From an uncultured SAR116 cluster alpha proteobacterium (GTDB taxonomy: Bacteria > Pseudomonadota > Alphaproteobacteria > Puniceispirillales > Puniceispirillaceae), in the NCBI GenBank assembly GCA_902583715.1, contig CACHXC010000002.1:1-64000 (forward strand): DNA of 64,000 bases. Direction: 5' to 3'. The position numbers and the translations under genes are program-made. The notes under the pieces were generated by a model. It was not told the DNA's origin. It was given only the letters and a program-made list of their open reading frames with translations, and did no database searches. Shown here one piece after another: positions 1-64,000 of the stretch. Positions within the stretch are counted from its first letter, which is position 1, and every line of letters begins with the position of its first letter.

Positions 1-684
1 GCCATTCGGGCCTTTGCCAGCGCACATGACTTGTGGCTGATCGATGATGCGGCGCAGAGCTTTGGTGCACAATGGCAGGGCCGGCCAGTTGGCCAGCTTG
101 CCAATGTCACCTGTACCAGTTTTTTTCCAGCCAAACCGCTTGGTGCCTATGGGGATGGTGGCGCGGTATTTACCAACGATGACGACATCGCTGATATCAT
201 CAGATCATGCCGCATTCATGGTATGGGAAAGGATAAATATGAAAATATCCGCATTGGCATGACTGGCCGGCTGGACAGTATGCAGGCTGTCGTACTTGAC
301 GCCAAACTTGATATTTTTGAAGAGGAGCTGACATTGCGGCAGGCCGTGGCAGACCGCTACCAAAAGCTGATTGGCGATATTGTAGACGCCCCAAGGCTGG
401 CGGTTGGGGCCACATCAAGCTGGGCGCAATATTGCATTAAACTGCCACAAGCCAGCGACCGGGGTCATGTGATCAAACATCTTGGTGCCAACGGGGTGCC
501 CACCGCGATCTATTATCCAGTTCCGATGCATCGGCAACCGCCCTACCAAAATTTTCCGCAAAGCCAGTGCGGTCTTGGCGTGACCTCTGATTTATGCGGC
601 CGGGTTCTAGCCCTGCCCATGCATCCCTATCTAGACGAGTCGCAACAAAATCACATTGCCGCCGAATTGCATAACGCATTATAA
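1..684 (+). CDS. DegT/DnrJ/EryC1 family sugar aminotransferase, 3' part (WbpE/WlbC-like)
   Basis: The gene enters from outside the window and is open from base 1. The visible part carries the family signatures: DDAAQSFGA, then SFFPAKPLGAYGDGGA, whose lysine is the expected PLP Schiff-base residue, then an RLDSMQAVVLDAKLDIF helix and the C-terminal substrate region. These PLP enzymes transaminate nucleotide-linked ketosugars. The wording of the lysine motif resembles the UDP-2-acetamido-3-oxo-glucuronate aminotransferases (WbpE/WlbC), so a role in surface polysaccharide synthesis is likely. The exact sugar is not determinable here. It ends about 265 bp before tRNA-Gly; that gap shows no gene. 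Confidence 0.9.
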   Translation, partial: AIRAFASAHDLWLIDDAAQSFGAQWQGRPVGQLANVTCTSFFPAKPLGAYGDGGAVFTNDDDIADIIRSCRIHGMGKDKYENIRIGMTGRLDSMQAVVLDAKLDIFEEELTLRQAVADRYQKLIGDIVDAPRLAVGATSSWAQYCIKLPQASDRGHVIKHLGANGVPTAIYYPVPMHRQPPYQNFPQSQCGLGVTSDLCGRVLALPMHPYLDESQQNHIAAELHNAL

Positions 685-948
685 GGCGGCCTTGTGTATC
701 ATCCTGGCGATCTGACCGATTGGTGATGCGGGGCCAGCGGGCTGATCTTCAAACCCGGCGCAGATGATCAGATATGGATATTTGCCTCTTGCAAGGTGCT
801 AGCTCTTAGATTATAAAATCGTCCAGCGGTTCGCGTTTTAAGACAATCAGTTTTATCCTTGCACGGGATCGGGCAGATGTATCTCAGACTGACCGAGACT
901 GAGATCAAATGATCTGAACAAAACAGATTTCTATGCACATGTTGCAAC

Positions 949-1023
949 GCGGGTGTAGCTCAGTGGTAGAGCACAACCTTGCCAAGGTTGGGGTCGAGGG
1001 TTCGAATCCCTTCACCCGCTCCA
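949..1023 (+). tRNA. tRNA-Gly (anticodon GCC), CCA encoded
   Basis: A full cloverleaf can be drawn. The acceptor GCGGGTG pairs with CACCCGC; D arm GCTC/GAGC; anticodon stem CAACC/GGTTG around loop TTGCCAA, with GCC at 981-983; T arm GAGGG-TTCGAAT-CCCTT; discriminator T; genomic CCA. It stands alone between the aminotransferase and the oppositely oriented VOC gene. No clear terminator was seen downstream. Confidence 0.97.
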
Positions 1024-1060
1024 ATTTTTCCAAATTTCAAATTCCCAGCTTCACAAATCC

Positions 1061-1468
1061 TCAGGTTGTTACCTGATGAACTTCGATGATGTTGCCATCT
1101 GGATCATAGAAAAAAATCTGTTGCCAACCCGAGACTGCTGTTTCACCCCAGTCTGAATAGGGAATTCCATTTTCCTCGAGGTGCGCCTTAAATGCATCTA
1201 GATCGTCAGTTCGATAGGCTACGTGCCCACGTTCAAGCGGGTTGATGGTGTGACCCGTTTGAAAACTGATATTTAAATCCTTCTGCGCCAAATGAGTCTG
1301 AATATGACCATCGGACACAAAGGCGACATTGCCATCATATCCTTTGTTTTTTTCTAGAACCGGCAATCCATCTGTTTCAGCCTTTAGACCAAGCACATCT
1401 CTGTAAAAATGTTCCATGCCAGAAACGTTGTTGGTCGAAAGATTGATATGATGCAATTTTAATTTCAT
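1061..1468 (-). CDS. VOC (glyoxalase/bleomycin-resistance) superfamily protein
   Basis: A 135-residue protein of the usual single VOC size. It starts MKLKLHHINL, a typical first beta strand with a metal-ligand histidine, has GHVAYRTDDL at the start of the second module, and ends FYDPDGNIIEVHQ, whose glutamate is the usual last metal ligand. VOC proteins are metal-dependent lyases, isomerases or dioxygenases; the substrate cannot be told. The start is 1 bp after the stop of the phytanoyl-CoA dioxygenase-like gene, so the two are co-transcribed and probably translationally coupled. A longer open frame extends upstream, but it overlaps that gene and has no VOC similarity. Confidence 0.85.
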   Translation of the reverse strand: MKLKLHHINLSTNNVSGMEHFYRDVLGLKAETDGLPVLEKNKGYDGNVAFVSDGHIQTHLAQKDLNISFQTGHTINPLERGHVAYRTDDLDAFKAHLEENGIPYSDWGETAVSGWQQIFFYDPDGNIIEVHQVTT

Positions 1469-1469
1469 T

Positions 1470-2333
1470 TCACCCAGCGTCCTCCTGCTGTGCAAAAAAT
1501 GAGGTGCCCGTTGGCTTAGCCGGCAATGGCATCTCATATGGGCTGCAACGCACTTTTCCAGTTGCCACGCCTCTGACCAGTTCGTGGGTAAAGCGACTTG
1601 GCAGGTGATTGGGACTAAGTTCAATCGCATCTTCGGCATAATAAGTGGTGATGTAGAGTGTCCGCGCATGGTTCGATAAATTTGGCGCCGATCCATGTAG
1701 CAAGCTTGCATGCATCAGACATACAGACCCAGCTTTACCCATACATGACACAATTTTTTCGTTTTGTTCGGCAATGATTTTTGGATCAACAGCGCCGGTA
1801 AATACTCCGTCATGCCAATGGGAATATAGCGGGCCTTTATGACTACCCGGGATCACCTCTAATGGGCCATTTTCCAACGTCACATCATCCAGAAACAACA
1901 AACAGGTTATGATGTCGTCATTGGTCATTGGCTGGAACGGAAAATCTTGATGCCATTTCACTTGGGTGGCAGACCCAGGCAATTTTGAATTCACTTTACC
2001 ATGATGGAATTTAAGATTGGGGCCCAGCAAATCTGCGCAATAGTCCACGGTGCGCGCTTTTCGCATTACATTTGCATAAATCTCTGAAACTTCTTCGGGT
2101 GATTGCACGCGCCGTAATGCCGGCTTGTCAGAGCTATGTCCCGGCTGCAGGTCAAACCGCGCTCTTCCGTCTAATGTTTCACCATAATCTTTGCTGTATG
2201 ATCGGCTCTCTTCCAGCCAGCCTTCAAACACCTGCTTTAAATCAGCGAGTTCTTTGGCTGAAACAGCATCTTCAACCACCAGCACGCCATCGGACCAGAA
2301 TTTATCTACTTGTTTTTGTGTTAATGCGCCCAT
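1470..2333 (-). CDS. phytanoyl-CoA dioxygenase (PhyH) family Fe(II)/2-oxoglutarate oxygenase
   Basis: A 287-residue protein with the PhyH layout. The facial triad shows as WHQDF (H128, D130) and the distal LLHGSAPN (H213), with R224 as the likely 2-oxoglutarate ligand. VIPGSHKGP is the conserved loop between them. These enzymes hydroxylate small molecules using O2 and 2-oxoglutarate; the substrate is unknown. The start is the third of three adjacent ATGs, because a GGAG lies about 6 bases before it; the first two would sit on top of the ribosome site. It leads a two-gene unit with the VOC gene. Confidence 0.85.
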   Translation of the reverse strand: MGALTQKQVDKFWSDGVLVVEDAVSAKELADLKQVFEGWLEESRSYSKDYGETLDGRARFDLQPGHSSDKPALRRVQSPEEVSEIYANVMRKARTVDYCADLLGPNLKFHHGKVNSKLPGSATQVKWHQDFPFQPMTNDDIITCLLFLDDVTLENGPLEVIPGSHKGPLYSHWHDGVFTGAVDPKIIAEQNEKIVSCMGKAGSVCLMHASLLHGSAPNLSNHARTLYITTYYAEDAIELSPNHLPSRFTHELVRGVATGKVRCSPYEMPLPAKPTGTSFFAQQEDAG

Positions 2334-2606
2334 CATCATCTCCAGCAGTGTGACATATAAATTCTGATAGCGACGCAAATATTGATGTAGCAATTTGTAA
2401 AATCCAAGAAAATTTCACACATCAAAATCAGTTAGCGTTGCCTTGGGTAAAGGCGCAGCAAGATATTTCTTGGGTTATCTTTATGCGGCGCTTAATTTTT
2501 ATTTGAACACAATTGCCATAAATATTTACTAATATGATATGTTATGATCAATTTTCACTGTCAAGCATCTAGTGGGGCATTGGAAATTATATTGTAAGGT
2601 TCAGAA

Positions 2607-3230
2607 ATGAGTTCATTTAAAGTTAAAAAAACAGACCCACTTTTTTCAACACCACTGTGCCTTTTGGAAATTGAGAATAGTGCCGTTTTAAATAAAAAAC
2701 TTATTTCTGAGTCGCGTGCTTGGCGCAAACAACAAAAAGGCGCAAACGTCTCTAATCAGGGTGACAGTTGGCATTCACCAGATGGATTGATGACACGGAG
2801 CGAGCCAGGCTTTTCTGAAATTTCCAAAATGATTCCCCAAATCGCAGCGCAATATGCCTCGCAGATAAATCCGCGCCTGGAAATAAAAAACTTTCGGTTT
2901 GAGGCCAATGCATGGGTCAATATCAATCGAAAAGGCGGCTTTAATACTACACACCATCATGGTAGTTACCATGTGTCTGGTGTTTATTATGTCAAACAAC
3001 CAGAAAAAGCCACTGGCCAAAGTGGGATGATCGAACTGATCAACAGTCGCTTTGATCATCATATTTTTAGCCAAATTGGTGGCAACGCCTTCGCTCCAAG
3101 CGTAAAAATGCGTCCAGCCGTTGGATCAATGTTGGTATTTCCATCCACTTTACTCCATTTCGTTTTTCCCAACGAAACCGACGAGGAGCGTATTTCACTC
3201 GCTTGGAATTTAAGGTTTATCCGCAAATAA
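2607..3230 (+). CDS. putative 2OG-Fe(II) oxygenase (TIGR02466-like)
   Basis: A 207-residue protein. The core NTTHHHGSYHVSGVYYVKQP, then VGSMLVFPSTLLHFVFPN and ERISLAWNLRF, matches the pattern of the TIGR02466 family of uncharacterised 2-oxoglutarate oxygenases (histidines 116-118, H184, R195). The start follows an AAGG eight bases upstream. The gene and the 270 bp before it (2334-2606) are more AT-rich than the neighbours. It is divergent from the PhyH gene, so that interval must hold both promoters. Function unknown; no partner is evident apart from the surrounding oxygenases. Confidence 0.75.
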   Translation: MSSFKVKKTDPLFSTPLCLLEIENSAVLNKKLISESRAWRKQQKGANVSNQGDSWHSPDGLMTRSEPGFSEISKMIPQIAAQYASQINPRLEIKNFRFEANAWVNINRKGGFNTTHHHGSYHVSGVYYVKQPEKATGQSGMIELINSRFDHHIFSQIGGNAFAPSVKMRPAVGSMLVFPSTLLHFVFPNETDEERISLAWNLRFIRK

Positions 3231-3341
3231 AAATCCCAAATTTTATTTGGTACACCGGGACTTTTTCAGGTCAAGATTTGATCAGATATTTCATTCATAT
3301 CGCAGACAAAGTAACACCGTTTAAATTTATCAATAATTTAC

Positions 3342-4970
3342 TCAAGCTGCCGATAAAGGCGTTTTACCAAGCACCATGTCTGCGCCTTTTTCAGCAATCA
3401 TCAGAACTCCAGCATTTAAGTTTGCGGATAGCATGGTTGGCATAATTGAGGCATCAATCACTCGTAAACTCTGCATGCCATGCACGCGAAGATTGTCGTC
3501 AACAACCGCATGCGGATCCGTTTGCGGTGCCATCCGGCAGGTGCCCATCAGATGATAAACGGTGGTGCTTCGCTGGCGCGCAATATCGAGAAGCTCATCG
3601 TCGCCCTGGACAGCATCGCCGGGGTAGGCCTCGTGGTCAAAATAAGGGGCCAGTGCCTCGGTCCGCATCAGCCGCCGCGATAATTTTATACCGGCCAACA
3701 ATACCGCTTTATCTTCATCGGCAGACAGATAATTTGGTTGAATAATTGGCTTGTCAAATGGGTTCGCACTGCGGGCCTTCACCCAGCCCAAACTTTCCGG
3801 CCGCTGTTGCCATGTGGCCAAGGTAAACCCTGGTTCATCATCAAGCCACGCCTGCATACCTTCTTTATAGCTGGCTGGTGTAAAACTGATCTGCAGATCA
3901 TTATTTTTAATCGCCTCATTCGAATGCCAGAAGCAATAGACCAGTGTTGGCCCTAATTCGAGAATCGATTGTTTGCCAAAAAAATATTTGGCAATTTCAC
4001 TAAGTAGGCGCGGGCCACGTGCCAGCTCGTTAATCGTGCGTACATTTTTGGCGCGGGCCGTCAGCCGGGTGCCATAATGATCGCGCAGATTTTCGCCCAC
4101 ACCCGGCAACGCATGTTTTACCTCTATCCCAAGGCTGCTTAATAATTCCGGATTGCCGATGCCAGAAAGCTGTAACAAATGCGGCGAATTAATGGTGCCA
4201 CCAGACACAATCACCTCGCGCGCCGCATAGATTTTATGGATCGTTCCATTGACACCACCACGCTGAAAGGCGACGCCGGTTGCGCGTTTACCATCAAGAA
4301 GAATTTCGGTGGCATGGGCGTTGGTGATGATCGTTAAATTGCCACGTTTTTTCGCTGGTTTCAGGAAGGCGCGGGCTGCACTCATACGGATTTTGCCAGT
4401 CGATGTGCGCTGGACATAGGATGTGCCGAGCTGGGTCTCACCATTATAATCCGGGTTGCGCGGAATACCGAGACTGGCGGCCCCTTCAATAAAGGCCTCA
4501 CATAAGGGATCGCGCCAGCCCAGATTAGTGATGGTCATTTCACCTGTTTTGCCGCGGAACTTGTCATCACTTTGATCCTGATGTGACTCATAACGCTGAA
4601 AATAGGGCAATATATCATCATATCCCCAGCCTTTATTGCCGCGTTGCGCCCAGACATCAAAATCCATTCTTTGGCCGCGGTTAAAGATCAGCCCATTGAT
4701 CGAACTTGACCCGCCAATAACCTTGCCGCGCGGGGTCGGGATGCTACGCCCATTGGTGCCCTCGCTTGGTTCCGATTGATACATCCAGTTCACATTGGGG
4801 TTAACCAGTGTCTTCATAAAACCTGCAGGAATATGAATAAAGGGGTGCCAATCATTTGGCCCAGCTTCCAAAACGCACACACGATAGCGGCCACAGGCGG
4901 TCAATCTATTCGCCAAAACACACCCAGCTGAACCAGCACCAACAATAATATAATCAAACTGGTCAGTCAT
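3342..4970 (-). CDS. GMC-family FAD-dependent oxidoreductase (choline/alcohol dehydrogenase-like)
   Basis: A 542-residue enzyme. The N-terminal FAD dinucleotide fold is DYIIVGAGSAGCVLANRL. It is followed by the GMC signatures PRGKVIGGSSSINGLIFNRG and SGGTINSPHLLQLSGIG. The C-terminal active-site segment is STTVYHLMGTCRMA (catalytic His), then SANLNAGVLMIAEKGADMVLG. Members oxidise primary alcohols, choline or related compounds to aldehydes. The substrate is not predictable from sequence alone, and no betaine aldehyde dehydrogenase is nearby, so the betA name is not justified. No obvious operon partner. Confidence 0.92.
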   Translation of the reverse strand: MTDQFDYIIVGAGSAGCVLANRLTACGRYRVCVLEAGPNDWHPFIHIPAGFMKTLVNPNVNWMYQSEPSEGTNGRSIPTPRGKVIGGSSSINGLIFNRGQRMDFDVWAQRGNKGWGYDDILPYFQRYESHQDQSDDKFRGKTGEMTITNLGWRDPLCEAFIEGAASLGIPRNPDYNGETQLGTSYVQRTSTGKIRMSAARAFLKPAKKRGNLTIITNAHATEILLDGKRATGVAFQRGGVNGTIHKIYAAREVIVSGGTINSPHLLQLSGIGNPELLSSLGIEVKHALPGVGENLRDHYGTRLTARAKNVRTINELARGPRLLSEIAKYFFGKQSILELGPTLVYCFWHSNEAIKNNDLQISFTPASYKEGMQAWLDDEPGFTLATWQQRPESLGWVKARSANPFDKPIIQPNYLSADEDKAVLLAGIKLSRRLMRTEALAPYFDHEAYPGDAVQGDDELLDIARQRSTTVYHLMGTCRMAPQTDPHAVVDDNLRVHGMQSLRVIDASIMPTMLSANLNAGVLMIAEKGADMVLGKTPLSAA

Positions 4971-5218
4971 GATCGCCTATATCCTGATTGTTTGTCTAAA
5001 AGCCATTTTTTGGTTATGCGGTCCATATTGGCCAAACCCGTGGCTGTTGCCAAGCCCCAGAGTGATGTTTGCACAAACAATCAAGATAAGCGCCCCTAAC
5101 GGCCCGATGAGAGTACAAGGCAAGATCACTTGCAAATCGCATCACTTCCTTGGCATGATATTTGGCCTTGGGTTTAGCTATGTTTTAATGCGGACCAGCC
5201 TGTTAAATTGGACAAGCA

Positions 5219-8200
5219 ATGTCAGCTATCAGTTTACACGATTGTTACACGCAAGATGTTGGGCGGGCCTTTGCCACCGGCACGCAGGCATTAGTGCGGT
5301 TGCTTCTTGAACAAGCCCGGCAAGATCGGCAAGCCGGGCTCAACACCCGCGGTCTGGTATCGGGCTATCCCGGATCACCACTTGGCGGGCTGGATCATGA
5401 ACTTCACCGCGCCAAATCATTTCTGGACGATGAAGGCATCTTATTTCAGCCAGCGGTTAATGAAGAATTAGCCGCGACTGCATTATGGGGTAGTCAGCAT
5501 ATTCACCTATATGACCAACCTGATATCGATGGTGTATTTGGTCTGTGGTATGGCAAAGGGCCAGGGCTCGACCGGTCGCTTGATGCCTTGCGCCATGCCA
5601 ACATGGGTGGCGTTTCTCGGTATGGTGGGCTGGTGTTTGCTGTTGGTGATGATGCCACTGGAAAATCATCAACTGTAGCCTATCAATCAGAACAAACATT
5701 GATCGCGGCTGGGGTACCATTTTTCTATCCACGGTCGGTGCATGATATCATCCCGATGGGGCTACAGGCCTTTGCACTATCACGGCATGCCGGCTGTTGT
5801 GTTGGGCTGAAAATAGTTGTCGATACTGCAGATACCAGCGCGATAATTGATCTAGGTGCACGCCCCCGTCTGAACGAAGCAGACGATGACACCCGTCCGG
5901 TCTACATCGGCAAACATGATGCCGCTTTATTGCGCGAGTCACGATTATATGATGTGCGTTTGCCAACGGTCATAGATTTTCAAATACGGCAGGCGATCAA
6001 TCATTGCATCAGCCCAGACCCGAAACAGCCAGTAACAATTCGCGGCAAACTTGGTATAATCGCGGTTGGCAAAGCTGTTCTGGAAGTGATCGAAGCACTA
6101 ACAAGTTTAGACGCGGCGAATTATACCGACCGAGGTATTGGGCTTTTATCTATTGGCATGCCATGGCCCATCGCCCCACAAATTCTGACCGATTTTGCAT
6201 CGCGGTATGATGAAATTCTGGTGGTTGAAGAAAAACGACCAATTGTTGAAGACCAGCTGGCACGCGCCGTGGTAAATATAGAAAAGCGGGGCGTTATTTC
6301 CGGCAAACACTGTCCGCAAGGCACGCCGCTGATCCCCCAAACCGGAGAATTAAGCCATAAGCTTCTGTGCCAAGTCATTCATGCACGCGCCGCAAGTCAC
6401 GCCATTCAATTGGATGCCATATCCGTGACTGAACAGCCCGAAAAACTGCCCACCATTGCCACACGTACACCGTGGTTTTGTGCCGGCTGTCCGCATAATT
6501 CCAGCACCAAACTTCCTGATGGTGAAATCACCGGCATGGGTATCGGGTGCCATTCGATTAGTGGGTTTTTAACACCCGACGCGATCACTAACTACACGCA
6601 AATGGGGGGCGAGGGGGCGTTCTGGATCGGCCGAGCCCCATTTTCCAGCCATCAGCATAGTTTTCAAAATATGGGTGATGGCACCTACGCCCATTCAGGT
6701 TATCTAGGAATCCGCGCCGCCGTTGCCGCCGAAGTCAATATGACCTTTAAACTGCTTTATAATGGCGCTGTTGCGATGACCGGCGGTCAGGCGGTTAGTG
6801 GTGGCCAGACACCATGGATGATTTCCGCCCAACTTGCCGCCGAGGGTGTGCGCGATATCGCCATTGTCACTGATCAGCCAGATGCATTTCCAGCTGACGC
6901 TGTTTGGGCCAAAAATGCCAAAATCTATCACCGCCACGAGCTGATGGATGTACAAAATCGGTTAAAAAAAGTCAAAGGCGTTACTGCACTCATCTATGTG
7001 CAGAGGTGCGCCACCGAATTGCGGCGTGGTCGCAAGCGCGGCACCATTGCTGATCGTGCTGAAACCATTGTAATCAATGATGCCGTGTGCGAGGGCTGTG
7101 GTGATTGTGCTGAAAAATCAAATTGTGTTGCGGTGAAACCGCTTTGGCGCCCAGAAGGTGATAAAAAACAAATTGATTCTTCGCTATGCAATAAGGATTT
7201 TTCTTGCATCAACGGATTTTGTCCAAGCTTTGTGACGCTGAAAGGGGCCAGCCAGCCCCAGCCAAAACAAATTGGTTTACCGGATCACATCATCTTGCCA
7301 GAGCCGACATTGCCGTCAGGCATCAGCAATATATTTATTGCGGGCATCGGCGGCACCGGGGTGTCCACCTTGTCGGCTATTTTGGTTATGGCGGCGCACA
7401 TTGATGGGATCGCCGGACAAGCGGTAAATCAGACCGGGCTATCGCAAAAAAATGGTGGCGTAACAAGTCAGGTAAGGCTGTCGCGTGACCAAGATTTGAC
7501 CACGCGCATGGTGCGATTACCATCCCACGGTGCCTCGCTGTTAATGGGGTGCGATGGTGTTGTCGCGGCCAATGATCTGGCGATGGCCAGTCTCAACAAA
7601 ACCACTACTACAGCCATTGTGAATACCACTCTTGACCCGGTCGGGGTGGCCGGTGTTGGGATTGGCATTTTGGTCGACGAAGATCTGGTCCTTGGCCGAC
7701 TTGCGGCGGTAATGGAACGGCAAAAAATTCATCAAATTGACGCGTCAGACCTCTCTAACCGGCTGTTTGGATCGACAACAGCCAGCACCATGATTCTGCT
7801 TGGCTGGGCGGTCCAAAATGGCCACATACCGCTCACAATAAATGCCATTGAGACAGCCTTGCGATTGAATGCGGTTGATATCGATCAAAATATTGCGGCA
7901 TTACAATGGGGACGGTTACTAGCATTTGATGAAGAAATGGTATTGTCATTGACCCAGCCTGCGCCCAGCCCCGACATACCGCAATCTGCCGCATCGCTGG
8001 TCCGTTATTTTTCAACACAGCTCACCGCCTATCAAAACGCGGCCTATGCGGCTGAATTTTCATCTGTCATCACAGCTTTTATCGACAGGCTGGATCGTGC
8101 CGGGCTAGATGTTGATCACTTTGGGCGCAAGGCGGCGCGTGTCTTGTATCGGGCGATGGCCATAAAAGACGAATATGAAGTGGCCAGATTGTTAACCTTG

Positions 8201-8647
8201 CCTAAATTTCGGCAGAATCTTGCCAAGACAGCTGGGACCACGGCCAAGATCACCTATCATCTGGCTCCACCCTTGCTAAGCTGGATCAAAGACAAAGACG
8301 GACACCCACGCAAATTGCGCTTTGGTGGATGGATCACCGCTTTATTGCGCGGCGTTGGCGCCATGCGGTGGGTGCGCGGACATTGGTATGACCCATTTGG
8401 CTATGGGCGGCATAAACGACAGGACCAACAACACCGCGATGATGTAATTTGCTGGCTACAACAACTGGCAAATCTGCCGCACCCTATCGCCGCAGACCAA
8501 CTTGATGCGCTGTTAGATGTGATGCTTTCGATACGTGGTTACGGGCATGTGAGGGACAAAAATTACAACGTGGCTCGCCCACAAATTGACCACCATATCA
8601 ATGCCATCATCATGGCCGGCCCGTCCGTGTCTACCGCCGCAGAATAG
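5219..8647 (+). CDS. indolepyruvate ferredoxin oxidoreductase, fused alpha-gamma type
   Basis: A 1142-residue fusion that converts aryl- or branched-chain 2-oxo acids plus CoA to acyl-CoA, reducing ferredoxin. Domain order: pyrimidine-binding TPP half (SGYPGSPLGGLD near residue 45); second TPP half with WFCAGCPHNSS, MGIGCHSISG and MGDGTYAHSG (about 420-500); an [4Fe-4S] segment CEGCGDCAEKSNC near 623-637 with further cysteines in CNKDFSCINGFC; then a gamma domain starting IAGIGGTGVSTLSAIL near 709. The C-terminal 300 residues are the alpha-helical extension common in proteobacterial members. No ferredoxin gene is adjacent. ATG start with a weak ribosome site. Confidence 0.93.
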   Translation: MSAISLHDCYTQDVGRAFATGTQALVRLLLEQARQDRQAGLNTRGLVSGYPGSPLGGLDHELHRAKSFLDDEGILFQPAVNEELAATALWGSQHIHLYDQPDIDGVFGLWYGKGPGLDRSLDALRHANMGGVSRYGGLVFAVGDDATGKSSTVAYQSEQTLIAAGVPFFYPRSVHDIIPMGLQAFALSRHAGCCVGLKIVVDTADTSAIIDLGARPRLNEADDDTRPVYIGKHDAALLRESRLYDVRLPTVIDFQIRQAINHCISPDPKQPVTIRGKLGIIAVGKAVLEVIEALTSLDAANYTDRGIGLLSIGMPWPIAPQILTDFASRYDEILVVEEKRPIVEDQLARAVVNIEKRGVISGKHCPQGTPLIPQTGELSHKLLCQVIHARAASHAIQLDAISVTEQPEKLPTIATRTPWFCAGCPHNSSTKLPDGEITGMGIGCHSISGFLTPDAITNYTQMGGEGAFWIGRAPFSSHQHSFQNMGDGTYAHSGYLGIRAAVAAEVNMTFKLLYNGAVAMTGGQAVSGGQTPWMISAQLAAEGVRDIAIVTDQPDAFPADAVWAKNAKIYHRHELMDVQNRLKKVKGVTALIYVQRCATELRRGRKRGTIADRAETIVINDAVCEGCGDCAEKSNCVAVKPLWRPEGDKKQIDSSLCNKDFSCINGFCPSFVTLKGASQPQPKQIGLPDHIILPEPTLPSGISNIFIAGIGGTGVSTLSAILVMAAHIDGIAGQAVNQTGLSQKNGGVTSQVRLSRDQDLTTRMVRLPSHGASLLMGCDGVVAANDLAMASLNKTTTTAIVNTTLDPVGVAGVGIGILVDEDLVLGRLAAVMERQKIHQIDASDLSNRLFGSTTASTMILLGWAVQNGHIPLTINAIETALRLNAVDIDQNIAALQWGRLLAFDEEMVLSLTQPAPSPDIPQSAASLVRYFSTQLTAYQNAAYAAEFSSVITAFIDRLDRAGLDVDHFGRKAARVLYRAMAIKDEYEVARLLTLPKFRQNLAKTAGTTAKITYHLAPPLLSWIKDKDGHPRKLRFGGWITALLRGVGAMRWVRGHWYDPFGYGRHKRQDQQHRDDVICWLQQLANLPHPIAADQLDALLDVMLSIRGYGHVRDKNYNVARPQIDHHINAIIMAGPSVSTAAE

Positions 8648-8650
8648 GCT

Positions 8651-9055
8651 TTAGATATAATTTGAAATTTCGATAAGATTGCCATCCGGGTCACGGATAT
8701 AGAGCGACATAAGCGTGCCGTTTGCACCGGTTTTACGCATCGGTCCATCTTCAACAGACACACCATGATGGGCCAGATGAGTCTGCCATTCATCAAGCGG
8801 TTGGGCGCTGATAAAACATAAATCAACACTGCCGGCCTGCGGTGCTTTGGCATGCGGCACATAGGGTGACGCGGCATCATGAAGATTGATTTTTTGCGTG
8901 CCAAAATGCAGTGACTTTCGTCCGGCGCCCCCCGTTGGCGGTACAAATTCAACTGCCGTTGTTCCCAAAACCGAACAGTAAAAATCAATCGTTTTTGACA
9001 TATCAGCAACGGTCATCACGATATGGTCTATTTGGGCAATTTCACATTTTGACAT
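8651..9055 (-). CDS. VOC superfamily protein (glyoxalase-like)
   Basis: A 134-residue single VOC domain: IDHIVMTVADMSKTIDFYCSVLG at the N terminus, SVDLCFISAQPLDEW in the middle, and YIRDPDGNLIEISNY with the conserved terminal metal-ligand glutamate. The layout resembles the uncharacterised STM3117-like glyoxalase group. It is convergent with the IOR gene, with only 3 bp between the stops, and lies 12 bp downstream of ugd on the same strand, so it may be the tail of a ugd transcript. Substrate unknown. Confidence 0.85.
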   Translation of the reverse strand: MSKCEIAQIDHIVMTVADMSKTIDFYCSVLGTTAVEFVPPTGGAGRKSLHFGTQKINLHDAASPYVPHAKAPQAGSVDLCFISAQPLDEWQTHLAHHGVSVEDGPMRKTGANGTLMSLYIRDPDGNLIEISNYI

Positions 9056-9067
9056 TTTTACCTCGCC

Positions 9068-10372
9068 TTATCGGCCGATTGAGAAATAATTGATGCCGGC
9101 TACACGCATCTGGTCTGGCTGGTATAAATTGCGCAAATCAATCATTGTGGTGCCACGCATGGTGTCAACAAATTGCGCCGCTGTTAACGCCCGGAACTCG
9201 TTCCATTCAGTAACGATGACAACAGCATCTGCATCAGCGATACAGCCCAAAGCACTTTGTTCATAACGCACGGTCTCTGGTAACAGCGCTTTTGCCTCGC
9301 CCATTGATTTTGGGTCATAGGCCGTCACCTCTGCCCCGCCAGCAAGTAATGGCGGGATGATATCAAGTGACGGGCTGTCTCGCATATCATCAGTTTCTGG
9401 CTTGAAAGCCAGTCCCAAAATAGCGATGTGCTTGCCACTCACATCACCCCTCATGGCGGCAATGACCCGCTTTGCCATGGCTTTTTTCCGGGCGTCATTA
9501 TAGGCCACCACCCCATCAACGATCGACATTTTTTGGTGGTGATCTTCAGCCGTTTTGACAAGCGCCAGCGTATCTTTTGGAAAACACGAACCGCCATAGC
9601 CAGGCCCGGCATGCAAAAATTTACTGCCAATACGTTTATCCAAACCCATGCCTTTGGCAACATCATGCACATTTGCACCAACCGCTTCGCATAAATCTGC
9701 CATTTGGTTGATATATGAAATTTTCACCGCCAAAAACGCATTGCTTGCATATTTAATTAATTCTGACGTTTCCAGCGAGGTAAACAAAATGGGTGTTTCG
9801 ATCAAATATAACGGGCGGTAGAGCCCGCGTAAGACATCCCGCGCCGCATCGGTTTCAGCCCCGACAACCACACGGTCAGGCCGCATAAAATCAGCAATGG
9901 CCGCCCCTTCACGTAAAAATTCTGGGTTTGATGCCACGTCAAAATTTGCATCCGGATTTGTTGAGGCAATAATTTTTGAGACTTCCCGGCCCGTACCAAC
10001 TGGCACCGTCGATTTGGTGATAACAACAGTATATCCCTGTAAACAGGGGGCCAATTCACGGGCTACCGCATAAACAAACGACAAATCAGCATGACCGTCA
10101 CCACGGCGCGTTGGTGTGCCGACCGCAATAAATACCGCATCAGCCGCCGCCACGGCTGTCTTTAAATCTGTGGTAAAATGTAACCGTCCCCCAGCTGCAT
10201 TCCGCTCAACAAGATCGGCAAGGCCCGGTTCATAAATAGGCATATCGCCAGCCATAATTCGGGCAATTTTATCCGGGTCGTTGTCGACACAGGTCACATC
10301 AAACCCGAATTCAGAAAAACAGGCCCCCGAGACCAACCCAACATAGCCTGTTCCAATTACCGCGATTTTCAT
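9068..10372 (-). CDS. ugd: UDP-glucose 6-dehydrogenase
   Basis: A 434-residue enzyme that oxidises UDP-glucose to UDP-glucuronate with two NAD+. It shows the N-terminal GTGYVGLVSGACFSEFG nucleotide fold, VAVGTP-type and STVPVGTG motifs, the substrate helix EFLREGAAIADF, and the catalytic cysteine C263 in GPGYGGSCFPKD. The C-terminal domain contains LGLAFKPETDDMRDSPS. An AGAGG precedes the ATG. It is divergent from galU, whose product makes its substrate, with a 236-bp featureless gap between them. The product feeds capsule, O-antigen or glycolipid synthesis. Confidence 0.97.
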   Translation of the reverse strand: MKIAVIGTGYVGLVSGACFSEFGFDVTCVDNDPDKIARIMAGDMPIYEPGLADLVERNAAGGRLHFTTDLKTAVAAADAVFIAVGTPTRRGDGHADLSFVYAVARELAPCLQGYTVVITKSTVPVGTGREVSKIIASTNPDANFDVASNPEFLREGAAIADFMRPDRVVVGAETDAARDVLRGLYRPLYLIETPILFTSLETSELIKYASNAFLAVKISYINQMADLCEAVGANVHDVAKGMGLDKRIGSKFLHAGPGYGGSCFPKDTLALVKTAEDHHQKMSIVDGVVAYNDARKKAMAKRVIAAMRGDVSGKHIAILGLAFKPETDDMRDSPSLDIIPPLLAGGAEVTAYDPKSMGEAKALLPETVRYEQSALGCIADADAVVIVTEWNEFRALTAAQFVDTMRGTTMIDLRNLYQPDQMRVAGINYFSIGR

Positions 10373-10608
10373 AGCACCAACCTCTTGGTTATCTAGTGAT
10401 GTGATAGCTGGCTTTATTCAGACTTTCAACATATCTACGTGCTTTGCCGCAGAATGAAACTGGTGTCGCATCATTTTAGTGGCCATGATCTCTAGCACCG
10501 GCTAGGTCCTTGACCAGCGTAACATCTGCCTCTAAGTCTTAGGGATCGCTCAGGCGCTGAACCGACTAACCAGATGAGTTACTGACCACATAATTTCAGG
10601 ATGTTAAG

Positions 10609-11469
10609 ATGCAAAAAGTGCGAAAAGCTATTTTCCCAGTTGGTGGTCTTGGCACAAGGTTTCTGCCAGCGACAAAAGCCTTGCCTAAAGAAATGTTGCC
10701 GATTGTTGACAAACCCTTGATCCAATATGCCGTTGAAGAAGCCGCTGAGGCTGGTATCGAAGAATTTATTTTTGTAACTGGCCGCAACAAATCTGCCATC
10801 GAAGATCATTTTGACCATTCATTTGAGTTAGAGGCCACGCTCACCGCCAAAAACAAACAACAAGCCCTCGATACGGTGCAACATATGGTGCGCCACCCAG
10901 GTTCGGTGATTTATGTCCGCCAGCAAGAACCAGCAGGATTGGGACATGCGGTTTGGTGTGCCCGCCACATTGCCCAATCAGAACCGGTTGCGGTGTTGCT
11001 TGCCGATGATCTGATTTTAGGCAAAAGCTGTCTTGGTGAAATGCTATCAGCCTACACCAGTGGGAATATGGTTGCGGTGATGGATGTGCCGGAAAATGAA
11101 ACCCAGTCTTATGGCATCGTGGCACCCGGAAAAGATGACGGGCGGATTGTTGAAGTTACCGGATTGGTTGAAAAACCAGCCCCAGCACAAGCCCCGTCAA
11201 ATCTTGCCGTTGTTGGCCGATATATCATCGAACCGGGGGTATTTGCCCATCTTGACCGACAGGACCGTGGCGCCGGCGGCGAAATTCAGCTTACTGACTC
11301 TTTAGCCAGACAAATTGGTGTGGTGCCTTTCCGTGGCTTTCGATTTTCTGGAGAGCGGTTTGATTGTGGGTCGAAAATTGGGTTCTTACAGGCCAATATT
11401 GCCTTTGCCTTACAGCGCGCTGATTTACAACAACGCCTGCGCGGGTGGCTGGATGAGCGCACCACATGA
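10609..11469 (+). CDS. galU: UTP-glucose-1-phosphate uridylyltransferase
   Basis: A 286-residue protein that makes UDP-glucose from UTP and glucose-1-phosphate. The N-terminal nucleotide-binding stretch FPVGGLGTRFLPATKALPKEM is diagnostic; further on are LADDLI, LVEKPAP and RYIIEPGVF, with the C-terminal RFDCGSKIGFLQANI. It overlaps the next gene, a hexose phosphate mutase that would supply glucose-1-phosphate, by 4 bases (ATGA). With ugd divergent next door, the three genes form a short route to UDP-glucose and UDP-glucuronate. Confidence 0.97.
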   Translation: MQKVRKAIFPVGGLGTRFLPATKALPKEMLPIVDKPLIQYAVEEAAEAGIEEFIFVTGRNKSAIEDHFDHSFELEATLTAKNKQQALDTVQHMVRHPGSVIYVRQQEPAGLGHAVWCARHIAQSEPVAVLLADDLILGKSCLGEMLSAYTSGNMVAVMDVPENETQSYGIVAPGKDDGRIVEVTGLVEKPAPAQAPSNLAVVGRYIIEPGVFAHLDRQDRGAGGEIQLTDSLARQIGVVPFRGFRFSGERFDCGSKIGFLQANIAFALQRADLQQRLRGWLDERTT

Positions 11470-12848
11470 ACATCCATAATTTTGCCCCGACAATTCTGCG
11501 TGCCTATGACATCCGCGGCATCTATCAAGATACTCTGACCGAGGCTGATGCCTATGCGATTGGCATGGCCTTTATCGCCTGTCTGCGCGACCGCGGGCAT
11601 GGGGTCACGGTGGCTGTTGGCCGCGATGGCCGATTGTCATCGCCAGCCTTGGCCGCGGCATTGATAGACGGATTGGTCAAGGCTGGCGGCAATGTATTGG
11701 ATATTGGCTGTGGACCAACGCCCATGCTGTATTTTGCGGGGGTTACATTGCAGTGTGATGGGGCCATTCAGGTCACCGGATCACATAACCCACCCACCCA
11801 TAATGGCTTTAAAATGGTGATGAATGGGCGGTCATTTTTTGGCGACGATATCCAACAACTTGGTGCCATGAGCGCGGCCGGTGTGATCCCAGTCGGTGGC
11901 GGCAAGCTGACCCAAACCGCCGTATTTGATGCCTATGTAAACCGTCTGTTACAGCAGGCTGATGCTGGTGATTTATCATTGGTGTGGGATTGCGGCAATG
12001 GTGCCGCTGGTCCAGCAACCACCGCCATTGCGGAAAAATTATCTGGCACGCATCAAGTATTATTTGCCGATATTGACGGGCATTTTCCCAATCACCACCC
12101 AAACCCGGTCGATCCAGCAACATTAGATATATTGCGGCGCGCAGTGGCCGGGTCCGGGGCGGCGATTGGTATTGGGTTTGATGGTGACGGTGACCGCATT
12201 GGTGTCATTGATGCCAAAGGCAGACAAGTGCCCGGCGATTTTTTGACCGCCTATCTGGCACAAGATATTTTGCAAAGAAAGCCGAATAAGCCCGTTATCC
12301 TGGATGTCAAATCATCCGATATGGCGCTCGATCTGATTAAAAACGCCGGCGGCGATCCACAAATTTGGAAAACAGGTCACAGCCATATGAAAAAACGCAT
12401 GGCTGAAATTGATGCGCCTATTGCTGGTGAAATGTCGGGGCATATATTTATTGCCGATGATTTTTATGGGTATGACGATGCGCTTTATGTCGCCACCCGC
12501 GTAATTAGCCAAATGGTGCGCACTGGCCAGTCCATAACCGATTTTGTTGACACCTTGCCAGACCAGCACGCCACCCCGGAATTACATATTGCCTGTTCAG
12601 ATACCGAAAAATTCCCTCTTATGGAGCGATTATCAGCGTTTGCCAGAACCCATTATGACAAAAAAGACCTGACATTGATTGATGGGGTGCGGGTGCGTAC
12701 GATAGATGGATGGTGGCTGGTACGTGCCTCAAATACTGAAGCAGCACTGGTGGTGCGCGCCGAAGGCACCAGCGTTGGTGCGCTTGACCGGCTTGTCAAA
12801 AATATTGAAACAGCGCTTGGCATAGCTGGTCTCAATTGGCGGGCCTAA
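11466..12848 (+). CDS. phosphomannomutase/phosphoglucomutase
   Basis: A 460-residue alpha-D-phosphohexomutase of the AlgC/ManB type, interconverting mannose- or glucose-6-phosphate and the 1-phosphate. The phosphoserine loop is TGSHNPP (S106), the metal loop GFDGDGDRIG, the sugar loop GEMSGH, and the C-terminal phosphate-binding loop RASNTEAALVVRAEG. The start overlaps the galU stop (ATGA), so translation is coupled. Whether mannose or glucose is the main substrate is not decided by sequence; the galU linkage favours at least some glucose activity. Confidence 0.93.
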   Translation: MNIHNFAPTILRAYDIRGIYQDTLTEADAYAIGMAFIACLRDRGHGVTVAVGRDGRLSSPALAAALIDGLVKAGGNVLDIGCGPTPMLYFAGVTLQCDGAIQVTGSHNPPTHNGFKMVMNGRSFFGDDIQQLGAMSAAGVIPVGGGKLTQTAVFDAYVNRLLQQADAGDLSLVWDCGNGAAGPATTAIAEKLSGTHQVLFADIDGHFPNHHPNPVDPATLDILRRAVAGSGAAIGIGFDGDGDRIGVIDAKGRQVPGDFLTAYLAQDILQRKPNKPVILDVKSSDMALDLIKNAGGDPQIWKTGHSHMKKRMAEIDAPIAGEMSGHIFIADDFYGYDDALYVATRVISQMVRTGQSITDFVDTLPDQHATPELHIACSDTEKFPLMERLSAFARTHYDKKDLTLIDGVRVRTIDGWWLVRASNTEAALVVRAEGTSVGALDRLVKNIETALGIAGLNWRA

Positions 12849-12961
12849 TGCGGACTTGAAAGGCCGGATTTCATAGGCTAGAAAGGCGCTGCAAGCAGCA
12901 GCTTGCTGGCAAAGCCACCTCGGACATTTCTGACCTCAACAGGGCCAAGCTGGAGCAAAAT

Positions 12962-15130
12962 ATGAGCACGACAACATCTCATGGCGGTCTGACGATTGCG
13001 ACGGAACTTTACAATTTTGTAAATGACGATCTTTTACGCGGCGCGCCGATTACCGCACAAGCATTTTGGGACGGCTTTGATGCCGCTGTGCATCGGCTGG
13101 CACCAAAAAACGCAGAATTGCTCGCCCAGCGCAGTAAATTGCAAGCGCAAATTGACAGCTGGCTAAAGGACAATGCCAGTGGTGGCATCAATCAAACAGA
13201 CTATGAAGCGTTTTTGACCAAGATTGGCTATCTCTGCGCAGAAGGCCCCAATTTTGCCATCGATACAGCCAATGTTGATGACGAAATTGCAACAATTGCC
13301 GGCCCGCAACTTGTCGTTCCTGTCACCAATGCTCGCTATGCCTTGAATGCGGCGAATGCACGATGGGGCAGTTTGTATGACGCGCTCTATGGTACGGATG
13401 CCATTTCAGAAGATGGTAATGCAGACCGCAATGGCGGGTACAACCCAGTCCGCGGCGCCAAGGTTATTGCATATGTGCGCGGCGTTTTAAATGATGCTGT
13501 CCCACTGGCATCGGCAAATTGGGATGATGTAACCGGCTTATCGGTTGTGGACGGGGCTTTGCAAATAGCTACAGACAGCGGTAGCAGCGCGCTGGCAGAT
13601 GTTAGCCAGTTTGTCGGCTATACCGGCGCGCCAGCGACCCCAACATCAGTGATCCTGATCAATAATGGTTTGCATTTTGAACTTATTTTTGATGCCAGTA
13701 GCGCGATTGGCGGTGCAGATAAAGCCCAAATTAATGACGTACTGGCTGAGTCCGCATTGACCAGCATCATTGATTTAGAAGATTCCATCGCCGCCGTTGA
13801 TGCAGAAGACAAGGTTTTGGCCTATCGCAATTGGCTAGAATTAATGCGCGGCACATTGACTGAGACATTTGAAAAAGGCGGTAAATCACTTACCCGTAAG
13901 CTGAATAGTGACAAACCATATGTCGCCGCTGATGGCCAGCAAAAACAGTTGCGAGGGCGGGCTTTGATGCTGGTGCGCAATGTCGGGCATCTGATGTCAA
14001 ACCCAGCTATCACCATGTCGAATGGCGCCGAAATTCCCGAAGGCATTATGGATGCCTTTATGACCGTTGCCGGTGCACTCCCAGATTTTGCCGATAAGCG
14101 CAACTCACTGACCGGGTCAATTTATATCGTCAAGCCGAAACTGCACGGGCCAGAAGAAGTCGCCTTTACCGTGGAGATTTTTGAAGCGGTCGAAGAGCTG
14201 TTCAAACTGGCGAAGAACACCATTAAAATTGGCATTATGGATGAAGAACGGCGCACCACGGTCAATTTGAAAGAATGTATCCGTGAAGCCAAATCCCGCG
14301 TCGCCTTTATTAATACTGGATTCCTAGATCGGACCGGCGATGAAATCCATACATCTATGGATGCCGGAGCGATGATCCGGAAAGGTGATATGAAGGCGTC
14401 AACATGGATTGCGGCGTATGAAGACTGGAACGTCGATATTGGTCTCGCCTGCGGGTTTGGGGGGCGCGCCCAAATTGGCAAAGGAATGTGGGCCATGCCC
14501 GATATGATGGCCGCCATGATTGAACAAAAAATTGGCCATCCACAAGCTGGTGCCAATACCGCTTGGGTGCCGTCACCAACCGCAGCGACATTACATGCGT
14601 TGCATTATCACAAGGTTGATGTGTTCGCCCGGCAAGCTGAATTGGCCGGCCGTACCCGCGCCAATCGCAGCGATGTGCTGACCGTACCCGTCGCCAGCCG
14701 GCCAAATTGGAACGATGAAGATATCCGCGCTGAATTGCGTAACAATGCACAAGGCATCCTAGGCTATGTGGTGCGCTGGATTGATCAGGGTGTTGGCTGT
14801 TCAAAAGTGCCAGACATCCATGATATCGGATTGATGGAAGACCGCGCGACCTTGCGTATCTCATCACAACATATCGCCAATTGGTTGTACCATGGTGTCT
14901 GTGATGAAGCGCTGGTTATGGATGTGATGCAGGAAATGGCCGCGGTTGTTGACCACCAGAATAGCGGTGATCCAGCCTATCAACAAATGGCTGGCCGGTT
15001 TGACGAGTCCGTTGCCTTTAAAGCGGCTTGCGATCTGGTCTTTAAAGGCCGCGAGCAGCCATCAGGCTATACAGAACCAATCTTGCACGCCCGGCGTCTA
15101 GAGAAAAAGGCTGAAGATCAGGCGGCTTAA
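12962..15130 (+). CDS. glcB: malate synthase G
   Basis: A 722-residue cytosolic enzyme condensing glyoxylate and acetyl-CoA to malate. The length is typical of isoform G (about 720) rather than A. Recognisable stretches are [66 protein letters not shown] and [24 protein letters not shown]-like text near residue 530. TGGAGC lies 6 bases before the ATG. It is a single-gene unit; no isocitrate lyase is in the window, so it may serve glycolate/glyoxylate use. Convergent with ccrM across 89 bp. Confidence 0.96.
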
Positions 15131-15219
15131 TCGCCACCTAACGGCTCTATCAATCGAAAGATGAAGACATGGGCGGCGCCAGTTTTTGTCGGTGCTTTTT
15201 TCTTATATGTCTTAAAGCT

Positions 15220-16369
<1,150 letters not shown>

Positions 16370-16532
16370 ACATAATTGATATAAGTCAACAAGTTATCAG
16401 CTTTTCTTCAAGTGACACAATATATAGTGGCTAAAATTTACACCACCGCATTTATATAGTGGGTCGCCAGATCGATGGGCGGCGCTTTGTCACAAATCTG
16501 CGTGAAAAAACCAAAAAGACTTGGCTGTGTCG

Positions 16533-17186
16533 CTAGGCCTTGTGGTCACCAAGGCTGGTCGCCATCAGCCGCTTTATCGGTGCAAAGCTGCGACGGTGAT
16601 GCGGTGATACCCCATAGCTGGCGAGGGCCTGTTGGTGTTGGCGGGTGCCATAACCTTTATTTTGGCGCCAGCCATATTTTGGCCAGTCCAAATCGAGGCC
16701 CTGCATAATCACATCGCGGCTGTGTTTTGCGATAATTGATGCCCCAGCAATTGATAATGACCGGCTGTCACCACGTATAACGGCTGTGCTAGGACAAGGC
16801 ATCTGTTTTGGTAGCAACGGGCCATCGATCAAAACATGGGTTGGCCCGTCAATGCCGGCCTTGGCCATCAGATCAATTACCCCTTTGGCTGCCTCTGCCA
16901 TCGCCATCAAGGTTGTCTGCACAACACCGTGCTGGTCAATATCATGAACATCTTTAGACATCGTACAACTTAAATGTGGCGGCATCTGCAAAACACTAGC
17001 AAGGCAAGCCCGCCGATCTGGTTTTATTTTTTTCGAATCATTAATGTCGTCTGGCAACGAATCATAGGCATGCGGGTTCAGCCATAATGCAGTGATCGTG
17101 ACCGGCCCGGCCCACGGGCCGCGCCCAGCTTCGTCAATCCCGATGACATGACCCTGACAGCTATTTTCAAGCGATAAATCGGGCAT
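16533..17186 (-). CDS. rnhB: ribonuclease HII
   Basis: A 217-residue protein that nicks RNA in RNA-DNA hybrids and at single ribonucleotides. The signature GIDEAGRGPWAGPV supplies the Asp-Glu pair of the active site; DSKKIKPDRR, HVLIDGP, GDSRSLSIAGASIIAK and DLDWPKYGWRQNKGYGT follow in the standard order. Its ATG shares one base with the moaB stop (TAATG), so it is translated from the moaB transcript. ccrM lies downstream on the same strand, an arrangement common in alphaproteobacteria. Confidence 0.96.
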   Translation of the reverse strand: MPDLSLENSCQGHVIGIDEAGRGPWAGPVTITALWLNPHAYDSLPDDINDSKKIKPDRRACLASVLQMPPHLSCTMSKDVHDIDQHGVVQTTLMAMAEAAKGVIDLMAKAGIDGPTHVLIDGPLLPKQMPCPSTAVIRGDSRSLSIAGASIIAKHSRDVIMQGLDLDWPKYGWRQNKGYGTRQHQQALASYGVSPHHRRSFAPIKRLMATSLGDHKA

Positions 17187-17746
17187 TATCCGCCACGACG
17201 CACAGTCGCAGACTCGCCAAGACGCGGCATAATTTCAACAAAATTACATGGACGGTGACGCACATCGAGCTGATAGCGCAAAATTTCATCCCACGCATCG
17301 CGGCAGGCAGATGGCGACCCCGGCAAAGCAAATAAATACGTGCCGCCGGCAACACCTGCCACAGCCCGGGACTGAATGGTTGAAGTGCCAATTTTTTGAA
17401 ATGATATATAGCGGAAAATTTCACCAAACCCTTCTATTTCCTTTTCAAAAATAGATCTAAAAGCTTCCGGTGTACCATCACGCCCGGTCAGGCCGGTGCC
17501 ACCAGTTGCAATCACCACATCGATTGTGTCTGTTTTGACCCATTCGCAGACAACAGCGGTGATGGCATCAAAATCATCGGTGACAATACGGCGATCCGCC
17601 AGATGATGGCCATCTTCAGCTACCCGCCCGGCCAATAGATCACCAGATTTATCATCTGTCAGACGGCGCGAGTCAGACACGGTTAAAATGGCAATATTAA
17701 CCGCGATAAAGGGAATTGATTTATCAATGCGTTTTTGATGATCCAT
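17186..17746 (-). CDS. moaB: molybdenum cofactor biosynthesis protein B (MoaB)
   Basis: A 186-residue MoaB/Mog-fold protein, probably adenylating molybdopterin before molybdate insertion. It shows NIAILTVSDSRR, the DDKSGDLLA segment, VIATGGTGLTGRDGTPEAF, with its Gly-rich MPT-binding loop, and the C-terminal FALPGSPSACRDAWDEIL. No other moa or moe gene lies in the window, so the pathway must be completed elsewhere. It is first in a unit with rnhB. Confidence 0.93.
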   Translation of the reverse strand: MDHQKRIDKSIPFIAVNIAILTVSDSRRLTDDKSGDLLAGRVAEDGHHLADRRIVTDDFDAITAVVCEWVKTDTIDVVIATGGTGLTGRDGTPEAFRSIFEKEIEGFGEIFRYISFQKIGTSTIQSRAVAGVAGGTYLFALPGSPSACRDAWDEILRYQLDVRHRPCNFVEIMPRLGESATVRRGG

Positions 17747-17771
17747 TGGTCTGTTGCCTTTCTAGCTTTGG

Positions 17772-19496
17772 CTATTTAGTTGCGGTAGCCACACCGGGCA
17801 CAAAGATGCCGCCTGTGCCAGCCGCAAGGCTATTCAACGCTGGGGCTGTTTCATTAAACCGCAATCGATACATGCCAAGATTTGAAATGACATTTTTGAC
17901 ATAATAGCGGGTTTCGCGGGCCGGCATTGATTCAACAAGCAAGAACGGGTCATCCTGATGATCAACGTTGCGCAACCATTTGCGCAAATTGCCCGGCCCA
18001 CCATTATAGGCCGCCAGTAACCGCACCAGAGATTTTTCGATCAACGGCTCGTCCAGCAAATGATGCAAATAGGTTTGTCCCAAAGTTAAATTGACTTCTG
18101 GGTCAAATAGCTGGTGGCGTTTAGGGCCACGATAGCCACGATCTTTGGCAATAAATGAGGCTGTTGCCGGCATTAATTGCATCAAGCCAGCCGCCTTGGC
18201 GCGGCTTTTGGCGCGTGGATTAAATCCCGACTCCTGACGCGAAACCGCCCAGACCAGCGCTTCATCAATGCTGAAATCAGCCTTGAACAGTGGCAATGGA
18301 TAGAGCGCACCATACCAGTTTGTGCCTGTCTCTTTGCGAATGATTTCGGCAATCCGAAAAGACAAACCCGCCATACCCTGTTCAGCCGCCAATCGCATAG
18401 CGCTGTGGTGAAATTTTTCAGGCATTTCCATCCATAAATAGCGCAATTCACGTTCCGCCAGATGCGTTTTGCCAATCTGTAATAAGGCAAAAAGCCGTTG
18501 ACCACCCGGCCGCTCAGCCAACCATGGCATAAATTCAGCGTCAAATGGCGGCAAATCAAATGACAATTTTGCTTTTTGGCCAAGGGCTTCACGCGCCACA
18601 ACGCCATAAAAACTGTCAACTTCCTGCGCGGCCAATGTCAAATACTCAATCGATTTTGACGCTGAACCGGTGCGTAGTTCAACACGGTGTGCCCAAAATG
18701 CCGCCGCACTCCGCCGCCCGGGGGATATATTTGGCAGATCCACAAGGCTACGGAGAAACTGCCCAGCCAAATCATGTTGGCCACTGCGCCATGCCGCCAA
18801 GCCACCTGCCCAATAGCCAAGCCATGCATCTGATTTTCCAACACCAATGGCATGACGTGCCTCGCGAATGGCTTTTGCATCAACACCAAAAATAAAATAG
18901 GCATGGGCGATTTCTCCGCGCAACTGGCCCTCTTCAGCTTTTGTCAAATAGCGCTTGTTATCTGGATTTTTGAGCACATCAAGCGCCCCTGATGGCCAGC
19001 CCCGGCGGATCGCCCGGCGCACCTGCCGGGCCACATTGGCGGTACGTGACGGCGAGGCACGACCCGCTCTGTGAGCAGGAATTTGCGGCAGATAACCATA
19101 GAGGCCCGCATGGCCATAGCCATTTAAATAGCCGGGTTTCGGGCTTTTTGGATCTTTCGTATTTTTTGGCTTGCGGCGTTTGGCCAACCAAAAAATACGG
19201 CTGGCATCAGGATGATCATTATAGAGTTTCAACCAGTCAGATAATTCAGCATAGCTCGAACGCCAGGCTGTTGGGTGCAAATAGCGCTGTGACAGAAGAT
19301 GGCCCTTTAACATCGGATTTTCCAAGCGCCCCATTTCGCGCGTGGCTTGTTTCATATTGCCCTGCTGTTGCAAATCGAAAAGCCGAATATATTGCGCCAC
19401 GGCAAAATCGGATAATGGAGCGGGTAGTGCGGCATTAGCTGAGCCCGAGATGACCAGCATGAATTGGCCCAATACCATGACCAAAAATCGCAGCAT
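17772..19496 (-). CDS. soluble lytic murein transglycosylase (Slt-like)
   Basis: A periplasmic enzyme that cleaves the MurNAc-GlcNAc bond of peptidoglycan. The chosen start gives the signal peptide MLRFLVMVLGQFMLVISGSANA before ALPAPL; in-frame ATGs at 19571 and 19568 remain possible but place a long polar stretch before the hydrophobic core. About 400 residues of helical superhelix repeats precede a C-terminal SLT domain: ALVWAVSRQESGFNPRAKS with the catalytic Glu, then AAGLMQLMPATA and LAAYNGGPGNLRKWL. It lies downstream of the uracil-DNA glycosylase gene on the same strand. Confidence 0.9.
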   Translation of the reverse strand: MLRFLVMVLGQFMLVISGSANAALPAPLSDFAVAQYIRLFDLQQQGNMKQATREMGRLENPMLKGHLLSQRYLHPTAWRSSYAELSDWLKLYNDHPDASRIFWLAKRRKPKNTKDPKSPKPGYLNGYGHAGLYGYLPQIPAHRAGRASPSRTANVARQVRRAIRRGWPSGALDVLKNPDNKRYLTKAEEGQLRGEIAHAYFIFGVDAKAIREARHAIGVGKSDAWLGYWAGGLAAWRSGQHDLAGQFLRSLVDLPNISPGRRSAAAFWAHRVELRTGSASKSIEYLTLAAQEVDSFYGVVAREALGQKAKLSFDLPPFDAEFMPWLAERPGGQRLFALLQIGKTHLAERELRYLWMEMPEKFHHSAMRLAAEQGMAGLSFRIAEIIRKETGTNWYGALYPLPLFKADFSIDEALVWAVSRQESGFNPRAKSRAKAAGLMQLMPATASFIAKDRGYRGPKRHQLFDPEVNLTLGQTYLHHLLDEPLIEKSLVRLLAAYNGGPGNLRKWLRNVDHQDDPFLLVESMPARETRYYVKNVISNLGMYRLRFNETAPALNSLAAGTGGIFVPGVATATK

Positions 19497-19675
19497 TGCC
19501 GGCTTTAGACCCAGCGCACATCTGCCGTTGCCAGCGGTTAAAGGCTGAGATAAAATGCTGAATATCATCATGCTTTGTCCATTATCACGCGACCTGCATG
19601 ACCCACTTCTACACCCACAATTTGATACCCGGCAACGCTGCGATATGCAATCATTTTGGTCATACCATACCAGCC

Positions 19676-20521
19676 CTAGACCACTGGTGGCGGCGTATTG
19701 CCAAGACGGTGATAAAGCCCGCACCAATCTTCAAAGGCCAGACGTTTTTGTGCAGGAGAACGCATCAGATAGGCCGGATGCAAGCTGGCCATGGTTGGCC
19801 GCATCACACCATCACCATAATCTATATCTTGCCAGCGCCCCCGTAGTTTTAAAATATTATCACTACTCTTCAGCATGGTTTTCGCCGGCATTCCACCAAG
19901 GATCACCACTAGTTCAGGGTCCGCTAACTGGATATGACGATATAAATATGGCAACAGCATGTCGGTTTCTTCGGCTGTTGCGGAGCGGTTGCCAGGCGGT
20001 CGCCATGGCAAGAAATTAGTCAAATAAACAGCACTGCGATCAAGGCCAATGCTGGCCAGCATATCATCAAGAAAATGCCCAGCAGCACCAACAAACGGTA
20101 CCCCCAACCGGTCTTCATCCCGGCCAGGCGCCTCGCCGATAATCATCAACCGCGCCCCTGCATTGCCATCAGCAAAACACATCGTGCTTGCGGTATGTTT
20201 CAACGGACAACTATCAAGCTGGCCAAGCGCCGTGGCAAGATCAGACAAGCTGTCTATATGATGCAGATGTACCGGCACTGTTTGATTTGGTGGAGCGGGG
20301 GCCGGTACCGGGATAGCCGATGGCGCAGTGCTAGTTGGCGCAGATGGTGGCTGGCTGGCAACGGATACTGGCGTTGGGGTTGATCCGGAAATATCATCAG
20401 ATGATTGCGGGGGTTGCAGATCATTTGACGGCTTATCAAGCACCGCCTCATCAGCCCCCATTTCAACCTGCCACGCCAGCATGGCGATAAGCTGTTGTTG
20501 TGTGAACTGTTGCGCTATCAT
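19676..20521 (-). CDS. uracil-DNA glycosylase superfamily protein (family 4-like)
   Basis: It removes uracil from DNA in base-excision repair. From the ATG at 20521 it has an N-terminal helix (LIAMLAWQVEMGADEA), a Pro/Ser/Thr/Ala-rich linker of about 60 residues, then the catalytic domain: FADGNAGARLMIIGEAPGRDEDRLGVPFVGAAG, YLTNFLPWRPPGNR, and SLHPAYLMRSP with the conserved His. The iron-sulfur cysteines of classical family 4 are largely missing: only one of the first pair remains (LDSCPL), and the expected Cys before PYLYRHI is Leu. An upstream GTG (20563) would add 14 residues. Confidence 0.85.
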   Translation of the reverse strand: MIAQQFTQQQLIAMLAWQVEMGADEAVLDKPSNDLQPPQSSDDISGSTPTPVSVASQPPSAPTSTAPSAIPVPAPAPPNQTVPVHLHHIDSLSDLATALGQLDSCPLKHTASTMCFADGNAGARLMIIGEAPGRDEDRLGVPFVGAAGHFLDDMLASIGLDRSAVYLTNFLPWRPPGNRSATAEETDMLLPYLYRHIQLADPELVVILGGMPAKTMLKSSDNILKLRGRWQDIDYGDGVMRPTMASLHPAYLMRSPAQKRLAFEDWCGLYHRLGNTPPPVV

Positions 20522-20702
20522 ACAAAAATCCGTCGAATTTTGAGGGGTCTTATGCGATTTCACTGACCAAACTTATGGTCGCATGATAGGGAAAATTTAG
20601 CAATTATCTTGAAGCTTAAATCAAGGCTGATAAACTGCTTTTTGGAAAAGCATATTTTACAGGCAGGACAGGCGCGGTCAGCGCATAAAAGGTGAACGAG
20701 CA

Positions 20703-22337
20703 ATGGAACGCGAAGTAATGGAATTTGATGTTGTTGTGGTTGGTGGCGGTCCATCTGGATTATCTGCCGCCATCCGCTTGAAACAGCTGGCCGCCGAGGC
20801 TGGCCGCGACATCGAAGTCTGTCTGATAGAAAAAGGCAGTGAGGTAGGCGCGCATATTTTATCTGGTGCTGTGTTAGAACCGCGTAGCCTGAATGAGCTG
20901 ATCCCTGATTGGCAAGACCGAAATGCACCGCTTGATACGCCGGTGACAGCTGATAAATTTATGTTTCTGACAGAAACATCAGCCATCAGTATGCCAACAC
21001 CGCCAAGCATGAATAACCACGGAAATTACATTATATCGCTGGGTAATTTCTGTCGGTGGTTGGGTGAACAGGCCGAGGCATTGGGCGTTGAAATTTACCC
21101 AGGCTTTCCGGCGGCCGAAGTATTGCATGATGAAAATGGCGCAGTCAAAGGCATTGCAACTGGTGATATGGGAATCGGCAAAGATGGCCAGCCGACCGAC
21201 AATTATATGCGCGGTATGGAACTTCATGCCAAACAAACCATTTTTGCCGAGGGCTGTCGTGGACATCTGACCAAAACATTATTTGAAAATTTTGATCTTC
21301 GCGAAGGCAAGGACCCGCAGACATTCGCCATTGGCATCAAAGAATTATGGGATATTGATCCAGAAAAATCCAAACCGGGGCTGGCATGGCATTCGGTTGG
21401 TTGGCCGCTGGCCAGCGACACCTATGGCGGGTCATTTTTATATCATCTCAACGGCAATCAAGTGGCTGTTGGGTATGTGGTGGGTCTGGATTACAGCAAC
21501 CCGCATCTCTCTCCTTTTGAAGAATTTCAGCGGTTTAAAACCCACCCGGCGGTGCGTGATGTATTTGAAGGGGGGCGTCGCGTCTCCTACGGCGCACGGG
21601 CATTGAATGAAGGTGGCTTTCAATCTGTGCCAAAATTGACATTTCCGGGCGGTTGTTTGGTAGGGTGCACCGCCGGATTTTTGAATGTGCCAAAAATCAA
21701 AGGTACGCATACCGCCATGAAATCTGGCATGACCGCCGCCGAAGCCATTTTTGAATCGCTTGAATCAATGCAGGCAGGGCATGAACCGGCAAGCTATGCT
21801 GATAAATTGCAGAAAAGCTGGCTATGGTCAGAATTATATAAAGTGCGCAATATCCGGCCTGGATTCGCCAAGGGATTGTGGCTGGGGCTGGCCCATGCGG
21901 CAATAGACACTTATCTTTTTTTTGGTCGTGCCCCGTGGACATTGCATCATCATGCCGACCATCTGGCGCTGAAAAAAGCCAGCGAGGCGCCAAAAATTGC
22001 ATATCCAAAACCAGATGGTGTGGTTAGTTTTGATCGCATTTCATCTGTATTTCTGTCTGGGACCAATCACGAAGAGAACCAGCCAGCGCATCTGACATTA
22101 AAAGATACATCTGTGCCTATTACGCACAACCTGGCGTTATACGACGCCCCGGAACAGCGTTATTGCCCAGCCGGTGTTTATGAAATTGTGCGCAATGGTG
22201 ATGGCAGCGATCCCAGATTGCAAATCAATGCACAAAATTGTGTGCATTGCAAAACTTGTGATATTAAAGACCCAACGCAAAATATTGTGTGGGTCAGCCC
22301 GGAAGGGGGTGGCGGGCCAAATTATCCGAATATGTGA
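20703..22337 (+). CDS. electron-transfer flavoprotein:ubiquinone oxidoreductase
   Basis: A 544-residue inner-membrane-associated flavoprotein that passes electrons from reduced ETF (fatty-acid, amino-acid and dimethylglycine oxidation) to ubiquinone. It has the N-terminal FAD fold [26 protein letters not shown], the membrane/quinone segment with [26 protein letters not shown], and a C-terminal [4Fe-4S] ferredoxin-like domain [20 protein letters not shown]. Length and order match bacterial and mitochondrial ETF-QO. No etfAB genes are in the window. The next gene starts within about 10 bp and is probably co-transcribed. Confidence 0.96.
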
Positions 22338-22344
22338 GGCTGTT

Positions 22345-24063
22345 TTGCAACATAATGAGACAGACCACAACGGCCCATCCGGGCAAAGATTGTCGTGGTC
22401 TGTTTTGATCTGGCTGGCGATATTTCTGATGCCGAGCGCCTGCCAAACACAACAAGTCACGTCAGACCCGGTAATTACAACCACCAGCCCGCGGCCAGTT
22501 CCGTTACATGCTGGCCGTTTTTTAGCGGCACGTCATGCGTCTTATTTCAACGATGTCAAAGCCTCTGCCGATTTTTATCTCGACGCGTTGCAACAAGATG
22601 AACGCAACCCAGAATTATTACAGCAAGCCTTTTTGACGCAATATCGTAACGGCAATATTGATATGGCGGCGGCATTGGCACGCCAGCTTGAAAGCATAAA
22701 TATCAAAGCACCCTTCACGGTTGAACCAGCAATTGCCCAAGCTGTTTCCGCCGCTGATTGGGATGCGGTGATTGTGTTATCAGACCAATTGGCCGAAGAC
22801 ATCACCGCCACCCCAATAGCCGGGGTGATTAAATCATGGGCCCTTGTTGCCACCGGGCAAGGCGACGCGGGGCTGGCACAGCTTGCTGATTCTGGTAAAA
22901 TTTTGGCACATGACAAAAATGGACTGCCGTCTTTTATAAAGGTGCAATCGGCATTAATGGCCGAATATCTTGGCTATCAGGATGAGGCCGTTGATATCGC
23001 GACGCATCTCGCCCGGTCACCAGCAGTGCCGGCAAAAACAGCCATGCAAACCGCTGGTATATTGATTCGCGGACAACAGCCAAAAACCGCAAATAATCTG
23101 CTGGACAAACTGCCTTACAGCTTTGATCCAAACATGATTGGCACCCATCAATTTGACCCGCCAGGCAATCTGGCTGAATTTATTGCTAACGCCATTATTG
23201 ATGCAGCCTTAGCCTATCGTGACCCGCAATTTATCAGTATGGTGCCAGCACGTCTGCAACTGGCACTCTACCTTGACCCGACAAATGATGCCGCGTGGTT
23301 TTTTCTGGCGAAATCATGGTTTGCATTAGAGCAATATGATCGTGCCAGGTCCACATTATCAAAAATCACCGACACCAGCTTATGGGCGCTACCTCACTTA
23401 TTGCTTCTCAATGACATTGATATTCGAACCGACAATATAAACACAGCCATAGAGCAGTTTCATGCCTATGTCATCGGACGCCCAAACAATGGATATCTTC
23501 TCAAAGAGCTTGGTGATTTATACCGGCGCAACGAACAATATGAACAGGCCCGTAATGCCTATCTTCAGGCCATTGAAACAGGGTTCGATTCGGCACATTT
23601 ATATCGCAATCTGGCCATATCCCATGAAAGGCTGGATGAAGACGAACAAGCAGAAATACATTTCAAAGCAGCATTGGCACGTGACCCTGATGACGCTTTT
23701 ACGCTGAATTATCTTGGCTATTGGTGGGCAGAGTCCGGACGGCATCTGACACAGGCCATACAACTGATTGAACAAGCGGTGCGATTGCAGCCCGATAGCG
23801 GATTTTTCGTCGACTCGCTTGGTTGGGTGCATTATCAGCTTGGCAATTATCAGTTGGCTGTTGAATTTCTGGAAAAAGCCACAATGCTTGAACCTGAAGA
23901 TGCGGTGATCATTGCGCATCTTGGCGATGCTTATTGGCAAACAAAACGCTATAGCGAGGCGCATTACAAATGGCGTTATGCGGCACAAATAACCAAGGAC
24001 AATGCATTACAGGCTGAATTGCAAAATAAGCTAGAATCTGGATTATCAATAGCGGGGCAATAA
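22345..24063 (+). CDS. TPR-repeat lipoprotein
   Basis: A tetratricopeptide-rich protein of about 570 residues. The hydrophobic segment SVLIWLAIFLMPSAC followed by QTQQ looks like a lipoprotein signal with Cys at about residue 33, although Pro at -3 is unusual. Helical repeats fill the rest; the clearest are in the last 220 residues, such as GYLLKELGDLYRRNEQYEQARNAYL and AHLYRNLAISHERLDEDEQAEIHFKAAL. No ATG lies between the ETF-QO stop and the signal segment; TTG at 22345 is my best guess, TTG at 22390 an alternative. It is followed at once by ispE. Role unknown, probably a periplasmic scaffold. Confidence 0.75.
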   Translation: MQHNETDHNGPSGQRLSWSVLIWLAIFLMPSACQTQQVTSDPVITTTSPRPVPLHAGRFLAARHASYFNDVKASADFYLDALQQDERNPELLQQAFLTQYRNGNIDMAAALARQLESINIKAPFTVEPAIAQAVSAADWDAVIVLSDQLAEDITATPIAGVIKSWALVATGQGDAGLAQLADSGKILAHDKNGLPSFIKVQSALMAEYLGYQDEAVDIATHLARSPAVPAKTAMQTAGILIRGQQPKTANNLLDKLPYSFDPNMIGTHQFDPPGNLAEFIANAIIDAALAYRDPQFISMVPARLQLALYLDPTNDAAWFFLAKSWFALEQYDRARSTLSKITDTSLWALPHLLLLNDIDIRTDNINTAIEQFHAYVIGRPNNGYLLKELGDLYRRNEQYEQARNAYLQAIETGFDSAHLYRNLAISHERLDEDEQAEIHFKAALARDPDDAFTLNYLGYWWAESGRHLTQAIQLIEQAVRLQPDSGFFVDSLGWVHYQLGNYQLAVEFLEKATMLEPEDAVIIAHLGDAYWQTKRYSEAHYKWRYAAQITKDNALQAELQNKLESGLSIAGQ

Positions 24064-24067
24064 AAAA

Positions 24068-24937
24068 ATGGTCGAAACATTGGCCCCAGCCAAAGTCAAT
24101 TTATGTTTGCGCATTTATGGCAAAACCGACAGCGGGTTACATAATCTTGATTCGATTGTTGTGTTTTGCCAATTTGGCGATAAAATTTCTATCAGTCCTG
24201 CAGACCATGACAGCTTTTGCATCCGTGGCCGGTTTTCCCCGGCATTGACCGAGCCAGATAACGGCAAAAATTTGGTTATCGCAGCGCGTGATGCTTTTCG
24301 CAGCAATGGCGGTGTATGTGGGGCTGTGGCCATTCGTCTTGATAAGGAAATTCCGGTGGGGGCCGGTCTTGGTGGTGGATCAGCCGATGCCGCGGCCACA
24401 TTACGCGCACTGAACAAAATGGCCACAACGCCGCTTAGCGATGACCAGCTTTTTGCCATTGCCGCAAGACTTGGCTCAGATGTGCCGGTCTGTTTAGCAA
24501 CGACACCGCACCGTATCAAAGGCACCGGTGATGTGATCTATCCGCTAAATGAAATCCATGCCGGCGCCTTGGTCTTGGTTAATCCGCTTGTCACTTTATC
24601 AACAGCCGCCGTGTTTAACCAGCTATGCCCACCCTATAATCAACCATTACCCGACATAAATGATCATGATGCAGTGCGTTTCTGCGGGTTTGGCAATGAT
24701 CTGGAGAGGGCCGCCGTCACTTTTGTGCCAGAAATAAATGATCTGTTGCGTCGATTGCGCCAAACACCGACATGCCGGGCCGCACAAATGTCAGGCAGCG
24801 GTGCCAGCTGTTTTGGCATTTTTGACGATATCGCCGCGGCGACCCATGCGGCCGCAGCATTTGAAACCGCAGGTATATGGGCAAAAGCGACAAAATTGTA
24901 CCGGTCAGATGCGGCAACTGATGGCGTTTTATCATGA
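24068..24937 (+). CDS. ispE: 4-diphosphocytidyl-2-C-methyl-D-erythritol kinase
   Basis: A 289-residue GHMP kinase of the MEP isoprenoid pathway, phosphorylating CDP-methylerythritol. It begins LAPAKVNLCLRIYGKTDSGLH; the ATP-binding loop is EIPVGAGLGGGSADAAATLRALN, and the C-terminal motif MSGSGASCFGIF is typical. The ATG is 5 bp after the stop of the TPR lipoprotein gene, so it belongs to that transcript. It is followed 105 bp later by tRNA-Gln. Confidence 0.96.
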   Translation: MVETLAPAKVNLCLRIYGKTDSGLHNLDSIVVFCQFGDKISISPADHDSFCIRGRFSPALTEPDNGKNLVIAARDAFRSNGGVCGAVAIRLDKEIPVGAGLGGGSADAAATLRALNKMATTPLSDDQLFAIAARLGSDVPVCLATTPHRIKGTGDVIYPLNEIHAGALVLVNPLVTLSTAAVFNQLCPPYNQPLPDINDHDAVRFCGFGNDLERAAVTFVPEINDLLRRLRQTPTCRAAQMSGSGASCFGIFDDIAAATHAAAAFETAGIWAKATKLYRSDAATDGVLS

Positions 24938-25042
24938 TCTTGCACATCATTCGGCAAATAAGCCACATTTTGCCAGTGCCAGAAGTAAGAACAGGGTTGA
25001 TTGCCAGACACTTGGTCGCTAAATTGCACCATCCAATCGGAT

Positions 25043-25117
25043 TGGGGCGTGGCCAAGTGGTAAGGCATCGGTTTTTGGTATCGTGTATCGTAGGTTCGAA
25101 TCCTACCGCCCCAGCCA
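25043..25117 (+). tRNA. tRNA-Gln (anticodon TTG), CCA encoded
   Basis: The acceptor TGGGGCG pairs with CGCCCCA; D arm GCC/GGC; anticodon loop TTTTGGT with TTG; T arm GTAGG-TTCGAAT-CCTAC; discriminator G; genomic CCA. The anticodon stem TCGGT/ATCGT has a T-T mismatch at 27-43 and a G-T wobble at 30-40, weaker than usual. The dehydrogenase gene starts 50 bp downstream. Confidence 0.95.
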
Positions 25118-25166
25118 TTTCTTTACATCTACTAGACCTGACCAGCGCGCCAGAGCACCGTGCATT

Positions 25167-26273
25167 ATGACCGCACATATTGCGCTCATTAAAGGTGATG
25201 GTATTGGCGGAGATATATGTGATGCCACATTATATTTAGTCAATCTAGCGTTGCGACAAGTGGGAGCAGCGGCGCTTAGCGTCACCCCTATTGATGCAGG
25301 TGCCGCCTATTTTCAAGATACTGGAATGGATATAGAGCCACATGGCGAGGAAACCGCCGGTGCTTGTGATGCTATTTTTTTGGGCGCAATTGGCTTGCCG
25401 TCGATCCGCCACCCAGACGGTACTGAAATATCCCCGCATCTACGGCTTCGTGAACGGTTTCAACTCTATGCCGGGGTGCGGCCGGTAAAAGCCTATCCAA
25501 ATATCCCGCAAAAACTGGCTGACCCGCGCACCGCTTCAATTGATTTCATTGTGATCCGTGAGTCAACCGAGGGTCTGTTTCATACCGCCGCGGTGCATAA
25601 CCGTAGCCATATTGAACCAGATAGTGCGGTTGAAGAAACCATGCGGATCACCCGAAAAACGACCGAAAAACTGCACCGGTTTGCGTTTAATCTGGCACGC
25701 AAAAGACGGGCCGCTGGAAAAGCTGGATGTGTCACTTGTGTTGACAAGGCCAATGTCTTTACCGCCATGGCGTTCTTTCGCAAAATTTTCGATGAAATCA
25801 GTACGCTCTATCCGGATGTGGACACAGCCTATAATTATGTCGATGCACAAGCACTTGATCTGATCCGGCAACCTTGGAATGCCGACATATTGGTGATGGA
25901 AAATATGTTTGGTGATATTTTGTCGGATCTGGCGGGCGGGCTTGTAGGCGGTATGGGCATGGCTGCATGTGCGGAAATTGGCGATGAGACCGGGCTGTTT
26001 CAACCAGCCCATGGCAGCGCCCCGGATATTATGGGTATGGACCGTGCCAACCCGATGGCAGCCATTTTAAGCGGTGTCATGATGCTTAACTATCTGGCGG
26101 ATAAATTAGACTTGCCAGCTTATGGCGACGCCAGCCGCTTGTTGGATCACGCCATCACTGCCGCTTTTGAAAATAACAATGTGCGGCCGATGGAATTTGG
26201 CGGCGATATGGGCACAAGAGCTGTCACAAAAGCCATTGCTGAGAGCTGTCAAAATTTGCCAGCGGGCCTATAA
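25167..26273 (+). CDS. isocitrate/isopropylmalate dehydrogenase family protein
   Basis: A 368-residue NAD(P)-dependent beta-decarboxylating dehydrogenase acting on a (2R,3S)-2-hydroxy acid. Motifs: IKGDGIGGDI at the N terminus, FIVIRESTEGLFH, VTCVDKANVF, the metal site ENMFGDILSDLAGGLVGGMG, and QPAHGSAPDIMG. The substrate-specificity loop does not clearly match 3-isopropylmalate or isocitrate; tartrate dehydrogenase-like or homoisocitrate-like enzymes are alternatives, and no leu genes are nearby. The start at 25167 is chosen because earlier codons fall inside tRNA-Gln. Its end overlaps the convergent response regulator by 6 bp. Confidence 0.88.
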   Translation: MTAHIALIKGDGIGGDICDATLYLVNLALRQVGAAALSVTPIDAGAAYFQDTGMDIEPHGEETAGACDAIFLGAIGLPSIRHPDGTEISPHLRLRERFQLYAGVRPVKAYPNIPQKLADPRTASIDFIVIRESTEGLFHTAAVHNRSHIEPDSAVEETMRITRKTTEKLHRFAFNLARKRRAAGKAGCVTCVDKANVFTAMAFFRKIFDEISTLYPDVDTAYNYVDAQALDLIRQPWNADILVMENMFGDILSDLAGGLVGGMGMAACAEIGDETGLFQPAHGSAPDIMGMDRANPMAAILSGVMMLNYLADKLDLPAYGDASRLLDHAITAAFENNNVRPMEFGGDMGTRAVTKAIAESCQNLPAGL

Positions 26274-26987
26274 TTCTAACCGATATCCATTTTCTGTGGT
26301 GATCACAATTGGCGTTTTTGTCAGCCGCCCTATTTTTTGCCGTAGCCGGTAGATATGTGTTTCCAGCGTATGGGTGGTCAAGCCATTTTGCAGGCCCCAT
26401 ACTTCGGTTAATAATTCATCCTTGGTCACCGATTCTGGAAATGCACGGTATAAAAATTTTAAAATAGTAGTTTCTTTTTCAGTCAGCGCCTGCATGCGTC
26501 CACATTCAATATTATGAAGCATTTTATTGGCCGGCACAAAATTCAGATCTGCTAATTCAAAACAGGCATCATCCAAGGCTTTATATTGCCGCAATTGGGT
26601 ATGAATACGTGCCAATAATTCATCCATACGTAACGGCTTTGTGACATAGTCATTCGCGCCGGCATCAAGGCCCTCAATAATGTCAGATTCGGCATTTTTC
26701 GCTGTCAGCATTACAATCGGTTTGGCAAACCCCTCACGACGCAAGCGTTTGCATATCTCCACCCCATTGCCATCTGAAATTTGAATATCTAACAGAATCA
26801 AATCTGGATTAGCTTCTTTCAGAGCAGTGTTTAATCCGGTTGCCGAACCAACATCAAAAATATCGTGAAACCCTTCAGCAACAAATTGCTGACGCAGACT
26901 TGTACGCAAATAAGCGTCATCATCAACAATCAACAGGCGTGACGAATTACCTGACTCTTGGGAGGTGCGTTTGAACAGACCTTGCAT
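26268..26987 (-). CDS. OmpR/PhoB-type response regulator, orphan
   Basis: A 239-residue protein. The receiver domain has the acidic pocket LLIVDDDAYL, phosphoacceptor D67 (LILLDIQ), T95 (VMLTAKN) and K117 (DYVTKP). The C-terminal winged-helix domain contains ETTILKFLYRAFPESVTKDELLTEVWG and HTLETHIYRLRQKIG, ending TTENGYRLEL. It should bind DNA when phosphorylated. No histidine kinase lies next to it, so the partner and targets are unknown. The sequence is not CtrA. It is divergent from ribA across 120 bp. Confidence 0.92.
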   Translation of the reverse strand: MQGLFKRTSQESGNSSRLLIVDDDAYLRTSLRQQFVAEGFHDIFDVGSATGLNTALKEANPDLILLDIQISDGNGVEICKRLRREGFAKPIVMLTAKNAESDIIEGLDAGANDYVTKPLRMDELLARIHTQLRQYKALDDACFELADLNFVPANKMLHNIECGRMQALTEKETTILKFLYRAFPESVTKDELLTEVWGLQNGLTTHTLETHIYRLRQKIGRLTKTPIVITTENGYRLEL

Positions 26988-27107
26988 TTTACTTTACGAC
27001 CCAATACATCAACAGCCATGAATTAAAATGTTAGAATAACCAGAAAAACACATTTACCGAAACATATTATACATTAGCATAACTCGGATGAAAGGCAGTC
27101 CATTCCG

Positions 27108-28232
27108 ATGCAGGATCAACAGCTAAAAAATGCTTTGACGCGCGCCGCCCGCGGCGGCACCGAATTACGGCGCGGCGGCATCGTTATGGTGCGGCTAGCA
27201 AGTGGCGCTTGTGGGTTATGCCGGGCCGCTGAGTTAAGTGATTGTGATGACATGATCCGGCTCAGCCGCCTGGCCGGTTCAGCGCCATTGCTGATTTTAA
27301 CCGCACCGCGTCTATCCAGCCTTGGGCGAGATCTACGTGATGGTTACCCTGTTGCAACCGTGGCCTTGCCTGACTCCCACCGCGATGTTTTTTTTGATCT
27401 GGCCTTTGGACAAAATGACCAAATGAACGGCAATCATTTTACCATTATTGCTGAAAAACCTGGGTCGCTGGCTGATATGGCGGCACAATTGTTACGCAGT
27501 GCAAAATTAATTCCAGCGGCACTATTTGTACGCTTACCATTGCGTGATATCGCCGCACAAGACCGCTTTGCCCAGCAACATAATATGATGGTCGTCGAAT
27601 CACGCGATATTGACAAATATAGCCACGAAGCGGCGTCATTCGTTAACATTGCGGCTCGAGCGCGGGTGCCCTTAGCGGTATGTGATAATACAGAAATTGT
27701 TATGTTTCGTGCAGAAATCGGGGGAGAAGAACATTTTGCTGTGTTGATTGGCGATGGGGCGAGTAGTGACACACCGCTGGTGCGACTGCATTCGCAATGT
27801 ATCACCGGTGATATACTTGGCAGTCTGAAATGTGATTGCGGTGACCAGTTGCAAGGGGCGATGCAATTGATGGCCGATAACGGTGGTGGTATTTTGGTCT
27901 ATCTGGCACAAGAAGGGCGTGATATCGGTCTTTTAAATAAAATGCGCGCTTATGCGCTACAAGATAATGGCCTGGATACGGTAGATGCCAATCACGCGCT
28001 TGGTTTTGATACGGATGAACGGCTTTTTTTGCCAGCCGCCCGTATTTTGCAGGCATTAGATGTGTCAAAAATTCAGCTGATTACCAACAATCCGGACAAA
28101 ATCAGCCAACTTGAACAACACGGTATCCATGTTACCAAACGGGTGCCACTTGCGCTTGCTACAAACCCGCACAATCATAATTATCTAAAAACCAAAAAAG
28201 CCCGCACAGGGCATCTTATTGACGAAATTTAA
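27108..28232 (+). CDS. ribA: GTP cyclohydrolase II with an N-terminal extension
   Basis: A 374-residue protein. The C-terminal 200 residues are GTP cyclohydrolase II, the first step of riboflavin synthesis: RLHSQCITGDILGSLKCDCG gives the three zinc cysteines, YLAQEGRDIGLLNKMRAYALQD the catalytic loop, and NNPDKISQLEQHGI the terminal region. The N-terminal 170 residues occupy the place of a DHBP synthase domain but lack its usual acidic catalytic motif, so they are probably a structural remnant, as in other alphaproteobacteria. Its stop overlaps the convergent yggS-like gene. No FMN riboswitch was seen upstream. Confidence 0.92.
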   Translation: MQDQQLKNALTRAARGGTELRRGGIVMVRLASGACGLCRAAELSDCDDMIRLSRLAGSAPLLILTAPRLSSLGRDLRDGYPVATVALPDSHRDVFFDLAFGQNDQMNGNHFTIIAEKPGSLADMAAQLLRSAKLIPAALFVRLPLRDIAAQDRFAQQHNMMVVESRDIDKYSHEAASFVNIAARARVPLAVCDNTEIVMFRAEIGGEEHFAVLIGDGASSDTPLVRLHSQCITGDILGSLKCDCGDQLQGAMQLMADNGGGILVYLAQEGRDIGLLNKMRAYALQDNGLDTVDANHALGFDTDERLFLPAARILQALDVSKIQLITNNPDKISQLEQHGIHVTKRVPLALATNPHNHNYLKTKKARTGHLIDEI

Positions 28233-28984
28233 CGCTCACGCGCCCCAAAAATAGCTGACCCCACCCGCACTGAAGTGGCCCCAAATCCAATTGCCTCAAT
28301 ATAATCACCGCTCATCCCCATCGACAATTTTGGCAGACTCAGGCGTTGTGCCATCCTGTTTAACAAGGCAAAATGCATAGCGGGTTCTTCATCTACAGGC
28401 GGTATGCACATCAACCCAATGACGGGGAGCGCCAGTTCGTGTTTGCAAAATTGCGTAAACTCGTCAAGTTGGTCGGGCAAAATGCCCGATTTTTGAGGCT
28501 CTTCACCGGTATTGACCTGAATGTAACAAGGCAAAGATCGGTTTTGGCGTTTCATTTCCTTGGCCAGCGCCCGAGCTAGCTTTTCCCGGTCAACAACTTC
28601 AATGATATCAAAAAGTGCTACAGCTTCGGCTGCTTTATTGGTTTGCAGCTGGCCAATCAGATGCAGGGTCAAATCACTGTAGGCCGTGCGCCGGCCCACC
28701 CAACGCTGATTGGCTTCCTGTACGCGATTTTCGCCAAAAACCCGCTGGCCAGCTATCAAAGCGGCATCAATTTTATCATCTGACTGGCGTTTGCTAACCG
28801 CCACCAAAGTCACCGGTGCGTCTCCATAACGCGGAGACCGATGGTCTGTGGCCGTCTTAATCTGTGATTGCACCGCGGCAAGCTGATGCGCCACATCATG
28901 CGGTGTGGTTTCTGACTGTTGCCCATTTTCAACAGCGGGCGGGGGCATGTCATACTGGTATTTGCTCATAACAATGTTCTTCAT
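28229..28984 (-). CDS. YggS-family PLP homeostasis protein
   Basis: A single-domain alanine-racemase-fold protein binding pyridoxal phosphate and helping keep free PLP and amino-acid pools in balance. The PLP lysine is in TLVAVSKRQSDDKI; GENRVQEA, LHLIGQLQTNKA, YIQVNTGEEPQKSGI, GLMCIPP and LSMGMSGDYIEAI with VRVGSAIFG follow in family order. The N terminus before the domain is unusually long and polar. ATGs at 28984 and 28969 are both possible; the first has a weak AGAG ahead of it. Confidence 0.9.
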   Translation of the reverse strand: MKNIVMSKYQYDMPPPAVENGQQSETTPHDVAHQLAAVQSQIKTATDHRSPRYGDAPVTLVAVSKRQSDDKIDAALIAGQRVFGENRVQEANQRWVGRRTAYSDLTLHLIGQLQTNKAAEAVALFDIIEVVDREKLARALAKEMKRQNRSLPCYIQVNTGEEPQKSGILPDQLDEFTQFCKHELALPVIGLMCIPPVDEEPAMHFALLNRMAQRLSLPKLSMGMSGDYIEAIGFGATSVRVGSAIFGARER

Positions 28985-29152
28985 AGCTCTGTTTTTGTGT
29001 GGATTTTCTTGCCTTTGATTATAACACAACCAAAACTGTTGTAAAAATATCACACCTATTAAAAACTTTTGATCGGAAGTTTCATCATAACTTGTCTAAA
29101 TAGAAAAATTTAATAGTTTAGTCCTGTTGTCAATGGTGGCAACGATTTCTCT

Positions 29153-29160
29153 AAGGGAGA
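29153..29160 (+). promoter_or_regulatory. strong ribosome binding site of the porin gene
   Basis: AAGGGAGA, 6 bases before the porin ATG, is among the best Shine-Dalgarno matches in the window. It fits a highly translated outer-membrane protein and fixes the start at 29167. Confidence 0.85.
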
Positions 29161-29166
29161 TTCAAC

Positions 29167-30183
29167 ATGCGTAAGGTTCTTCTTACAACAACCGCTTTGG
29201 TTGCTCTGGGTGGTGTTTCAACCGCCTCAGCTATCGAAGTTTCTGGCGGTTATAATTTTGACTATCGCGACACAAGCAACACCGGCGTAAGCGCTGATGC
29301 TGCAAACGTAAGTGGCAACACTATGGGTAGCGATGGTAACATCGATTTCTCAGGTTCAGTAACAACTGACGCTGGTCTGACTTTTGGTGGCATGATCCGT
29401 ATAGAAACAAACAACACCACAGGCCGCACAGCAGCGATTGAAGATCAGGGTGCTTACATTTCAGGCGACTTTGGTTACATCATGATGGGCCAAACAGACG
29501 GTATTGTTGACGGCATGGACAATTTCATGACATCAGGCAATGTCCAAGAAGTGGGTAATACGACAACACGTGCAACTGCAGTTGGCCTAAATGGATCAAG
29601 CAACGTTAGTGACAACGAAGCAACCGGTAAAATTGGCTACCGTTCACCTGAAGTCAGCGGTTTCCAAATTGGTGTTAGCCACGAAGATGCAGGTTCTGCT
29701 GCTACTGCTAACAATGACCTGACGTCATGGATTGTCACTTATGATCTAGGCGTTGCAAAGCTTGGTTATGCTCAAGCAAAGATTAAGAATGCAAGCAACA
29801 CTGGTGCAGACGTTACTCAAACACATTACGGTGCAAGCACATCAATGGCTGGCATCGGCTTGAACGTCGGTTTTGGCACAGACAAAACAGCTGGCGCTGC
29901 AGGCGCTGCAGACACTAGCAAGATCGACACAGTCGATTTTGAACTCACTTATGACGTAAGTGACGCTGCCTCACTTTACATCACAACAGTGAAATCTGAA
30001 GAAAAAACTGGTACCAACGCTGGCGACAAGTTGGATGGTCAAAGCTACGGCCTGTCATACTCAATCGCCCCAGGTGCTAGTCTGCTCCTTGAATACACAA
30101 GTAGTGATTACGAGGATGCAACTGTAAATACAAACGGCGATGGCAGAACTACAACTGCTGTAAGCCTGAACGTCTCATTCTAA
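29167..30183 (+). CDS. outer-membrane porin
   Basis: A 338-residue general-diffusion-type beta-barrel. A signal peptide MRKVLLTTTALVALGGVSTASA precedes IEVSGGYNFDYR. The mature part is Gly/Thr/Asn-rich with alternating beta-strand patterns (GLTFGGMIRIETNN, GAYISGDFGYIMMGQTD, GKIGYRSPEVSGFQIGVSHED) and ends in a strand finishing AVSLNVSF, the terminal Phe expected for BAM recognition. Cysteine is absent. Codon use is more biased than in neighbours (many GCT, GGT, AAC), as in highly expressed genes. Monocistronic, with a strong ribosome site and terminator. Confidence 0.93.
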   Translation: MRKVLLTTTALVALGGVSTASAIEVSGGYNFDYRDTSNTGVSADAANVSGNTMGSDGNIDFSGSVTTDAGLTFGGMIRIETNNTTGRTAAIEDQGAYISGDFGYIMMGQTDGIVDGMDNFMTSGNVQEVGNTTTRATAVGLNGSSNVSDNEATGKIGYRSPEVSGFQIGVSHEDAGSAATANNDLTSWIVTYDLGVAKLGYAQAKIKNASNTGADVTQTHYGASTSMAGIGLNVGFGTDKTAGAAGAADTSKIDTVDFELTYDVSDAASLYITTVKSEEKTGTNAGDKLDGQSYGLSYSIAPGASLLLEYTSSDYEDATVNTNGDGRTTTAVSLNVSF

Positions 30184-30208
30184 TTTAGCGTTTGCTGTTT
30201 TAGATACG

Positions 30209-30236
30209 AGGGAGGGGTTCGCCCCTCCCTTTTTTC
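30209..30236 (+). terminator. rho-independent terminator of the porin gene
   Basis: A GGGAGGGG stem and CCCCTCCC complement around a TTCG tetraloop, followed by a run of six T. It lies 26 bp after the porin stop and is the clearest intrinsic terminator in the window. Confidence 0.96.
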
Positions 30237-30298
30237 TTTGCAGAATAGATCATAATTTGCGATTGTTCATTTTTCGAGTTTTGATAGTGACACAAGAT

Positions 30299-30814
30299 AT
30301 GCGAACGTTAACCCAGTATTTTTCTTTACTATGCTTTGCTCTATTTTTTATACATTTGGGCGGGTGCGCTGACACACAGTTCAAAACACCAGAACCAGAG
30401 AAAAAACCAATATCCATTCTAACTGGCAAACCGCAAGGTACGCCAATTGATGAGTTGTTTGGTAAAAAAGGTCTAACCGGTAGCATGCCAATTAATGCGA
30501 TTTTATGGCGGGCAGCTTTGGACATTGCCTCTTTTGTACCACTTGATGATGTGGATACATTCGGTGGCAGTATCGTGACCGAATGGTATGTCCCCGAAGA
30601 CCAGCCAAACCGGCGACTCAAACTGGCGGTATTTGTTGTTGGACTTGAATTACGCTCAGATGCTATTCAGGTTCGAGCCTATGTCCAAACCCGCAACGGC
30701 AATAATTGGACAAATGCCGGACGGGATAATGTACTTGGTCGTAAAATAGAGGACCTGATTTTGACCCGTGCTCGTGAATTGCGCGCGGCAGCTGTCAGCG
30801 AGACCAGCAACTAG
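30299..30814 (+). CDS. DUF3576 family lipoprotein
   Basis: A 171-residue protein starting MRTLTQYFSLLCFALFFIHLGGC, a lipoprotein signal with lipobox LGGC (Cys23). The mature domain contains PIDELFGKKGLTGSMPINAILWRAALDIASFVPLDDVD and a GGSIVTEWY segment characteristic of DUF3576, which in alphaproteobacteria is normally found just before leuS, as here. Function is unknown; an envelope role is inferred from the signal. The frame is open further upstream, but the earlier ATG would bury the signal peptide. Confidence 0.85.
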   Translation: MRTLTQYFSLLCFALFFIHLGGCADTQFKTPEPEKKPISILTGKPQGTPIDELFGKKGLTGSMPINAILWRAALDIASFVPLDDVDTFGGSIVTEWYVPEDQPNRRLKLAVFVVGLELRSDAIQVRAYVQTRNGNNWTNAGRDNVLGRKIEDLILTRARELRAAAVSETSN

Positions 30815-30884
30815 AATCAATTTTTGTCAGCAAGAATAGCACGCACCATCACCGCCTGGACGCATCACTGTAAAGGAATAGGTT

Positions 30885-33452
30885 ATGAGCCATTATGATG
30901 CGCCAGCCATTGAAAAAAAATGGCAAAAAATTTGGGAGGACACTGGCTGTTTTACCGCCAGTAGCGATCACAGCAAACCAAAATATTATGTGCTGGAAAT
31001 GTTTCCCTATCCGTCTGGCCGGATACATATGGGACATGTGCGCAACTATACGCTTGGCGATGTTGTGGCCCGTTACCGGCGCGCCAAAGGGTTTAATGTC
31101 TTGCATCCGATGGGATGGGATGCGTTTGGCTTGCCAGCCGAAAATGCCGCCATGGAGCGCGGGGTGCACCCCGGCAAATGGACAGTTGAAAATATTGCCA
31201 GCATGCGTACGCAATTACGCAGTATGGGATTGTCTTATGACTGGACGCGTGAATTTGCCACTTGTACACCAGATTACTATCAGCATGAACAGAAAATGTT
31301 TCTCAAATTTCTTGAGGCAGGTCTGGCCTATCGTAAAGAAAGCTGGGTGAATTGGGACCCCATGGAAAATACGGTTCTTGCCAATGAACAGGTGGTAGAT
31401 GGATGTGGCTGGCGATCTGGCGTACCGGTTGAACGCCGTTTATTGTCCCAATGGTTTTTAAAGATCACTGAATTTGCCGATGATTTGTTAGCCACCATTG
31501 ATGGGCTTGACCGCTGGCCGGACCGGGTTCGCCTCATGCAGGCCAACTGGATTGGCAAATCTGAAGGGGCGCGGGTAAAATTCCAGTTAAATGACCCAAC
31601 TGACAGTGAAATAACCAGCATTGAGGTATTTACCACCAGGCCAGATACATTATTCGGTGCCTCATTTATTGCCGTGGCTGCCAATCATCCACTTTCCCGG
31701 AAAATCAGTGAAACCAATCAGGCCGCCGCCGATTTTATTGCCGAATGCGCCAAGCTGGGTACATCTGAAGCGGCGGTTGAAACAGCTGAAAAGCACGGCT
31801 TTGATACTGGTCTGCGGGCGGTTCATCCGCTTGACAAGTCCATCACCTTGCCGGTGCATATCGCCAATTTCGTACTGATGGAATACGGCACCGGCGCGAT
31901 TTTTGGCTGCCCCGCCCATGATCAGCGCGATTTAGATTTTGCCAATGCCTACAATCTGCCGGTGACACCCGTGGTCTTGCCAGACGGTGAAGACGGGGCC
32001 AGTTTTGCCGTTACCGATACCGCTTATACTGGACCCGGCCGACTGATTAATTCAGGCGACTGGAACGGGCTTGATATTCAGGCTGGCAAAAAAGCCGCCA
32101 TTGCGGCATTGGAAGCGGTCACTGCCGGCCAGGGCGAAACCACATTCCGGCTACGCGATTGGGGTGTATCGCGCCAACGCTATTGGGGCTGTCCAATACC
32201 CATCATCCATTGCCCATCATGCGGCGCGGTACCGGTACCAGAAGTGGACCTGCCGATCACTCTGCCAGAAGATGTTGATTTTTCGATCCCCGGAAATCCG
32301 CTTGCCAATCATCCAAGCTGGAAACACACGCAATGCCCAAAATGTGACGGCGTCGCCGAACGCGAACAAGACACGTTTGATACATTTTTTGAGAGTTCCT
32401 GGTATTTTCTGCGTTATGCCGACCCAACACATAAAGACGGATTTAGCCCGGCCGCCGCGGCATATTGGATGCCGGTGGACCAATATATTGGCGGTGTTGA
32501 ACATGCGGTTCTGCATCTTCTCTATTCTCGGTTTTTCACACGCGCCCTCAGCCGCGTTGGCTATCTGGATTTGGATGAACCATTTGCTGGTCTAATGACA
32601 CAAGGCATGGTGTGCCATCAAACGTTTAAAGACAAAGATGGAAAATGGCTATTTCCGACCGAAGTGTCTAAAAATGGCGATCAATGGATTGAAACCGCCA
32701 CTGGCACCATTGCCGACGCTGGGCGCATTGAAAAAATGAGCAAATCTAAGCGCAATGTTGTTGATCCGGAATTGATTATTGAAACCTATGGGGCCGATAC
32801 GGCGCGGTTGTTTATGCTGTCCGACTCACCACCGGAACGTGATATGGAATGGACCGAATCCGGCGTAGAGGGGGCGTCACGGTTTCTTAAACGTGTATGG
32901 CGGCTAGCCCATGACGACAGCCTTGCCGCTTGCGGTACGCCAGTCCCCGACACGCTGGGCGAGACCGCAACAGCGGCTCTGCGGATGGCGCATAAATCAA
33001 TTCTGGCTTTATCCGCTGATATTGAAAATTTCCGCTTTAACCGGGCGGTGGCCCAGCTTCATATGCTGACCAACGCTATAAGCGATATCAAAAGTGACGA
33101 GGTTGGTGCACCAGCCGCCAAAAGATTTGCTATTGAAACGCTTGCGCAATTGCTCAGCCCACTGACCCCACATCTGGCCGAAGATATGTGGCAAGCATTG
33201 GGACACAAGACGCTGTTGGCACAATCTCAATGGCCAGAAGCCGATGCTGCATTAGCAAGGGATAACGAAATTGAAATTGGTGTTCAGGTAAATGGTAAAC
33301 TTCGTGATACCATAAAGCTTGAACGCGATTGTCCGAATGATGTGGCGGAAAAACTGGCACTGGCATCAGCCTCGGTCCAAAGATATCTGGGGGGCAAAAC
33401 GCCTAAAAAGGTGATTGTGGTACAAAACAGGATCATCAATGTGGTGGCATAA
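30885..33452 (+). CDS. leuS: leucyl-tRNA synthetase
   Basis: An 855-residue class I synthetase charging tRNA-Leu. The HIGH-type motif is [16 protein letters not shown] near residue 45, and the KMSKS loop sits at 617-621. The CP1 editing domain with [13 protein letters not shown] lies between them. [26 protein letters not shown] marks the return to the catalytic core and a zinc finger. The length is standard. AAGGA lies before the ATG. The next gene begins inside its last codons, the usual alphaproteobacterial leuS-lptE-holA unit. Confidence 0.98.
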
Positions 33453-33942
33453 ATTAAAAATCATAGGGAGCATGGTCTTTTTGCTGGCGTTTGCCGGGTG
33501 CAGCACGGTCATCATCGGCCAGCTTGATGAACGTGTCAGCGCCAAGCTCAGCTCTGTCTCTGTGGTGGATACAGGTGGGCGGGCTGGACAGCTCTATAGC
33601 CGTGCGTTACGCCAAGCCCTTTATATTTATGAACAAGCCAGTCCGGCTTATGATCTGACATCATCAATTTCCGTTTCATCCAGCAGCACCTTATCGGTAA
33701 GAGGAGTCACCTCAACTTTCAAGAAAATGAGCATGGTTGCCAATTTTACGCTGACAAAACAAGGCGGCGGCGATGTGTTGTTGCGTGATACAGTTACGGC
33801 TGATGCGACGCTGGGCACGGTATCGTCGCTTTTTGGTCAGGATCAATCTGAATTACACGCGCGTGACCGTATGGCCACTTTATTGGCACAACGTGTTGCC
33901 CAGCGGGTACAATTATATTTTTTAGAAAATGCCGACAAATAG
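33439..33942 (+). CDS. lptE: LPS-assembly lipoprotein LptE-like
   Basis: A 167-residue protein. [21 protein letters not shown] is a lipoprotein signal (lipobox FAGC, Cys21). The mature sequence is short, beta-rich and poorly conserved ([37 protein letters not shown]), as usual for LptE, the plug of the LptD outer-membrane LPS translocon. Identification rests mainly on size, signal and position between leuS and holA. The ATG overlaps the last 14 bases of leuS. An upstream in-frame GTG (33415) is less likely. Confidence 0.8.
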
Positions 33943-33957
33943 ATACAGACCGAGCTG

Positions 33958-34974
33958 ATGAAGATTGCGCCACGGCAAATCACCAGCTTTCTCGCCAAAC
34001 CACCAGATGAAATATGTGCTATTTTGTTGCATGGCAGTGATGCCGGGCTTCGATCCAGCCGAAGCCAACAGCTCGCCGCCCTTTATAGCGATGATCTAGA
34101 CGATGTATTTTCTGTCACCCGCATCAGCGGTGCGAGTCTTGGCGGCGAAGCTGGCAAAATTGCCGACGCGGCGGCGGAAATATCCATGTTTGGCACCAGA
34201 TTAGTGCTGGTCAAGGCAAGCGGGACAGAACTGCTTGACGCCTGCAAACTGCTTCTGGCCCAGCCGGTTAATGATGCCATGGTGATCATTGATGCCAGTG
34301 ACACCACTACAAAACATGCGGTGGTAAGATTATTTGAAACATCAGATATCGCCGCCGCGATAGGCTGTTACCCTGACAATGACGAGGATATCCAGCAATT
34401 GGCACAGTCCATTTTTCGGCAGGATAATGTGTCTTTTGATCGCGATGGGCTTACGCTTATCACATCAAGGCTTGGCAGTGATCATGCGGCAACCAGAACG
34501 GAGCTTGAAAAACTCGCGCTTCTGGCCGGTCCAGGGGGTACGCTCACGCGCGACATGATATCACAAGCTCTTGGTGATAGCGCGGTGCTGGCAGTTGACG
34601 ATGTTGCAAATGCCGTTGCCAATGGACATGTGCCAGCGTTATCAAACGCCTTGCGCAAGGCTTGGCTTGAAGACGCCAATTGCGTGATGATTATACGGGG
34701 GTGTCAAACCTATTTTAACCAGCTGGGAACGCTGGGATATGCGGTCAATGCCGGACAATCGCCGCAAAACGCTGTTCGTGGCTTACGCCCCCCGGTGCAT
34801 TTTAAAATGCAAGATGCGTTCATGCGGCATCTTAAAAACTGGCAACCTCAGCGTTGTATGGATATGGTGAACCGTTTACAAGATATTGAAATTAATCTTA
34901 AATCTAAAACCATTGATGACCGGACGCTAACCTCACAAAGCTTGCTCGGGTTATGTTTACGCGCCCAGCGTTAA
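33958..34974 (+). CDS. holA: DNA polymerase III delta subunit
   Basis: A 338-residue clamp-loader subunit that opens the beta clamp. It begins KIAPRQITSFLAKPPDEICAILLHGSDAGLRSSRSQQLA, the degenerate AAA+ start, then VLVKASGTELLDA and a central LTSRLGSDHAATRTELEKLALLAG helix pair typical of HolA. The C-terminal domain (IRGCQTYFNQLG... RLQDIEINLKSK) fits the family. It is 15 bp after lptE in the same unit and convergent with parB. Confidence 0.93.
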   Translation: MKIAPRQITSFLAKPPDEICAILLHGSDAGLRSSRSQQLAALYSDDLDDVFSVTRISGASLGGEAGKIADAAAEISMFGTRLVLVKASGTELLDACKLLLAQPVNDAMVIIDASDTTTKHAVVRLFETSDIAAAIGCYPDNDEDIQQLAQSIFRQDNVSFDRDGLTLITSRLGSDHAATRTELEKLALLAGPGGTLTRDMISQALGDSAVLAVDDVANAVANGHVPALSNALRKAWLEDANCVMIIRGCQTYFNQLGTLGYAVNAGQSPQNAVRGLRPPVHFKMQDAFMRHLKNWQPQRCMDMVNRLQDIEINLKSKTIDDRTLTSQSLLGLCLRAQR

Positions 34975-35010
34975 CATAACACACCTTATTAAAAATCAAC
35001 CAGCATCTGC

Positions 35011-35952
35011 CTAGCCTTCATCAGACAGGCCAAGCTTTTCAAGAATCAGTGTCATTTGTTCCAGCGAGTGGCAGTCTATCTGCACCCGACCTGTTTCGGC
35101 GTGTTCGTTCCAATTTATCGACAGGGCCAGCCCCAATTCAATCGCAGCTCGCTGTTCAATGGCTTTTATATCGGCTGATTTTTCAGCTGTGGCCGGTTTT
35201 GTGGCCGCCAAGGTGGCCCCACTCACCGCCGTTTTCACCAGCGCTTCGGCCTGACGTGCCGACAAGCCTTTTGACACAATTGTTTTTGCTAATAATGCGG
35301 CTTGTGGATTGCCAATTAATGGCCGCGCCTGGCCCATGGTTAAATTACCATCGCGCAATAAGGTCTGAACCGATTCTGGCAGGCCAAGAAGCCGCAGAAG
35401 ATTGGCAATATGACTGCGCGATTTACCAATAATTTTAGATAGTTGGTCTTGTGTATAGCGATTGATCTCAAGCAGGTTGGCATAACCCTGCGCTTCATCA
35501 ATCACCGACAAATCTTGCCGCTGGATATTTTCAATCAGGGCAATTTCATAACATTCTGCATCGCTTAAATTACGAACAACCGCGGGGATTTCATGAAGTT
35601 GCGCCATTTGTGCCGCGCGCCAACGCCGCTCACCGGCGACAAGTTGAAACCGGCCGGGCTGATCAGGTGTCGGGCGCAATAAAATCGGTTGGACGATGCC
35701 TCTTTGACGGATCGAGTCAGCCAATTCCGTCAACTGTTCACGGTCGAATTGGCGGCGCGGTTGCCACGGGCCAACATTAATCCATTCCACCGGAATTTGT
35801 TGATATTCACGTTGGTCTGCCGGTGCCGCCTGATTGGCCGCCGCAGCAATACCACTATCACCAAGCAAGGTTGATAAGCCGCGTCCCAGACCGCGCGCTG
35901 TTGCGGTTGATTTTGCAGCATTTGCTGATTTTTGAGGAGGTTTAGACACCAT
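35011..35952 (-). CDS. parB: chromosome partitioning protein ParB
   Basis: A 313-residue CTPase clamp that loads at parS and spreads. The N-terminal tail GRGLSTLLGD is the ParA-stimulating region. PWQPRRQFDREQLTELADSIRQRGIVQPILLRP and VAGERRWRAAQMA form the CTP-binding N domain (GERRWRA box), ENIQRQDLSVIDEAQGY continues it, and KIIGKSRSHIANLLRLLGLP is the helix-turn-helix. The C-terminal dimer domain ends the protein. The start shares one base with the parA stop (TGATG). Two parS sites lie within 6 kb. Confidence 0.97.
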   Translation of the reverse strand: MVSKPPQKSANAAKSTATARGLGRGLSTLLGDSGIAAAANQAAPADQREYQQIPVEWINVGPWQPRRQFDREQLTELADSIRQRGIVQPILLRPTPDQPGRFQLVAGERRWRAAQMAQLHEIPAVVRNLSDAECYEIALIENIQRQDLSVIDEAQGYANLLEINRYTQDQLSKIIGKSRSHIANLLRLLGLPESVQTLLRDGNLTMGQARPLIGNPQAALLAKTIVSKGLSARQAEALVKTAVSGATLAATKPATAEKSADIKAIEQRAAIELGLALSINWNEHAETGRVQIDCHSLEQMTLILEKLGLSDEG

Positions 35953-36737
35953 CAGACCGCTTCCTTTTCCTGCGATAATAATTCGGCGGCCAATGCCACA
36001 TAAGCCTGCGCACCGGCACATTTAAGATCATATATCAACACAGGTTGGCCAAATGATGGCGCTTCCGAAATGCGAATATTCCTAGGAATTACAGTGTTAT
36101 AGACAAGATTTCTAAAATGTGCACGCACATCATTTGCGACCATTTCAGATAATTTATTGCGGCTGTCATGCATTGTCAAAACAATGCCTTGAACAACCAA
36201 ATGACGGTTCAGCCCCTGCTGGACCATTTGAATCGTACGCATTAATTGCGACAAGCCTTCCAGCGCATAAAATTCACATTGCAGCGGCACAATCACACAA
36301 TCAGCGGCACACAGTGCATTGATCGTCAATAGGCCCAGCGATGGCGGACAATCGATAAAAATATAATCATAGTGGGCTACCACTATCTGCAACGCCGTTT
36401 GCAAACGAAATTCACGTGCATCCACTTCTGCCAGCTCAATTTCTGCCGCCGATAAATCTACAATGGCGGGCAAAACATCAAGCCCTGCAATATCGGTTTT
36501 ATAACAGGCTTCGCGGGCCCCAACCTCGCCAGTTAGTAGCCGATAACTATTGGCATCGCGCCGCGCGTCAAGTTTAATGCCAAACCCAGTGCTGGCATTG
36601 CCTTGCGGGTCAAAATCCACGAGCAATACCCGGCGCCCACATGCGGCCATGGCAGTGGCCAAATTGACCGATGTTGTGGTTTTACCAACACCACCTTTTT
36701 GGTTTGCAATGGCAATGATGCGGGCTGTATCAGTCAT
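35952..36737 (-). CDS. parA: chromosome partitioning ATPase ParA
   Basis: A 261-residue deviant-Walker ATPase that moves ParB-parS complexes. Walker A is ANQKGGVGKTTTSVNLA with the signature lysine; A' is LLVDFDPQGNASTG, Walker B YIFIDCPPSLGLLT. The start is taken at the ATG MTDTARIIAI, matching the family; GTG three codons upstream is possible. It is first in parAB, downstream of rsmG on the same strand, the classic origin-proximal order. Confidence 0.98.
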   Translation of the reverse strand: MTDTARIIAIANQKGGVGKTTTSVNLATAMAACGRRVLLVDFDPQGNASTGFGIKLDARRDANSYRLLTGEVGAREACYKTDIAGLDVLPAIVDLSAAEIELAEVDAREFRLQTALQIVVAHYDYIFIDCPPSLGLLTINALCAADCVIVPLQCEFYALEGLSQLMRTIQMVQQGLNRHLVVQGIVLTMHDSRNKLSEMVANDVRAHFRNLVYNTVIPRNIRISEAPSFGQPVLIYDLKCAGAQAYVALAAELLSQEKEAV

Positions 36738-36809
36738 AAATTTCACGTCTCAGTCAGTTAATAATGATTGCTTTTGACACAAAGCACGGCGGTAATCCCC
36801 ATCAGATCA

Positions 36810-37421
36810 TCATTGCGGCGCGGTTAGCTTTACAATCACACCATCATCATTTGTCACGCTGGGATAAAGATGGGGTGTCATAGTGGAATAAGTTTGAAAA
36901 TTGGTCAATTCTTCATCGACTGATGCACCTTTCAAAAACAGACAAGTTAATCGTTTGTGAAGTTGCGCGTTAATCAATGACATTAATTTTGGCAGAGGCG
37001 CGAGCGCACGGGCTGTAATCACATCAGGCTGGCACGCTGGCAGACGCTCAATGCGCTGATTAATAACTCTGGCCGGCAGCGCCAATTCGCGAATGACCGT
37101 TTGCAAAAATACCGCCTTGCGCTGATCTGATTCGACAAGCTGAACTTCGCCAGCCCCAAGAATGGCCAATACCAGCCCGGGAAAGCCGGCACCGCTTCCA
37201 ATATCTAGGATTTGACAAGGCTGGCCAGAGGGTAGCGTTGGCAGATGCGGCACCAGCTGTGCTGAGTCCAAAATATGCCGGCGCCAAATATCCGGAAGAG
37301 TGACAGGTGATACAAGATTGATCCGCAGTTGCCATTTTTCTAACAGGGCCACAAAGGCCGATAGTGATACCAATGTTTCACGTGAAACATCAAAATGTGT
37401 GGTGAATTCTTCTGGCGTCAC
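36810..37421 (-). CDS. rsmG: 16S rRNA (guanine-527-N7) methyltransferase
   Basis: A 203-residue AdoMet-dependent enzyme (formerly GidB). It shows [27 protein letters not shown], the AdoMet loop [17 protein letters not shown], and [14 protein letters not shown]. The start is GTG, overlapping the mnmG stop by 4 bases (GTGA). Codons near its 5' end (DVSRETL) carry a perfect parS palindrome, so this coding region has a second, segregation role. Confidence 0.97.
37374..37389. other. parS centromere site 1 (inside rsmG)
   Basis: TGTTTCACGTGAAACA, a perfect match to the 16-bp chromosomal parS palindrome bound by ParB. It encodes residues of the DVSRETL stretch of rsmG. It is about 1.4 kb upstream of the parB start and about 7 kb from the oriC candidate. 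Confidence 0.95.
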
Positions 37422-39304
37422 GATTTAACTACAACTTTTGCCGCCATTTGTTGGCGTTTTACATGCCGCAAAACAGACACAACCGCGGCCGGGGTCAAGC
37501 CCGGCAAACGATTCGCTTGGCCTATGGTTTCTGGCTGATATTTCGCCAAAATATCACGCGATTCAGCTGACAGACCACCCACCATGGTAAAATCAGTCTG
37601 CGAGGGGATCATTACCGCCTCATCACGCCGCAGGGCGTCAATATCAGATTGCTGACGGCCAACATAACCAGCATAGCGACAGTCAGCCGCCAGTTGGGCA
37701 TGTAAATTATCCGGAATCACCGCCAATTCAGGCCACAATAACTGAATCTCAGCAAACCCAACAGTTTCAAGCGCCAGCAAATCAGCGGCAGTTCGTTTTG
37801 CGCCATCGCGGGGAACTGGTAGACCAGCAGAGGCAATGGTTTTAGCTGATACGGTAACCGTAGACAGAAGATCTCGGGCCTCGGTCAATTTTTGTTTTTT
37901 ATCACCCCAGCGCTTTTGCCGTTCGGGCCCGACACAGCCACACGCAATACCGCGATCGGTCAAACGCTGGTCTGCATTATCTGCCCGTAAAGTTAAGCGA
38001 TATTCAGCCCTTGATGTGAACATACGGTAGGGTTCGGGGGCACCTTTGGTTACCAAATCATCAATCATCACGCCGATATAGGCATCCGCCCGATCCAAAA
38101 CAAATGAATTTGTATCAACACCGCCAGCGGCCACCATGGCAGCATTAATACCGGCAATCAGCCCTTGGGCCGCGGCTTCTTCATAGCCGGTTGTGCCATT
38201 AATTTGTCCAGCCAAATAAAGGCCTGGCAAATTTTTAACCTCAAGCGAGCGACGTAATGCCCGTGGATCAACAAAATCATATTCAATGGCATATCCATAT
38301 TGCAAAATTTTTGCCCGTTCCAGCCCCGGAATGGTAGCAATCATCGCGTCTTGTACATGGCGCGGTAAAGAGGTTGAAATGCCATTTGGATAAATCGTCG
38401 GATCATCCAACCCTTCGGGTTCCAAAAAAATCTGGTGCGATGATTTATCGGCAAAACGATGCACCTTGTCTTCGATTGATGGGCAATAGCGAGGGCCTGT
38501 ACCAGAGATCTGCCCACTATAAACCGCAGATAAATGAATGGAGTCAGCAATAATTTGATGTGTTTTTGCCGTTGTACGGGTAATGCCACAGGAAATTTGC
38601 GGCACGGTAATCCGATCGGTCAGGGTAGAAAACGGAATTGGTGGGTCATCAGCAGGCTGCATATCCAGACTGGACCAATCAATGGTGCGCCCATCAAGCC
38701 GCGCCGGTGTGCCAGTTTTTAACCGGCCAAGCGGCAAATCATAGGCTGCCAGTCGCGCCGCCAGCATATTTGACGGTGCTTCGCCAATCCGGCCCGCCGC
38801 GGTGCGTTCGTCGCCTAAATGGATCACGCCGCCCAAAAATGTGCCCGCAGTCAACACCACAGCTTGAGCCACATAATGATCGCCCGTTTCGGTGATCAGT
38901 CCACTGACACAGCCAGCCTCAATTTGCAAATCACCAACTGCCGCCTCAATAATGGTCAGATTTTGATAGCCCGCCAAAACATCCTGAATGGCTTGGCGGT
39001 AAAGCGCCCTGTCAGCTTGTGCCCGCGGCCCATGCACCGCTGGCCCACGTGATTTATTTAACATGCGGAATTGGATGCCCGCCCGGTCAATAGCCCGGGC
39101 CATGATGCCATCCAGCGCATCAATTTCCCGCACAAGATGGCCTTTACCAAGCCCGCCAATGGCCGGATTACAAGACATCTCTCCAATACGATCACGGCGC
39201 ATTGTGACCAAAGCAACCGACACACCCATACGCGCCGCCGCTGCCGCCGCTTCGCATCCAGCGTGGCCACCTCCGACAACGATCACATCATAGCGTTTGC
39301 TCAT
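37418..39304 (-). CDS. mnmG: tRNA uridine-34 5-carboxymethylaminomethyl modification enzyme MnmG
   Basis: A 628-residue FAD/NADH enzyme (formerly GidA) that with MnmE modifies wobble uridines in tRNA. FAD fold [22 protein letters not shown]; then [35 protein letters not shown], and [26 protein letters not shown] with the conserved Cys region; C-terminal helical domain with [12 protein letters not shown]-type MnmE-binding text. It lies between mnmE and rsmG on the same strand. Confidence 0.98.
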
Positions 39305-39363
39305 TTTGCTTCTTACCTATCAAAAAATGACCGCTAACAGGCATCCTTATGACGCGTTTTAGG

Positions 39364-40695
39364 CTATTTTCCAATACAAAAGCTTGAAAAAATCTGCCCC
39401 AGCAATTCTTCAACATCAACGTCACCGGTAATACGACCAAGCGCCACCGCAGCTTGACGAAAATCTTCTGCCGCTAATTCTGGTACCTGATGAAAATCAT
39501 GCTGCAAACCAGCATGTAAAGCGTCATGCGCGTCAACCAATGACTGGCGGTGCCGTAATCTCGTAATAACCGCATGATTTTGTACCTGATTGTGCGGCAT
39601 AATCATATCACCAAGCCGTGCCATCAATTTTGTGATGTCTTTGTCATTTTTTGCCGATAATAAAATAGCTTCTGGTGGGGCGGTGCCTGTCATGCCTTTA
39701 TCTGTTTTATTCAAAATAAGAAGATCGGCGTGGCCCATACGGCCGGTAATATCGTCGGCATCCTCTGACCAATGACTGGATGACCCATCCACAACCAAAA
39801 TAACCAGATCGGCATGCTGGGCCGCTTCCAAACTACGCCGGATACCCTCTGCCTCAATCGTACCCGGAGTGTCGCGCAGGCCAGCTGTGTCCAGAATTTG
39901 TGTTGGTACACCATGAATATCAAGCCGCACCGACACAATGTCACGGGTGGTTCCCGCCTGATCAGATACGATGGCGGCCGCCCGCCCAGCTAACCCATTT
40001 AAAATTGTTGATTTGCCTGCATTAACCGGCCCAACAAGCGCCACCACAACGCCATCACGGGTTAATTCGCCCGCGCGATTATCATCCAAAATAATGGCGA
40101 TATCGGTAATCAACGCCGCCGTTTGTTGCCGCAATTTGGTTTCCAAATGGGCTGGCAAATCCTCATCAGCGAAATCAATCAATGCCTCTAACTGCGATGC
40201 CACAGAGACCAGACCTGCCCGCCATTTCGTTACCGGGCCGCGCAACGCGCCATCTATTTGTGACCATGCCTGATACAGCTGTTGCGGTGTTTCAGCCTCT
40301 ATCATATCCGCCAGCCCTTCCACCGCCAGTAAATCCATTTTATCATTCATAAAAGCCCGGCGGGTAAATTCTCCGGCATGGGCAAGGCGGAACCCGGTGG
40401 TTTGCGCCAATTTATCAAGTATCAGTTGCCTAACCGCTATACTGCCATGACAATGAATTTCACAGACATGTTCACCAGTGCTGGAATGTGGTGCCGCCAT
40501 AAATAAAATCACCACCTCGTCAATGACCTTATCACCAACGCGCAAACGGGCCACACGAAATTGCCCAGCGGCTGGACAGCTAGCGGCAAATAATGCAGGC
40601 GCATCACCAGCTTGCGACCCGGATATACGGATTACCGAAATCGCTGATCGCCCGGGCGGTGTTGCCACTGCAAAAATCGTATCGACAGACGTCAT
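39364..40695 (-). CDS. mnmE: tRNA modification GTPase MnmE
   Basis: A 443-residue GTPase (TrmE), partner of MnmG. The N-terminal tetrahydrofolate-binding domain begins TIFAVATPPGRSAISVIRISG and has GEFTRRAFMNDKMDLLAVEGLADMI. The inserted G domain has P loop GPVNAGKST, DTAGLRDTPGTIEAEGI and NKTD. The C-terminal CIGK motif (ending SSFCIGK) provides the catalytic cysteine region. The start is set at MTSVDTIFAV; the longer open frame upstream would run into the divergent ogt gene. Confidence 0.97.
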   Translation of the reverse strand: MTSVDTIFAVATPPGRSAISVIRISGSQAGDAPALFAASCPAAGQFRVARLRVGDKVIDEVVILFMAAPHSSTGEHVCEIHCHGSIAVRQLILDKLAQTTGFRLAHAGEFTRRAFMNDKMDLLAVEGLADMIEAETPQQLYQAWSQIDGALRGPVTKWRAGLVSVASQLEALIDFADEDLPAHLETKLRQQTAALITDIAIILDDNRAGELTRDGVVVALVGPVNAGKSTILNGLAGRAAAIVSDQAGTTRDIVSVRLDIHGVPTQILDTAGLRDTPGTIEAEGIRRSLEAAQHADLVILVVDGSSSHWSEDADDITGRMGHADLLILNKTDKGMTGTAPPEAILLSAKNDKDITKLMARLGDMIMPHNQVQNHAVITRLRHRQSLVDAHDALHAGLQHDFHQVPELAAEDFRQAAVALGRITGDVDVEELLGQIFSSFCIGK

Positions 40696-40836
40696 TGGCT
40701 CATGCTTTGCAAAATTACAGGGCAGTGCTAGGATTGTGGTAAAGTGAAACGCCGCCCACAACAAGACCCAATTTAAGACCGTTTTCAGATAAGCCGGCTG
40801 TTTCCTGCGCAAATCTGACAAAAAGGAACGGTTACT

Positions 40837-41373
40837 ATGCACAATTCAAACACGCAACGATTTCATCTAAGCTGTAAGACACCAGTTGGCTGGCTTCGTG
40901 CCATATCAGATGGGTCGTATCTGATTCACCTTGATTGGAACCAAATTGGTTGGACAGACCCAGATCGTCCCGACCATGTTTCACGTGAAACAATCACACA
41001 ATTAAAGGCTTATTTTGCCGGTCAACGTACTAACTTTACCATGCCACTACGCCCCGCCAACATCAGCCCGGCGCGCCAGCTTTGGCTTAACATCATGGCA
41101 AGCATTCCGTATGGCACCACCATCAGCTATGCTGCATTTGCCGCCGCCGCCGGCGCGCCTAACGCCGCCAGGGCCGCCGGAACCGCTTGTGCCACAAACC
41201 CCATACCCATCATTTACCCTTGTCACCGAGTCGTACGCAAAAATGGCGCGCTAGGGCATTATGGCGGCGGCAGTCAATTAGCGCCCAATCATAAAGACAA
41301 TTTGGCCCGCAAAGAGTTTTTAATTGCACATGAAAAAAGCCAGCTAGATGAGGGCCAGCTTATTCTGACCTAG
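40837..41373 (+). CDS. ogt: methylated-DNA--protein-cysteine methyltransferase
   Basis: A 178-residue suicide repair enzyme removing alkyl groups from O6-methylguanine. The active-site motif [21 protein letters not shown] contains acceptor Cys129; [24 protein letters not shown] is the recognition helix with the Arg finger region. Codons for PDHVSRET contain a perfect parS site. Its stop overlaps the convergent rho stop by 4 bases. It interrupts the same-strand hemE-to-parB series and is read the opposite way. Confidence 0.95.
40977..40992. other. parS centromere site 2 (inside ogt)
   Basis: A second perfect TGTTTCACGTGAAACA, within the ogt coding sequence (HVSRETI), about 3.3 kb from the oriC candidate. 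With site 1 it places the ParB-loading zone on one side of the origin. Confidence 0.95.
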
Positions 41374-42629
41374 CTGTTCATTTGGTCGAAGAAATCATCA
41401 TTGCTTTTTGAATTTTTCAGCTTATCGACCAAAAATTCCATGGCATCGACTGGCCCCATTTGCATCAAAATGCGGCGCAATACCCACATTTTGGCCAATG
41501 TGCCCTTATCAACAAGCAATTCTTCCTTACGTGTACCAGATTTGGTGATATCAATCGCTGGGAATGTCCGTTTGTCAGATAATTTACGATCCAGAATGAC
41601 TTCACTATTACCAGTGCCTTTGAATTCTTCAAAAATAACTTCATCCATGCGCGATCCAGTCTCGATCAGCGCGGTGGCAATAATGGTCAATGACCCACCT
41701 TCTTCGATATTGCGAGCTGCACCAAAAAACCGTTTTGGTCGTTGCAAGGCGTTTGCGTCAACACCGCCGGTCAATACTTTACCCGAAGATGGCACCACAG
41801 TGTTATAGGCCCTCGCCAAACGTGTAATAGAATCAAGCAAAATCACCACATCACGCTTATGCTCAACAAGCCTTTTCGCTTTTTCTATAACCATTTCAGT
41901 GACTTGTACATGTCTTGATGCGGGTTCATCAAAAGTTGACGAAATCACTTCACCGCGCACTGACCGTTGCATATCAGTCACTTCTTCCGGGCGTTCATCA
42001 ATCAAAAGAACGATCAGATAGACTTCTGGATGATTTTCAGAAATCGCATGGGCGATGCTTTGTAGCATAATTGTCTTACCAGTGCGCGGCGGTGCTACAA
42101 TCAATCCACGCTGGCCTTTACCCATGGGTGAAATCAAATCAATAACCCGCGGGGTATTGTCCTTTTTATCCGGATCAAACGGCAATTCTAATGTCAGTTT
42201 ACTTTCTGGATAAAGCGGCGTCAGATTATCAAAATTGATCCGGTGCCTTACAGCTTCAGGATTTTCAAAATTAATTGTTTCTATTTTTAACAGAGCAAAA
42301 TAGCGTTCGCCATCCTTTGGCGCGCGGATCTCGCCTTCAACCGTATCACCGGTACGCAAGCCAAACCGCCGCACCTGACTGGGTGATACATAAATATCAT
42401 CTGGGCCAGGTAGGTAATTCGACTCTGGGGCACGTAAGAATCCGAACCCGTCTGACAACACTTCCAAAACGCCGCTGCCATAAATGGCAACATCATTATC
42501 AGCAAGCTGTTTCAAAATGGCGAACATCATATCTTGCTTACGCAAGGTACTGGCGTTTTCGATCTCCAAATCTTCAGCATAGGCCAATAAATCAGCGGGA
42601 GATTTCGCTTTGAGTTCCTGTAGATGCAT
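41370..42629 (-). CDS. rho: transcription termination factor Rho
   Basis: A 419-residue hexameric RNA helicase. It starts [40 protein letters not shown], the usual N terminus. The RNA-binding cold-shock domain has [31 protein letters not shown]; Walker A is VAPPRTGKT, Walker [17 protein letters not shown]; the Q and R loops follow ([34 protein letters not shown]). The open frame continues 24 codons upstream, reading a triple tandem repeat (FPIRALN x3); this is outside the family and treated as leader. Confidence 0.97.
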
Positions 42630-42630
42630 A

Positions 42631-42692
42631 TTTAGGGCTCGAATGGGGAAGTTTAGGGCTCGAATGGGGAAGTTTAGGGCTCGAATGGGGAA
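42631..42692. repeat. 21-bp tandem repeat, three copies, at the rho start
   Basis: Units begin TTTAGGGCTCGAATGG on the plus strand and recur every 21 bp at 42631, 42652 and 42673. The three are identical except for the last base of the third. They end 1 bp before the rho ATG (read on the minus strand), thus in its 5' leader. The period is a multiple of three, so the upstream frame stays open through it. Each unit has a GAG that, in the proximal copy, falls near ribosome-site distance. Confidence 0.95.
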
Positions 42693-42818
42693 AGAATGCA
42701 AACAATACTGTAAGCCCCGCAGGTTTGCGGATTACTGATTATTGTGCTGATTTACCAAAAAAGTCAATCCGGCTTCTTAGCAAGATAGAGGAAACGTCTG
42801 ATCTTCGCGCTTTTTACC

Positions 42819-43247
42819 CTAAAATGGCTTTAATACAGCCATGAATATGATAATTATCATCAATATAGTCGGCACTTCATTCCAGATTCGGTAGGCTTTC
42901 GACGATAATGGCTGCACATCATTTTCAAGCAATCGCCGCATTTTGGAAAACTTACCATGACATCCGGCCATAGCTAATACCGCGAAAAATTTAATTTGAA
43001 ACCATGTTTCAAACACCAAACCATGATTTAACGCAATCATCCAAATACCAAATATAAAACTGAAAATCATCGCCGGGGTCATGATAACTTTCAGCAATCG
43101 CCGCTCCATCACTTTGAATGTTTCGGAACGCACGGTGCCAATTTCAGCACTTGCATGATAGACGAACAGTCGCGGCAGATATAACAGACCAACCATCCAG
43201 GAAATCACCGATACAATATGCAGTGCTGTAACTATATCATAATACAT
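42819..43247 (-). CDS. hemJ: protoporphyrinogen IX oxidase HemJ
   Basis: A 142-residue membrane protein with four hydrophobic helices: YYDIVTALHIVSVISWMVGLLYLPRLFVYH with the conserved His, a second around MTPAMIFSFIFGIWMIAL, a third ending WFQIKFFAVLAMAGCHG, and a C-terminal IWNEVPTILMIIIIFMAVLKPF. The pattern matches HemJ (UPF0093), the oxidase of the penultimate haem step in bacteria lacking HemG/HemY. It is 12 bp after hemE on the same strand, which supports the role. Confidence 0.93.
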   Translation of the reverse strand: MYYDIVTALHIVSVISWMVGLLYLPRLFVYHASAEIGTVRSETFKVMERRLLKVIMTPAMIFSFIFGIWMIALNHGLVFETWFQIKFFAVLAMAGCHGKFSKMRRLLENDVQPLSSKAYRIWNEVPTILMIIIIFMAVLKPF

Positions 43248-43259
43248 TTGGTCACTATC

Positions 43260-44294
43260 CTAGTGGTGACGCTGTCTCACATGGTCCAACATCAATTGCA
43301 CATTTTCGATCGGCGTTGGCGGTGTAATGCCATGCCCTAGATTGAATATATGTGGTCTTGATGCAAAAGCGTCAAGAATATGGTCGATATCTTTAAACAT
43401 ATTTGGCCCAGCTTGAAGCAAGCTTAATGGGTCTAAATTGCCTTGTACGGGAAAATTTTTAGGTAAATTTTTGTCAACCCACACTGGGTCAATGCCATGA
43501 TCTAAACCAACCGCATTAACTGATGAATGTTCAACATAAGCAATCAATCCTTCACCAATGCCTTTTGGAAACCCAATAATTGGTTGAAAATGCCCTTTTT
43601 CACGCAAGCCAGTAACAATTTTTCTGGTGGGTTCAATCACTAACCAATTACGTTGGGCGGCGGGTACTGCACTTGCCCAACTATCAAACAACATTAATGC
43701 ATCAGCACCAGCTCTAGCCTGTAAAGATAAAAAATTGATGGTTGATTCAATGAGGCTGTCCAACAACCCATCCATCTCTTTTTGATACTGCCACGCCCAG
43801 CCCCGCGCTTTTGCAAAATCACGTGAAGACCCACCTTCTGCCATATAGGTTATGATGGTCCAAGGTGCACCAGCAAATCCAATCAATGCTGTTTGAGGTG
43901 ATAATTGCGCTTTTGTTAGACGTATGGCTTTTGCAACGGGGGCTAATTTTTCCGAAACGCTGTCGATTAAATCATTGCTAAACATAGATGGCTTATCGAG
44001 TGAGTCAAGTAATGGGCCAATATTTGGTTGAAACCGGACATTTTGTTCCAATGCCCATGGTACCATCAGAATATCTGAAAATATAATAGCAGCATCAAAT
44101 CCATATCGAGTAATTGGTTGCAAAGTGACAGCTGATGCTTGTTCAGGATTAAGGCAAAATGAAATGAAGTCTTTTTGGGTGGCACGAATCGCACGATATT
44201 CTGCTAAATACCGACCGGCTTGGCGCATAATCCACATAGGCGTTTTATTTTGTTTGTGACCATTAACGGTTTTTATGAACAGGTTGTCGGTCAT
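43260..44294 (-). CDS. hemE: uroporphyrinogen decarboxylase
   Basis: A 344-residue haem-pathway enzyme converting uroporphyrinogen III to coproporphyrinogen III. TPMWIMRQAGRYLAEYRAIR contains the conserved Arg pair; SDILMVPWALEQNV, GFAGAPWTIITYMAEGG, LMLFDSWASAVP and GNLDPLSLL follow, with NLGHGITPPTPIENV near the end. AGAGAG precedes the ATG. It borders the oriC candidate, as in Caulobacter and Rickettsia. Confidence 0.98.
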   Translation of the reverse strand: MTDNLFIKTVNGHKQNKTPMWIMRQAGRYLAEYRAIRATQKDFISFCLNPEQASAVTLQPITRYGFDAAIIFSDILMVPWALEQNVRFQPNIGPLLDSLDKPSMFSNDLIDSVSEKLAPVAKAIRLTKAQLSPQTALIGFAGAPWTIITYMAEGGSSRDFAKARGWAWQYQKEMDGLLDSLIESTINFLSLQARAGADALMLFDSWASAVPAAQRNWLVIEPTRKIVTGLREKGHFQPIIGFPKGIGEGLIAYVEHSSVNAVGLDHGIDPVWVDKNLPKNFPVQGNLDPLSLLQAGPNMFKDIDHILDAFASRPHIFNLGHGITPPTPIENVQLMLDHVRQRHH

Positions 44295-44678
44295 ATATCT
44301 CTCTAGTCACTATATAAATATATATATAAAAGTAGTTGTTTTAGTCGGTCTTGTGCAGAAGTGCAATTATCCATTTATGCCGGTTTCTAACACAATATTA
44401 TCCCCATTATGATTTTGTTTTTTATATTTAAAACAATGGATAAAAAAGTTATCCGCAGAATTTTGCGGTTGCTGATCTGAACTTATCCACCTGTTCGTAA
44501 AATAGAGCTTTATTTGTATAACCGCTTGGCTGTATCTGGGTCTTTTAAATAATCCCCAGTGAGATGTCCATTCTACACAGGCTCTGTTTATATGTCTTTG
44601 CGGTGTCTATTAGTGAATCAGTTTAGCATTGTCATGAAACAGGTGACAAAGATCATCGATCGGCCTAAACCAATTTGT
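44295..44678. other. probable chromosomal replication origin (oriC) between hemE and ppsR
   Basis: The longest gene-free interval of the window, and AT-rich. An AT tract TATATAAATATATATATAAAA lies next to hemE near 44310. Five DnaA-box-like 9-mers follow: 44367-44375 TTATCCATT, 44398-44406 TTATCCCCA, 44435-44443 TTATCCATT on the minus strand, 44449-44457 TTATCCGCA, and 44483-44491 TTATCCACC. One GANTC site is at 44615-44619. The location between hemE and the RP001/ppsR gene is the known origin site in Caulobacter and Rickettsia. Function here is inferred. Confidence 0.82.
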
Positions 44679-45506
44679 ATGACGACAAAACAAACATTGC
44701 ATATACATCTTGTATCTGACTCAACAGGTGAAACAGTCCATCAAGTCGCGCGTGCTTGTGTGGCACAATTTCCGAATGTGACAACAGTTGAACATGTTTG
44801 GACGTTGGTGCGATCAGAGGCGCATTTCGATGCGGTTTGTGCCGGGCTCGATCGTAATCCCGGTGTATTGCTGATGAGTATTGTGAATGATGACATGCGC
44901 GACATGATTGCCAATGCTTGTCAGTCGCGCGGCATTCAGGCTGTGTCAATTTTAGATCCTGTGGTGAATTTATTAGGCCGGGTTCTTGGTCAGGCCACAC
45001 AAAATTTACCTGGTGGCCAGCGGCGGTTAAATACGGCCTATTTTGACCGTGTTGCTGCAGTTGATTTTGCCGTCAGCCATGACGATGGGATGAATATGGG
45101 ACAGTTGGACCGGGCCGATATTCTTCTTGTCGGGGTGTCGCGTACGTCTAAAACACCCACTTCTATGTATTTGGCGCATCGGGGTTATAAGGTTGCCAAT
45201 TACGCATTGGTGCCGCATGTACCCTTTCCCTTGCATTACCTTGACGGGCTCAATTTACTTGTCGTTGGTTTGACCAATGACCCCAAGCGGCTAAGCCAAA
45301 TACGCCGTACCCGTCAGGTGGCGATGGCTGATACCGATAATCAGACTTATGCTGATATTGACCAGATTACTGAAGAAATCCGCAACGCCCGCCGGTTATT
45401 CACTAAACAGGGATGGCCGGTGATTGATGTGACACGTCGTTCGGTTGAAGAAACGGCTGCTGCTATTATCCAGCTCTATACAAATTGGAAAGAAACGCAG
45501 GGATGA
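44679..45506 (+). CDS. ppsR: pyruvate, phosphate dikinase / PEP synthase regulatory protein (DUF299)
   Basis: A 275-residue bifunctional kinase/pyrophosphorylase that switches PPDK or PEP synthase. IHLVSDSTGETVHQVARAC is the N-terminal signature, ADILLVGVSRTSKTPTSMYLAHRGYKVANYALVP contains the P-loop-like GVSRTSKT, and VGLTNDPKRLSQIRRTR follows. ATG 44679 (MTTKQTLHIH) fits family starts; GTG 44559 and ATG 44634 extend into the origin region and lack support. It is the RP001 homologue beside oriC and overlaps maf by 4 bases. Confidence 0.93.
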   Translation: MTTKQTLHIHLVSDSTGETVHQVARACVAQFPNVTTVEHVWTLVRSEAHFDAVCAGLDRNPGVLLMSIVNDDMRDMIANACQSRGIQAVSILDPVVNLLGRVLGQATQNLPGGQRRLNTAYFDRVAAVDFAVSHDDGMNMGQLDRADILLVGVSRTSKTPTSMYLAHRGYKVANYALVPHVPFPLHYLDGLNLLVVGLTNDPKRLSQIRRTRQVAMADTDNQTYADIDQITEEIRNARRLFTKQGWPVIDVTRRSVEETAAAIIQLYTNWKETQG

Positions 45507-46171
45507 CAAGGCCAGCTGTAACAGCGTTTCTTGGTTTGCCAAATGCCTCGATCATATTGGCATCGGCTAGTGTCGCGCGGCAAAATATTTTGCGGTCTGC
45601 CGGTATAGATTTTGACATTATGCCGGTCGCTGTTGATGAGGCGCAAGTGCGCGAAGGTGCCTTGGCAGATGATATGATGCCAGCAGATATTGCTGTTCTT
45701 TTGGCGCTTTTAAAGGCGCAGGCCGCATCACAACAAATAACCACCGCACTATCAGCAACATCGTCAGCCTATGTGATTGGTTGTGACCAAATTCTCATTT
45801 GTGAGGGCCAGATTATAAATAAGCCAGACACTATGAATACTGCGAAAGACCAGCTATGTGGTCTGGCTGGCAAAACGCATAAATTGCTCTCAGCCATTGT
45901 GTTACTGCGCGATGGGCAACGCATATGGCATCATCTGGCGGAATCATCCTTGACCATGCGCGCATTTGATATAGCTTTTGCCGAAGCCTATATCCGGCAT
46001 ATTGGTGACGCCGCTTTATTCTCGCCGGGGGCCTATCGGATTGAATCTGTCGGCACCTCACTTTTTACCAAAATTGAGGGTGACCATTTTGATATTTTGG
46101 GTTTGCCGTTGTTACCATTGCTCGCCATATTACGCGAACATGGATTATTGCCGTTGGAGTCTTTTACATGA
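45503..46171 (+). CDS. maf: Maf family nucleotide pyrophosphatase
   Basis: A 222-residue protein of the Maf/HAM1-like fold that hydrolyses non-canonical or pyrimidine nucleoside triphosphates. SIILASASVARQNILRSAGIDFDIMPVAVDE has the usual S-x-R-R-type start (here SVARQ), VIGCDQIL is the acidic metal site, and LAGKTHKLLSAIVLL and SPGAYRIESVGTSLFTKIEGDHFDILGLPL close the family pattern. The start codon overlaps the ppsR stop (ATGA) and its own stop overlaps coaE the same way. Confidence 0.93.
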   Translation: MTRPAVTAFLGLPNASIILASASVARQNILRSAGIDFDIMPVAVDEAQVREGALADDMMPADIAVLLALLKAQAASQQITTALSATSSAYVIGCDQILICEGQIINKPDTMNTAKDQLCGLAGKTHKLLSAIVLLRDGQRIWHHLAESSLTMRAFDIAFAEAYIRHIGDAALFSPGAYRIESVGTSLFTKIEGDHFDILGLPLLPLLAILREHGLLPLESFT

Positions 46172-46782
46172 TTGTTATTGGTCTAACAGGCAGTGTCGCT
46201 TCGGGTAAATCAACGGTGGCAGGCTGGATGAGCGAAAAGGGTATTGCCGTTCACGATGCTGATTTAGCGGTCCATAGCTTGTTGGCGGCAAATGGACAGG
46301 CGGTACCAGATATCAAAGCCAAATTTGGCCCAGATATGGTTGCGCCTGGTGGCAGTGTTGATCGCAAAAAACTGGGCGGTCATGTGTTTTCTACGCCAGC
46401 TGATCGCAAGATTTTAGAATCAATATTGCACCCGTTGGTACGGCAACATCGCGATCAATTTCTGCAAGATCAAAGGGCTCTTGGCCGTCAGATTGTCGTG
46501 CTTGATGTGCCGTTATTATTTGAAACCGGCGGTGATACCTCATGCGATTATGTGATTGTGGTATGTGCCGCTGAGGACACCATCCGGCAACGGGCATTAT
46601 CCCGCCCCGGCATGACTGAAGAAAAATTGGCTGGCATTTTGGCCACCCAAATGCCAGCCAGTGAAAAATGCCAGCGTGCCGACTTCGTTCTTAACACAGA
46701 TTTGGACCCAAACACTACGCGTCAGCATCTATTTGCCTGGCTAGATTCGTTAACCAGTGCTCACCCTAGTTTAGAAAGGTAA
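46168..46782 (+). CDS. coaE: dephospho-CoA kinase
   Basis: A 204-residue P-loop kinase for the last step of coenzyme A synthesis. Walker A is IGLTGSVASGKSTVAGWM; VHDADLAVHSLL provides the catalytic Asp, and VLDVPLLFETGGD and RQRALSRPGMTEEKL (lid) follow. It overlaps maf by 4 bases and is 6 bp before dnaQ, completing the ppsR-maf-coaE-dnaQ transcript. Confidence 0.97.
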   Translation: MIVIGLTGSVASGKSTVAGWMSEKGIAVHDADLAVHSLLAANGQAVPDIKAKFGPDMVAPGGSVDRKKLGGHVFSTPADRKILESILHPLVRQHRDQFLQDQRALGRQIVVLDVPLLFETGGDTSCDYVIVVCAAEDTIRQRALSRPGMTEEKLAGILATQMPASEKCQRADFVLNTDLDPNTTRQHLFAWLDSLTSAHPSLER

Positions 46783-46788
46783 TCCCGC

Positions 46789-47505
46789 ATGCGAGAGATT
46801 GTTTTGGATACCGAAACCACCGGTATAAATCCGCGTGATGGGCATCGTATTATTGAAATTGGGGCGCTGGAGTTGATGCATCATCTGCCAACCGGCAAAG
46901 AATTACATATTTATATCAATCCAGAGCGTGAAATTGATGATGGTGCTGTGGCGGTGCATGGCCTGACAAGTTCATTCTTAAGTGACAAACCGGTATTTGC
47001 CGACATCGTTGATGAGTTTTTGTCATTTATTGGCGAGGCACCCCTAATCATTCATAATGCCAGCTTTGATATGGGTTTTATTAATGCTGAGCTTGATAAA
47101 ATACAGCGCCCACCACTGCCAATGGACCGGGCAATTGATACATTGGCCATGGCCCGCAAAAAATTTCCTGGCGCACAGGCTAATCTAGATGCCTTATGCC
47201 GCCGTTTTGAAATAGATAATAGTCACCGTGATCTACACGGTGCTCTGGTTGATGCTGATTTATTGGCCAGCGTCTATGTCGAATTGCTTGGTGGCCGCCA
47301 GCCTGGCCTGTCTTTGGGGGCTGACAAAAAAACTGACATCCCGGTAGCTGTGATCACCGCTGACTCAGCTTCGTCTATGTTGCAAATTGATCGTGATAAC
47401 AAGCCGGTCCGGCCAATTCGCCCACATGCACCATCTGCTGAAGAACAGGCCGCGCACGACGCGTTTTTGGCAAAATTAAATGACCCGATTTGGCTAAAGA
47501 CCTAA
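46789..47505 (+). CDS. dnaQ: DNA polymerase III epsilon subunit (3'-5' exonuclease)
   Basis: A 238-residue DEDDh proofreading exonuclease. Exo I is REIVLDTETTGINPRDGHRIIEIGALEL, Exo II IIHNASFDMGFINAEL, and Exo III HRDLHGALVDADLLASVYVEL. The C-terminal 50 residues are the linker and polymerase-binding tail. It ends the origin-proximal operon and overlaps the convergent secB stop by 4 bases. Confidence 0.97.
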   Translation: MREIVLDTETTGINPRDGHRIIEIGALELMHHLPTGKELHIYINPEREIDDGAVAVHGLTSSFLSDKPVFADIVDEFLSFIGEAPLIIHNASFDMGFINAELDKIQRPPLPMDRAIDTLAMARKKFPGAQANLDALCRRFEIDNSHRDLHGALVDADLLASVYVELLGGRQPGLSLGADKKTDIPVAVITADSASSMLQIDRDNKPVRPIRPHAPSAEEQAAHDAFLAKLNDPIWLKT

Positions 47506-48011
47506 TTGGCTGGCTGGTCGGCTCCTGCCGCGGCTTGTCGTTCTAAATTATGCTGATACACAGCGACAAAATCGACAGGCTGAATATTGAGTGGCATAAA
47601 CCCACCATCACGCGTGGCATCCGAGATCAGCGCACGCGCAAACGGGAATAACAAACGTGGTGCTTCGATCATAATTAGCGGATTGATATCATCACCCGTA
47701 ACGCCTTGTGGTGATACCAGCCCAGCATAGGTTAAATCGACCAGAAACATAGGTGTTTCGCCAGCAACAGCTTTGGCACCAAGATTCAACAACACTTCAT
47801 ATTGATTTTCACCAATCAGCTTTGCCGCAACACTGACATTGATTTGAACATCAGGCTGACCAAGATTTTCAACTAGAACTTTTGGGGCGTTTGGATTTTC
47901 GAAAGAAAAATCCTTTATATATTGGGCGTGAACAATAAGTTGGCGATCAGCTTTTTTTTGTGCATCAGCTTGGACGCCATTTTGCGCGCTGTTCTCAGTT
48001 TCGGCCATCAT
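47502..48011 (-). CDS. secB: protein-export chaperone SecB
   Basis: A 169-residue tetrameric cytosolic chaperone that brings unfolded precursors to SecA. Family text: QYIKDFSFENPNAPKVL, PDVQINVSVAAKLIGENQYEVLLNL, FLVDLTYAGLVS, IEAPRLLFPFARALISDATRDGGFMPLNIQPVDFVAVY. AAGGA stands 6 bases before the first of two ATGs, fixing the start. Confidence 0.97.
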   Translation of the reverse strand: MMAETENSAQNGVQADAQKKADRQLIVHAQYIKDFSFENPNAPKVLVENLGQPDVQINVSVAAKLIGENQYEVLLNLGAKAVAGETPMFLVDLTYAGLVSPQGVTGDDINPLIMIEAPRLLFPFARALISDATRDGGFMPLNIQPVDFVAVYQHNLERQAAAGADQPAN

Positions 48012-48103
48012 GGATATTCCTTTATAAATTTATCTAAAGCTGTTTTGGATTTTTGGCTCTTATCATGGTTGATTAGGCGGCGGCAAGATCGCCGTGATCG
48101 TGA

Positions 48104-48604
48104 TTAGCGGTTATTTAAACGGTCTTTGGGTGGCTGATGTTCGGTGGCATCACCTTCTATAACATCATCAGTATGATGAAAAGGCTTGGTGTGCCGTGTT
48201 GAAAACCCAGCCTGTCCATCGACATGGACGAAGCCTTTAAACCTGTTACTTGTGACCAAATGGTGCAAAATCCACGCGCCGGCAATTGTACGCACTCCCG
48301 GCATAAATAACAAAATGCCAACTGCATCGGTCACATAGCCGGGTATAAGCATCAAAATACCACCAACCGCCAGCGACAGACTATCGGCTATGGATCCCAC
48401 TGGGGCGCGCCCTTGTGCTAAATCAGAGCGGATTTTGGTCATCACCGTGCCGCCCTGACTTTTTAACAGTGACAACCCAATAATGGCGGTAACAAAAATG
48501 CCCAGCAGAGTGAACAACCCGCCAATTTCACCACCAATATAGATAAAGGCGGACATTTCTGCCCATCCCCATAAAATAAATCCAACAAGGATAAAAAGAC
48601 CCAT
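48104..48604 (-). CDS. fxsA: FxsA family membrane protein
   Basis: A 166-residue inner-membrane protein. Hydrophobic segments FILVGFILWGWAEMSAFIYIG, LFTLLGIFVTAIIGLSLL and LAVGGILMLIPGYVTDAVGILLFMPGVR with the conserved PGYVTD stretch identify FxsA, whose biochemical role is not settled (in E. coli it relates to exclusion of phage T7). The C-terminal 45 residues are polar and His/Asp-rich. Divergent from the Tim44-like gene across 160 bp. Confidence 0.9.
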   Translation of the reverse strand: MGLFILVGFILWGWAEMSAFIYIGGEIGGLFTLLGIFVTAIIGLSLLKSQGGTVMTKIRSDLAQGRAPVGSIADSLSLAVGGILMLIPGYVTDAVGILLFMPGVRTIAGAWILHHLVTSNRFKGFVHVDGQAGFSTRHTKPFHHTDDVIEGDATEHQPPKDRLNNR

Positions 48605-48751
48605 AAATGCGTTGCCACCGCTATTTCAAAGTTTTTGACATATGATTTATAGCTACCATCTGGATTTCACCACTCACATATGCCATCTATAGTTAAACAT
48701 CATTAAACTTGGTTACAATGATGTTCGTCAAATTTTGATGGAAACCCGGAT

Positions 48752-48759
48752 AGAGGGGG
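48752..48759 (+). promoter_or_regulatory. ribosome binding site selecting a TTG start for the Tim44-like gene
   Basis: AGAGGGGG lies 5 bases before TTG at 48765. An ATG nine codons upstream (48738) has no comparable site. The TTG start gives the family's usual N terminus, opening directly into the membrane helix. Confidence 0.75.
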
Positions 48760-48764
48760 CTAAC

Positions 48765-49409
48765 TTGCCATTCATTGATATTCTTATCTTTGCTGTGATT
48801 GCTGTTCTTTTGGTTTTGCGGCTACGCTCAGTTTTGGGCCAGCGCACAGGCTATGAGGAACCGCAGGACAAGCAGGCAAAAGAGGGTTCTGCAGACAAGC
48901 CGAATGCGCCCATTCCGTTTCCAAAAGCGGCAGATAAAACCGCAAAAATATCTGGCAGCGGAATGGATGTTTTGCGCCAGGCTGACCGTCAATTTGATGA
49001 AAAGGACTTCATTCAAGGGGCCACCGCGGCCTTTAACATGATTCTGAAAGCGTTTGCCGAGGGTGATCAGGCACAGCTTAAACGGTTGCTTAGTTATGAT
49101 TTACTTCAAAGCTTCATGCAGACAATTCATGACCGGACCGCGGCCAAAGAAACACTGGAAATCACTGTTGATGAGATTTCTGAAGTCAGCATCTTGAATG
49201 TTGAACTTGCTGAATCAGTCGCCGCCATCACCGTTCATTTCCATACCACGCAAACCCGCATTGCACGTGATGAACATGGTGCGGTCATGGATGACAGCGA
49301 TACTGAACCACGGGAATTCATCGATATCTGGACCTTTGAACGCGACCTCACCCTGGCTGATCCAAATTGGAAACTGGCTGAAACAGAATCGGCTGACGAC
49401 GATAGCTGA
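48765..49409 (+). CDS. Tim44/TimA family membrane-anchored protein
   Basis: A 214-residue protein. An N-terminal helix LPFIDILIFAVIAVLLVLRLRSVLGQRTG is followed by a charged linker and a Tim44-like domain: DFIQGATAAFNMILKAFAEGDQAQLKRLLSYDLLQSF through EFIDIWTFERDL and PNWKLAE. In mitochondria Tim44 tethers the import motor; alphaproteobacterial relatives (TimA) are thought to be ancestral to it, with unclear function. It stands in the common order secB, fxsA, Tim44-like, smr, but the mltA usually found between the last two is absent. Confidence 0.88.
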   Translation: MPFIDILIFAVIAVLLVLRLRSVLGQRTGYEEPQDKQAKEGSADKPNAPIPFPKAADKTAKISGSGMDVLRQADRQFDEKDFIQGATAAFNMILKAFAEGDQAQLKRLLSYDLLQSFMQTIHDRTAAKETLEITVDEISEVSILNVELAESVAAITVHFHTTQTRIARDEHGAVMDDSDTEPREFIDIWTFERDLTLADPNWKLAETESADDDS

Positions 49410-49424
49410 TACCAGATTGATGTG

Positions 49425-49985
49425 ATGCGACAAAAACCTCCCGCCAATATAGATTTGGATGAAGATCAAATCTTGTGGCAGCGTGTGACGCAACGCGTGA
49501 CCCCATTGCCGGGCCGGCAACAGCGCCTATCGCCCCCACCCATTTTCAAACAACTGGCTAAAGCAGTAAAGCCGGCGGCCAAAACACTACAAAATATGCC
49601 AACACCGGCGCCGCCTTCATCACCAACTGCCAAAACACCATCTCCGGTTGATTTGCGTGAAGGTCATCGGGCCGGATTAGATGGCCGCACCCAACGCCGG
49701 TTGTTTCGCGGTGATGTGCCGATCGACCGTCGCCTTGATCTTCACGGTCATACCGCCGCGCGGGCGGAAGTGAAATTACAGACTTTTATCGAAGATGCCG
49801 CTTATGGAGGATGCCGATGTGTGCTGGTGATTACCGGCAAGGGTGCAGGTGTATTAAAGAGCCATGTGCCCGGTTGGTTGAAACGGGCGCCATTGTCAGG
49901 GCTGGTTCTTGCATTGGCACAAGCCCGCCCAGCAGATGGCGGCAGTGGGGCATTTTATGTATTGTTGCGGCGGCGGCGTGGATGA
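49425..49985 (+). CDS. Smr/MutS2-type domain protein
   Basis: A 186-residue protein. The first 100 residues are a basic, Pro/Ala/Ser-rich linker; the C-terminal part is an Smr domain: RLDLHGHTAARAEVKLQTFIEDAAYGGCRCVLVITGKGAG (DLHGHT and TGKG motifs), VPGWLKRAPLSGLV and GGSGAFYVLLRRRR. Smr domains are nucleases acting on DNA or RNA; substrate unknown. A GTG three bases upstream could also start it. The stop overlaps the next gene by 4 bases. Confidence 0.9.
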   Translation: MRQKPPANIDLDEDQILWQRVTQRVTPLPGRQQRLSPPPIFKQLAKAVKPAAKTLQNMPTPAPPSSPTAKTPSPVDLREGHRAGLDGRTQRRLFRGDVPIDRRLDLHGHTAARAEVKLQTFIEDAAYGGCRCVLVITGKGAGVLKSHVPGWLKRAPLSGLVLALAQARPADGGSGAFYVLLRRRRG

Positions 49986-50371
49986 CACCTTTTGGCGCAA
50001 AAATCCGTGACTGGCGTCAACGCAAAGGCCGTACATTATATCAACAGGCAGAAGTGCTTGGCGTGTCGGCGGCCTATTTATCTGCGCTTGAAACCGGCAC
50101 CCGTGGCCGACCATCGGCTGTTCTTGTTGATCAGATTTGTGTGTGGTTAGGGTTGATTTGGGATGATGCGGAAGAGTTAAAACGGCTCGCGGCTTTGTCA
50201 CATCCCAAGCCGACGATAAACGCGCGTGGCCACAGTGCGGAAGCTGTCCTTATGGCAAATTTGTTGGCACAGAATATAGACCGTTTATCTGCCGCTGACT
50301 GTCAGATGGTCGCCGACTTAATTGCCACCTGCCTGCATCAAGGCGATGATGAAGGTGCGCAACATCTCTAG
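49982..50371 (+). CDS. XRE-family helix-turn-helix protein
   Basis: A 129-residue protein whose first 65 residues are a Cro/CI-type helix-turn-helix: FGAKIRDWRQRKGRTLYQQAEVLGVSAAYLSALETGTRGRPS. The C-terminal half is helical with no recognised domain. Its ATG overlaps the smr stop (ATGA), so the two are translated together; the pairing of Smr with this type of regulator suggests a shared role, not known to me. The 214 bp after it hold no gene. Confidence 0.85.
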   Translation: MTPFGAKIRDWRQRKGRTLYQQAEVLGVSAAYLSALETGTRGRPSAVLVDQICVWLGLIWDDAEELKRLAALSHPKPTINARGHSAEAVLMANLLAQNIDRLSAADCQMVADLIATCLHQGDDEGAQHL

Positions 50372-50585
50372 GTCATTTTTTCAATTATTTTGATATGAAT
50401 ATCGGCCAATTTTTTATTTAGGTGATGCGTGCGGTCGCGGAAAAACCAGCTAATCGGGCTTTTTAAAATCCGTTTCCTGTGTTAAAAAGCCGCATTATCT
50501 AACCACAGCGTTTATACTCTGTTGCAGCTCTGTAAACAGACACGCCGGCCTCGCCATTTGGTGAAAACGTCAAAGGATTAAACCA

Positions 50586-51128
50586 ATGACTGCAGAAATT
50601 ATGCGCGATCATGTTGCAAAATTATCAGTGGAAACAGCTGATCAATTGACCACGCGCGATATTCATGAATTATGTGACGCCGCCGAAGAAGCCATTCTTG
50701 CCGGAGGTGGATTTGGCTGGCTGTCACCACCACCAAAATCAGTCATGGAGGATTATTGGCGCGGTGTGCAGATGATTCCCGAACGCCACCTCATTATTGC
50801 CAGACTTGACAAGGTGATTGCTGGCAGTTGCCAAATTGTAAGGCCACCCCGCAATAATGAGGCACAGAAATTCGCTTGCCAGCTCACCACATTTTTTGTT
50901 GCCCCGTGGGCCCGTGGTCATGGGTTTGCGCAAATGATTGTCGCTGAAGCCGAGGCTTTGGCAAAAAGCCAGGGATTTGCGATGATTAATCTTGACGTGC
51001 GCGCCACGCAGGATCGCGCCATCCAATCATTTGAGGCGCGCGGTTTCAGCAAATATGCAACCAACCCGTTTTACGCGAAAGTCGATGATGGCTATGTGCC
51101 GGGCTTTTATTATCATAAAGAACTGTAA
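50586..51128 (+). CDS. GNAT family N-acetyltransferase
   Basis: A 180-residue acetyl-CoA-dependent acyltransferase. The acetyl-CoA loop is FFVAPWARGHGFAQMIVAEAEALAKSQG (R-x-x-G-x-A/G), preceded by strand HLIIARLDKVIAGSCQIV and followed by MINLDVRATQDRAIQSFEARGFSKY. The substrate is unknown. Its stop overlaps the HIT-family start (TAATG), so both are read from one message. Confidence 0.88.
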   Translation: MTAEIMRDHVAKLSVETADQLTTRDIHELCDAAEEAILAGGGFGWLSPPPKSVMEDYWRGVQMIPERHLIIARLDKVIAGSCQIVRPPRNNEAQKFACQLTTFFVAPWARGHGFAQMIVAEAEALAKSQGFAMINLDVRATQDRAIQSFEARGFSKYATNPFYAKVDDGYVPGFYYHKEL

Positions 51129-51493
51129 TGATGGCGTATGACGATCAAAATGTGTTTGCACAGATTTTGCGCGGAGAAATTCCTTGCACAAAAATCGATG
51201 AAGACGATTATTGTCTCTGCTTTGCTGATGTAAACCCGCAAGCACCGGTTCATGTGCTGGTCATCCCAAAAGGCGCTTATGTTGATTGGAATGATTTTGC
51301 CGCCACTGCGAGCCCCGAAGAAATCACCGCTTTTACCCGTGCCATCCGCCGGGTTGCCGAAAAAACTGGTATTGTGGATAGTGGTTACCGGGTGATTTCG
51401 AACATCGGACAACATGGTCACCAAGAGGTGCCGCATCTTCATATGCATGTGCTTGGTGGCGCCCCGATTGGTCGGCTCGTCACAGTTCAGTGA
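51128..51493 (+). CDS. HIT family (HINT-like) nucleotide hydrolase
   Basis: A 121-residue purine nucleoside phosphoramidase/nucleotidyl hydrolase. FAQILRGEIPCTKIDEDDYCLCFADVNPQAPVHVLVIPK and the histidine triad HGHQEVPHLHMHVLGG (H103, H105, H107) are complete. Length and order are those of HinT. It overlaps the GNAT gene by one base. Confidence 0.95.
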   Translation: MMAYDDQNVFAQILRGEIPCTKIDEDDYCLCFADVNPQAPVHVLVIPKGAYVDWNDFAATASPEEITAFTRAIRRVAEKTGIVDSGYRVISNIGQHGHQEVPHLHMHVLGGAPIGRLVTVQ

Positions 51494-51585
51494 CCGTATT
51501 TATTTGAGATATCTAATATACTTGATGACGGGTAGATAGATTGCCAGACCCATTATCTGATTGGACTACCTTTTGGTAGGGTCAC

Positions 51586-53093
51586 ATGCATGCATTGGTT
51601 CAGACGATCGCGTTTCGTGGTATTGATACCACATCGGTAGATGTGCAGGTTCATATCGCGAATGGATTGACAACCATGGCCATTGTTGGTTTGGCAGATA
51701 AAGCGGTTGCTGAATCGCGCGAGCGTGTGCGGGCGGCTTTGTCATCGATTGGACTGGCCCTGCCACCAAAACGCATTGAAGTATATTTAGCACCGGCAGA
51801 TGTGGTGAGAGAAGGCGCGCATTTCGATTTACCCATCGCGCTTGGCTTGTTGATAGCGATGGGGGTTGTGTCACCGGATGCCATTGCCAATCGTGTGGTG
51901 TTGGATGACTTGGCCTTGGATGGGTCAATTCAACAGGTATCTGGTGTGTTGCCAGCGGCAATTGCCGCTGCGGCGTCGGGTCAGCATCTAATTTGTCCGG
52001 CAGCTTGTGGTCTGGAAAGGGCATGGGCGTTAGGCCTTGATATTATCGCGGCACCGAATTTGATGAGTTTGCTCAATTATCTAAAAGGGGTACAAATCCT
52101 CAGCCCGCCAGAACCAAAATATCTGTCCGTTGATCGCAATTACCCGGATATGAGCGATCTAAAGGGCCAAGACACAGACAGGTGTGTATTGGAAATTGCC
52201 GCCGCCGCCGGTCATAATCTTCTGATGATTGGTCCGCCGGGTGCTGGAAAATCAATGCTGGTGACACGGCTTGGCGGGCTATTGCCAGCCTTATAAGCGG
52301 CTGAAGCCTTGCAAGTTACGATGCTACATTCGGTTGCTGGGCAATTGGATGATGGCGGGCTTATCCGCACCCGGCCATTTGGTGAACCATATCATTTGGC
52401 GTCCATGGCGGCGCTTTTTGGTGGCGGCCCGCGGGCCAAGCCCGGGAAATATCGCTGGCGCATAATGGGGTGTTGTTACTGGATGAATTAGCAGAATTTG
52501 CCAGATCGGTGCTTGATTCACTTTGGCAACCGCTGGAAACCGGCAAGGTCGTCGTGGCTCGTGCCAACCACAATGTCACATAACTGGCCAGACTCCAATT
52601 GGTGGCGGCGATGAATCCATGTCGATGCGGCTATCTTGGCGACCCAGCGAACGCATGCGGCAGTGCGCCAGCCTGTGGCCGCCGCTATGCGGCCCGCGTA
52701 TCAGGCCCGATGATTGATCGGTTTGATCTGATTATTGAGGTGCCAGAGGTAAAAGCTGATATGTTATTGGCACCAACAGCAAATGAACCAAGCCACGTTA
52801 TTGCACAGCGTGTAGAGGCCGCCCGGGCCTCTGCCGCGGCGCGGCAAAATCAGGGCGCTGATTGCGTAAATGTTCTATTACAGCCAGATCAGTTGGCCGA
52901 TATCATCAATTTTGATGAGGATGCCGCGTTACTATTGAAAACGGCGGTTGTACAGTCACACTTGTCCGCCAGAGCCTATCGCAAGATACAGTGGGTGGCG
53001 CGCACCATTGCCGATCTTAATGCTGAGGCAATAATTAGCCGCGCCAAGATTGCTAAGGCGCTGGCCTACCGGGCGATGCCATTACAGGCGTGA
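51586..53093 (+). pseudogene. comM: comM (YifB-type Mg-chelatase-like AAA+ helicase), disrupted
   Basis: Read across lesions it gives a full-length ComM-like protein of about 502 codons. N-terminal domain VQVHIANGLTTMAIVGLADKAVAESRERVRAAL; Walker [29 protein letters not shown]; Walker B region [16 protein letters not shown]; then AAMNPCRCGYLGDP with the zinc-type cysteines, VSGPMIDRFDLIIEVP and the C-terminal SARAYRKIQWVARTIADL. Three lesions: TAA at 52294-52296 after LLPAL; one base missing after 52446 (CCCGGGAAATATCG, where PGEIS needs GAA); TAA at 52581-52583 in NVT*LARLQ. ComM moves branches during natural transformation. The 3' end overlaps convergent gshB. Confidence 0.92.
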
Positions 53094-54043
53094 AGCGGAT
53101 GTTGTTGTTCGATGGCGTCAATTGTGAGGGCCGCGATATCCACACCTGATAGCCGCTGAATTTCACGAATGCCTGTTGGTGAGGTCACATTTATCTCAGT
53201 CAGATAATTACCGATGATGTCGATGCCAACAAATAACAAGCCACGGCGTTTTAGTTCAGGACCAATGGTGGCGCATATGTCTTTGTCGCGCGCTGTTAAA
53301 TCTGCGTTGGCTGCGGTGCCACCAACATGGAAATTTGAACGGGCCTCGCCCGCGTTTGGAATACGGTTGACCACGCCAACCGGCTCGCCATTTACCAAAA
53401 CAACCCGTTTGTCCCCATTGCGTACGGCTGGCAGATAGGCCTGTACCATCACTGGTTCACGGCTGTTGCCAAAAAACACCTCAAGCAAAGAATTTAAGTT
53501 TTGATCATTTGGCTGAATACGAAATACACCAGCCCCTCCATTGCCAAAGAGTGGCTTGACAATAATATCCTTATGTTTCGCCCGAAAGGCGCGAATTGCA
53601 TCACTATCGCGGCTGATCAGTGTGGCTGGCAATAAATTAGGGTAATGTGTGACCAATAATTTTTCCGGTGCGTTTCTCACCTCAGCTGGGTTATTCACCA
53701 CCATTGTACTGGCTGGCAACCGTTCAAGAATATGTGTGGCTGTAATATAGGCCATATCAAATGGTGGGTCTTGGCGCATCAAGACAACATCAAATTCGTC
53801 TAACGCGCGGGTTTCAATGGGACCGGTTTTAAAAAAAGCATCAGAGATATCGAAAAGCTGTAATGACTGTCCGCAGGCGGTAATCTTGCCCTCATCAAAG
53901 GATAGTTTATCGGGCGTGTAGTACCATAAATTATGGCCGCGCGATTGGGCTTCTAAACCCAGTGCAAATGTGGAATCGCCAGCAATATCAATACCAGCAA
54001 CAGGGTCCATCTGGATGGCAAAAGACAGGTGTTTTGTGGTCAT
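53066..54043 (-). CDS. gshB: glutathione synthetase
   Basis: A 325-residue ATP-grasp enzyme joining gamma-glutamylcysteine and glycine. Motifs: FAIQMDPVAGIDIAGDSTFAL, VLMRQDPPFDMAYITATHILE, NNPAEVRNAPEKLL, IIVKPLFGNGGAGVFRI (ATP loop), KRVVLVNGEPVGVVNRIP and GIDIIGNYLTEINVTSPTGIREI. Standard length. Its ATG shares one base with the stop of the BON lipoprotein gene. Confidence 0.97.
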   Translation of the reverse strand: MTTKHLSFAIQMDPVAGIDIAGDSTFALGLEAQSRGHNLWYYTPDKLSFDEGKITACGQSLQLFDISDAFFKTGPIETRALDEFDVVLMRQDPPFDMAYITATHILERLPASTMVVNNPAEVRNAPEKLLVTHYPNLLPATLISRDSDAIRAFRAKHKDIIVKPLFGNGGAGVFRIQPNDQNLNSLLEVFFGNSREPVMVQAYLPAVRNGDKRVVLVNGEPVGVVNRIPNAGEARSNFHVGGTAANADLTARDKDICATIGPELKRRGLLFVGIDIIGNYLTEINVTSPTGIREIQRLSGVDIAALTIDAIEQQHPLHACNGIAR

Positions 54044-54657
54044 TAGTCGCGCTGGTCTTGTGCAAGAATGATGTAATTTACCACTTCTTGCGCAAAACGC
54101 AGATTTTCGGCATGGCTTATCACTTTATCCATTTCTTCGAGTGTTGAAGCAACACCTGACAGATAGACAATGCCATTGACCACATCAATACTAAAATTAA
54201 GCGATGAGATATCTTTATCGGCAATCATTTTGCCGCGCAATGTTGCGCTTGCCGCCAGATCTTTGGCGATATCTTTGATCGAAGAGGTGTCTGTCACCTG
54301 CAATTCATTGACCACTTCACGAACGCCCTTGATTTCCCAAGCCAATCGGGTGGCCTGAATTTTGTCTTCTGGTGTTTTGACCTTGCCGGTAAATAAAACC
54401 GCCCCGTCATTCACCGACACATCAGCTGATGTTAACAAAGACGCATTTTGCTGAATAAACCGGTCTTTTAATTTGGCAAATATCACCCCATCAGACACCG
54501 AGGTAGAAAACCCCTTTTCGGTCGTTGATGCCGCAACTGCGGCGGTACCAACACCAACCACGGCCCCGGCGCATCCCGATAAAGCTAATGCACAAAGCAA
54601 TAAAACGCTCGCAATTAAGGGTGATGTGTTGTGAGAATTTTGGTGCATATTCCGCAT
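54043..54657 (-). CDS. BON-domain outer-membrane lipoprotein (DolP/YraP-like)
   Basis: A 204-residue protein. The signal ends in lipobox LSGC (Cys29). Two BON domains follow: DGVIFAKLKDRFIQQNASLLTSADVSVNDGAVLFTGKVKTPEDKIQATRLAWEIKGVREVVNELQV, and a second containing LNFSIDVVNGIVYLSGVASTLEEMDKVISHAENLRFAQEVVNYI. This is the two-BON layout of DolP, which protects outer-membrane integrity and assembly. Its place beside yraN and rsmI matches the enterobacterial yraL-yraM-yraN-yraP neighbourhood, which supports the identity. Confidence 0.87.
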   Translation of the reverse strand: MRNMHQNSHNTSPLIASVLLLCALALSGCAGAVVGVGTAAVAASTTEKGFSTSVSDGVIFAKLKDRFIQQNASLLTSADVSVNDGAVLFTGKVKTPEDKIQATRLAWEIKGVREVVNELQVTDTSSIKDIAKDLAASATLRGKMIADKDISSLNFSIDVVNGIVYLSGVASTLEEMDKVISHAENLRFAQEVVNYIILAQDQRD

Positions 54658-54728
54658 CCTAGGATTTGTCTGACATTCTGAGTGTTAATGTGGCGTTTTG
54701 TAATTCATCGGTCAAGGTTATATAGCGT

Positions 54729-55124
54729 TTATGGCCACGCATTCTTGATATGGGCGATGCGGCCTGCAGGCAGGATATTACCATGATTAATAATAAACAA
54801 ATCAAACTGGCATTGGTAATCGGAAAAAGCTGTATATCTAGCGAGGAATAAAGAAGCTGTTGATCTGATTCTTTGATGTTGACGTGGTGTTGGTGCGGCA
54901 ATGTACTGGCTGTCAAACCAGTACTTAACTTCAACAAACACCAACAGACGCCGCCGCTTTGCAATCAGGTCAATTTAGCCTGTGACGGCACACCAGCGCT
55001 GGGCAACGATCTGATAACCAGCAAGCCGTAGCCACCAACATGTGATGCGTTGAGCAAAATGACCACGACGGTCGGCACGCACGCGCATGTTTATGGTTTT
55101 TTGTTCTGCTTTCCATTCAAGCAT
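54729..55124 (-). pseudogene. yraN: yraN (UPF0102 endonuclease-like), interrupted by a stop
   Basis: Reading through one TAA (54977-54975 on the minus strand) gives a YraN-like protein: RADRRGHFAQRITCWWLRLAGYQIVAQRWCAVTG, stop, IDLIAKRRRLLVFVEVKYW, and FDLFIINHGN to IKNAWP. The family has GEIDLIA at the stop, so a single GAA-to-TAA change explains it; the frame is otherwise intact. That Glu is part of the predicted nuclease active site, with the Asp after it and EVK. The start is uncertain (55160, 55124 or 55088). Confidence 0.85.
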
Positions 55125-55143
55125 TGTTGTTTTTACAACGGGT

Positions 55144-55989
55144 TTACATATCCAATTCAATAGCTAGTTGATAGATTTTACGGCGGGACTGTCCGCTCAT
55201 TTCAGTCACTGTTTTCACCGCATCGCGCAGACTGCTATTTTGCATTTCTTCGGTCAGCATGTTTTTGAGCATTGCATCATCAAATATAGCCGTTGTCTGA
55301 CTGGCACCTTCAACCAGAATCACCACTTCACCGCGCGGTGGGTCTTGCTGCGCATATAGTCTGGCCAATTCATCAAGTGGTGCGCGCTGAAGGTCTTCGT
55401 GAAGCTTGGTTAATTCGCGGGCCACAACGGCAAGGCGCGGTCCAAAAATCTCTGCCATCAGTGACAGGCTAGCGGCCATTCGGCGCGGCGATTCAAACCA
55501 TATGGTGGTCACCTGCAGATCGACAAATTCGCTGAAGGCTTTTTGTGCCCCATTACGGCTATGTGGAATAAAGCCGGCAAACAGAAATCGGTCACTTGGC
55601 AAACCAGCGCAGGATAGCCCAGCCAGCACCGCGCTTGGCCCCGGGATGGAGGTAACGCTGAAGCCTCGTTCATGGGCTTCTGCCACCAGTTTATAGCCAG
55701 GATCAGATACCAAAGGCGTGCCGGCGTCACTCACCAGCGCAACATTAGACCCATCGGCCATGGCGGTCAATAATTTCGGGCGCATGCTGTGGCCGTTATG
55801 GTCGTGATAGGGCATGAATTTTGCTGCTGTCTGACGCCCGCTCAAGGCCAGTAATTTACGCGTCATGCGGGTATCTTCACAGGCTAGAATATCAGCTTTT
55901 TCCAGAAATTCTGCGGCACGCGGGGACAAATCACCCAAATTGCCAATTGGTGTTGACACAACGGCCAATTGTCCGGGTTTTACCGCCAT
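55144..55989 (-). CDS. rsmI: 16S rRNA (cytidine-1402-2'-O) methyltransferase
   Basis: A 281-residue tetrapyrrole-methylase-fold rRNA enzyme. VVSTPIGNLGDLSPRAAEFLEKADILACEDTRMTRKLL, YHDHNGHS, VALVSDAGTPLVSDPGYKLV, SIPGPSAVLAGLSCAGLPSDRFLFAGFIP and RELTKLHEDLQR are all present. The start is set by AAGGA 6 bases before ATG 55989. Divergent from the lpoA-like gene with a 237-bp gap without a gene, as in E. coli yraL/yraM. Confidence 0.97.
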   Translation of the reverse strand: MAVKPGQLAVVSTPIGNLGDLSPRAAEFLEKADILACEDTRMTRKLLALSGRQTAAKFMPYHDHNGHSMRPKLLTAMADGSNVALVSDAGTPLVSDPGYKLVAEAHERGFSVTSIPGPSAVLAGLSCAGLPSDRFLFAGFIPHSRNGAQKAFSEFVDLQVTTIWFESPRRMAASLSLMAEIFGPRLAVVARELTKLHEDLQRAPLDELARLYAQQDPPRGEVVILVEGASQTTAIFDDAMLKNMLTEEMQNSSLRDAVKTVTEMSGQSRRKIYQLAIELDM

Positions 55990-56226
55990 AATCATCCTTT
56001 CTTGATACTGGTTCTGGTCTGATACGGGTCCAGCATGGGCCATTGCCCTACCGCATCAGTGCGTATTTGGCAGAGTATAAAACCGCCATTTCACGCACCA
56101 CAAGCTTATAATCCCCGCCTTGCGCTATCCGTCCGGTAAAAAATTATCTTAAATCGCTGGGCTTGTTTATCTCTATAGGCCTCATGTAGCATAGCGCTGG
56201 TTTAGAATTTCGCAGCGGAACAGGAC

Positions 56227-57858
56227 ATGCGGCTGGGACAGGTCAAACGGAAAAAGGGTAATGGGAGGTGCGGTGTTAATAGGGCCAGCCAATTTTTGGC
56301 CCTCAGATCAGTAGCAGGCAAGCTTTTGATTGGCGTGGTGCTGAGCACGTCACTGCTGGCGGCATGTGCGCCTGCAAAAAACCCACCCGCATTATCATCT
56401 TCTGCTGGCACACCCTCATCAGATATCGTGACCCGGCAATCCGCTATAGCGCTAAGCGCAATATCGACAAACCCCCAATCATCAGGGGTTGAAGGTGATA
56501 ATGACCTGGCAGTGAACAGCAGTCTTGATGCTGGAAATCCGTTGCAAAAAGGGTCCGGCGCCGGTTTATCAGATGACAGTCAAATTGGCGTCGCCACCAG
56601 TGTGATTGATACGATTATCTGGCAGATTCAAACTGGCCCGGCGCCGTCATCACCGGTTGATCCTGTTGTTCCAGAGGGCCAAGACCCATCCTTGACAGAG
56701 GACGCTTTAGAAGCTGCTTTTACGTTACTTTCAAGTCAGGTGGCCCCGCCTGCATTAGAACCGGCATTTAAATTGCCAGCAAAACAAGATGGGCAATTGC
56801 GTGTTGGCCTTTTGGTGCCGTTAACTGGGCCCTATGCGGCGCTTGGTGATGAAATCAGGCGTGGTGCTGAAATGGCGCTGTTCCAAGCAAAAAATAAAAA
56901 CGTGCAAGTATTATTTTTAGATACAATGGGCGGCGAAAAGGCGGCTGATGCGGCGCTGACTGGGGTGGAAAATAATGTTGATATTTTCATTGGTCCGTTA
57001 TTTACCCCAGCGGTATTAGCGGCGCGTTCTGTTGCCGCACAGCATCAGACCCCCATGTTGTTGTTATCGAATAACCGGGCGGTGGTCGCGCCTGACAGCT
57101 GGCTTTTGGGATATCTTCCAGAACAACAGCTTGATGGTTTGCTCGGTTATGCTGTTGGTCTGGGCAAAAGTAAATTTGCCATTATCGCGCAGGACGCGGC
57201 GTTTGGGCAGAGATTGCTGGCCCATGCCACCAGCCGGCTGGATGATTTTGGTCTGCAGCCTGAGGCGGTGCGCATTCTAAGCGATGCTGAAGTGACGGAT
57301 GAGAATAGTTTGAAACAAGCCATCCGTGAATTCAGCCGATATCAGCCGCCAGCCCCAGATGAATTACCAGCGGACAGTCCGTTTGATGCGGTTATTTTTG
57401 CTGGCGATCCGGAATTTGCGCTGCGCACCGCGCCGTTGTTGGCGTATTATGATGTCGGGCCTGACCGGGCGCTGTTTCTTGGCAATGCATTGTGGAACCA
57501 AGCGCAATTGTTGAATGAGCCCTCACTTCAAGGCGGTATATTTGCGATCCGTCCTAGCCAGTTTGACGCAAAATTCATTACCAGCTGGCAGGCTATTTGG
57601 CAGCAAACTCCAGGTGAATTAAGCCGTTTAGGGTTTGACGCCTTGGCGTTGGTAGCCGCCTTGTCTAAACAAGATGCTGGCCCAACATTGTCACCTGCTG
57701 GCTACTGGGCACAAAAGCTGGTCACAAACAAAGGATTTCAGGGTTATAGCGGCGCGTTCAGGCTATTGCCTGGCGGCAGTAATGTGCGCGCGTATGAATT
57801 ACGGCAAATTCGAAATGGTCAGTCAAAAATTATTAAAGCCGCCCCGGATAAAATCTGA
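56227..57858 (+). CDS. penicillin-binding protein activator (LpoA-like) lipoprotein
   Basis: A 543-residue protein. A basic leader of about 30 residues precedes GKLLIGVVLSTSLLAAC (lipobox LAAC, Cys47). A Ser/Pro-rich linker of about 140 residues leads to a periplasmic-binding-protein fold: RVGLLVPLTGPYAALGDEIRRGAEMALFQAKNKNVQVLFLDTMGGEKAADAAL, IFIGPLFTPAVLAA, NNRAVV, and LGNALWNQAQLL. This matches the C-terminal half of LpoA, which activates PBP1A. The TPR half of enterobacterial LpoA is absent, as usual outside gammaproteobacteria. Target PBP not in window. Confidence 0.86.
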   Translation: MRLGQVKRKKGNGRCGVNRASQFLALRSVAGKLLIGVVLSTSLLAACAPAKNPPALSSSAGTPSSDIVTRQSAIALSAISTNPQSSGVEGDNDLAVNSSLDAGNPLQKGSGAGLSDDSQIGVATSVIDTIIWQIQTGPAPSSPVDPVVPEGQDPSLTEDALEAAFTLLSSQVAPPALEPAFKLPAKQDGQLRVGLLVPLTGPYAALGDEIRRGAEMALFQAKNKNVQVLFLDTMGGEKAADAALTGVENNVDIFIGPLFTPAVLAARSVAAQHQTPMLLLSNNRAVVAPDSWLLGYLPEQQLDGLLGYAVGLGKSKFAIIAQDAAFGQRLLAHATSRLDDFGLQPEAVRILSDAEVTDENSLKQAIREFSRYQPPAPDELPADSPFDAVIFAGDPEFALRTAPLLAYYDVGPDRALFLGNALWNQAQLLNEPSLQGGIFAIRPSQFDAKFITSWQAIWQQTPGELSRLGFDALALVAALSKQDAGPTLSPAGYWAQKLVTNKGFQGYSGAFRLLPGGSNVRAYELRQIRNGQSKIIKAAPDKI

Positions 57859-57890
57859 CCCGGAAAAAATCTGATTTTTGCGGGGCAAGA

Positions 57891-59096
57891 TCAGCGTAAA
57901 ATCATCGCAATGATGTGGTTCAGGCGTAACCGCCCGGCTTCCGTGGCACGTAAAGCTGTCACCATGCCGTTGTCAGCAGTTTGGTCTCCATCCAGCCACC
58001 CGTCTTCAATCGCTTGCTTCACCGCGCCGTGGTCAAGCCAGCCATCCCGCGGCCCACAAATATTTTCGATCTGCTGAATATGCACACCATCGGTTAGTCT
58101 GAGCCCCATCATGATCATTTCGGCGGCAAATGCATCGGCGGCATCATGGGTATGGCTGTCGATCCCGTGGCCCTGTGTCTTAACAGCCTGCAACCAACCG
58201 GCTGGGCTACGGCGCGTGGCTGTGCCAACACGTTGCAGATTTGCGGAATTATCAGCGTTTATGGTGAACCGGCCATGCGCGCCTGGGCCAATGCCAACCC
58301 AGTCAGCCGCCCGCCAATAATTCATATTATGCTGGCATTTGGCACCGGGTTTGGCATGGTTAGAAATTTCATATGCCGGCAAGCCGGCCGCCGCTGTCAT
58401 ATGTTGGGTTAAATCATATAAATTAGCCGCGCGATCATCATCAAGATTGAGCGTTTCACCATGGCGCTGGCGGGTATAAAACACGGTGCCCGGTTCAATG
58501 GTTAGCTGATAAAGTGACAGATGTGGCACATCAAAAACCAAGGCTTGTGACAGGGTATTTTGCCAAGCCTTTATGGTCTGCCCAGCGGTTGCATAAATCA
58601 GATCAATCGAGAGATTTTCAAAACTATGCCGGACGGTTTCTAGTGCTGACAATGCTTCGGCCACACTATGTTCACGCCCTAAAAATTTTAATATGTCATC
58701 ATCAAGAGACTGAACACCCATCGAGACGCGGTTCACCCCAGCATGGTAAAATTCGGTCATTATGTTGGCTTCGACAGATGTTGGGTTGGCCTCGGCGGTG
58801 ATCTCGATCATCGGGGCAAATCCAAACGTGTTTTCTGCGTGGGTGATAATTTTGCCAATAACGGATGGTGGCATCAAAGATGGTGTTCCGCCACCAAAAA
58901 ATATGCTTTTCAGCGCGCGGCAGTCAGGCAACATGTTGGCCATATGAGACATTTCAAGACATAACGCTGTGCCAAAGGCGTCGCTGTCATCTGTCGTACT
59001 GACATGTGAATTAAAATCACAATAGGGGCATTTTTTCCGGCAAAATGGCCAGTGGACATATAAACCAAGGTCTGGTTTTGGCGCGCTAGCTGGCAT
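57891..59096 (-). CDS. hemW: HemW-type radical SAM haem chaperone
   Basis: A 401-residue radical SAM protein long annotated as oxygen-independent coproporphyrinogen oxidase. The CX3CX2C cluster motif is VHWPFCRKKCPYCDFNSH; FFGGGTPSLMP, ITAEANPTSV, RVSMGVQSLDDDILKFLGREHS and LIYATAGQTIKAWQNTLSQAL follow. Members with this cysteine spacing act in haem delivery rather than porphyrin oxidation. ATG 59096 starts 11 bases before the rdgB stop; an in-frame TTG at 59108 is less likely. Confidence 0.94.
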   Translation of the reverse strand: MPASAPKPDLGLYVHWPFCRKKCPYCDFNSHVSTTDDSDAFGTALCLEMSHMANMLPDCRALKSIFFGGGTPSLMPPSVIGKIITHAENTFGFAPMIEITAEANPTSVEANIMTEFYHAGVNRVSMGVQSLDDDILKFLGREHSVAEALSALETVRHSFENLSIDLIYATAGQTIKAWQNTLSQALVFDVPHLSLYQLTIEPGTVFYTRQRHGETLNLDDDRAANLYDLTQHMTAAAGLPAYEISNHAKPGAKCQHNMNYWRAADWVGIGPGAHGRFTINADNSANLQRVGTATRRSPAGWLQAVKTQGHGIDSHTHDAADAFAAEMIMMGLRLTDGVHIQQIENICGPRDGWLDHGAVKQAIEDGWLDGDQTADNGMVTALRATEAGRLRLNHIIAMILR

Positions 59097-59709
59097 GTTG
59101 TGGGGCAAAAACCCGCGCGATTAGCTGGGCAAATGCATCGGCGCGATGGCTCATCGCATGTTTGGTGGCAGGATCCATTTCGCCAAAGCTCTGGCTATGG
59201 CCGTCAGGTTGGAAAATCGCATCATAGCCAAATCCAAACGCGCCACGCGGTGGCCATATGATCTGGCCATCAACTCGGCCTTCTACGCATATTTCGTCAC
59301 CATTAGGCCAGACAAGCGCCAGGGCACAGATGAAATGCGCTGACACATCACTTAAATTGGTTTTTGTCAATTCGTCACGGACACGTTGCATGGCGGTATC
59401 AAAATCACCATCGGGGCCAGCCCAGCGGGCTGAATAAATGCCGGGCGCGCCATCAAGTGCGGTAACCACAAGGCCTGAATCATCTGCCAGTGCAGGCATG
59501 GTTGCGGCGCTGGCGGCGGCGCGGGCTTTTAGCAAGGCATTACCCCGAAAGCTTATTTCGGTTTCTTCAGGTTCGGCCAGACCAAGACTGCCAGCTGATA
59601 TAACGGCAAAGTCAAACCTGTCAAATAACGCCTTTATTTCGCGCAACTTGCCTTTGTTATGGGTGGCAATGACCAATTTATCTTCAGCAAATTGGCGGAT
59701 TATTTTCAT
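59086..59709 (-). CDS. rdgB: dITP/XTP pyrophosphatase
   Basis: A 207-residue Ham1-fold house-cleaning enzyme removing inosine and xanthosine triphosphates. LVIATHNKGKLREIKALF, ETEISFRGNALLKARAAA, ALADDSGLVVTALDGAPGIYSARWAG, RGAFGFGYDAIFQPDG and HAMSHRADAFAQL are the family blocks. It sits between rph and hemW on one strand, a common alphaproteobacterial order, and overlaps the hemW start. Confidence 0.96.
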   Translation of the reverse strand: MKIIRQFAEDKLVIATHNKGKLREIKALFDRFDFAVISAGSLGLAEPEETEISFRGNALLKARAAASAATMPALADDSGLVVTALDGAPGIYSARWAGPDGDFDTAMQRVRDELTKTNLSDVSAHFICALALVWPNGDEICVEGRVDGQIIWPPRGAFGFGYDAIFQPDGHSQSFGEMDPATKHAMSHRADAFAQLIARVFAPQHAS

Positions 59710-59750
59710 AAATCTTGGCTTTCACAGTCAGCAATTTGGGATGAATGATA

Positions 59751-60476
59751 TTATTGGGCGGCTCTTACGGCTTGTTGCTGTAGTTGGAAAATTTCGTTGC
59801 ATCCCGCACTGGCTAGATCGAGCATGGCATCAAGCGTTGCCCGCGAAAAGGGATGGGCTTCGCCTGTGGCTTGCACTTCAACGAGCTGATTATCCGCGGT
59901 CATGATAAAATTGGCATCAATTTCAGCGGCACTGTCTTCATCATAATCAAGATCGAGAACCGGCGTGCCTTGATAAACGCCGCAGGAAATGGCCGCTACC
60001 TGACTGGTTAAAGGTAATTTTGTTATGGCCCCGGCAAGAAGCAATTTTTCACTGGCAAGGCGCAAGGCAACCCATGCACCGGTGATGGCCGCTGTGCGTG
60101 TGCCTCCATCAGCCTGGATAACGTCACAGTCGATTTTAATTTGCCGTTCACCAAGTGCTTCGAGATCAGTAACAGCCCGCAATGATCGGCCAATCAGCCG
60201 TTGAATTTCCAATGTTCTGCCAGATTGCTTGCCGCGGGCCGCTTCACGATCCATCCGGCTATGTGTGGATCGCGGCAACATACCATATTCAGCAGTGACC
60301 CAGCCGCGGCCACTGTTGCGCAGAAATAGAGGCACCCGTTCATCAAGCGAGGCCGTGCAGAACACGTGGGTATTGCCAAATTTAGCGAGGCAAGACCCTT
60401 CCGCATGTAACGCAACCGAAGGGTCTAATGAAATTGACCTGAGCTGGTCAGTGGAGCGGCCTGATGGACGTGACAT
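59751..60476 (-). CDS. rph: ribonuclease PH
   Basis: A 241-residue phosphorolytic exoribonuclease trimming tRNA 3' ends. [19 protein letters not shown] is the usual N terminus; [90 protein letters not shown] and [17 protein letters not shown] follow. ATG 60476 has AGGA before it. It is divergent from hrcA, the standard hrcA/rph arrangement. Confidence 0.97.
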
Positions 60477-60606
60477 GAATGGGTTCCTATCGTGAAAGGT
60501 CAAAGATTGGGCTTCGGGCCATGATTTGTTGCCGTCAAAAAAATAAAACCGCTACAACAGGTTTATGTAATTGACCGTTGCAGATGCGCTAGCATAAATT
60601 TTCTCT

Positions 60607-61665
60607 ATGACAGATGCCAGCATAAAGGGCTTAAAGCCGCGCAGTTTAGAAATTTTCCATGAAGTCGTGTCAGCCTATCTGGAAGATGGTTTGCCTGTTG
60701 GGTCCAGCCGCTTGGCAAAAACCTCTAAACTTGACCTATCGCCCGCCTCAATTCGAAGCAAAATGAGCGACCTTGAAGAGGCTGGGCTGTTATATGCACC
60801 GCATACATCGGCAGGCCGCGTGCCAACCGAGACCGGACTGCGGCTGTTTGTTGACAGCCTTATGGAATTCAACCGAGATTTGCAGTCTGATGAGAGATCA
60901 ACCATCGACAGCGAATGCGCCGCGCGCGGTATCAGCCTGAACCAGCTTTTGGACAACGCCGGCAAAACACTATCTGGCTTGTCAAATTGCGCCAGTCTGG
61001 TGTTATCACCGACAAGCGAGGCTGATCTACAGCATTTTGAATTTGTGTCAATTGGGGCGAACCGGGCATTGGCGGTTTTGGTGCGGACTGATGGACAAGT
61101 TGAAAACCGTCTCATTGATTTGCCGGCTGGCCTGCCATCTTCGACGCTGATCACGGCTGCAAACTATATGAATGCCAAATTAGCAAATCGTAACATGAGA
61201 ACTGCCGCGGCGTTAATCCGAGAGGATATTGCTCTGCACCGCGCTGAACTTGATGAAGTGACAACCAATTTGGTGCAACAAGGCATTGGCATTTGGTCTG
61301 ACGGTGAGGGTGGGACAGGTGCCGCCTTGATTATGCGGGGTCAAGCCAATCTGCTTGATGATATTCAGGCGATGGAGGAGCTTGCCGAAATCCGCGGGCT
61401 GTTTGATGCGCTTGATGCGCGTGAAAATGCCTTGCGTTTGCTGGATGCAACCCGCGATGGTGATGGGGTGAAAATTTTCATTGGCGCTGAAAATAAATTA
61501 TTTGCATCAACCGGCTGTTCGCTGGTGATCTCCCCCTATCGCAATGCCGAACGTTCAGTGATCGGGGCGGTAGGTGTGCTTGGCCCCCGCCACATGAATT
61601 ACGCGCGGATCATTCCCATGGTCGATTATACAAGCAAAGCCATCGCCCGCGTATTGGGTCGCTAG
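60607..61665 (+). CDS. hrcA: heat-inducible transcription repressor HrcA
   Basis: A 352-residue repressor that binds CIRCE operators. The N-terminal winged helix is EIFHEVVSAYLEDGLPVGSSRLAKTSKLDLSPASIRSKMSDLEEAGLLYAPHTSAGRVPTETG; the middle GAF-like and dimer domains follow, ending IGAVGVLGPRHMNYARIIPMVDYTSKAIARVLG. No CIRCE repeat was found in this window, so the target is probably groESL elsewhere. TTGACC (60571) and ATAAAT (60594) 17 bp apart may be a promoter very close to the ATG. Confidence 0.96.
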   Translation: MTDASIKGLKPRSLEIFHEVVSAYLEDGLPVGSSRLAKTSKLDLSPASIRSKMSDLEEAGLLYAPHTSAGRVPTETGLRLFVDSLMEFNRDLQSDERSTIDSECAARGISLNQLLDNAGKTLSGLSNCASLVLSPTSEADLQHFEFVSIGANRALAVLVRTDGQVENRLIDLPAGLPSSTLITAANYMNAKLANRNMRTAAALIREDIALHRAELDEVTTNLVQQGIGIWSDGEGGTGAALIMRGQANLLDDIQAMEELAEIRGLFDALDARENALRLLDATRDGDGVKIFIGAENKLFASTGCSLVISPYRNAERSVIGAVGVLGPRHMNYARIIPMVDYTSKAIARVLGR

Positions 61666-61693
61666 CCAAAGGGCTTTTATAAAATTTGGCGTT

Positions 61694-62581
61694 TTATGAT
61701 GCTTTCGTGGCTTTTTTCGAAGCGGTTTTTTTAACAGTCGCCTTGTTAGCAACTGGCTTTTTGCCTGCTGCTTTTTTCGTTACTGCCTTTTTGATGGCAC
61801 TTGTTTTGCGTTTGGTGCCGGCTTTTGCCGGTGATGTTTTGCCGGGTGCTGGTTTTGGTTGGTGGCTGGTCTCGGCTGGCAATGTGCGGATGGCTTCGCT
61901 GACCGCATCACGCAACATTTGTGGCAATTCAGCAGTCATCACCGCGGATACGGTGCGCCGAACCTCATCGGCAACGGTGGCTGATAACGCGTCCATATCA
62001 AATGGGGCGGTGGGATTATGACTGGCATCGGCTACAACCGTGTCAACCACTTGTTGCCGTGCCTGATAAATAGCCGCGGCAATATCCGCTATTGCTTGAT
62101 CTTGGTCAGCAGAGGTTGTTTCAGTGGGGTGATCAGCCGCTATATCATCGGTCTTGATATTATTGGTCTTGATATTATCAGTTTCGGCGTTATCTGCCGT
62201 ATCATCTGGGGCGCTGTCCGGCGATTCATGTGGGCTGGTCATATCCGCCTCATCGGTGAGGTCCGGCCTCCCAGAAATGGGTGGATTATCGGTGGCTGTG
62301 CTATTGGCACGATCATCCGCGCCTGATGTGTTTGTCTCAGGCCTTTTGGCTGGCGGCGGCGTGATGACTGTATCATCTTCCTCATCAAGTTTTTTAAGGA
62401 GGTGATCAATACGGGCCATGATATCGTCATCATCGGCTGCTGGCGCATTTGCCGATGATTCGTGAGACGACTTGCTTGCGTTTATAATGACAGTCGGAGA
62501 TGACACGGCCACGCCACTTTCGCTGGCACTGTCAGGCGTTAGGGCAAGCGCTTCATCATGCAGCGCTTCAATCGATTTCAT
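61694..62581 (-). CDS. unrecognised protein: acidic disordered middle and histone H1-like tail
   Basis: A 295-residue protein I do not recognise. Four parts: a short N-terminal region with a predicted helix DDDIMARIDHLLKKLDEEDD (50-70); a Pro/Asp/Thr-rich acidic stretch (75-160) with a small repeat DNIKT/NNIKT/DDIA; a helical segment with MDALSATVADEVRRTVSAVM and AELPQMLRDAVSEAIRTLP (about 196-235); and a Lys/Ala/Thr tail (243-295) like histone H1 or AlgP tails, expected to bind DNA. No cysteine, almost no aromatics. It lies antisense between hrcA and grpE. The layout recalls PopZ-type scaffolds, but this is not established. Confidence 0.6.
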   Translation of the reverse strand: MKSIEALHDEALALTPDSASESGVAVSSPTVIINASKSSHESSANAPAADDDDIMARIDHLLKKLDEEDDTVITPPPAKRPETNTSGADDRANSTATDNPPISGRPDLTDEADMTSPHESPDSAPDDTADNAETDNIKTNNIKTDDIAADHPTETTSADQDQAIADIAAAIYQARQQVVDTVVADASHNPTAPFDMDALSATVADEVRRTVSAVMTAELPQMLRDAVSEAIRTLPAETSHQPKPAPGKTSPAKAGTKRKTSAIKKAVTKKAAGKKPVANKATVKKTASKKATKAS

Positions 62582-62803
62582 CACGAGTTTATTTTGCAAA
62601 ATTGGCATGCCGGTCCACTGCGATTTGACAATATTGTTTTGACACCATTTTGTTGGCCTGAAAGCTTAATCTCTCACAGCTTGCCGCATGATACAACCAA
62701 ACTATCTGAATGGTTAGGGCCTCTAGCCGGGACAATCTATCGTCTGAATGGCTGTTAAAAAGCCAATATGTCTATAAAAAAACAAAATTTTTCATTTTTA
62801 GTA

Positions 62804-62832
62804 CTTGGCGAACCTCTTTGTGATACCTAGAT
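62804..62832 (+). promoter_or_regulatory. candidate RpoH promoter of grpE
   Basis: CTTG at 62804-62807, an 18-base spacer, and CCTAGAT at 62826-62832. The alphaproteobacterial RpoH consensus is CTTG, 17-18 bases, CYTATNT; one base of the second element differs. It lies 41 bp before the assigned grpE ATG. Confidence 0.55.
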
Positions 62833-62872
62833 ATGTCACGCGTAGCAGAATGTGTGGAATAGCGCCTTTACG

Positions 62873-63556
62873 ATGACGAAAAAAACCGACACAAAAATTG
62901 ACCCGGAGATGCAGATGGGTGACGCACCACAAGATGGTGCGGCCATCAGCGATGATGATCTAAAAGATGTGATCAATAATGCCGCGGTGTCTGATGCTGG
63001 AGATGCAAATGCGGCCGGAGCACAAACAAGTGATGCCGAGACTGGTGCACAGTCAGACCCGTTGACTGCCATGATAGCTGAGCGTGACGCGCTTAAAGAC
63101 CAGCTGTTGCGGGCGCTTGCTGAAACAGAAAATATGCGCCGTCGCAGTGAGCGCGAGGCGGAAACCGCCCGAAAATATGGGCATACACAATTCGCCCGTG
63201 ATTTGGTCGGTGCCGTTGATAATTTGGCACGGGCGTTGGCATCGGCACCCGAAGAAAAATCGTCACTGGATGAATCGGTTCAATCCTTGCTTACCGGAAT
63301 TGAGCTAAGCTGGACAGAAATTCAATCAGTGATCGAAAAACACGGGGTCCGGCAGATCAACCCGCTGGGTGAGAAATTTGATTATAATTTCCATCAGGCG
63401 ATGTTCGAAGTGCCAACAAATGATCAGCCACCCGGCATGGTTTTGGAAGTGGTTCAGCATGGTTATGCACTCCATGACCGGCTATTGCGCCCAGCCATGG
63501 TTGGTGTGTCAAAAGCTGCTGATAACGCAGATACAGTGTCAGCAGAAAAACAATAA
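62873..63556 (+). CDS. grpE: nucleotide exchange factor GrpE
   Basis: A 227-residue co-chaperone that releases ADP from DnaK. An acidic N-terminal tail precedes the long coiled coil AERDALKDQLLRALAETENMRRRSEREAETARKYGHTQFARDLVGAVDNLARAL; the beta domain has INPLGEKFDYNFHQAMFEVP and VLEVVQHGYALHDRLLRPAMVGVSK. The start is uncertain: ATG 62873 is taken, but ATGs at 62909 and 62915 follow a GGAG and would shorten the tail. It precedes dnaK. Confidence 0.95.
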   Translation: MTKKTDTKIDPEMQMGDAPQDGAAISDDDLKDVINNAAVSDAGDANAAGAQTSDAETGAQSDPLTAMIAERDALKDQLLRALAETENMRRRSEREAETARKYGHTQFARDLVGAVDNLARALASAPEEKSSLDESVQSLLTGIELSWTEIQSVIEKHGVRQINPLGEKFDYNFHQAMFEVPTNDQPPGMVLEVVQHGYALHDRLLRPAMVGVSKAADNADTVSAEKQ

Positions 63557-63670
63557 TCAGAACTTGTCTGGGGACGAATAGTAAAATTGATTGGGGGAGA
63601 TTGGCAGGCATCAGACGTGGTGAAACCGCGTTGGGGCAAATGCTTGGGTTCACGGACCGTGGCCTACCCC

Positions 63671-63698
63671 CTTGTATCAATAAGATAATGCCCTATAT
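63671..63698 (+). promoter_or_regulatory. candidate RpoH promoter of dnaK
   Basis: CTTG at 63671-63674, exactly 17 bases, then CCTATAT at 63692-63698, a full match to the alphaproteobacterial RpoH consensus CTTG-N17-CYTATNT. It lies about 120 bp before dnaK in the 263-bp grpE-dnaK gap, so dnaK can be induced by heat apart from grpE. Confidence 0.7.
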
Positions 63699-63771
63699 GG
63701 ACATTAGATATCGGAAATTTGCCATTGCGTGCTGGCGCGGTATGCGCGGTACCAATGTCGATGGGCCATGA

Positions 63772-64000
<229 letters not shown>

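Follow-up and report, generated by a model that had tools for sequence, protein, structure and literature searches.

The stretch analysed here (the window) comprises bases 1-64,000 of contig 2 (124,324 bp) of a 1.49 Mb draft genome in 51 contigs that is 59.8% complete and that, among named records, is most closely related to Candidatus Puniceispirillum and SAR116. At 44295-44678 it contains an intergenic interval bounded on the left by hemE, encoding uroporphyrinogen decarboxylase (43260-44294, minus strand; NCBIfam TIGR01464, 351.8 bits, above cut-off), and on the right by ppsR, encoding a COG1806/DUF299 regulator orthologous to Caulobacter CC_0001 (44679-45506, plus strand; NCBIfam NF003742, 314.9 bits, above cut-off). 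The A+T content of the interval is 66% as compared with 47-54% in blocks of the contig, and an Rfam scan of the window returned two tRNAs and nothing else. The interval had been described as the longest non-coding one, which was not confirmed, a crude ORF model giving longer gaps, for example at 685-1469 (including a tRNA). It had also been placed at the locus where oriC was mapped in Caulobacter and predicted in Rickettsia, and the same boundary genes are indeed present here; a position between or next to hemE and COG1806 is one of the alphaproteobacterial origin criteria of PMC1914354. Three others given there, more DnaA boxes than in other regions, an A+T content exceeding the genome average and a GC-skew shift, also apply to this interval.

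The preliminary description listed five DnaA-box-like 9-mers, and all were found in place, spanning exactly 125 bp with one on the minus strand: TTATCCATT at 44367-44375 (plus), TTATCCCCA at 44398-44406 (plus), TTATCCATT again at 44435-44443 (minus), TTATCCGCA at 44449-44457 (plus) and TTATCCACC at 44483-44491 (plus). Both copies of TTATCCATT are weak boxes with two mismatches. If up to one mismatch to TTATNCACA is allowed, as is usual, six sites are present in the interval, namely TTCTGCACA (44352-44360, minus strand), TTATCCCCA, which is of the W-box type, TTATCCGCA, TTATCCACC, TTATACAAA (44513-44521, minus strand) and TTCTACACA (44571-44579, plus strand), the CACA of the last being invariant in the genus alignment. 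This compares with 0.28 sites expected per 384 bp of contig, and none of 2000 dinucleotide shuffles reached six. DnaA boxes are clustered more densely here than anywhere else on the 124-kb contig, where no other place has more than three sites with at most one mismatch. Similarly, TTATCC occurs five times as compared with 0.32 in shuffles (0 of 2000 reaching five), the next best cluster on the contig having two. Two further sites one mismatch from TTATNCACA, TAATCCACA and TTATGAACA, were observed at 44228-44236 and 44273-44281 within the beginning of hemE, and the functional origin may thus reach into this gene.

No exact TTATCCACA or TTATNCACA, the latter being the strict form used in PMC1914354, is present in the interval. 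The absence of a perfect box, noted earlier, is thus correct; the suggestion that it reflects a special mode of DnaA recognition is not sustained. Several close relatives possess exact boxes: several carry one near the position of the 44398 box (TTATCCACA in one of them, G002), and the place aligned to the 44513 box is occupied by an exact inverted box in several. At the place of 44352-44360 most of the genus has TGTGTGTAA or TGTGGATAA. Exact TTATNCACA is also lacking from 5 of 21 family origins, and domain IV of the DnaA encoded by this genome is canonical, aligning with the DnaA-box-bound E. coli DNA-binding domain (1j1v) including the motif FGGRDHTTV. Altered DnaA specificity as the cause of the imperfect boxes was rejected on the ground of this canonical domain, and there is no sign of a change in DnaA recognition.

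An AT tract had likewise been noted within the interval. When the stability of 50-bp segments was calculated from nearest-neighbour energies over the whole contig, the least stable 50 bp was found to begin at 44294, and this tract beside hemE (44294-44343) is a probable DNA-unwinding element. The 50-bp stability minimum is at the hemE-side end in 11 of 13 origins of the genus. A second AT-rich unstable segment, the third least stable of the contig, lies between boxes at 44404-44453.

GC skew had been put forward as a check, and the cumulative minimum on the contig lies at 43842 with the cumulative curve rising from there to the right end, indicating a reversal beside the interval. Because the draft covers 60% of this genome and is split into 51 contigs, whole-chromosome skew evidence was taken from two complete relatives sampled in stretches. 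In G004 (2.59 Mb) the cumulative minimum over 200 contiguous kb lies 48 bp past the end of the homologous interval (1491384-1491796), at 1491844, and in G020 (2.75 Mb), again over 200 contiguous kb, it falls at 1808564, inside the homologous interval (1808505-1808884). The sign of the skew flips back near the antipodes (195 kb in G004 and 432 kb in G020) in the sampled stretches, as it should at termini. The DnaA-box cluster at hemE-ppsR was the largest of all stretches sampled in both genomes.

Chromosome partition functions are also encoded nearby. Genes for parA (35952-36746) and parB (35011-36021), named by eye from ORF translations, lie on the minus strand at 35011-36746, and two perfect copies of the parS palindrome TGTTTCACGTGAAACA are present at 37374-37389, inside rsmG (gidB), and at 40977-40992, inside a methyltransferase gene (40837-41373); even when two mismatches are allowed, the expectation for the window is 0.01. 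These elements lie 3-9 kb from the interval, and in Caulobacter no more than 8 kb separate parS from the origin (PMC4468827). Both parS sites encode the peptide VSRET in their respective genes, the partition site thus being part of the coding sequence of two unrelated proteins.

The arrangement is widely conserved. In 74 of the 80 named loci hemE stands divergent and immediately upstream of ppsR (the remainder mostly end before it), and the same holds for 54 of 60 loci sampled class-wide across many families. Within the genus the hemE-ppsR spacer measures 368-413 bp, and in 14 aligned origins the positions of boxes and W-box are kept while the sequence between boxes drifts. The best conserved element is W-box-like (AATCCCC near base 257 of the spacer), identified by alignment and enrichment and represented in the window by TAATCCCCA at 44550-44558 (plus strand). 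Unbiased 7-mer counting in both spacer sets (see below) placed DnaA-box words and ATCCCCA at the top, the latter enriched 12.5-fold and 7.5-fold, with the other substitutions at the same base of ATCCACA reaching no more than 3.1-fold. According to a 2024 review the weak W-box is known from Caulobacter only (PMC10797057); given the ATCCCCA enrichment in both sets, Caulobacter-type W-boxes seem to be class-wide, and this element, enriched 7- to 12-fold, may be a general component of alphaproteobacterial origins. The Caulobacter G-box core TGATCC was also considered as an origin feature and rejected, being without enrichment (1.1-1.2 fold). The nearest relative of the window in this comparison was NZEI01000010 (ARS1012), a record labelled Gammaproteobacteria, whose origin is near-identical and whose ppsR product is 97% identical over the first 112 residues; its closeness to the window suggests that the label is wrong.

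The location, skew, box cluster, instability and conserved positions computed here, together with the proximity of parS and parAB and the conserved gene adjacency, bear out the earlier reading of this locus as a chromosomal origin: the interval 44295-44678 is almost certainly oriC of this Candidatus Puniceispirillum (SAR116) genome and of the hemE/COG1806 type. No report of a SAR116 origin was found in the literature searched. The assignment fixes the origin for an abundant uncultivated marine lineage, which is needed by growth-rate estimates made from metagenome coverage.

Next to hemE the interval also carries a DnaA-trio-like run, TAG TTG TTT TAG TCG (44333-44347, plus strand), which belongs to a family-wide, strand- and position-specific 3-bp periodicity and lies 4 nt from the inverted box TTCTGCACA. 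The window's own run is weak and imperfect, with one TTT, one TCG, a middle A in two of five triplets and a degenerate adjoining box. The pattern was more apparent in relatives, where beside hemE an AT tract is followed by, for example, GGTAGTTGTTTTAGTAGTGCC and next by TGTGGATAA or TGTGTGTAA as an inverted box. It was analyzed in 125 hemE-ppsR spacers, 71 from a non-redundant named set and 54 from a class-wide set; in these, T[T/A/G]G triplets follow the AT tract in register and on one strand only, and in many cases they lead, after a short gap, to an inverted DnaA box. The class-wide set was collected once the pattern was known from the named one, which makes it an independent check; the T[AT]G definition was left unchanged and the scan extended from 110 to 150-160 bp. 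The purest runs, with five or six TTG in succession next to hemE, were observed in three MarineAlpha3 and Rhodospirillales records (L170, L176 and L178).

The published trio rule (an inverted box with at most two mismatches, a spacer of at most 16 nt and at least three NAN triplets; PMC8287927) is passed by the window, but because it fires equally on control strands a register test for TNG was used that leaves the middle base free, with three controls (other strand or other end) and shuffles. At least four of six TNG were in register on one strand at the hemE end in 34 of 71 named and 20 of 54 class-wide spacers, as compared with 0-4 in each of the three controls and 2% of shuffles. In both sets 73% of T[AT]G pairs lay at multiples of three; shuffles gave 41% and 39%, and at most 57% and 54%. 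The confinement of the run to one strand and one end argues against the alternative that, in a genuine oriC, the triplets are a hemE leader or promoter sequence or a functionless (GTT)n, with opening achieved by AT-richness and E. coli-like TTGT/TTATT motifs. The run also mixes TTG, TAG and TGG rather than repeating a single unit, and its phase relative to hemE varies, with the hemE frame already closed by a stop ahead of the triplets in 32 of 54 origins; both features weigh against that alternative, and the latter two observations rule out hemE coding sequence as the cause of the triplets. At the hemE end, 9 of 71 named and 11 of 54 class-wide origins have three perfect TNG within 16 bp of a box, and the three controls have no such case, a result that favours a trio by its restriction to one end and disfavours it by the small number of origins. 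Middle bases of the register-chosen TNG in both sets were T 122, A 68, G 40 and C 5, and no run of three pure TAG was present in the 125 origins. In favour of the alternative, most triplets lack the middle adenine that is held in B. subtilis by Asn187 of DnaA, and T at this place impairs opening there (PMC10721633); the TTG repeats, moreover, include the E. coli single-strand motif TTGT (PMC10797057). We regard a role other than that of a trio as a serious possibility, though not a probable one.

The trio variant itself is a well-supported sequence pattern with a putative function. As judged from this pattern, alphaproteobacterial origins including the present one may use a DnaA-trio element with triplets T[T/A/G]G in which a middle T is commonest, a proposal to which we give an even chance. 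The DnaA of this genome matches the B. subtilis structure 8btg over its length and, of the trio-capturing residues (numbering after PMC10721633), Asn187, Glu183 and Glu228 align with identical residues in SAR116 DnaA, with Ile190 replaced by V, Ile193 by L and Arg202 by K. The preference for T in spite of these retained residues could mean that alphaproteobacterial DnaA accommodates T through a different contact, or else that the run works in the manner of the E. coli TTGT/TTATT motifs (PMC10797057). If the trio proposal is right, this would be the "deviant trio" lacking a middle adenine that the authors of PMC8287927 suspected without demonstration, working despite a retained adenine-reading asparagine. 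No report of alphaproteobacterial trios without middle adenine was found in the literature searched, which excluded the original trio paper (Nature 2016). The generality of the trio rule becomes testable in this class, the middle T that impairs opening in B. subtilis being the commonest here.

The interval is very probably the single chromosomal origin. By analogy with work on Bacillus, Thermotoga and E. coli, from which DnaA binding, filament growth and strand opening are taken, DnaA would bind the boxes of weak and moderate strength dispersed over it. The one at 44352-44360, which is inverted, would anchor DnaA beside the hemE-side AT tract, and a filament might extend from it onto the single strand carrying the triplet run, opening the AT tract so that helicase could load and bidirectional replication begin. 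The order of AT tract, triplets, short spacer and inverted box is that of the B. subtilis and T. maritima DnaA-trio systems (BUS and eTrio; PMC8287927, PMC10316083), although these have a middle A and the triplets here have mostly T and often A or G. The T-rich strand with TTGT/TTTT elements beside DnaA boxes resembles the unwinding element of E. coli oriC (TTATT and TTGT single-strand motifs), from which the SAR116 type differs by a clear 3-bp register, an anchoring inverted box and another gene neighbourhood.

That the origin lies elsewhere, for example beside dnaA (C2:118456, 74 kb away on the same contig), as oriC does in many bacteria, and that the interval is a hemE/ppsR promoter region with regulatory DnaA boxes, is very improbable, since although the AT tract may hold a hemE promoter (the lower strand is TATAAT-like near the hemE start in relatives), the contig box scan detected no cluster beside dnaA, the skew minima of both complete relatives are at the hemE-ppsR interval, and cluster size, conserved layout and parS proximity suit an origin and not a promoter.

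As the oriC of this genome, the interval is an ordinary member of the hemE/COG1806 type, without CtrA sites. It shares with Caulobacter crescentus Cori the flanking genes, a similar size, an AT tract, clustered DnaA boxes, weak W-boxes (TCCCCA) and nearby parS (PMC1914354, PMC4285127, PMC4468827). Unlike Cori, it has no TTAA-N7-TTAA CtrA sites, no TGATCCACA G-boxes and no strict match to the IHF site WATCAN5WTR on either strand, though degenerate IHF sites may be present. The lack of strict CtrA and IHF sites and of a perfect box weighs against the origin assignment. The Rickettsia prowazekii origin has the same boundary genes and was predicted by the same criteria (PMC1914354), but its reported CtrA and IHF sites have no counterpart in the SAR116 interval. 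Among the spacers compared, just two of the 71 named and four of the 54 class-wide ones have any TTAA-N7-TTAA, and some Ehrlichia and Wolbachia origins likewise lack CtrA sites (PMC1914354). The GANTC site reported near the ppsR start does exist, as a single copy at 44615-44619, 64 bp before that start; it is not a genus feature, being common to the nearest relative (NZEI01000010, L179) only and missing from 14 other genus origins. In the named spacers, from SAR116 and nearby groups, GANTC occurs less often than expected, and GANTC/CcrM control was rejected as a defining feature on account of the single, unconserved site. CtrA control was also rejected, the interval having no strict site. Elsewhere in the genome, a CtrA-like response-regulator gene on contig C31 (approximately 1385-1900; L182) was observed to contain an internal TAG stop, representing a pseudogene or an assembly error.
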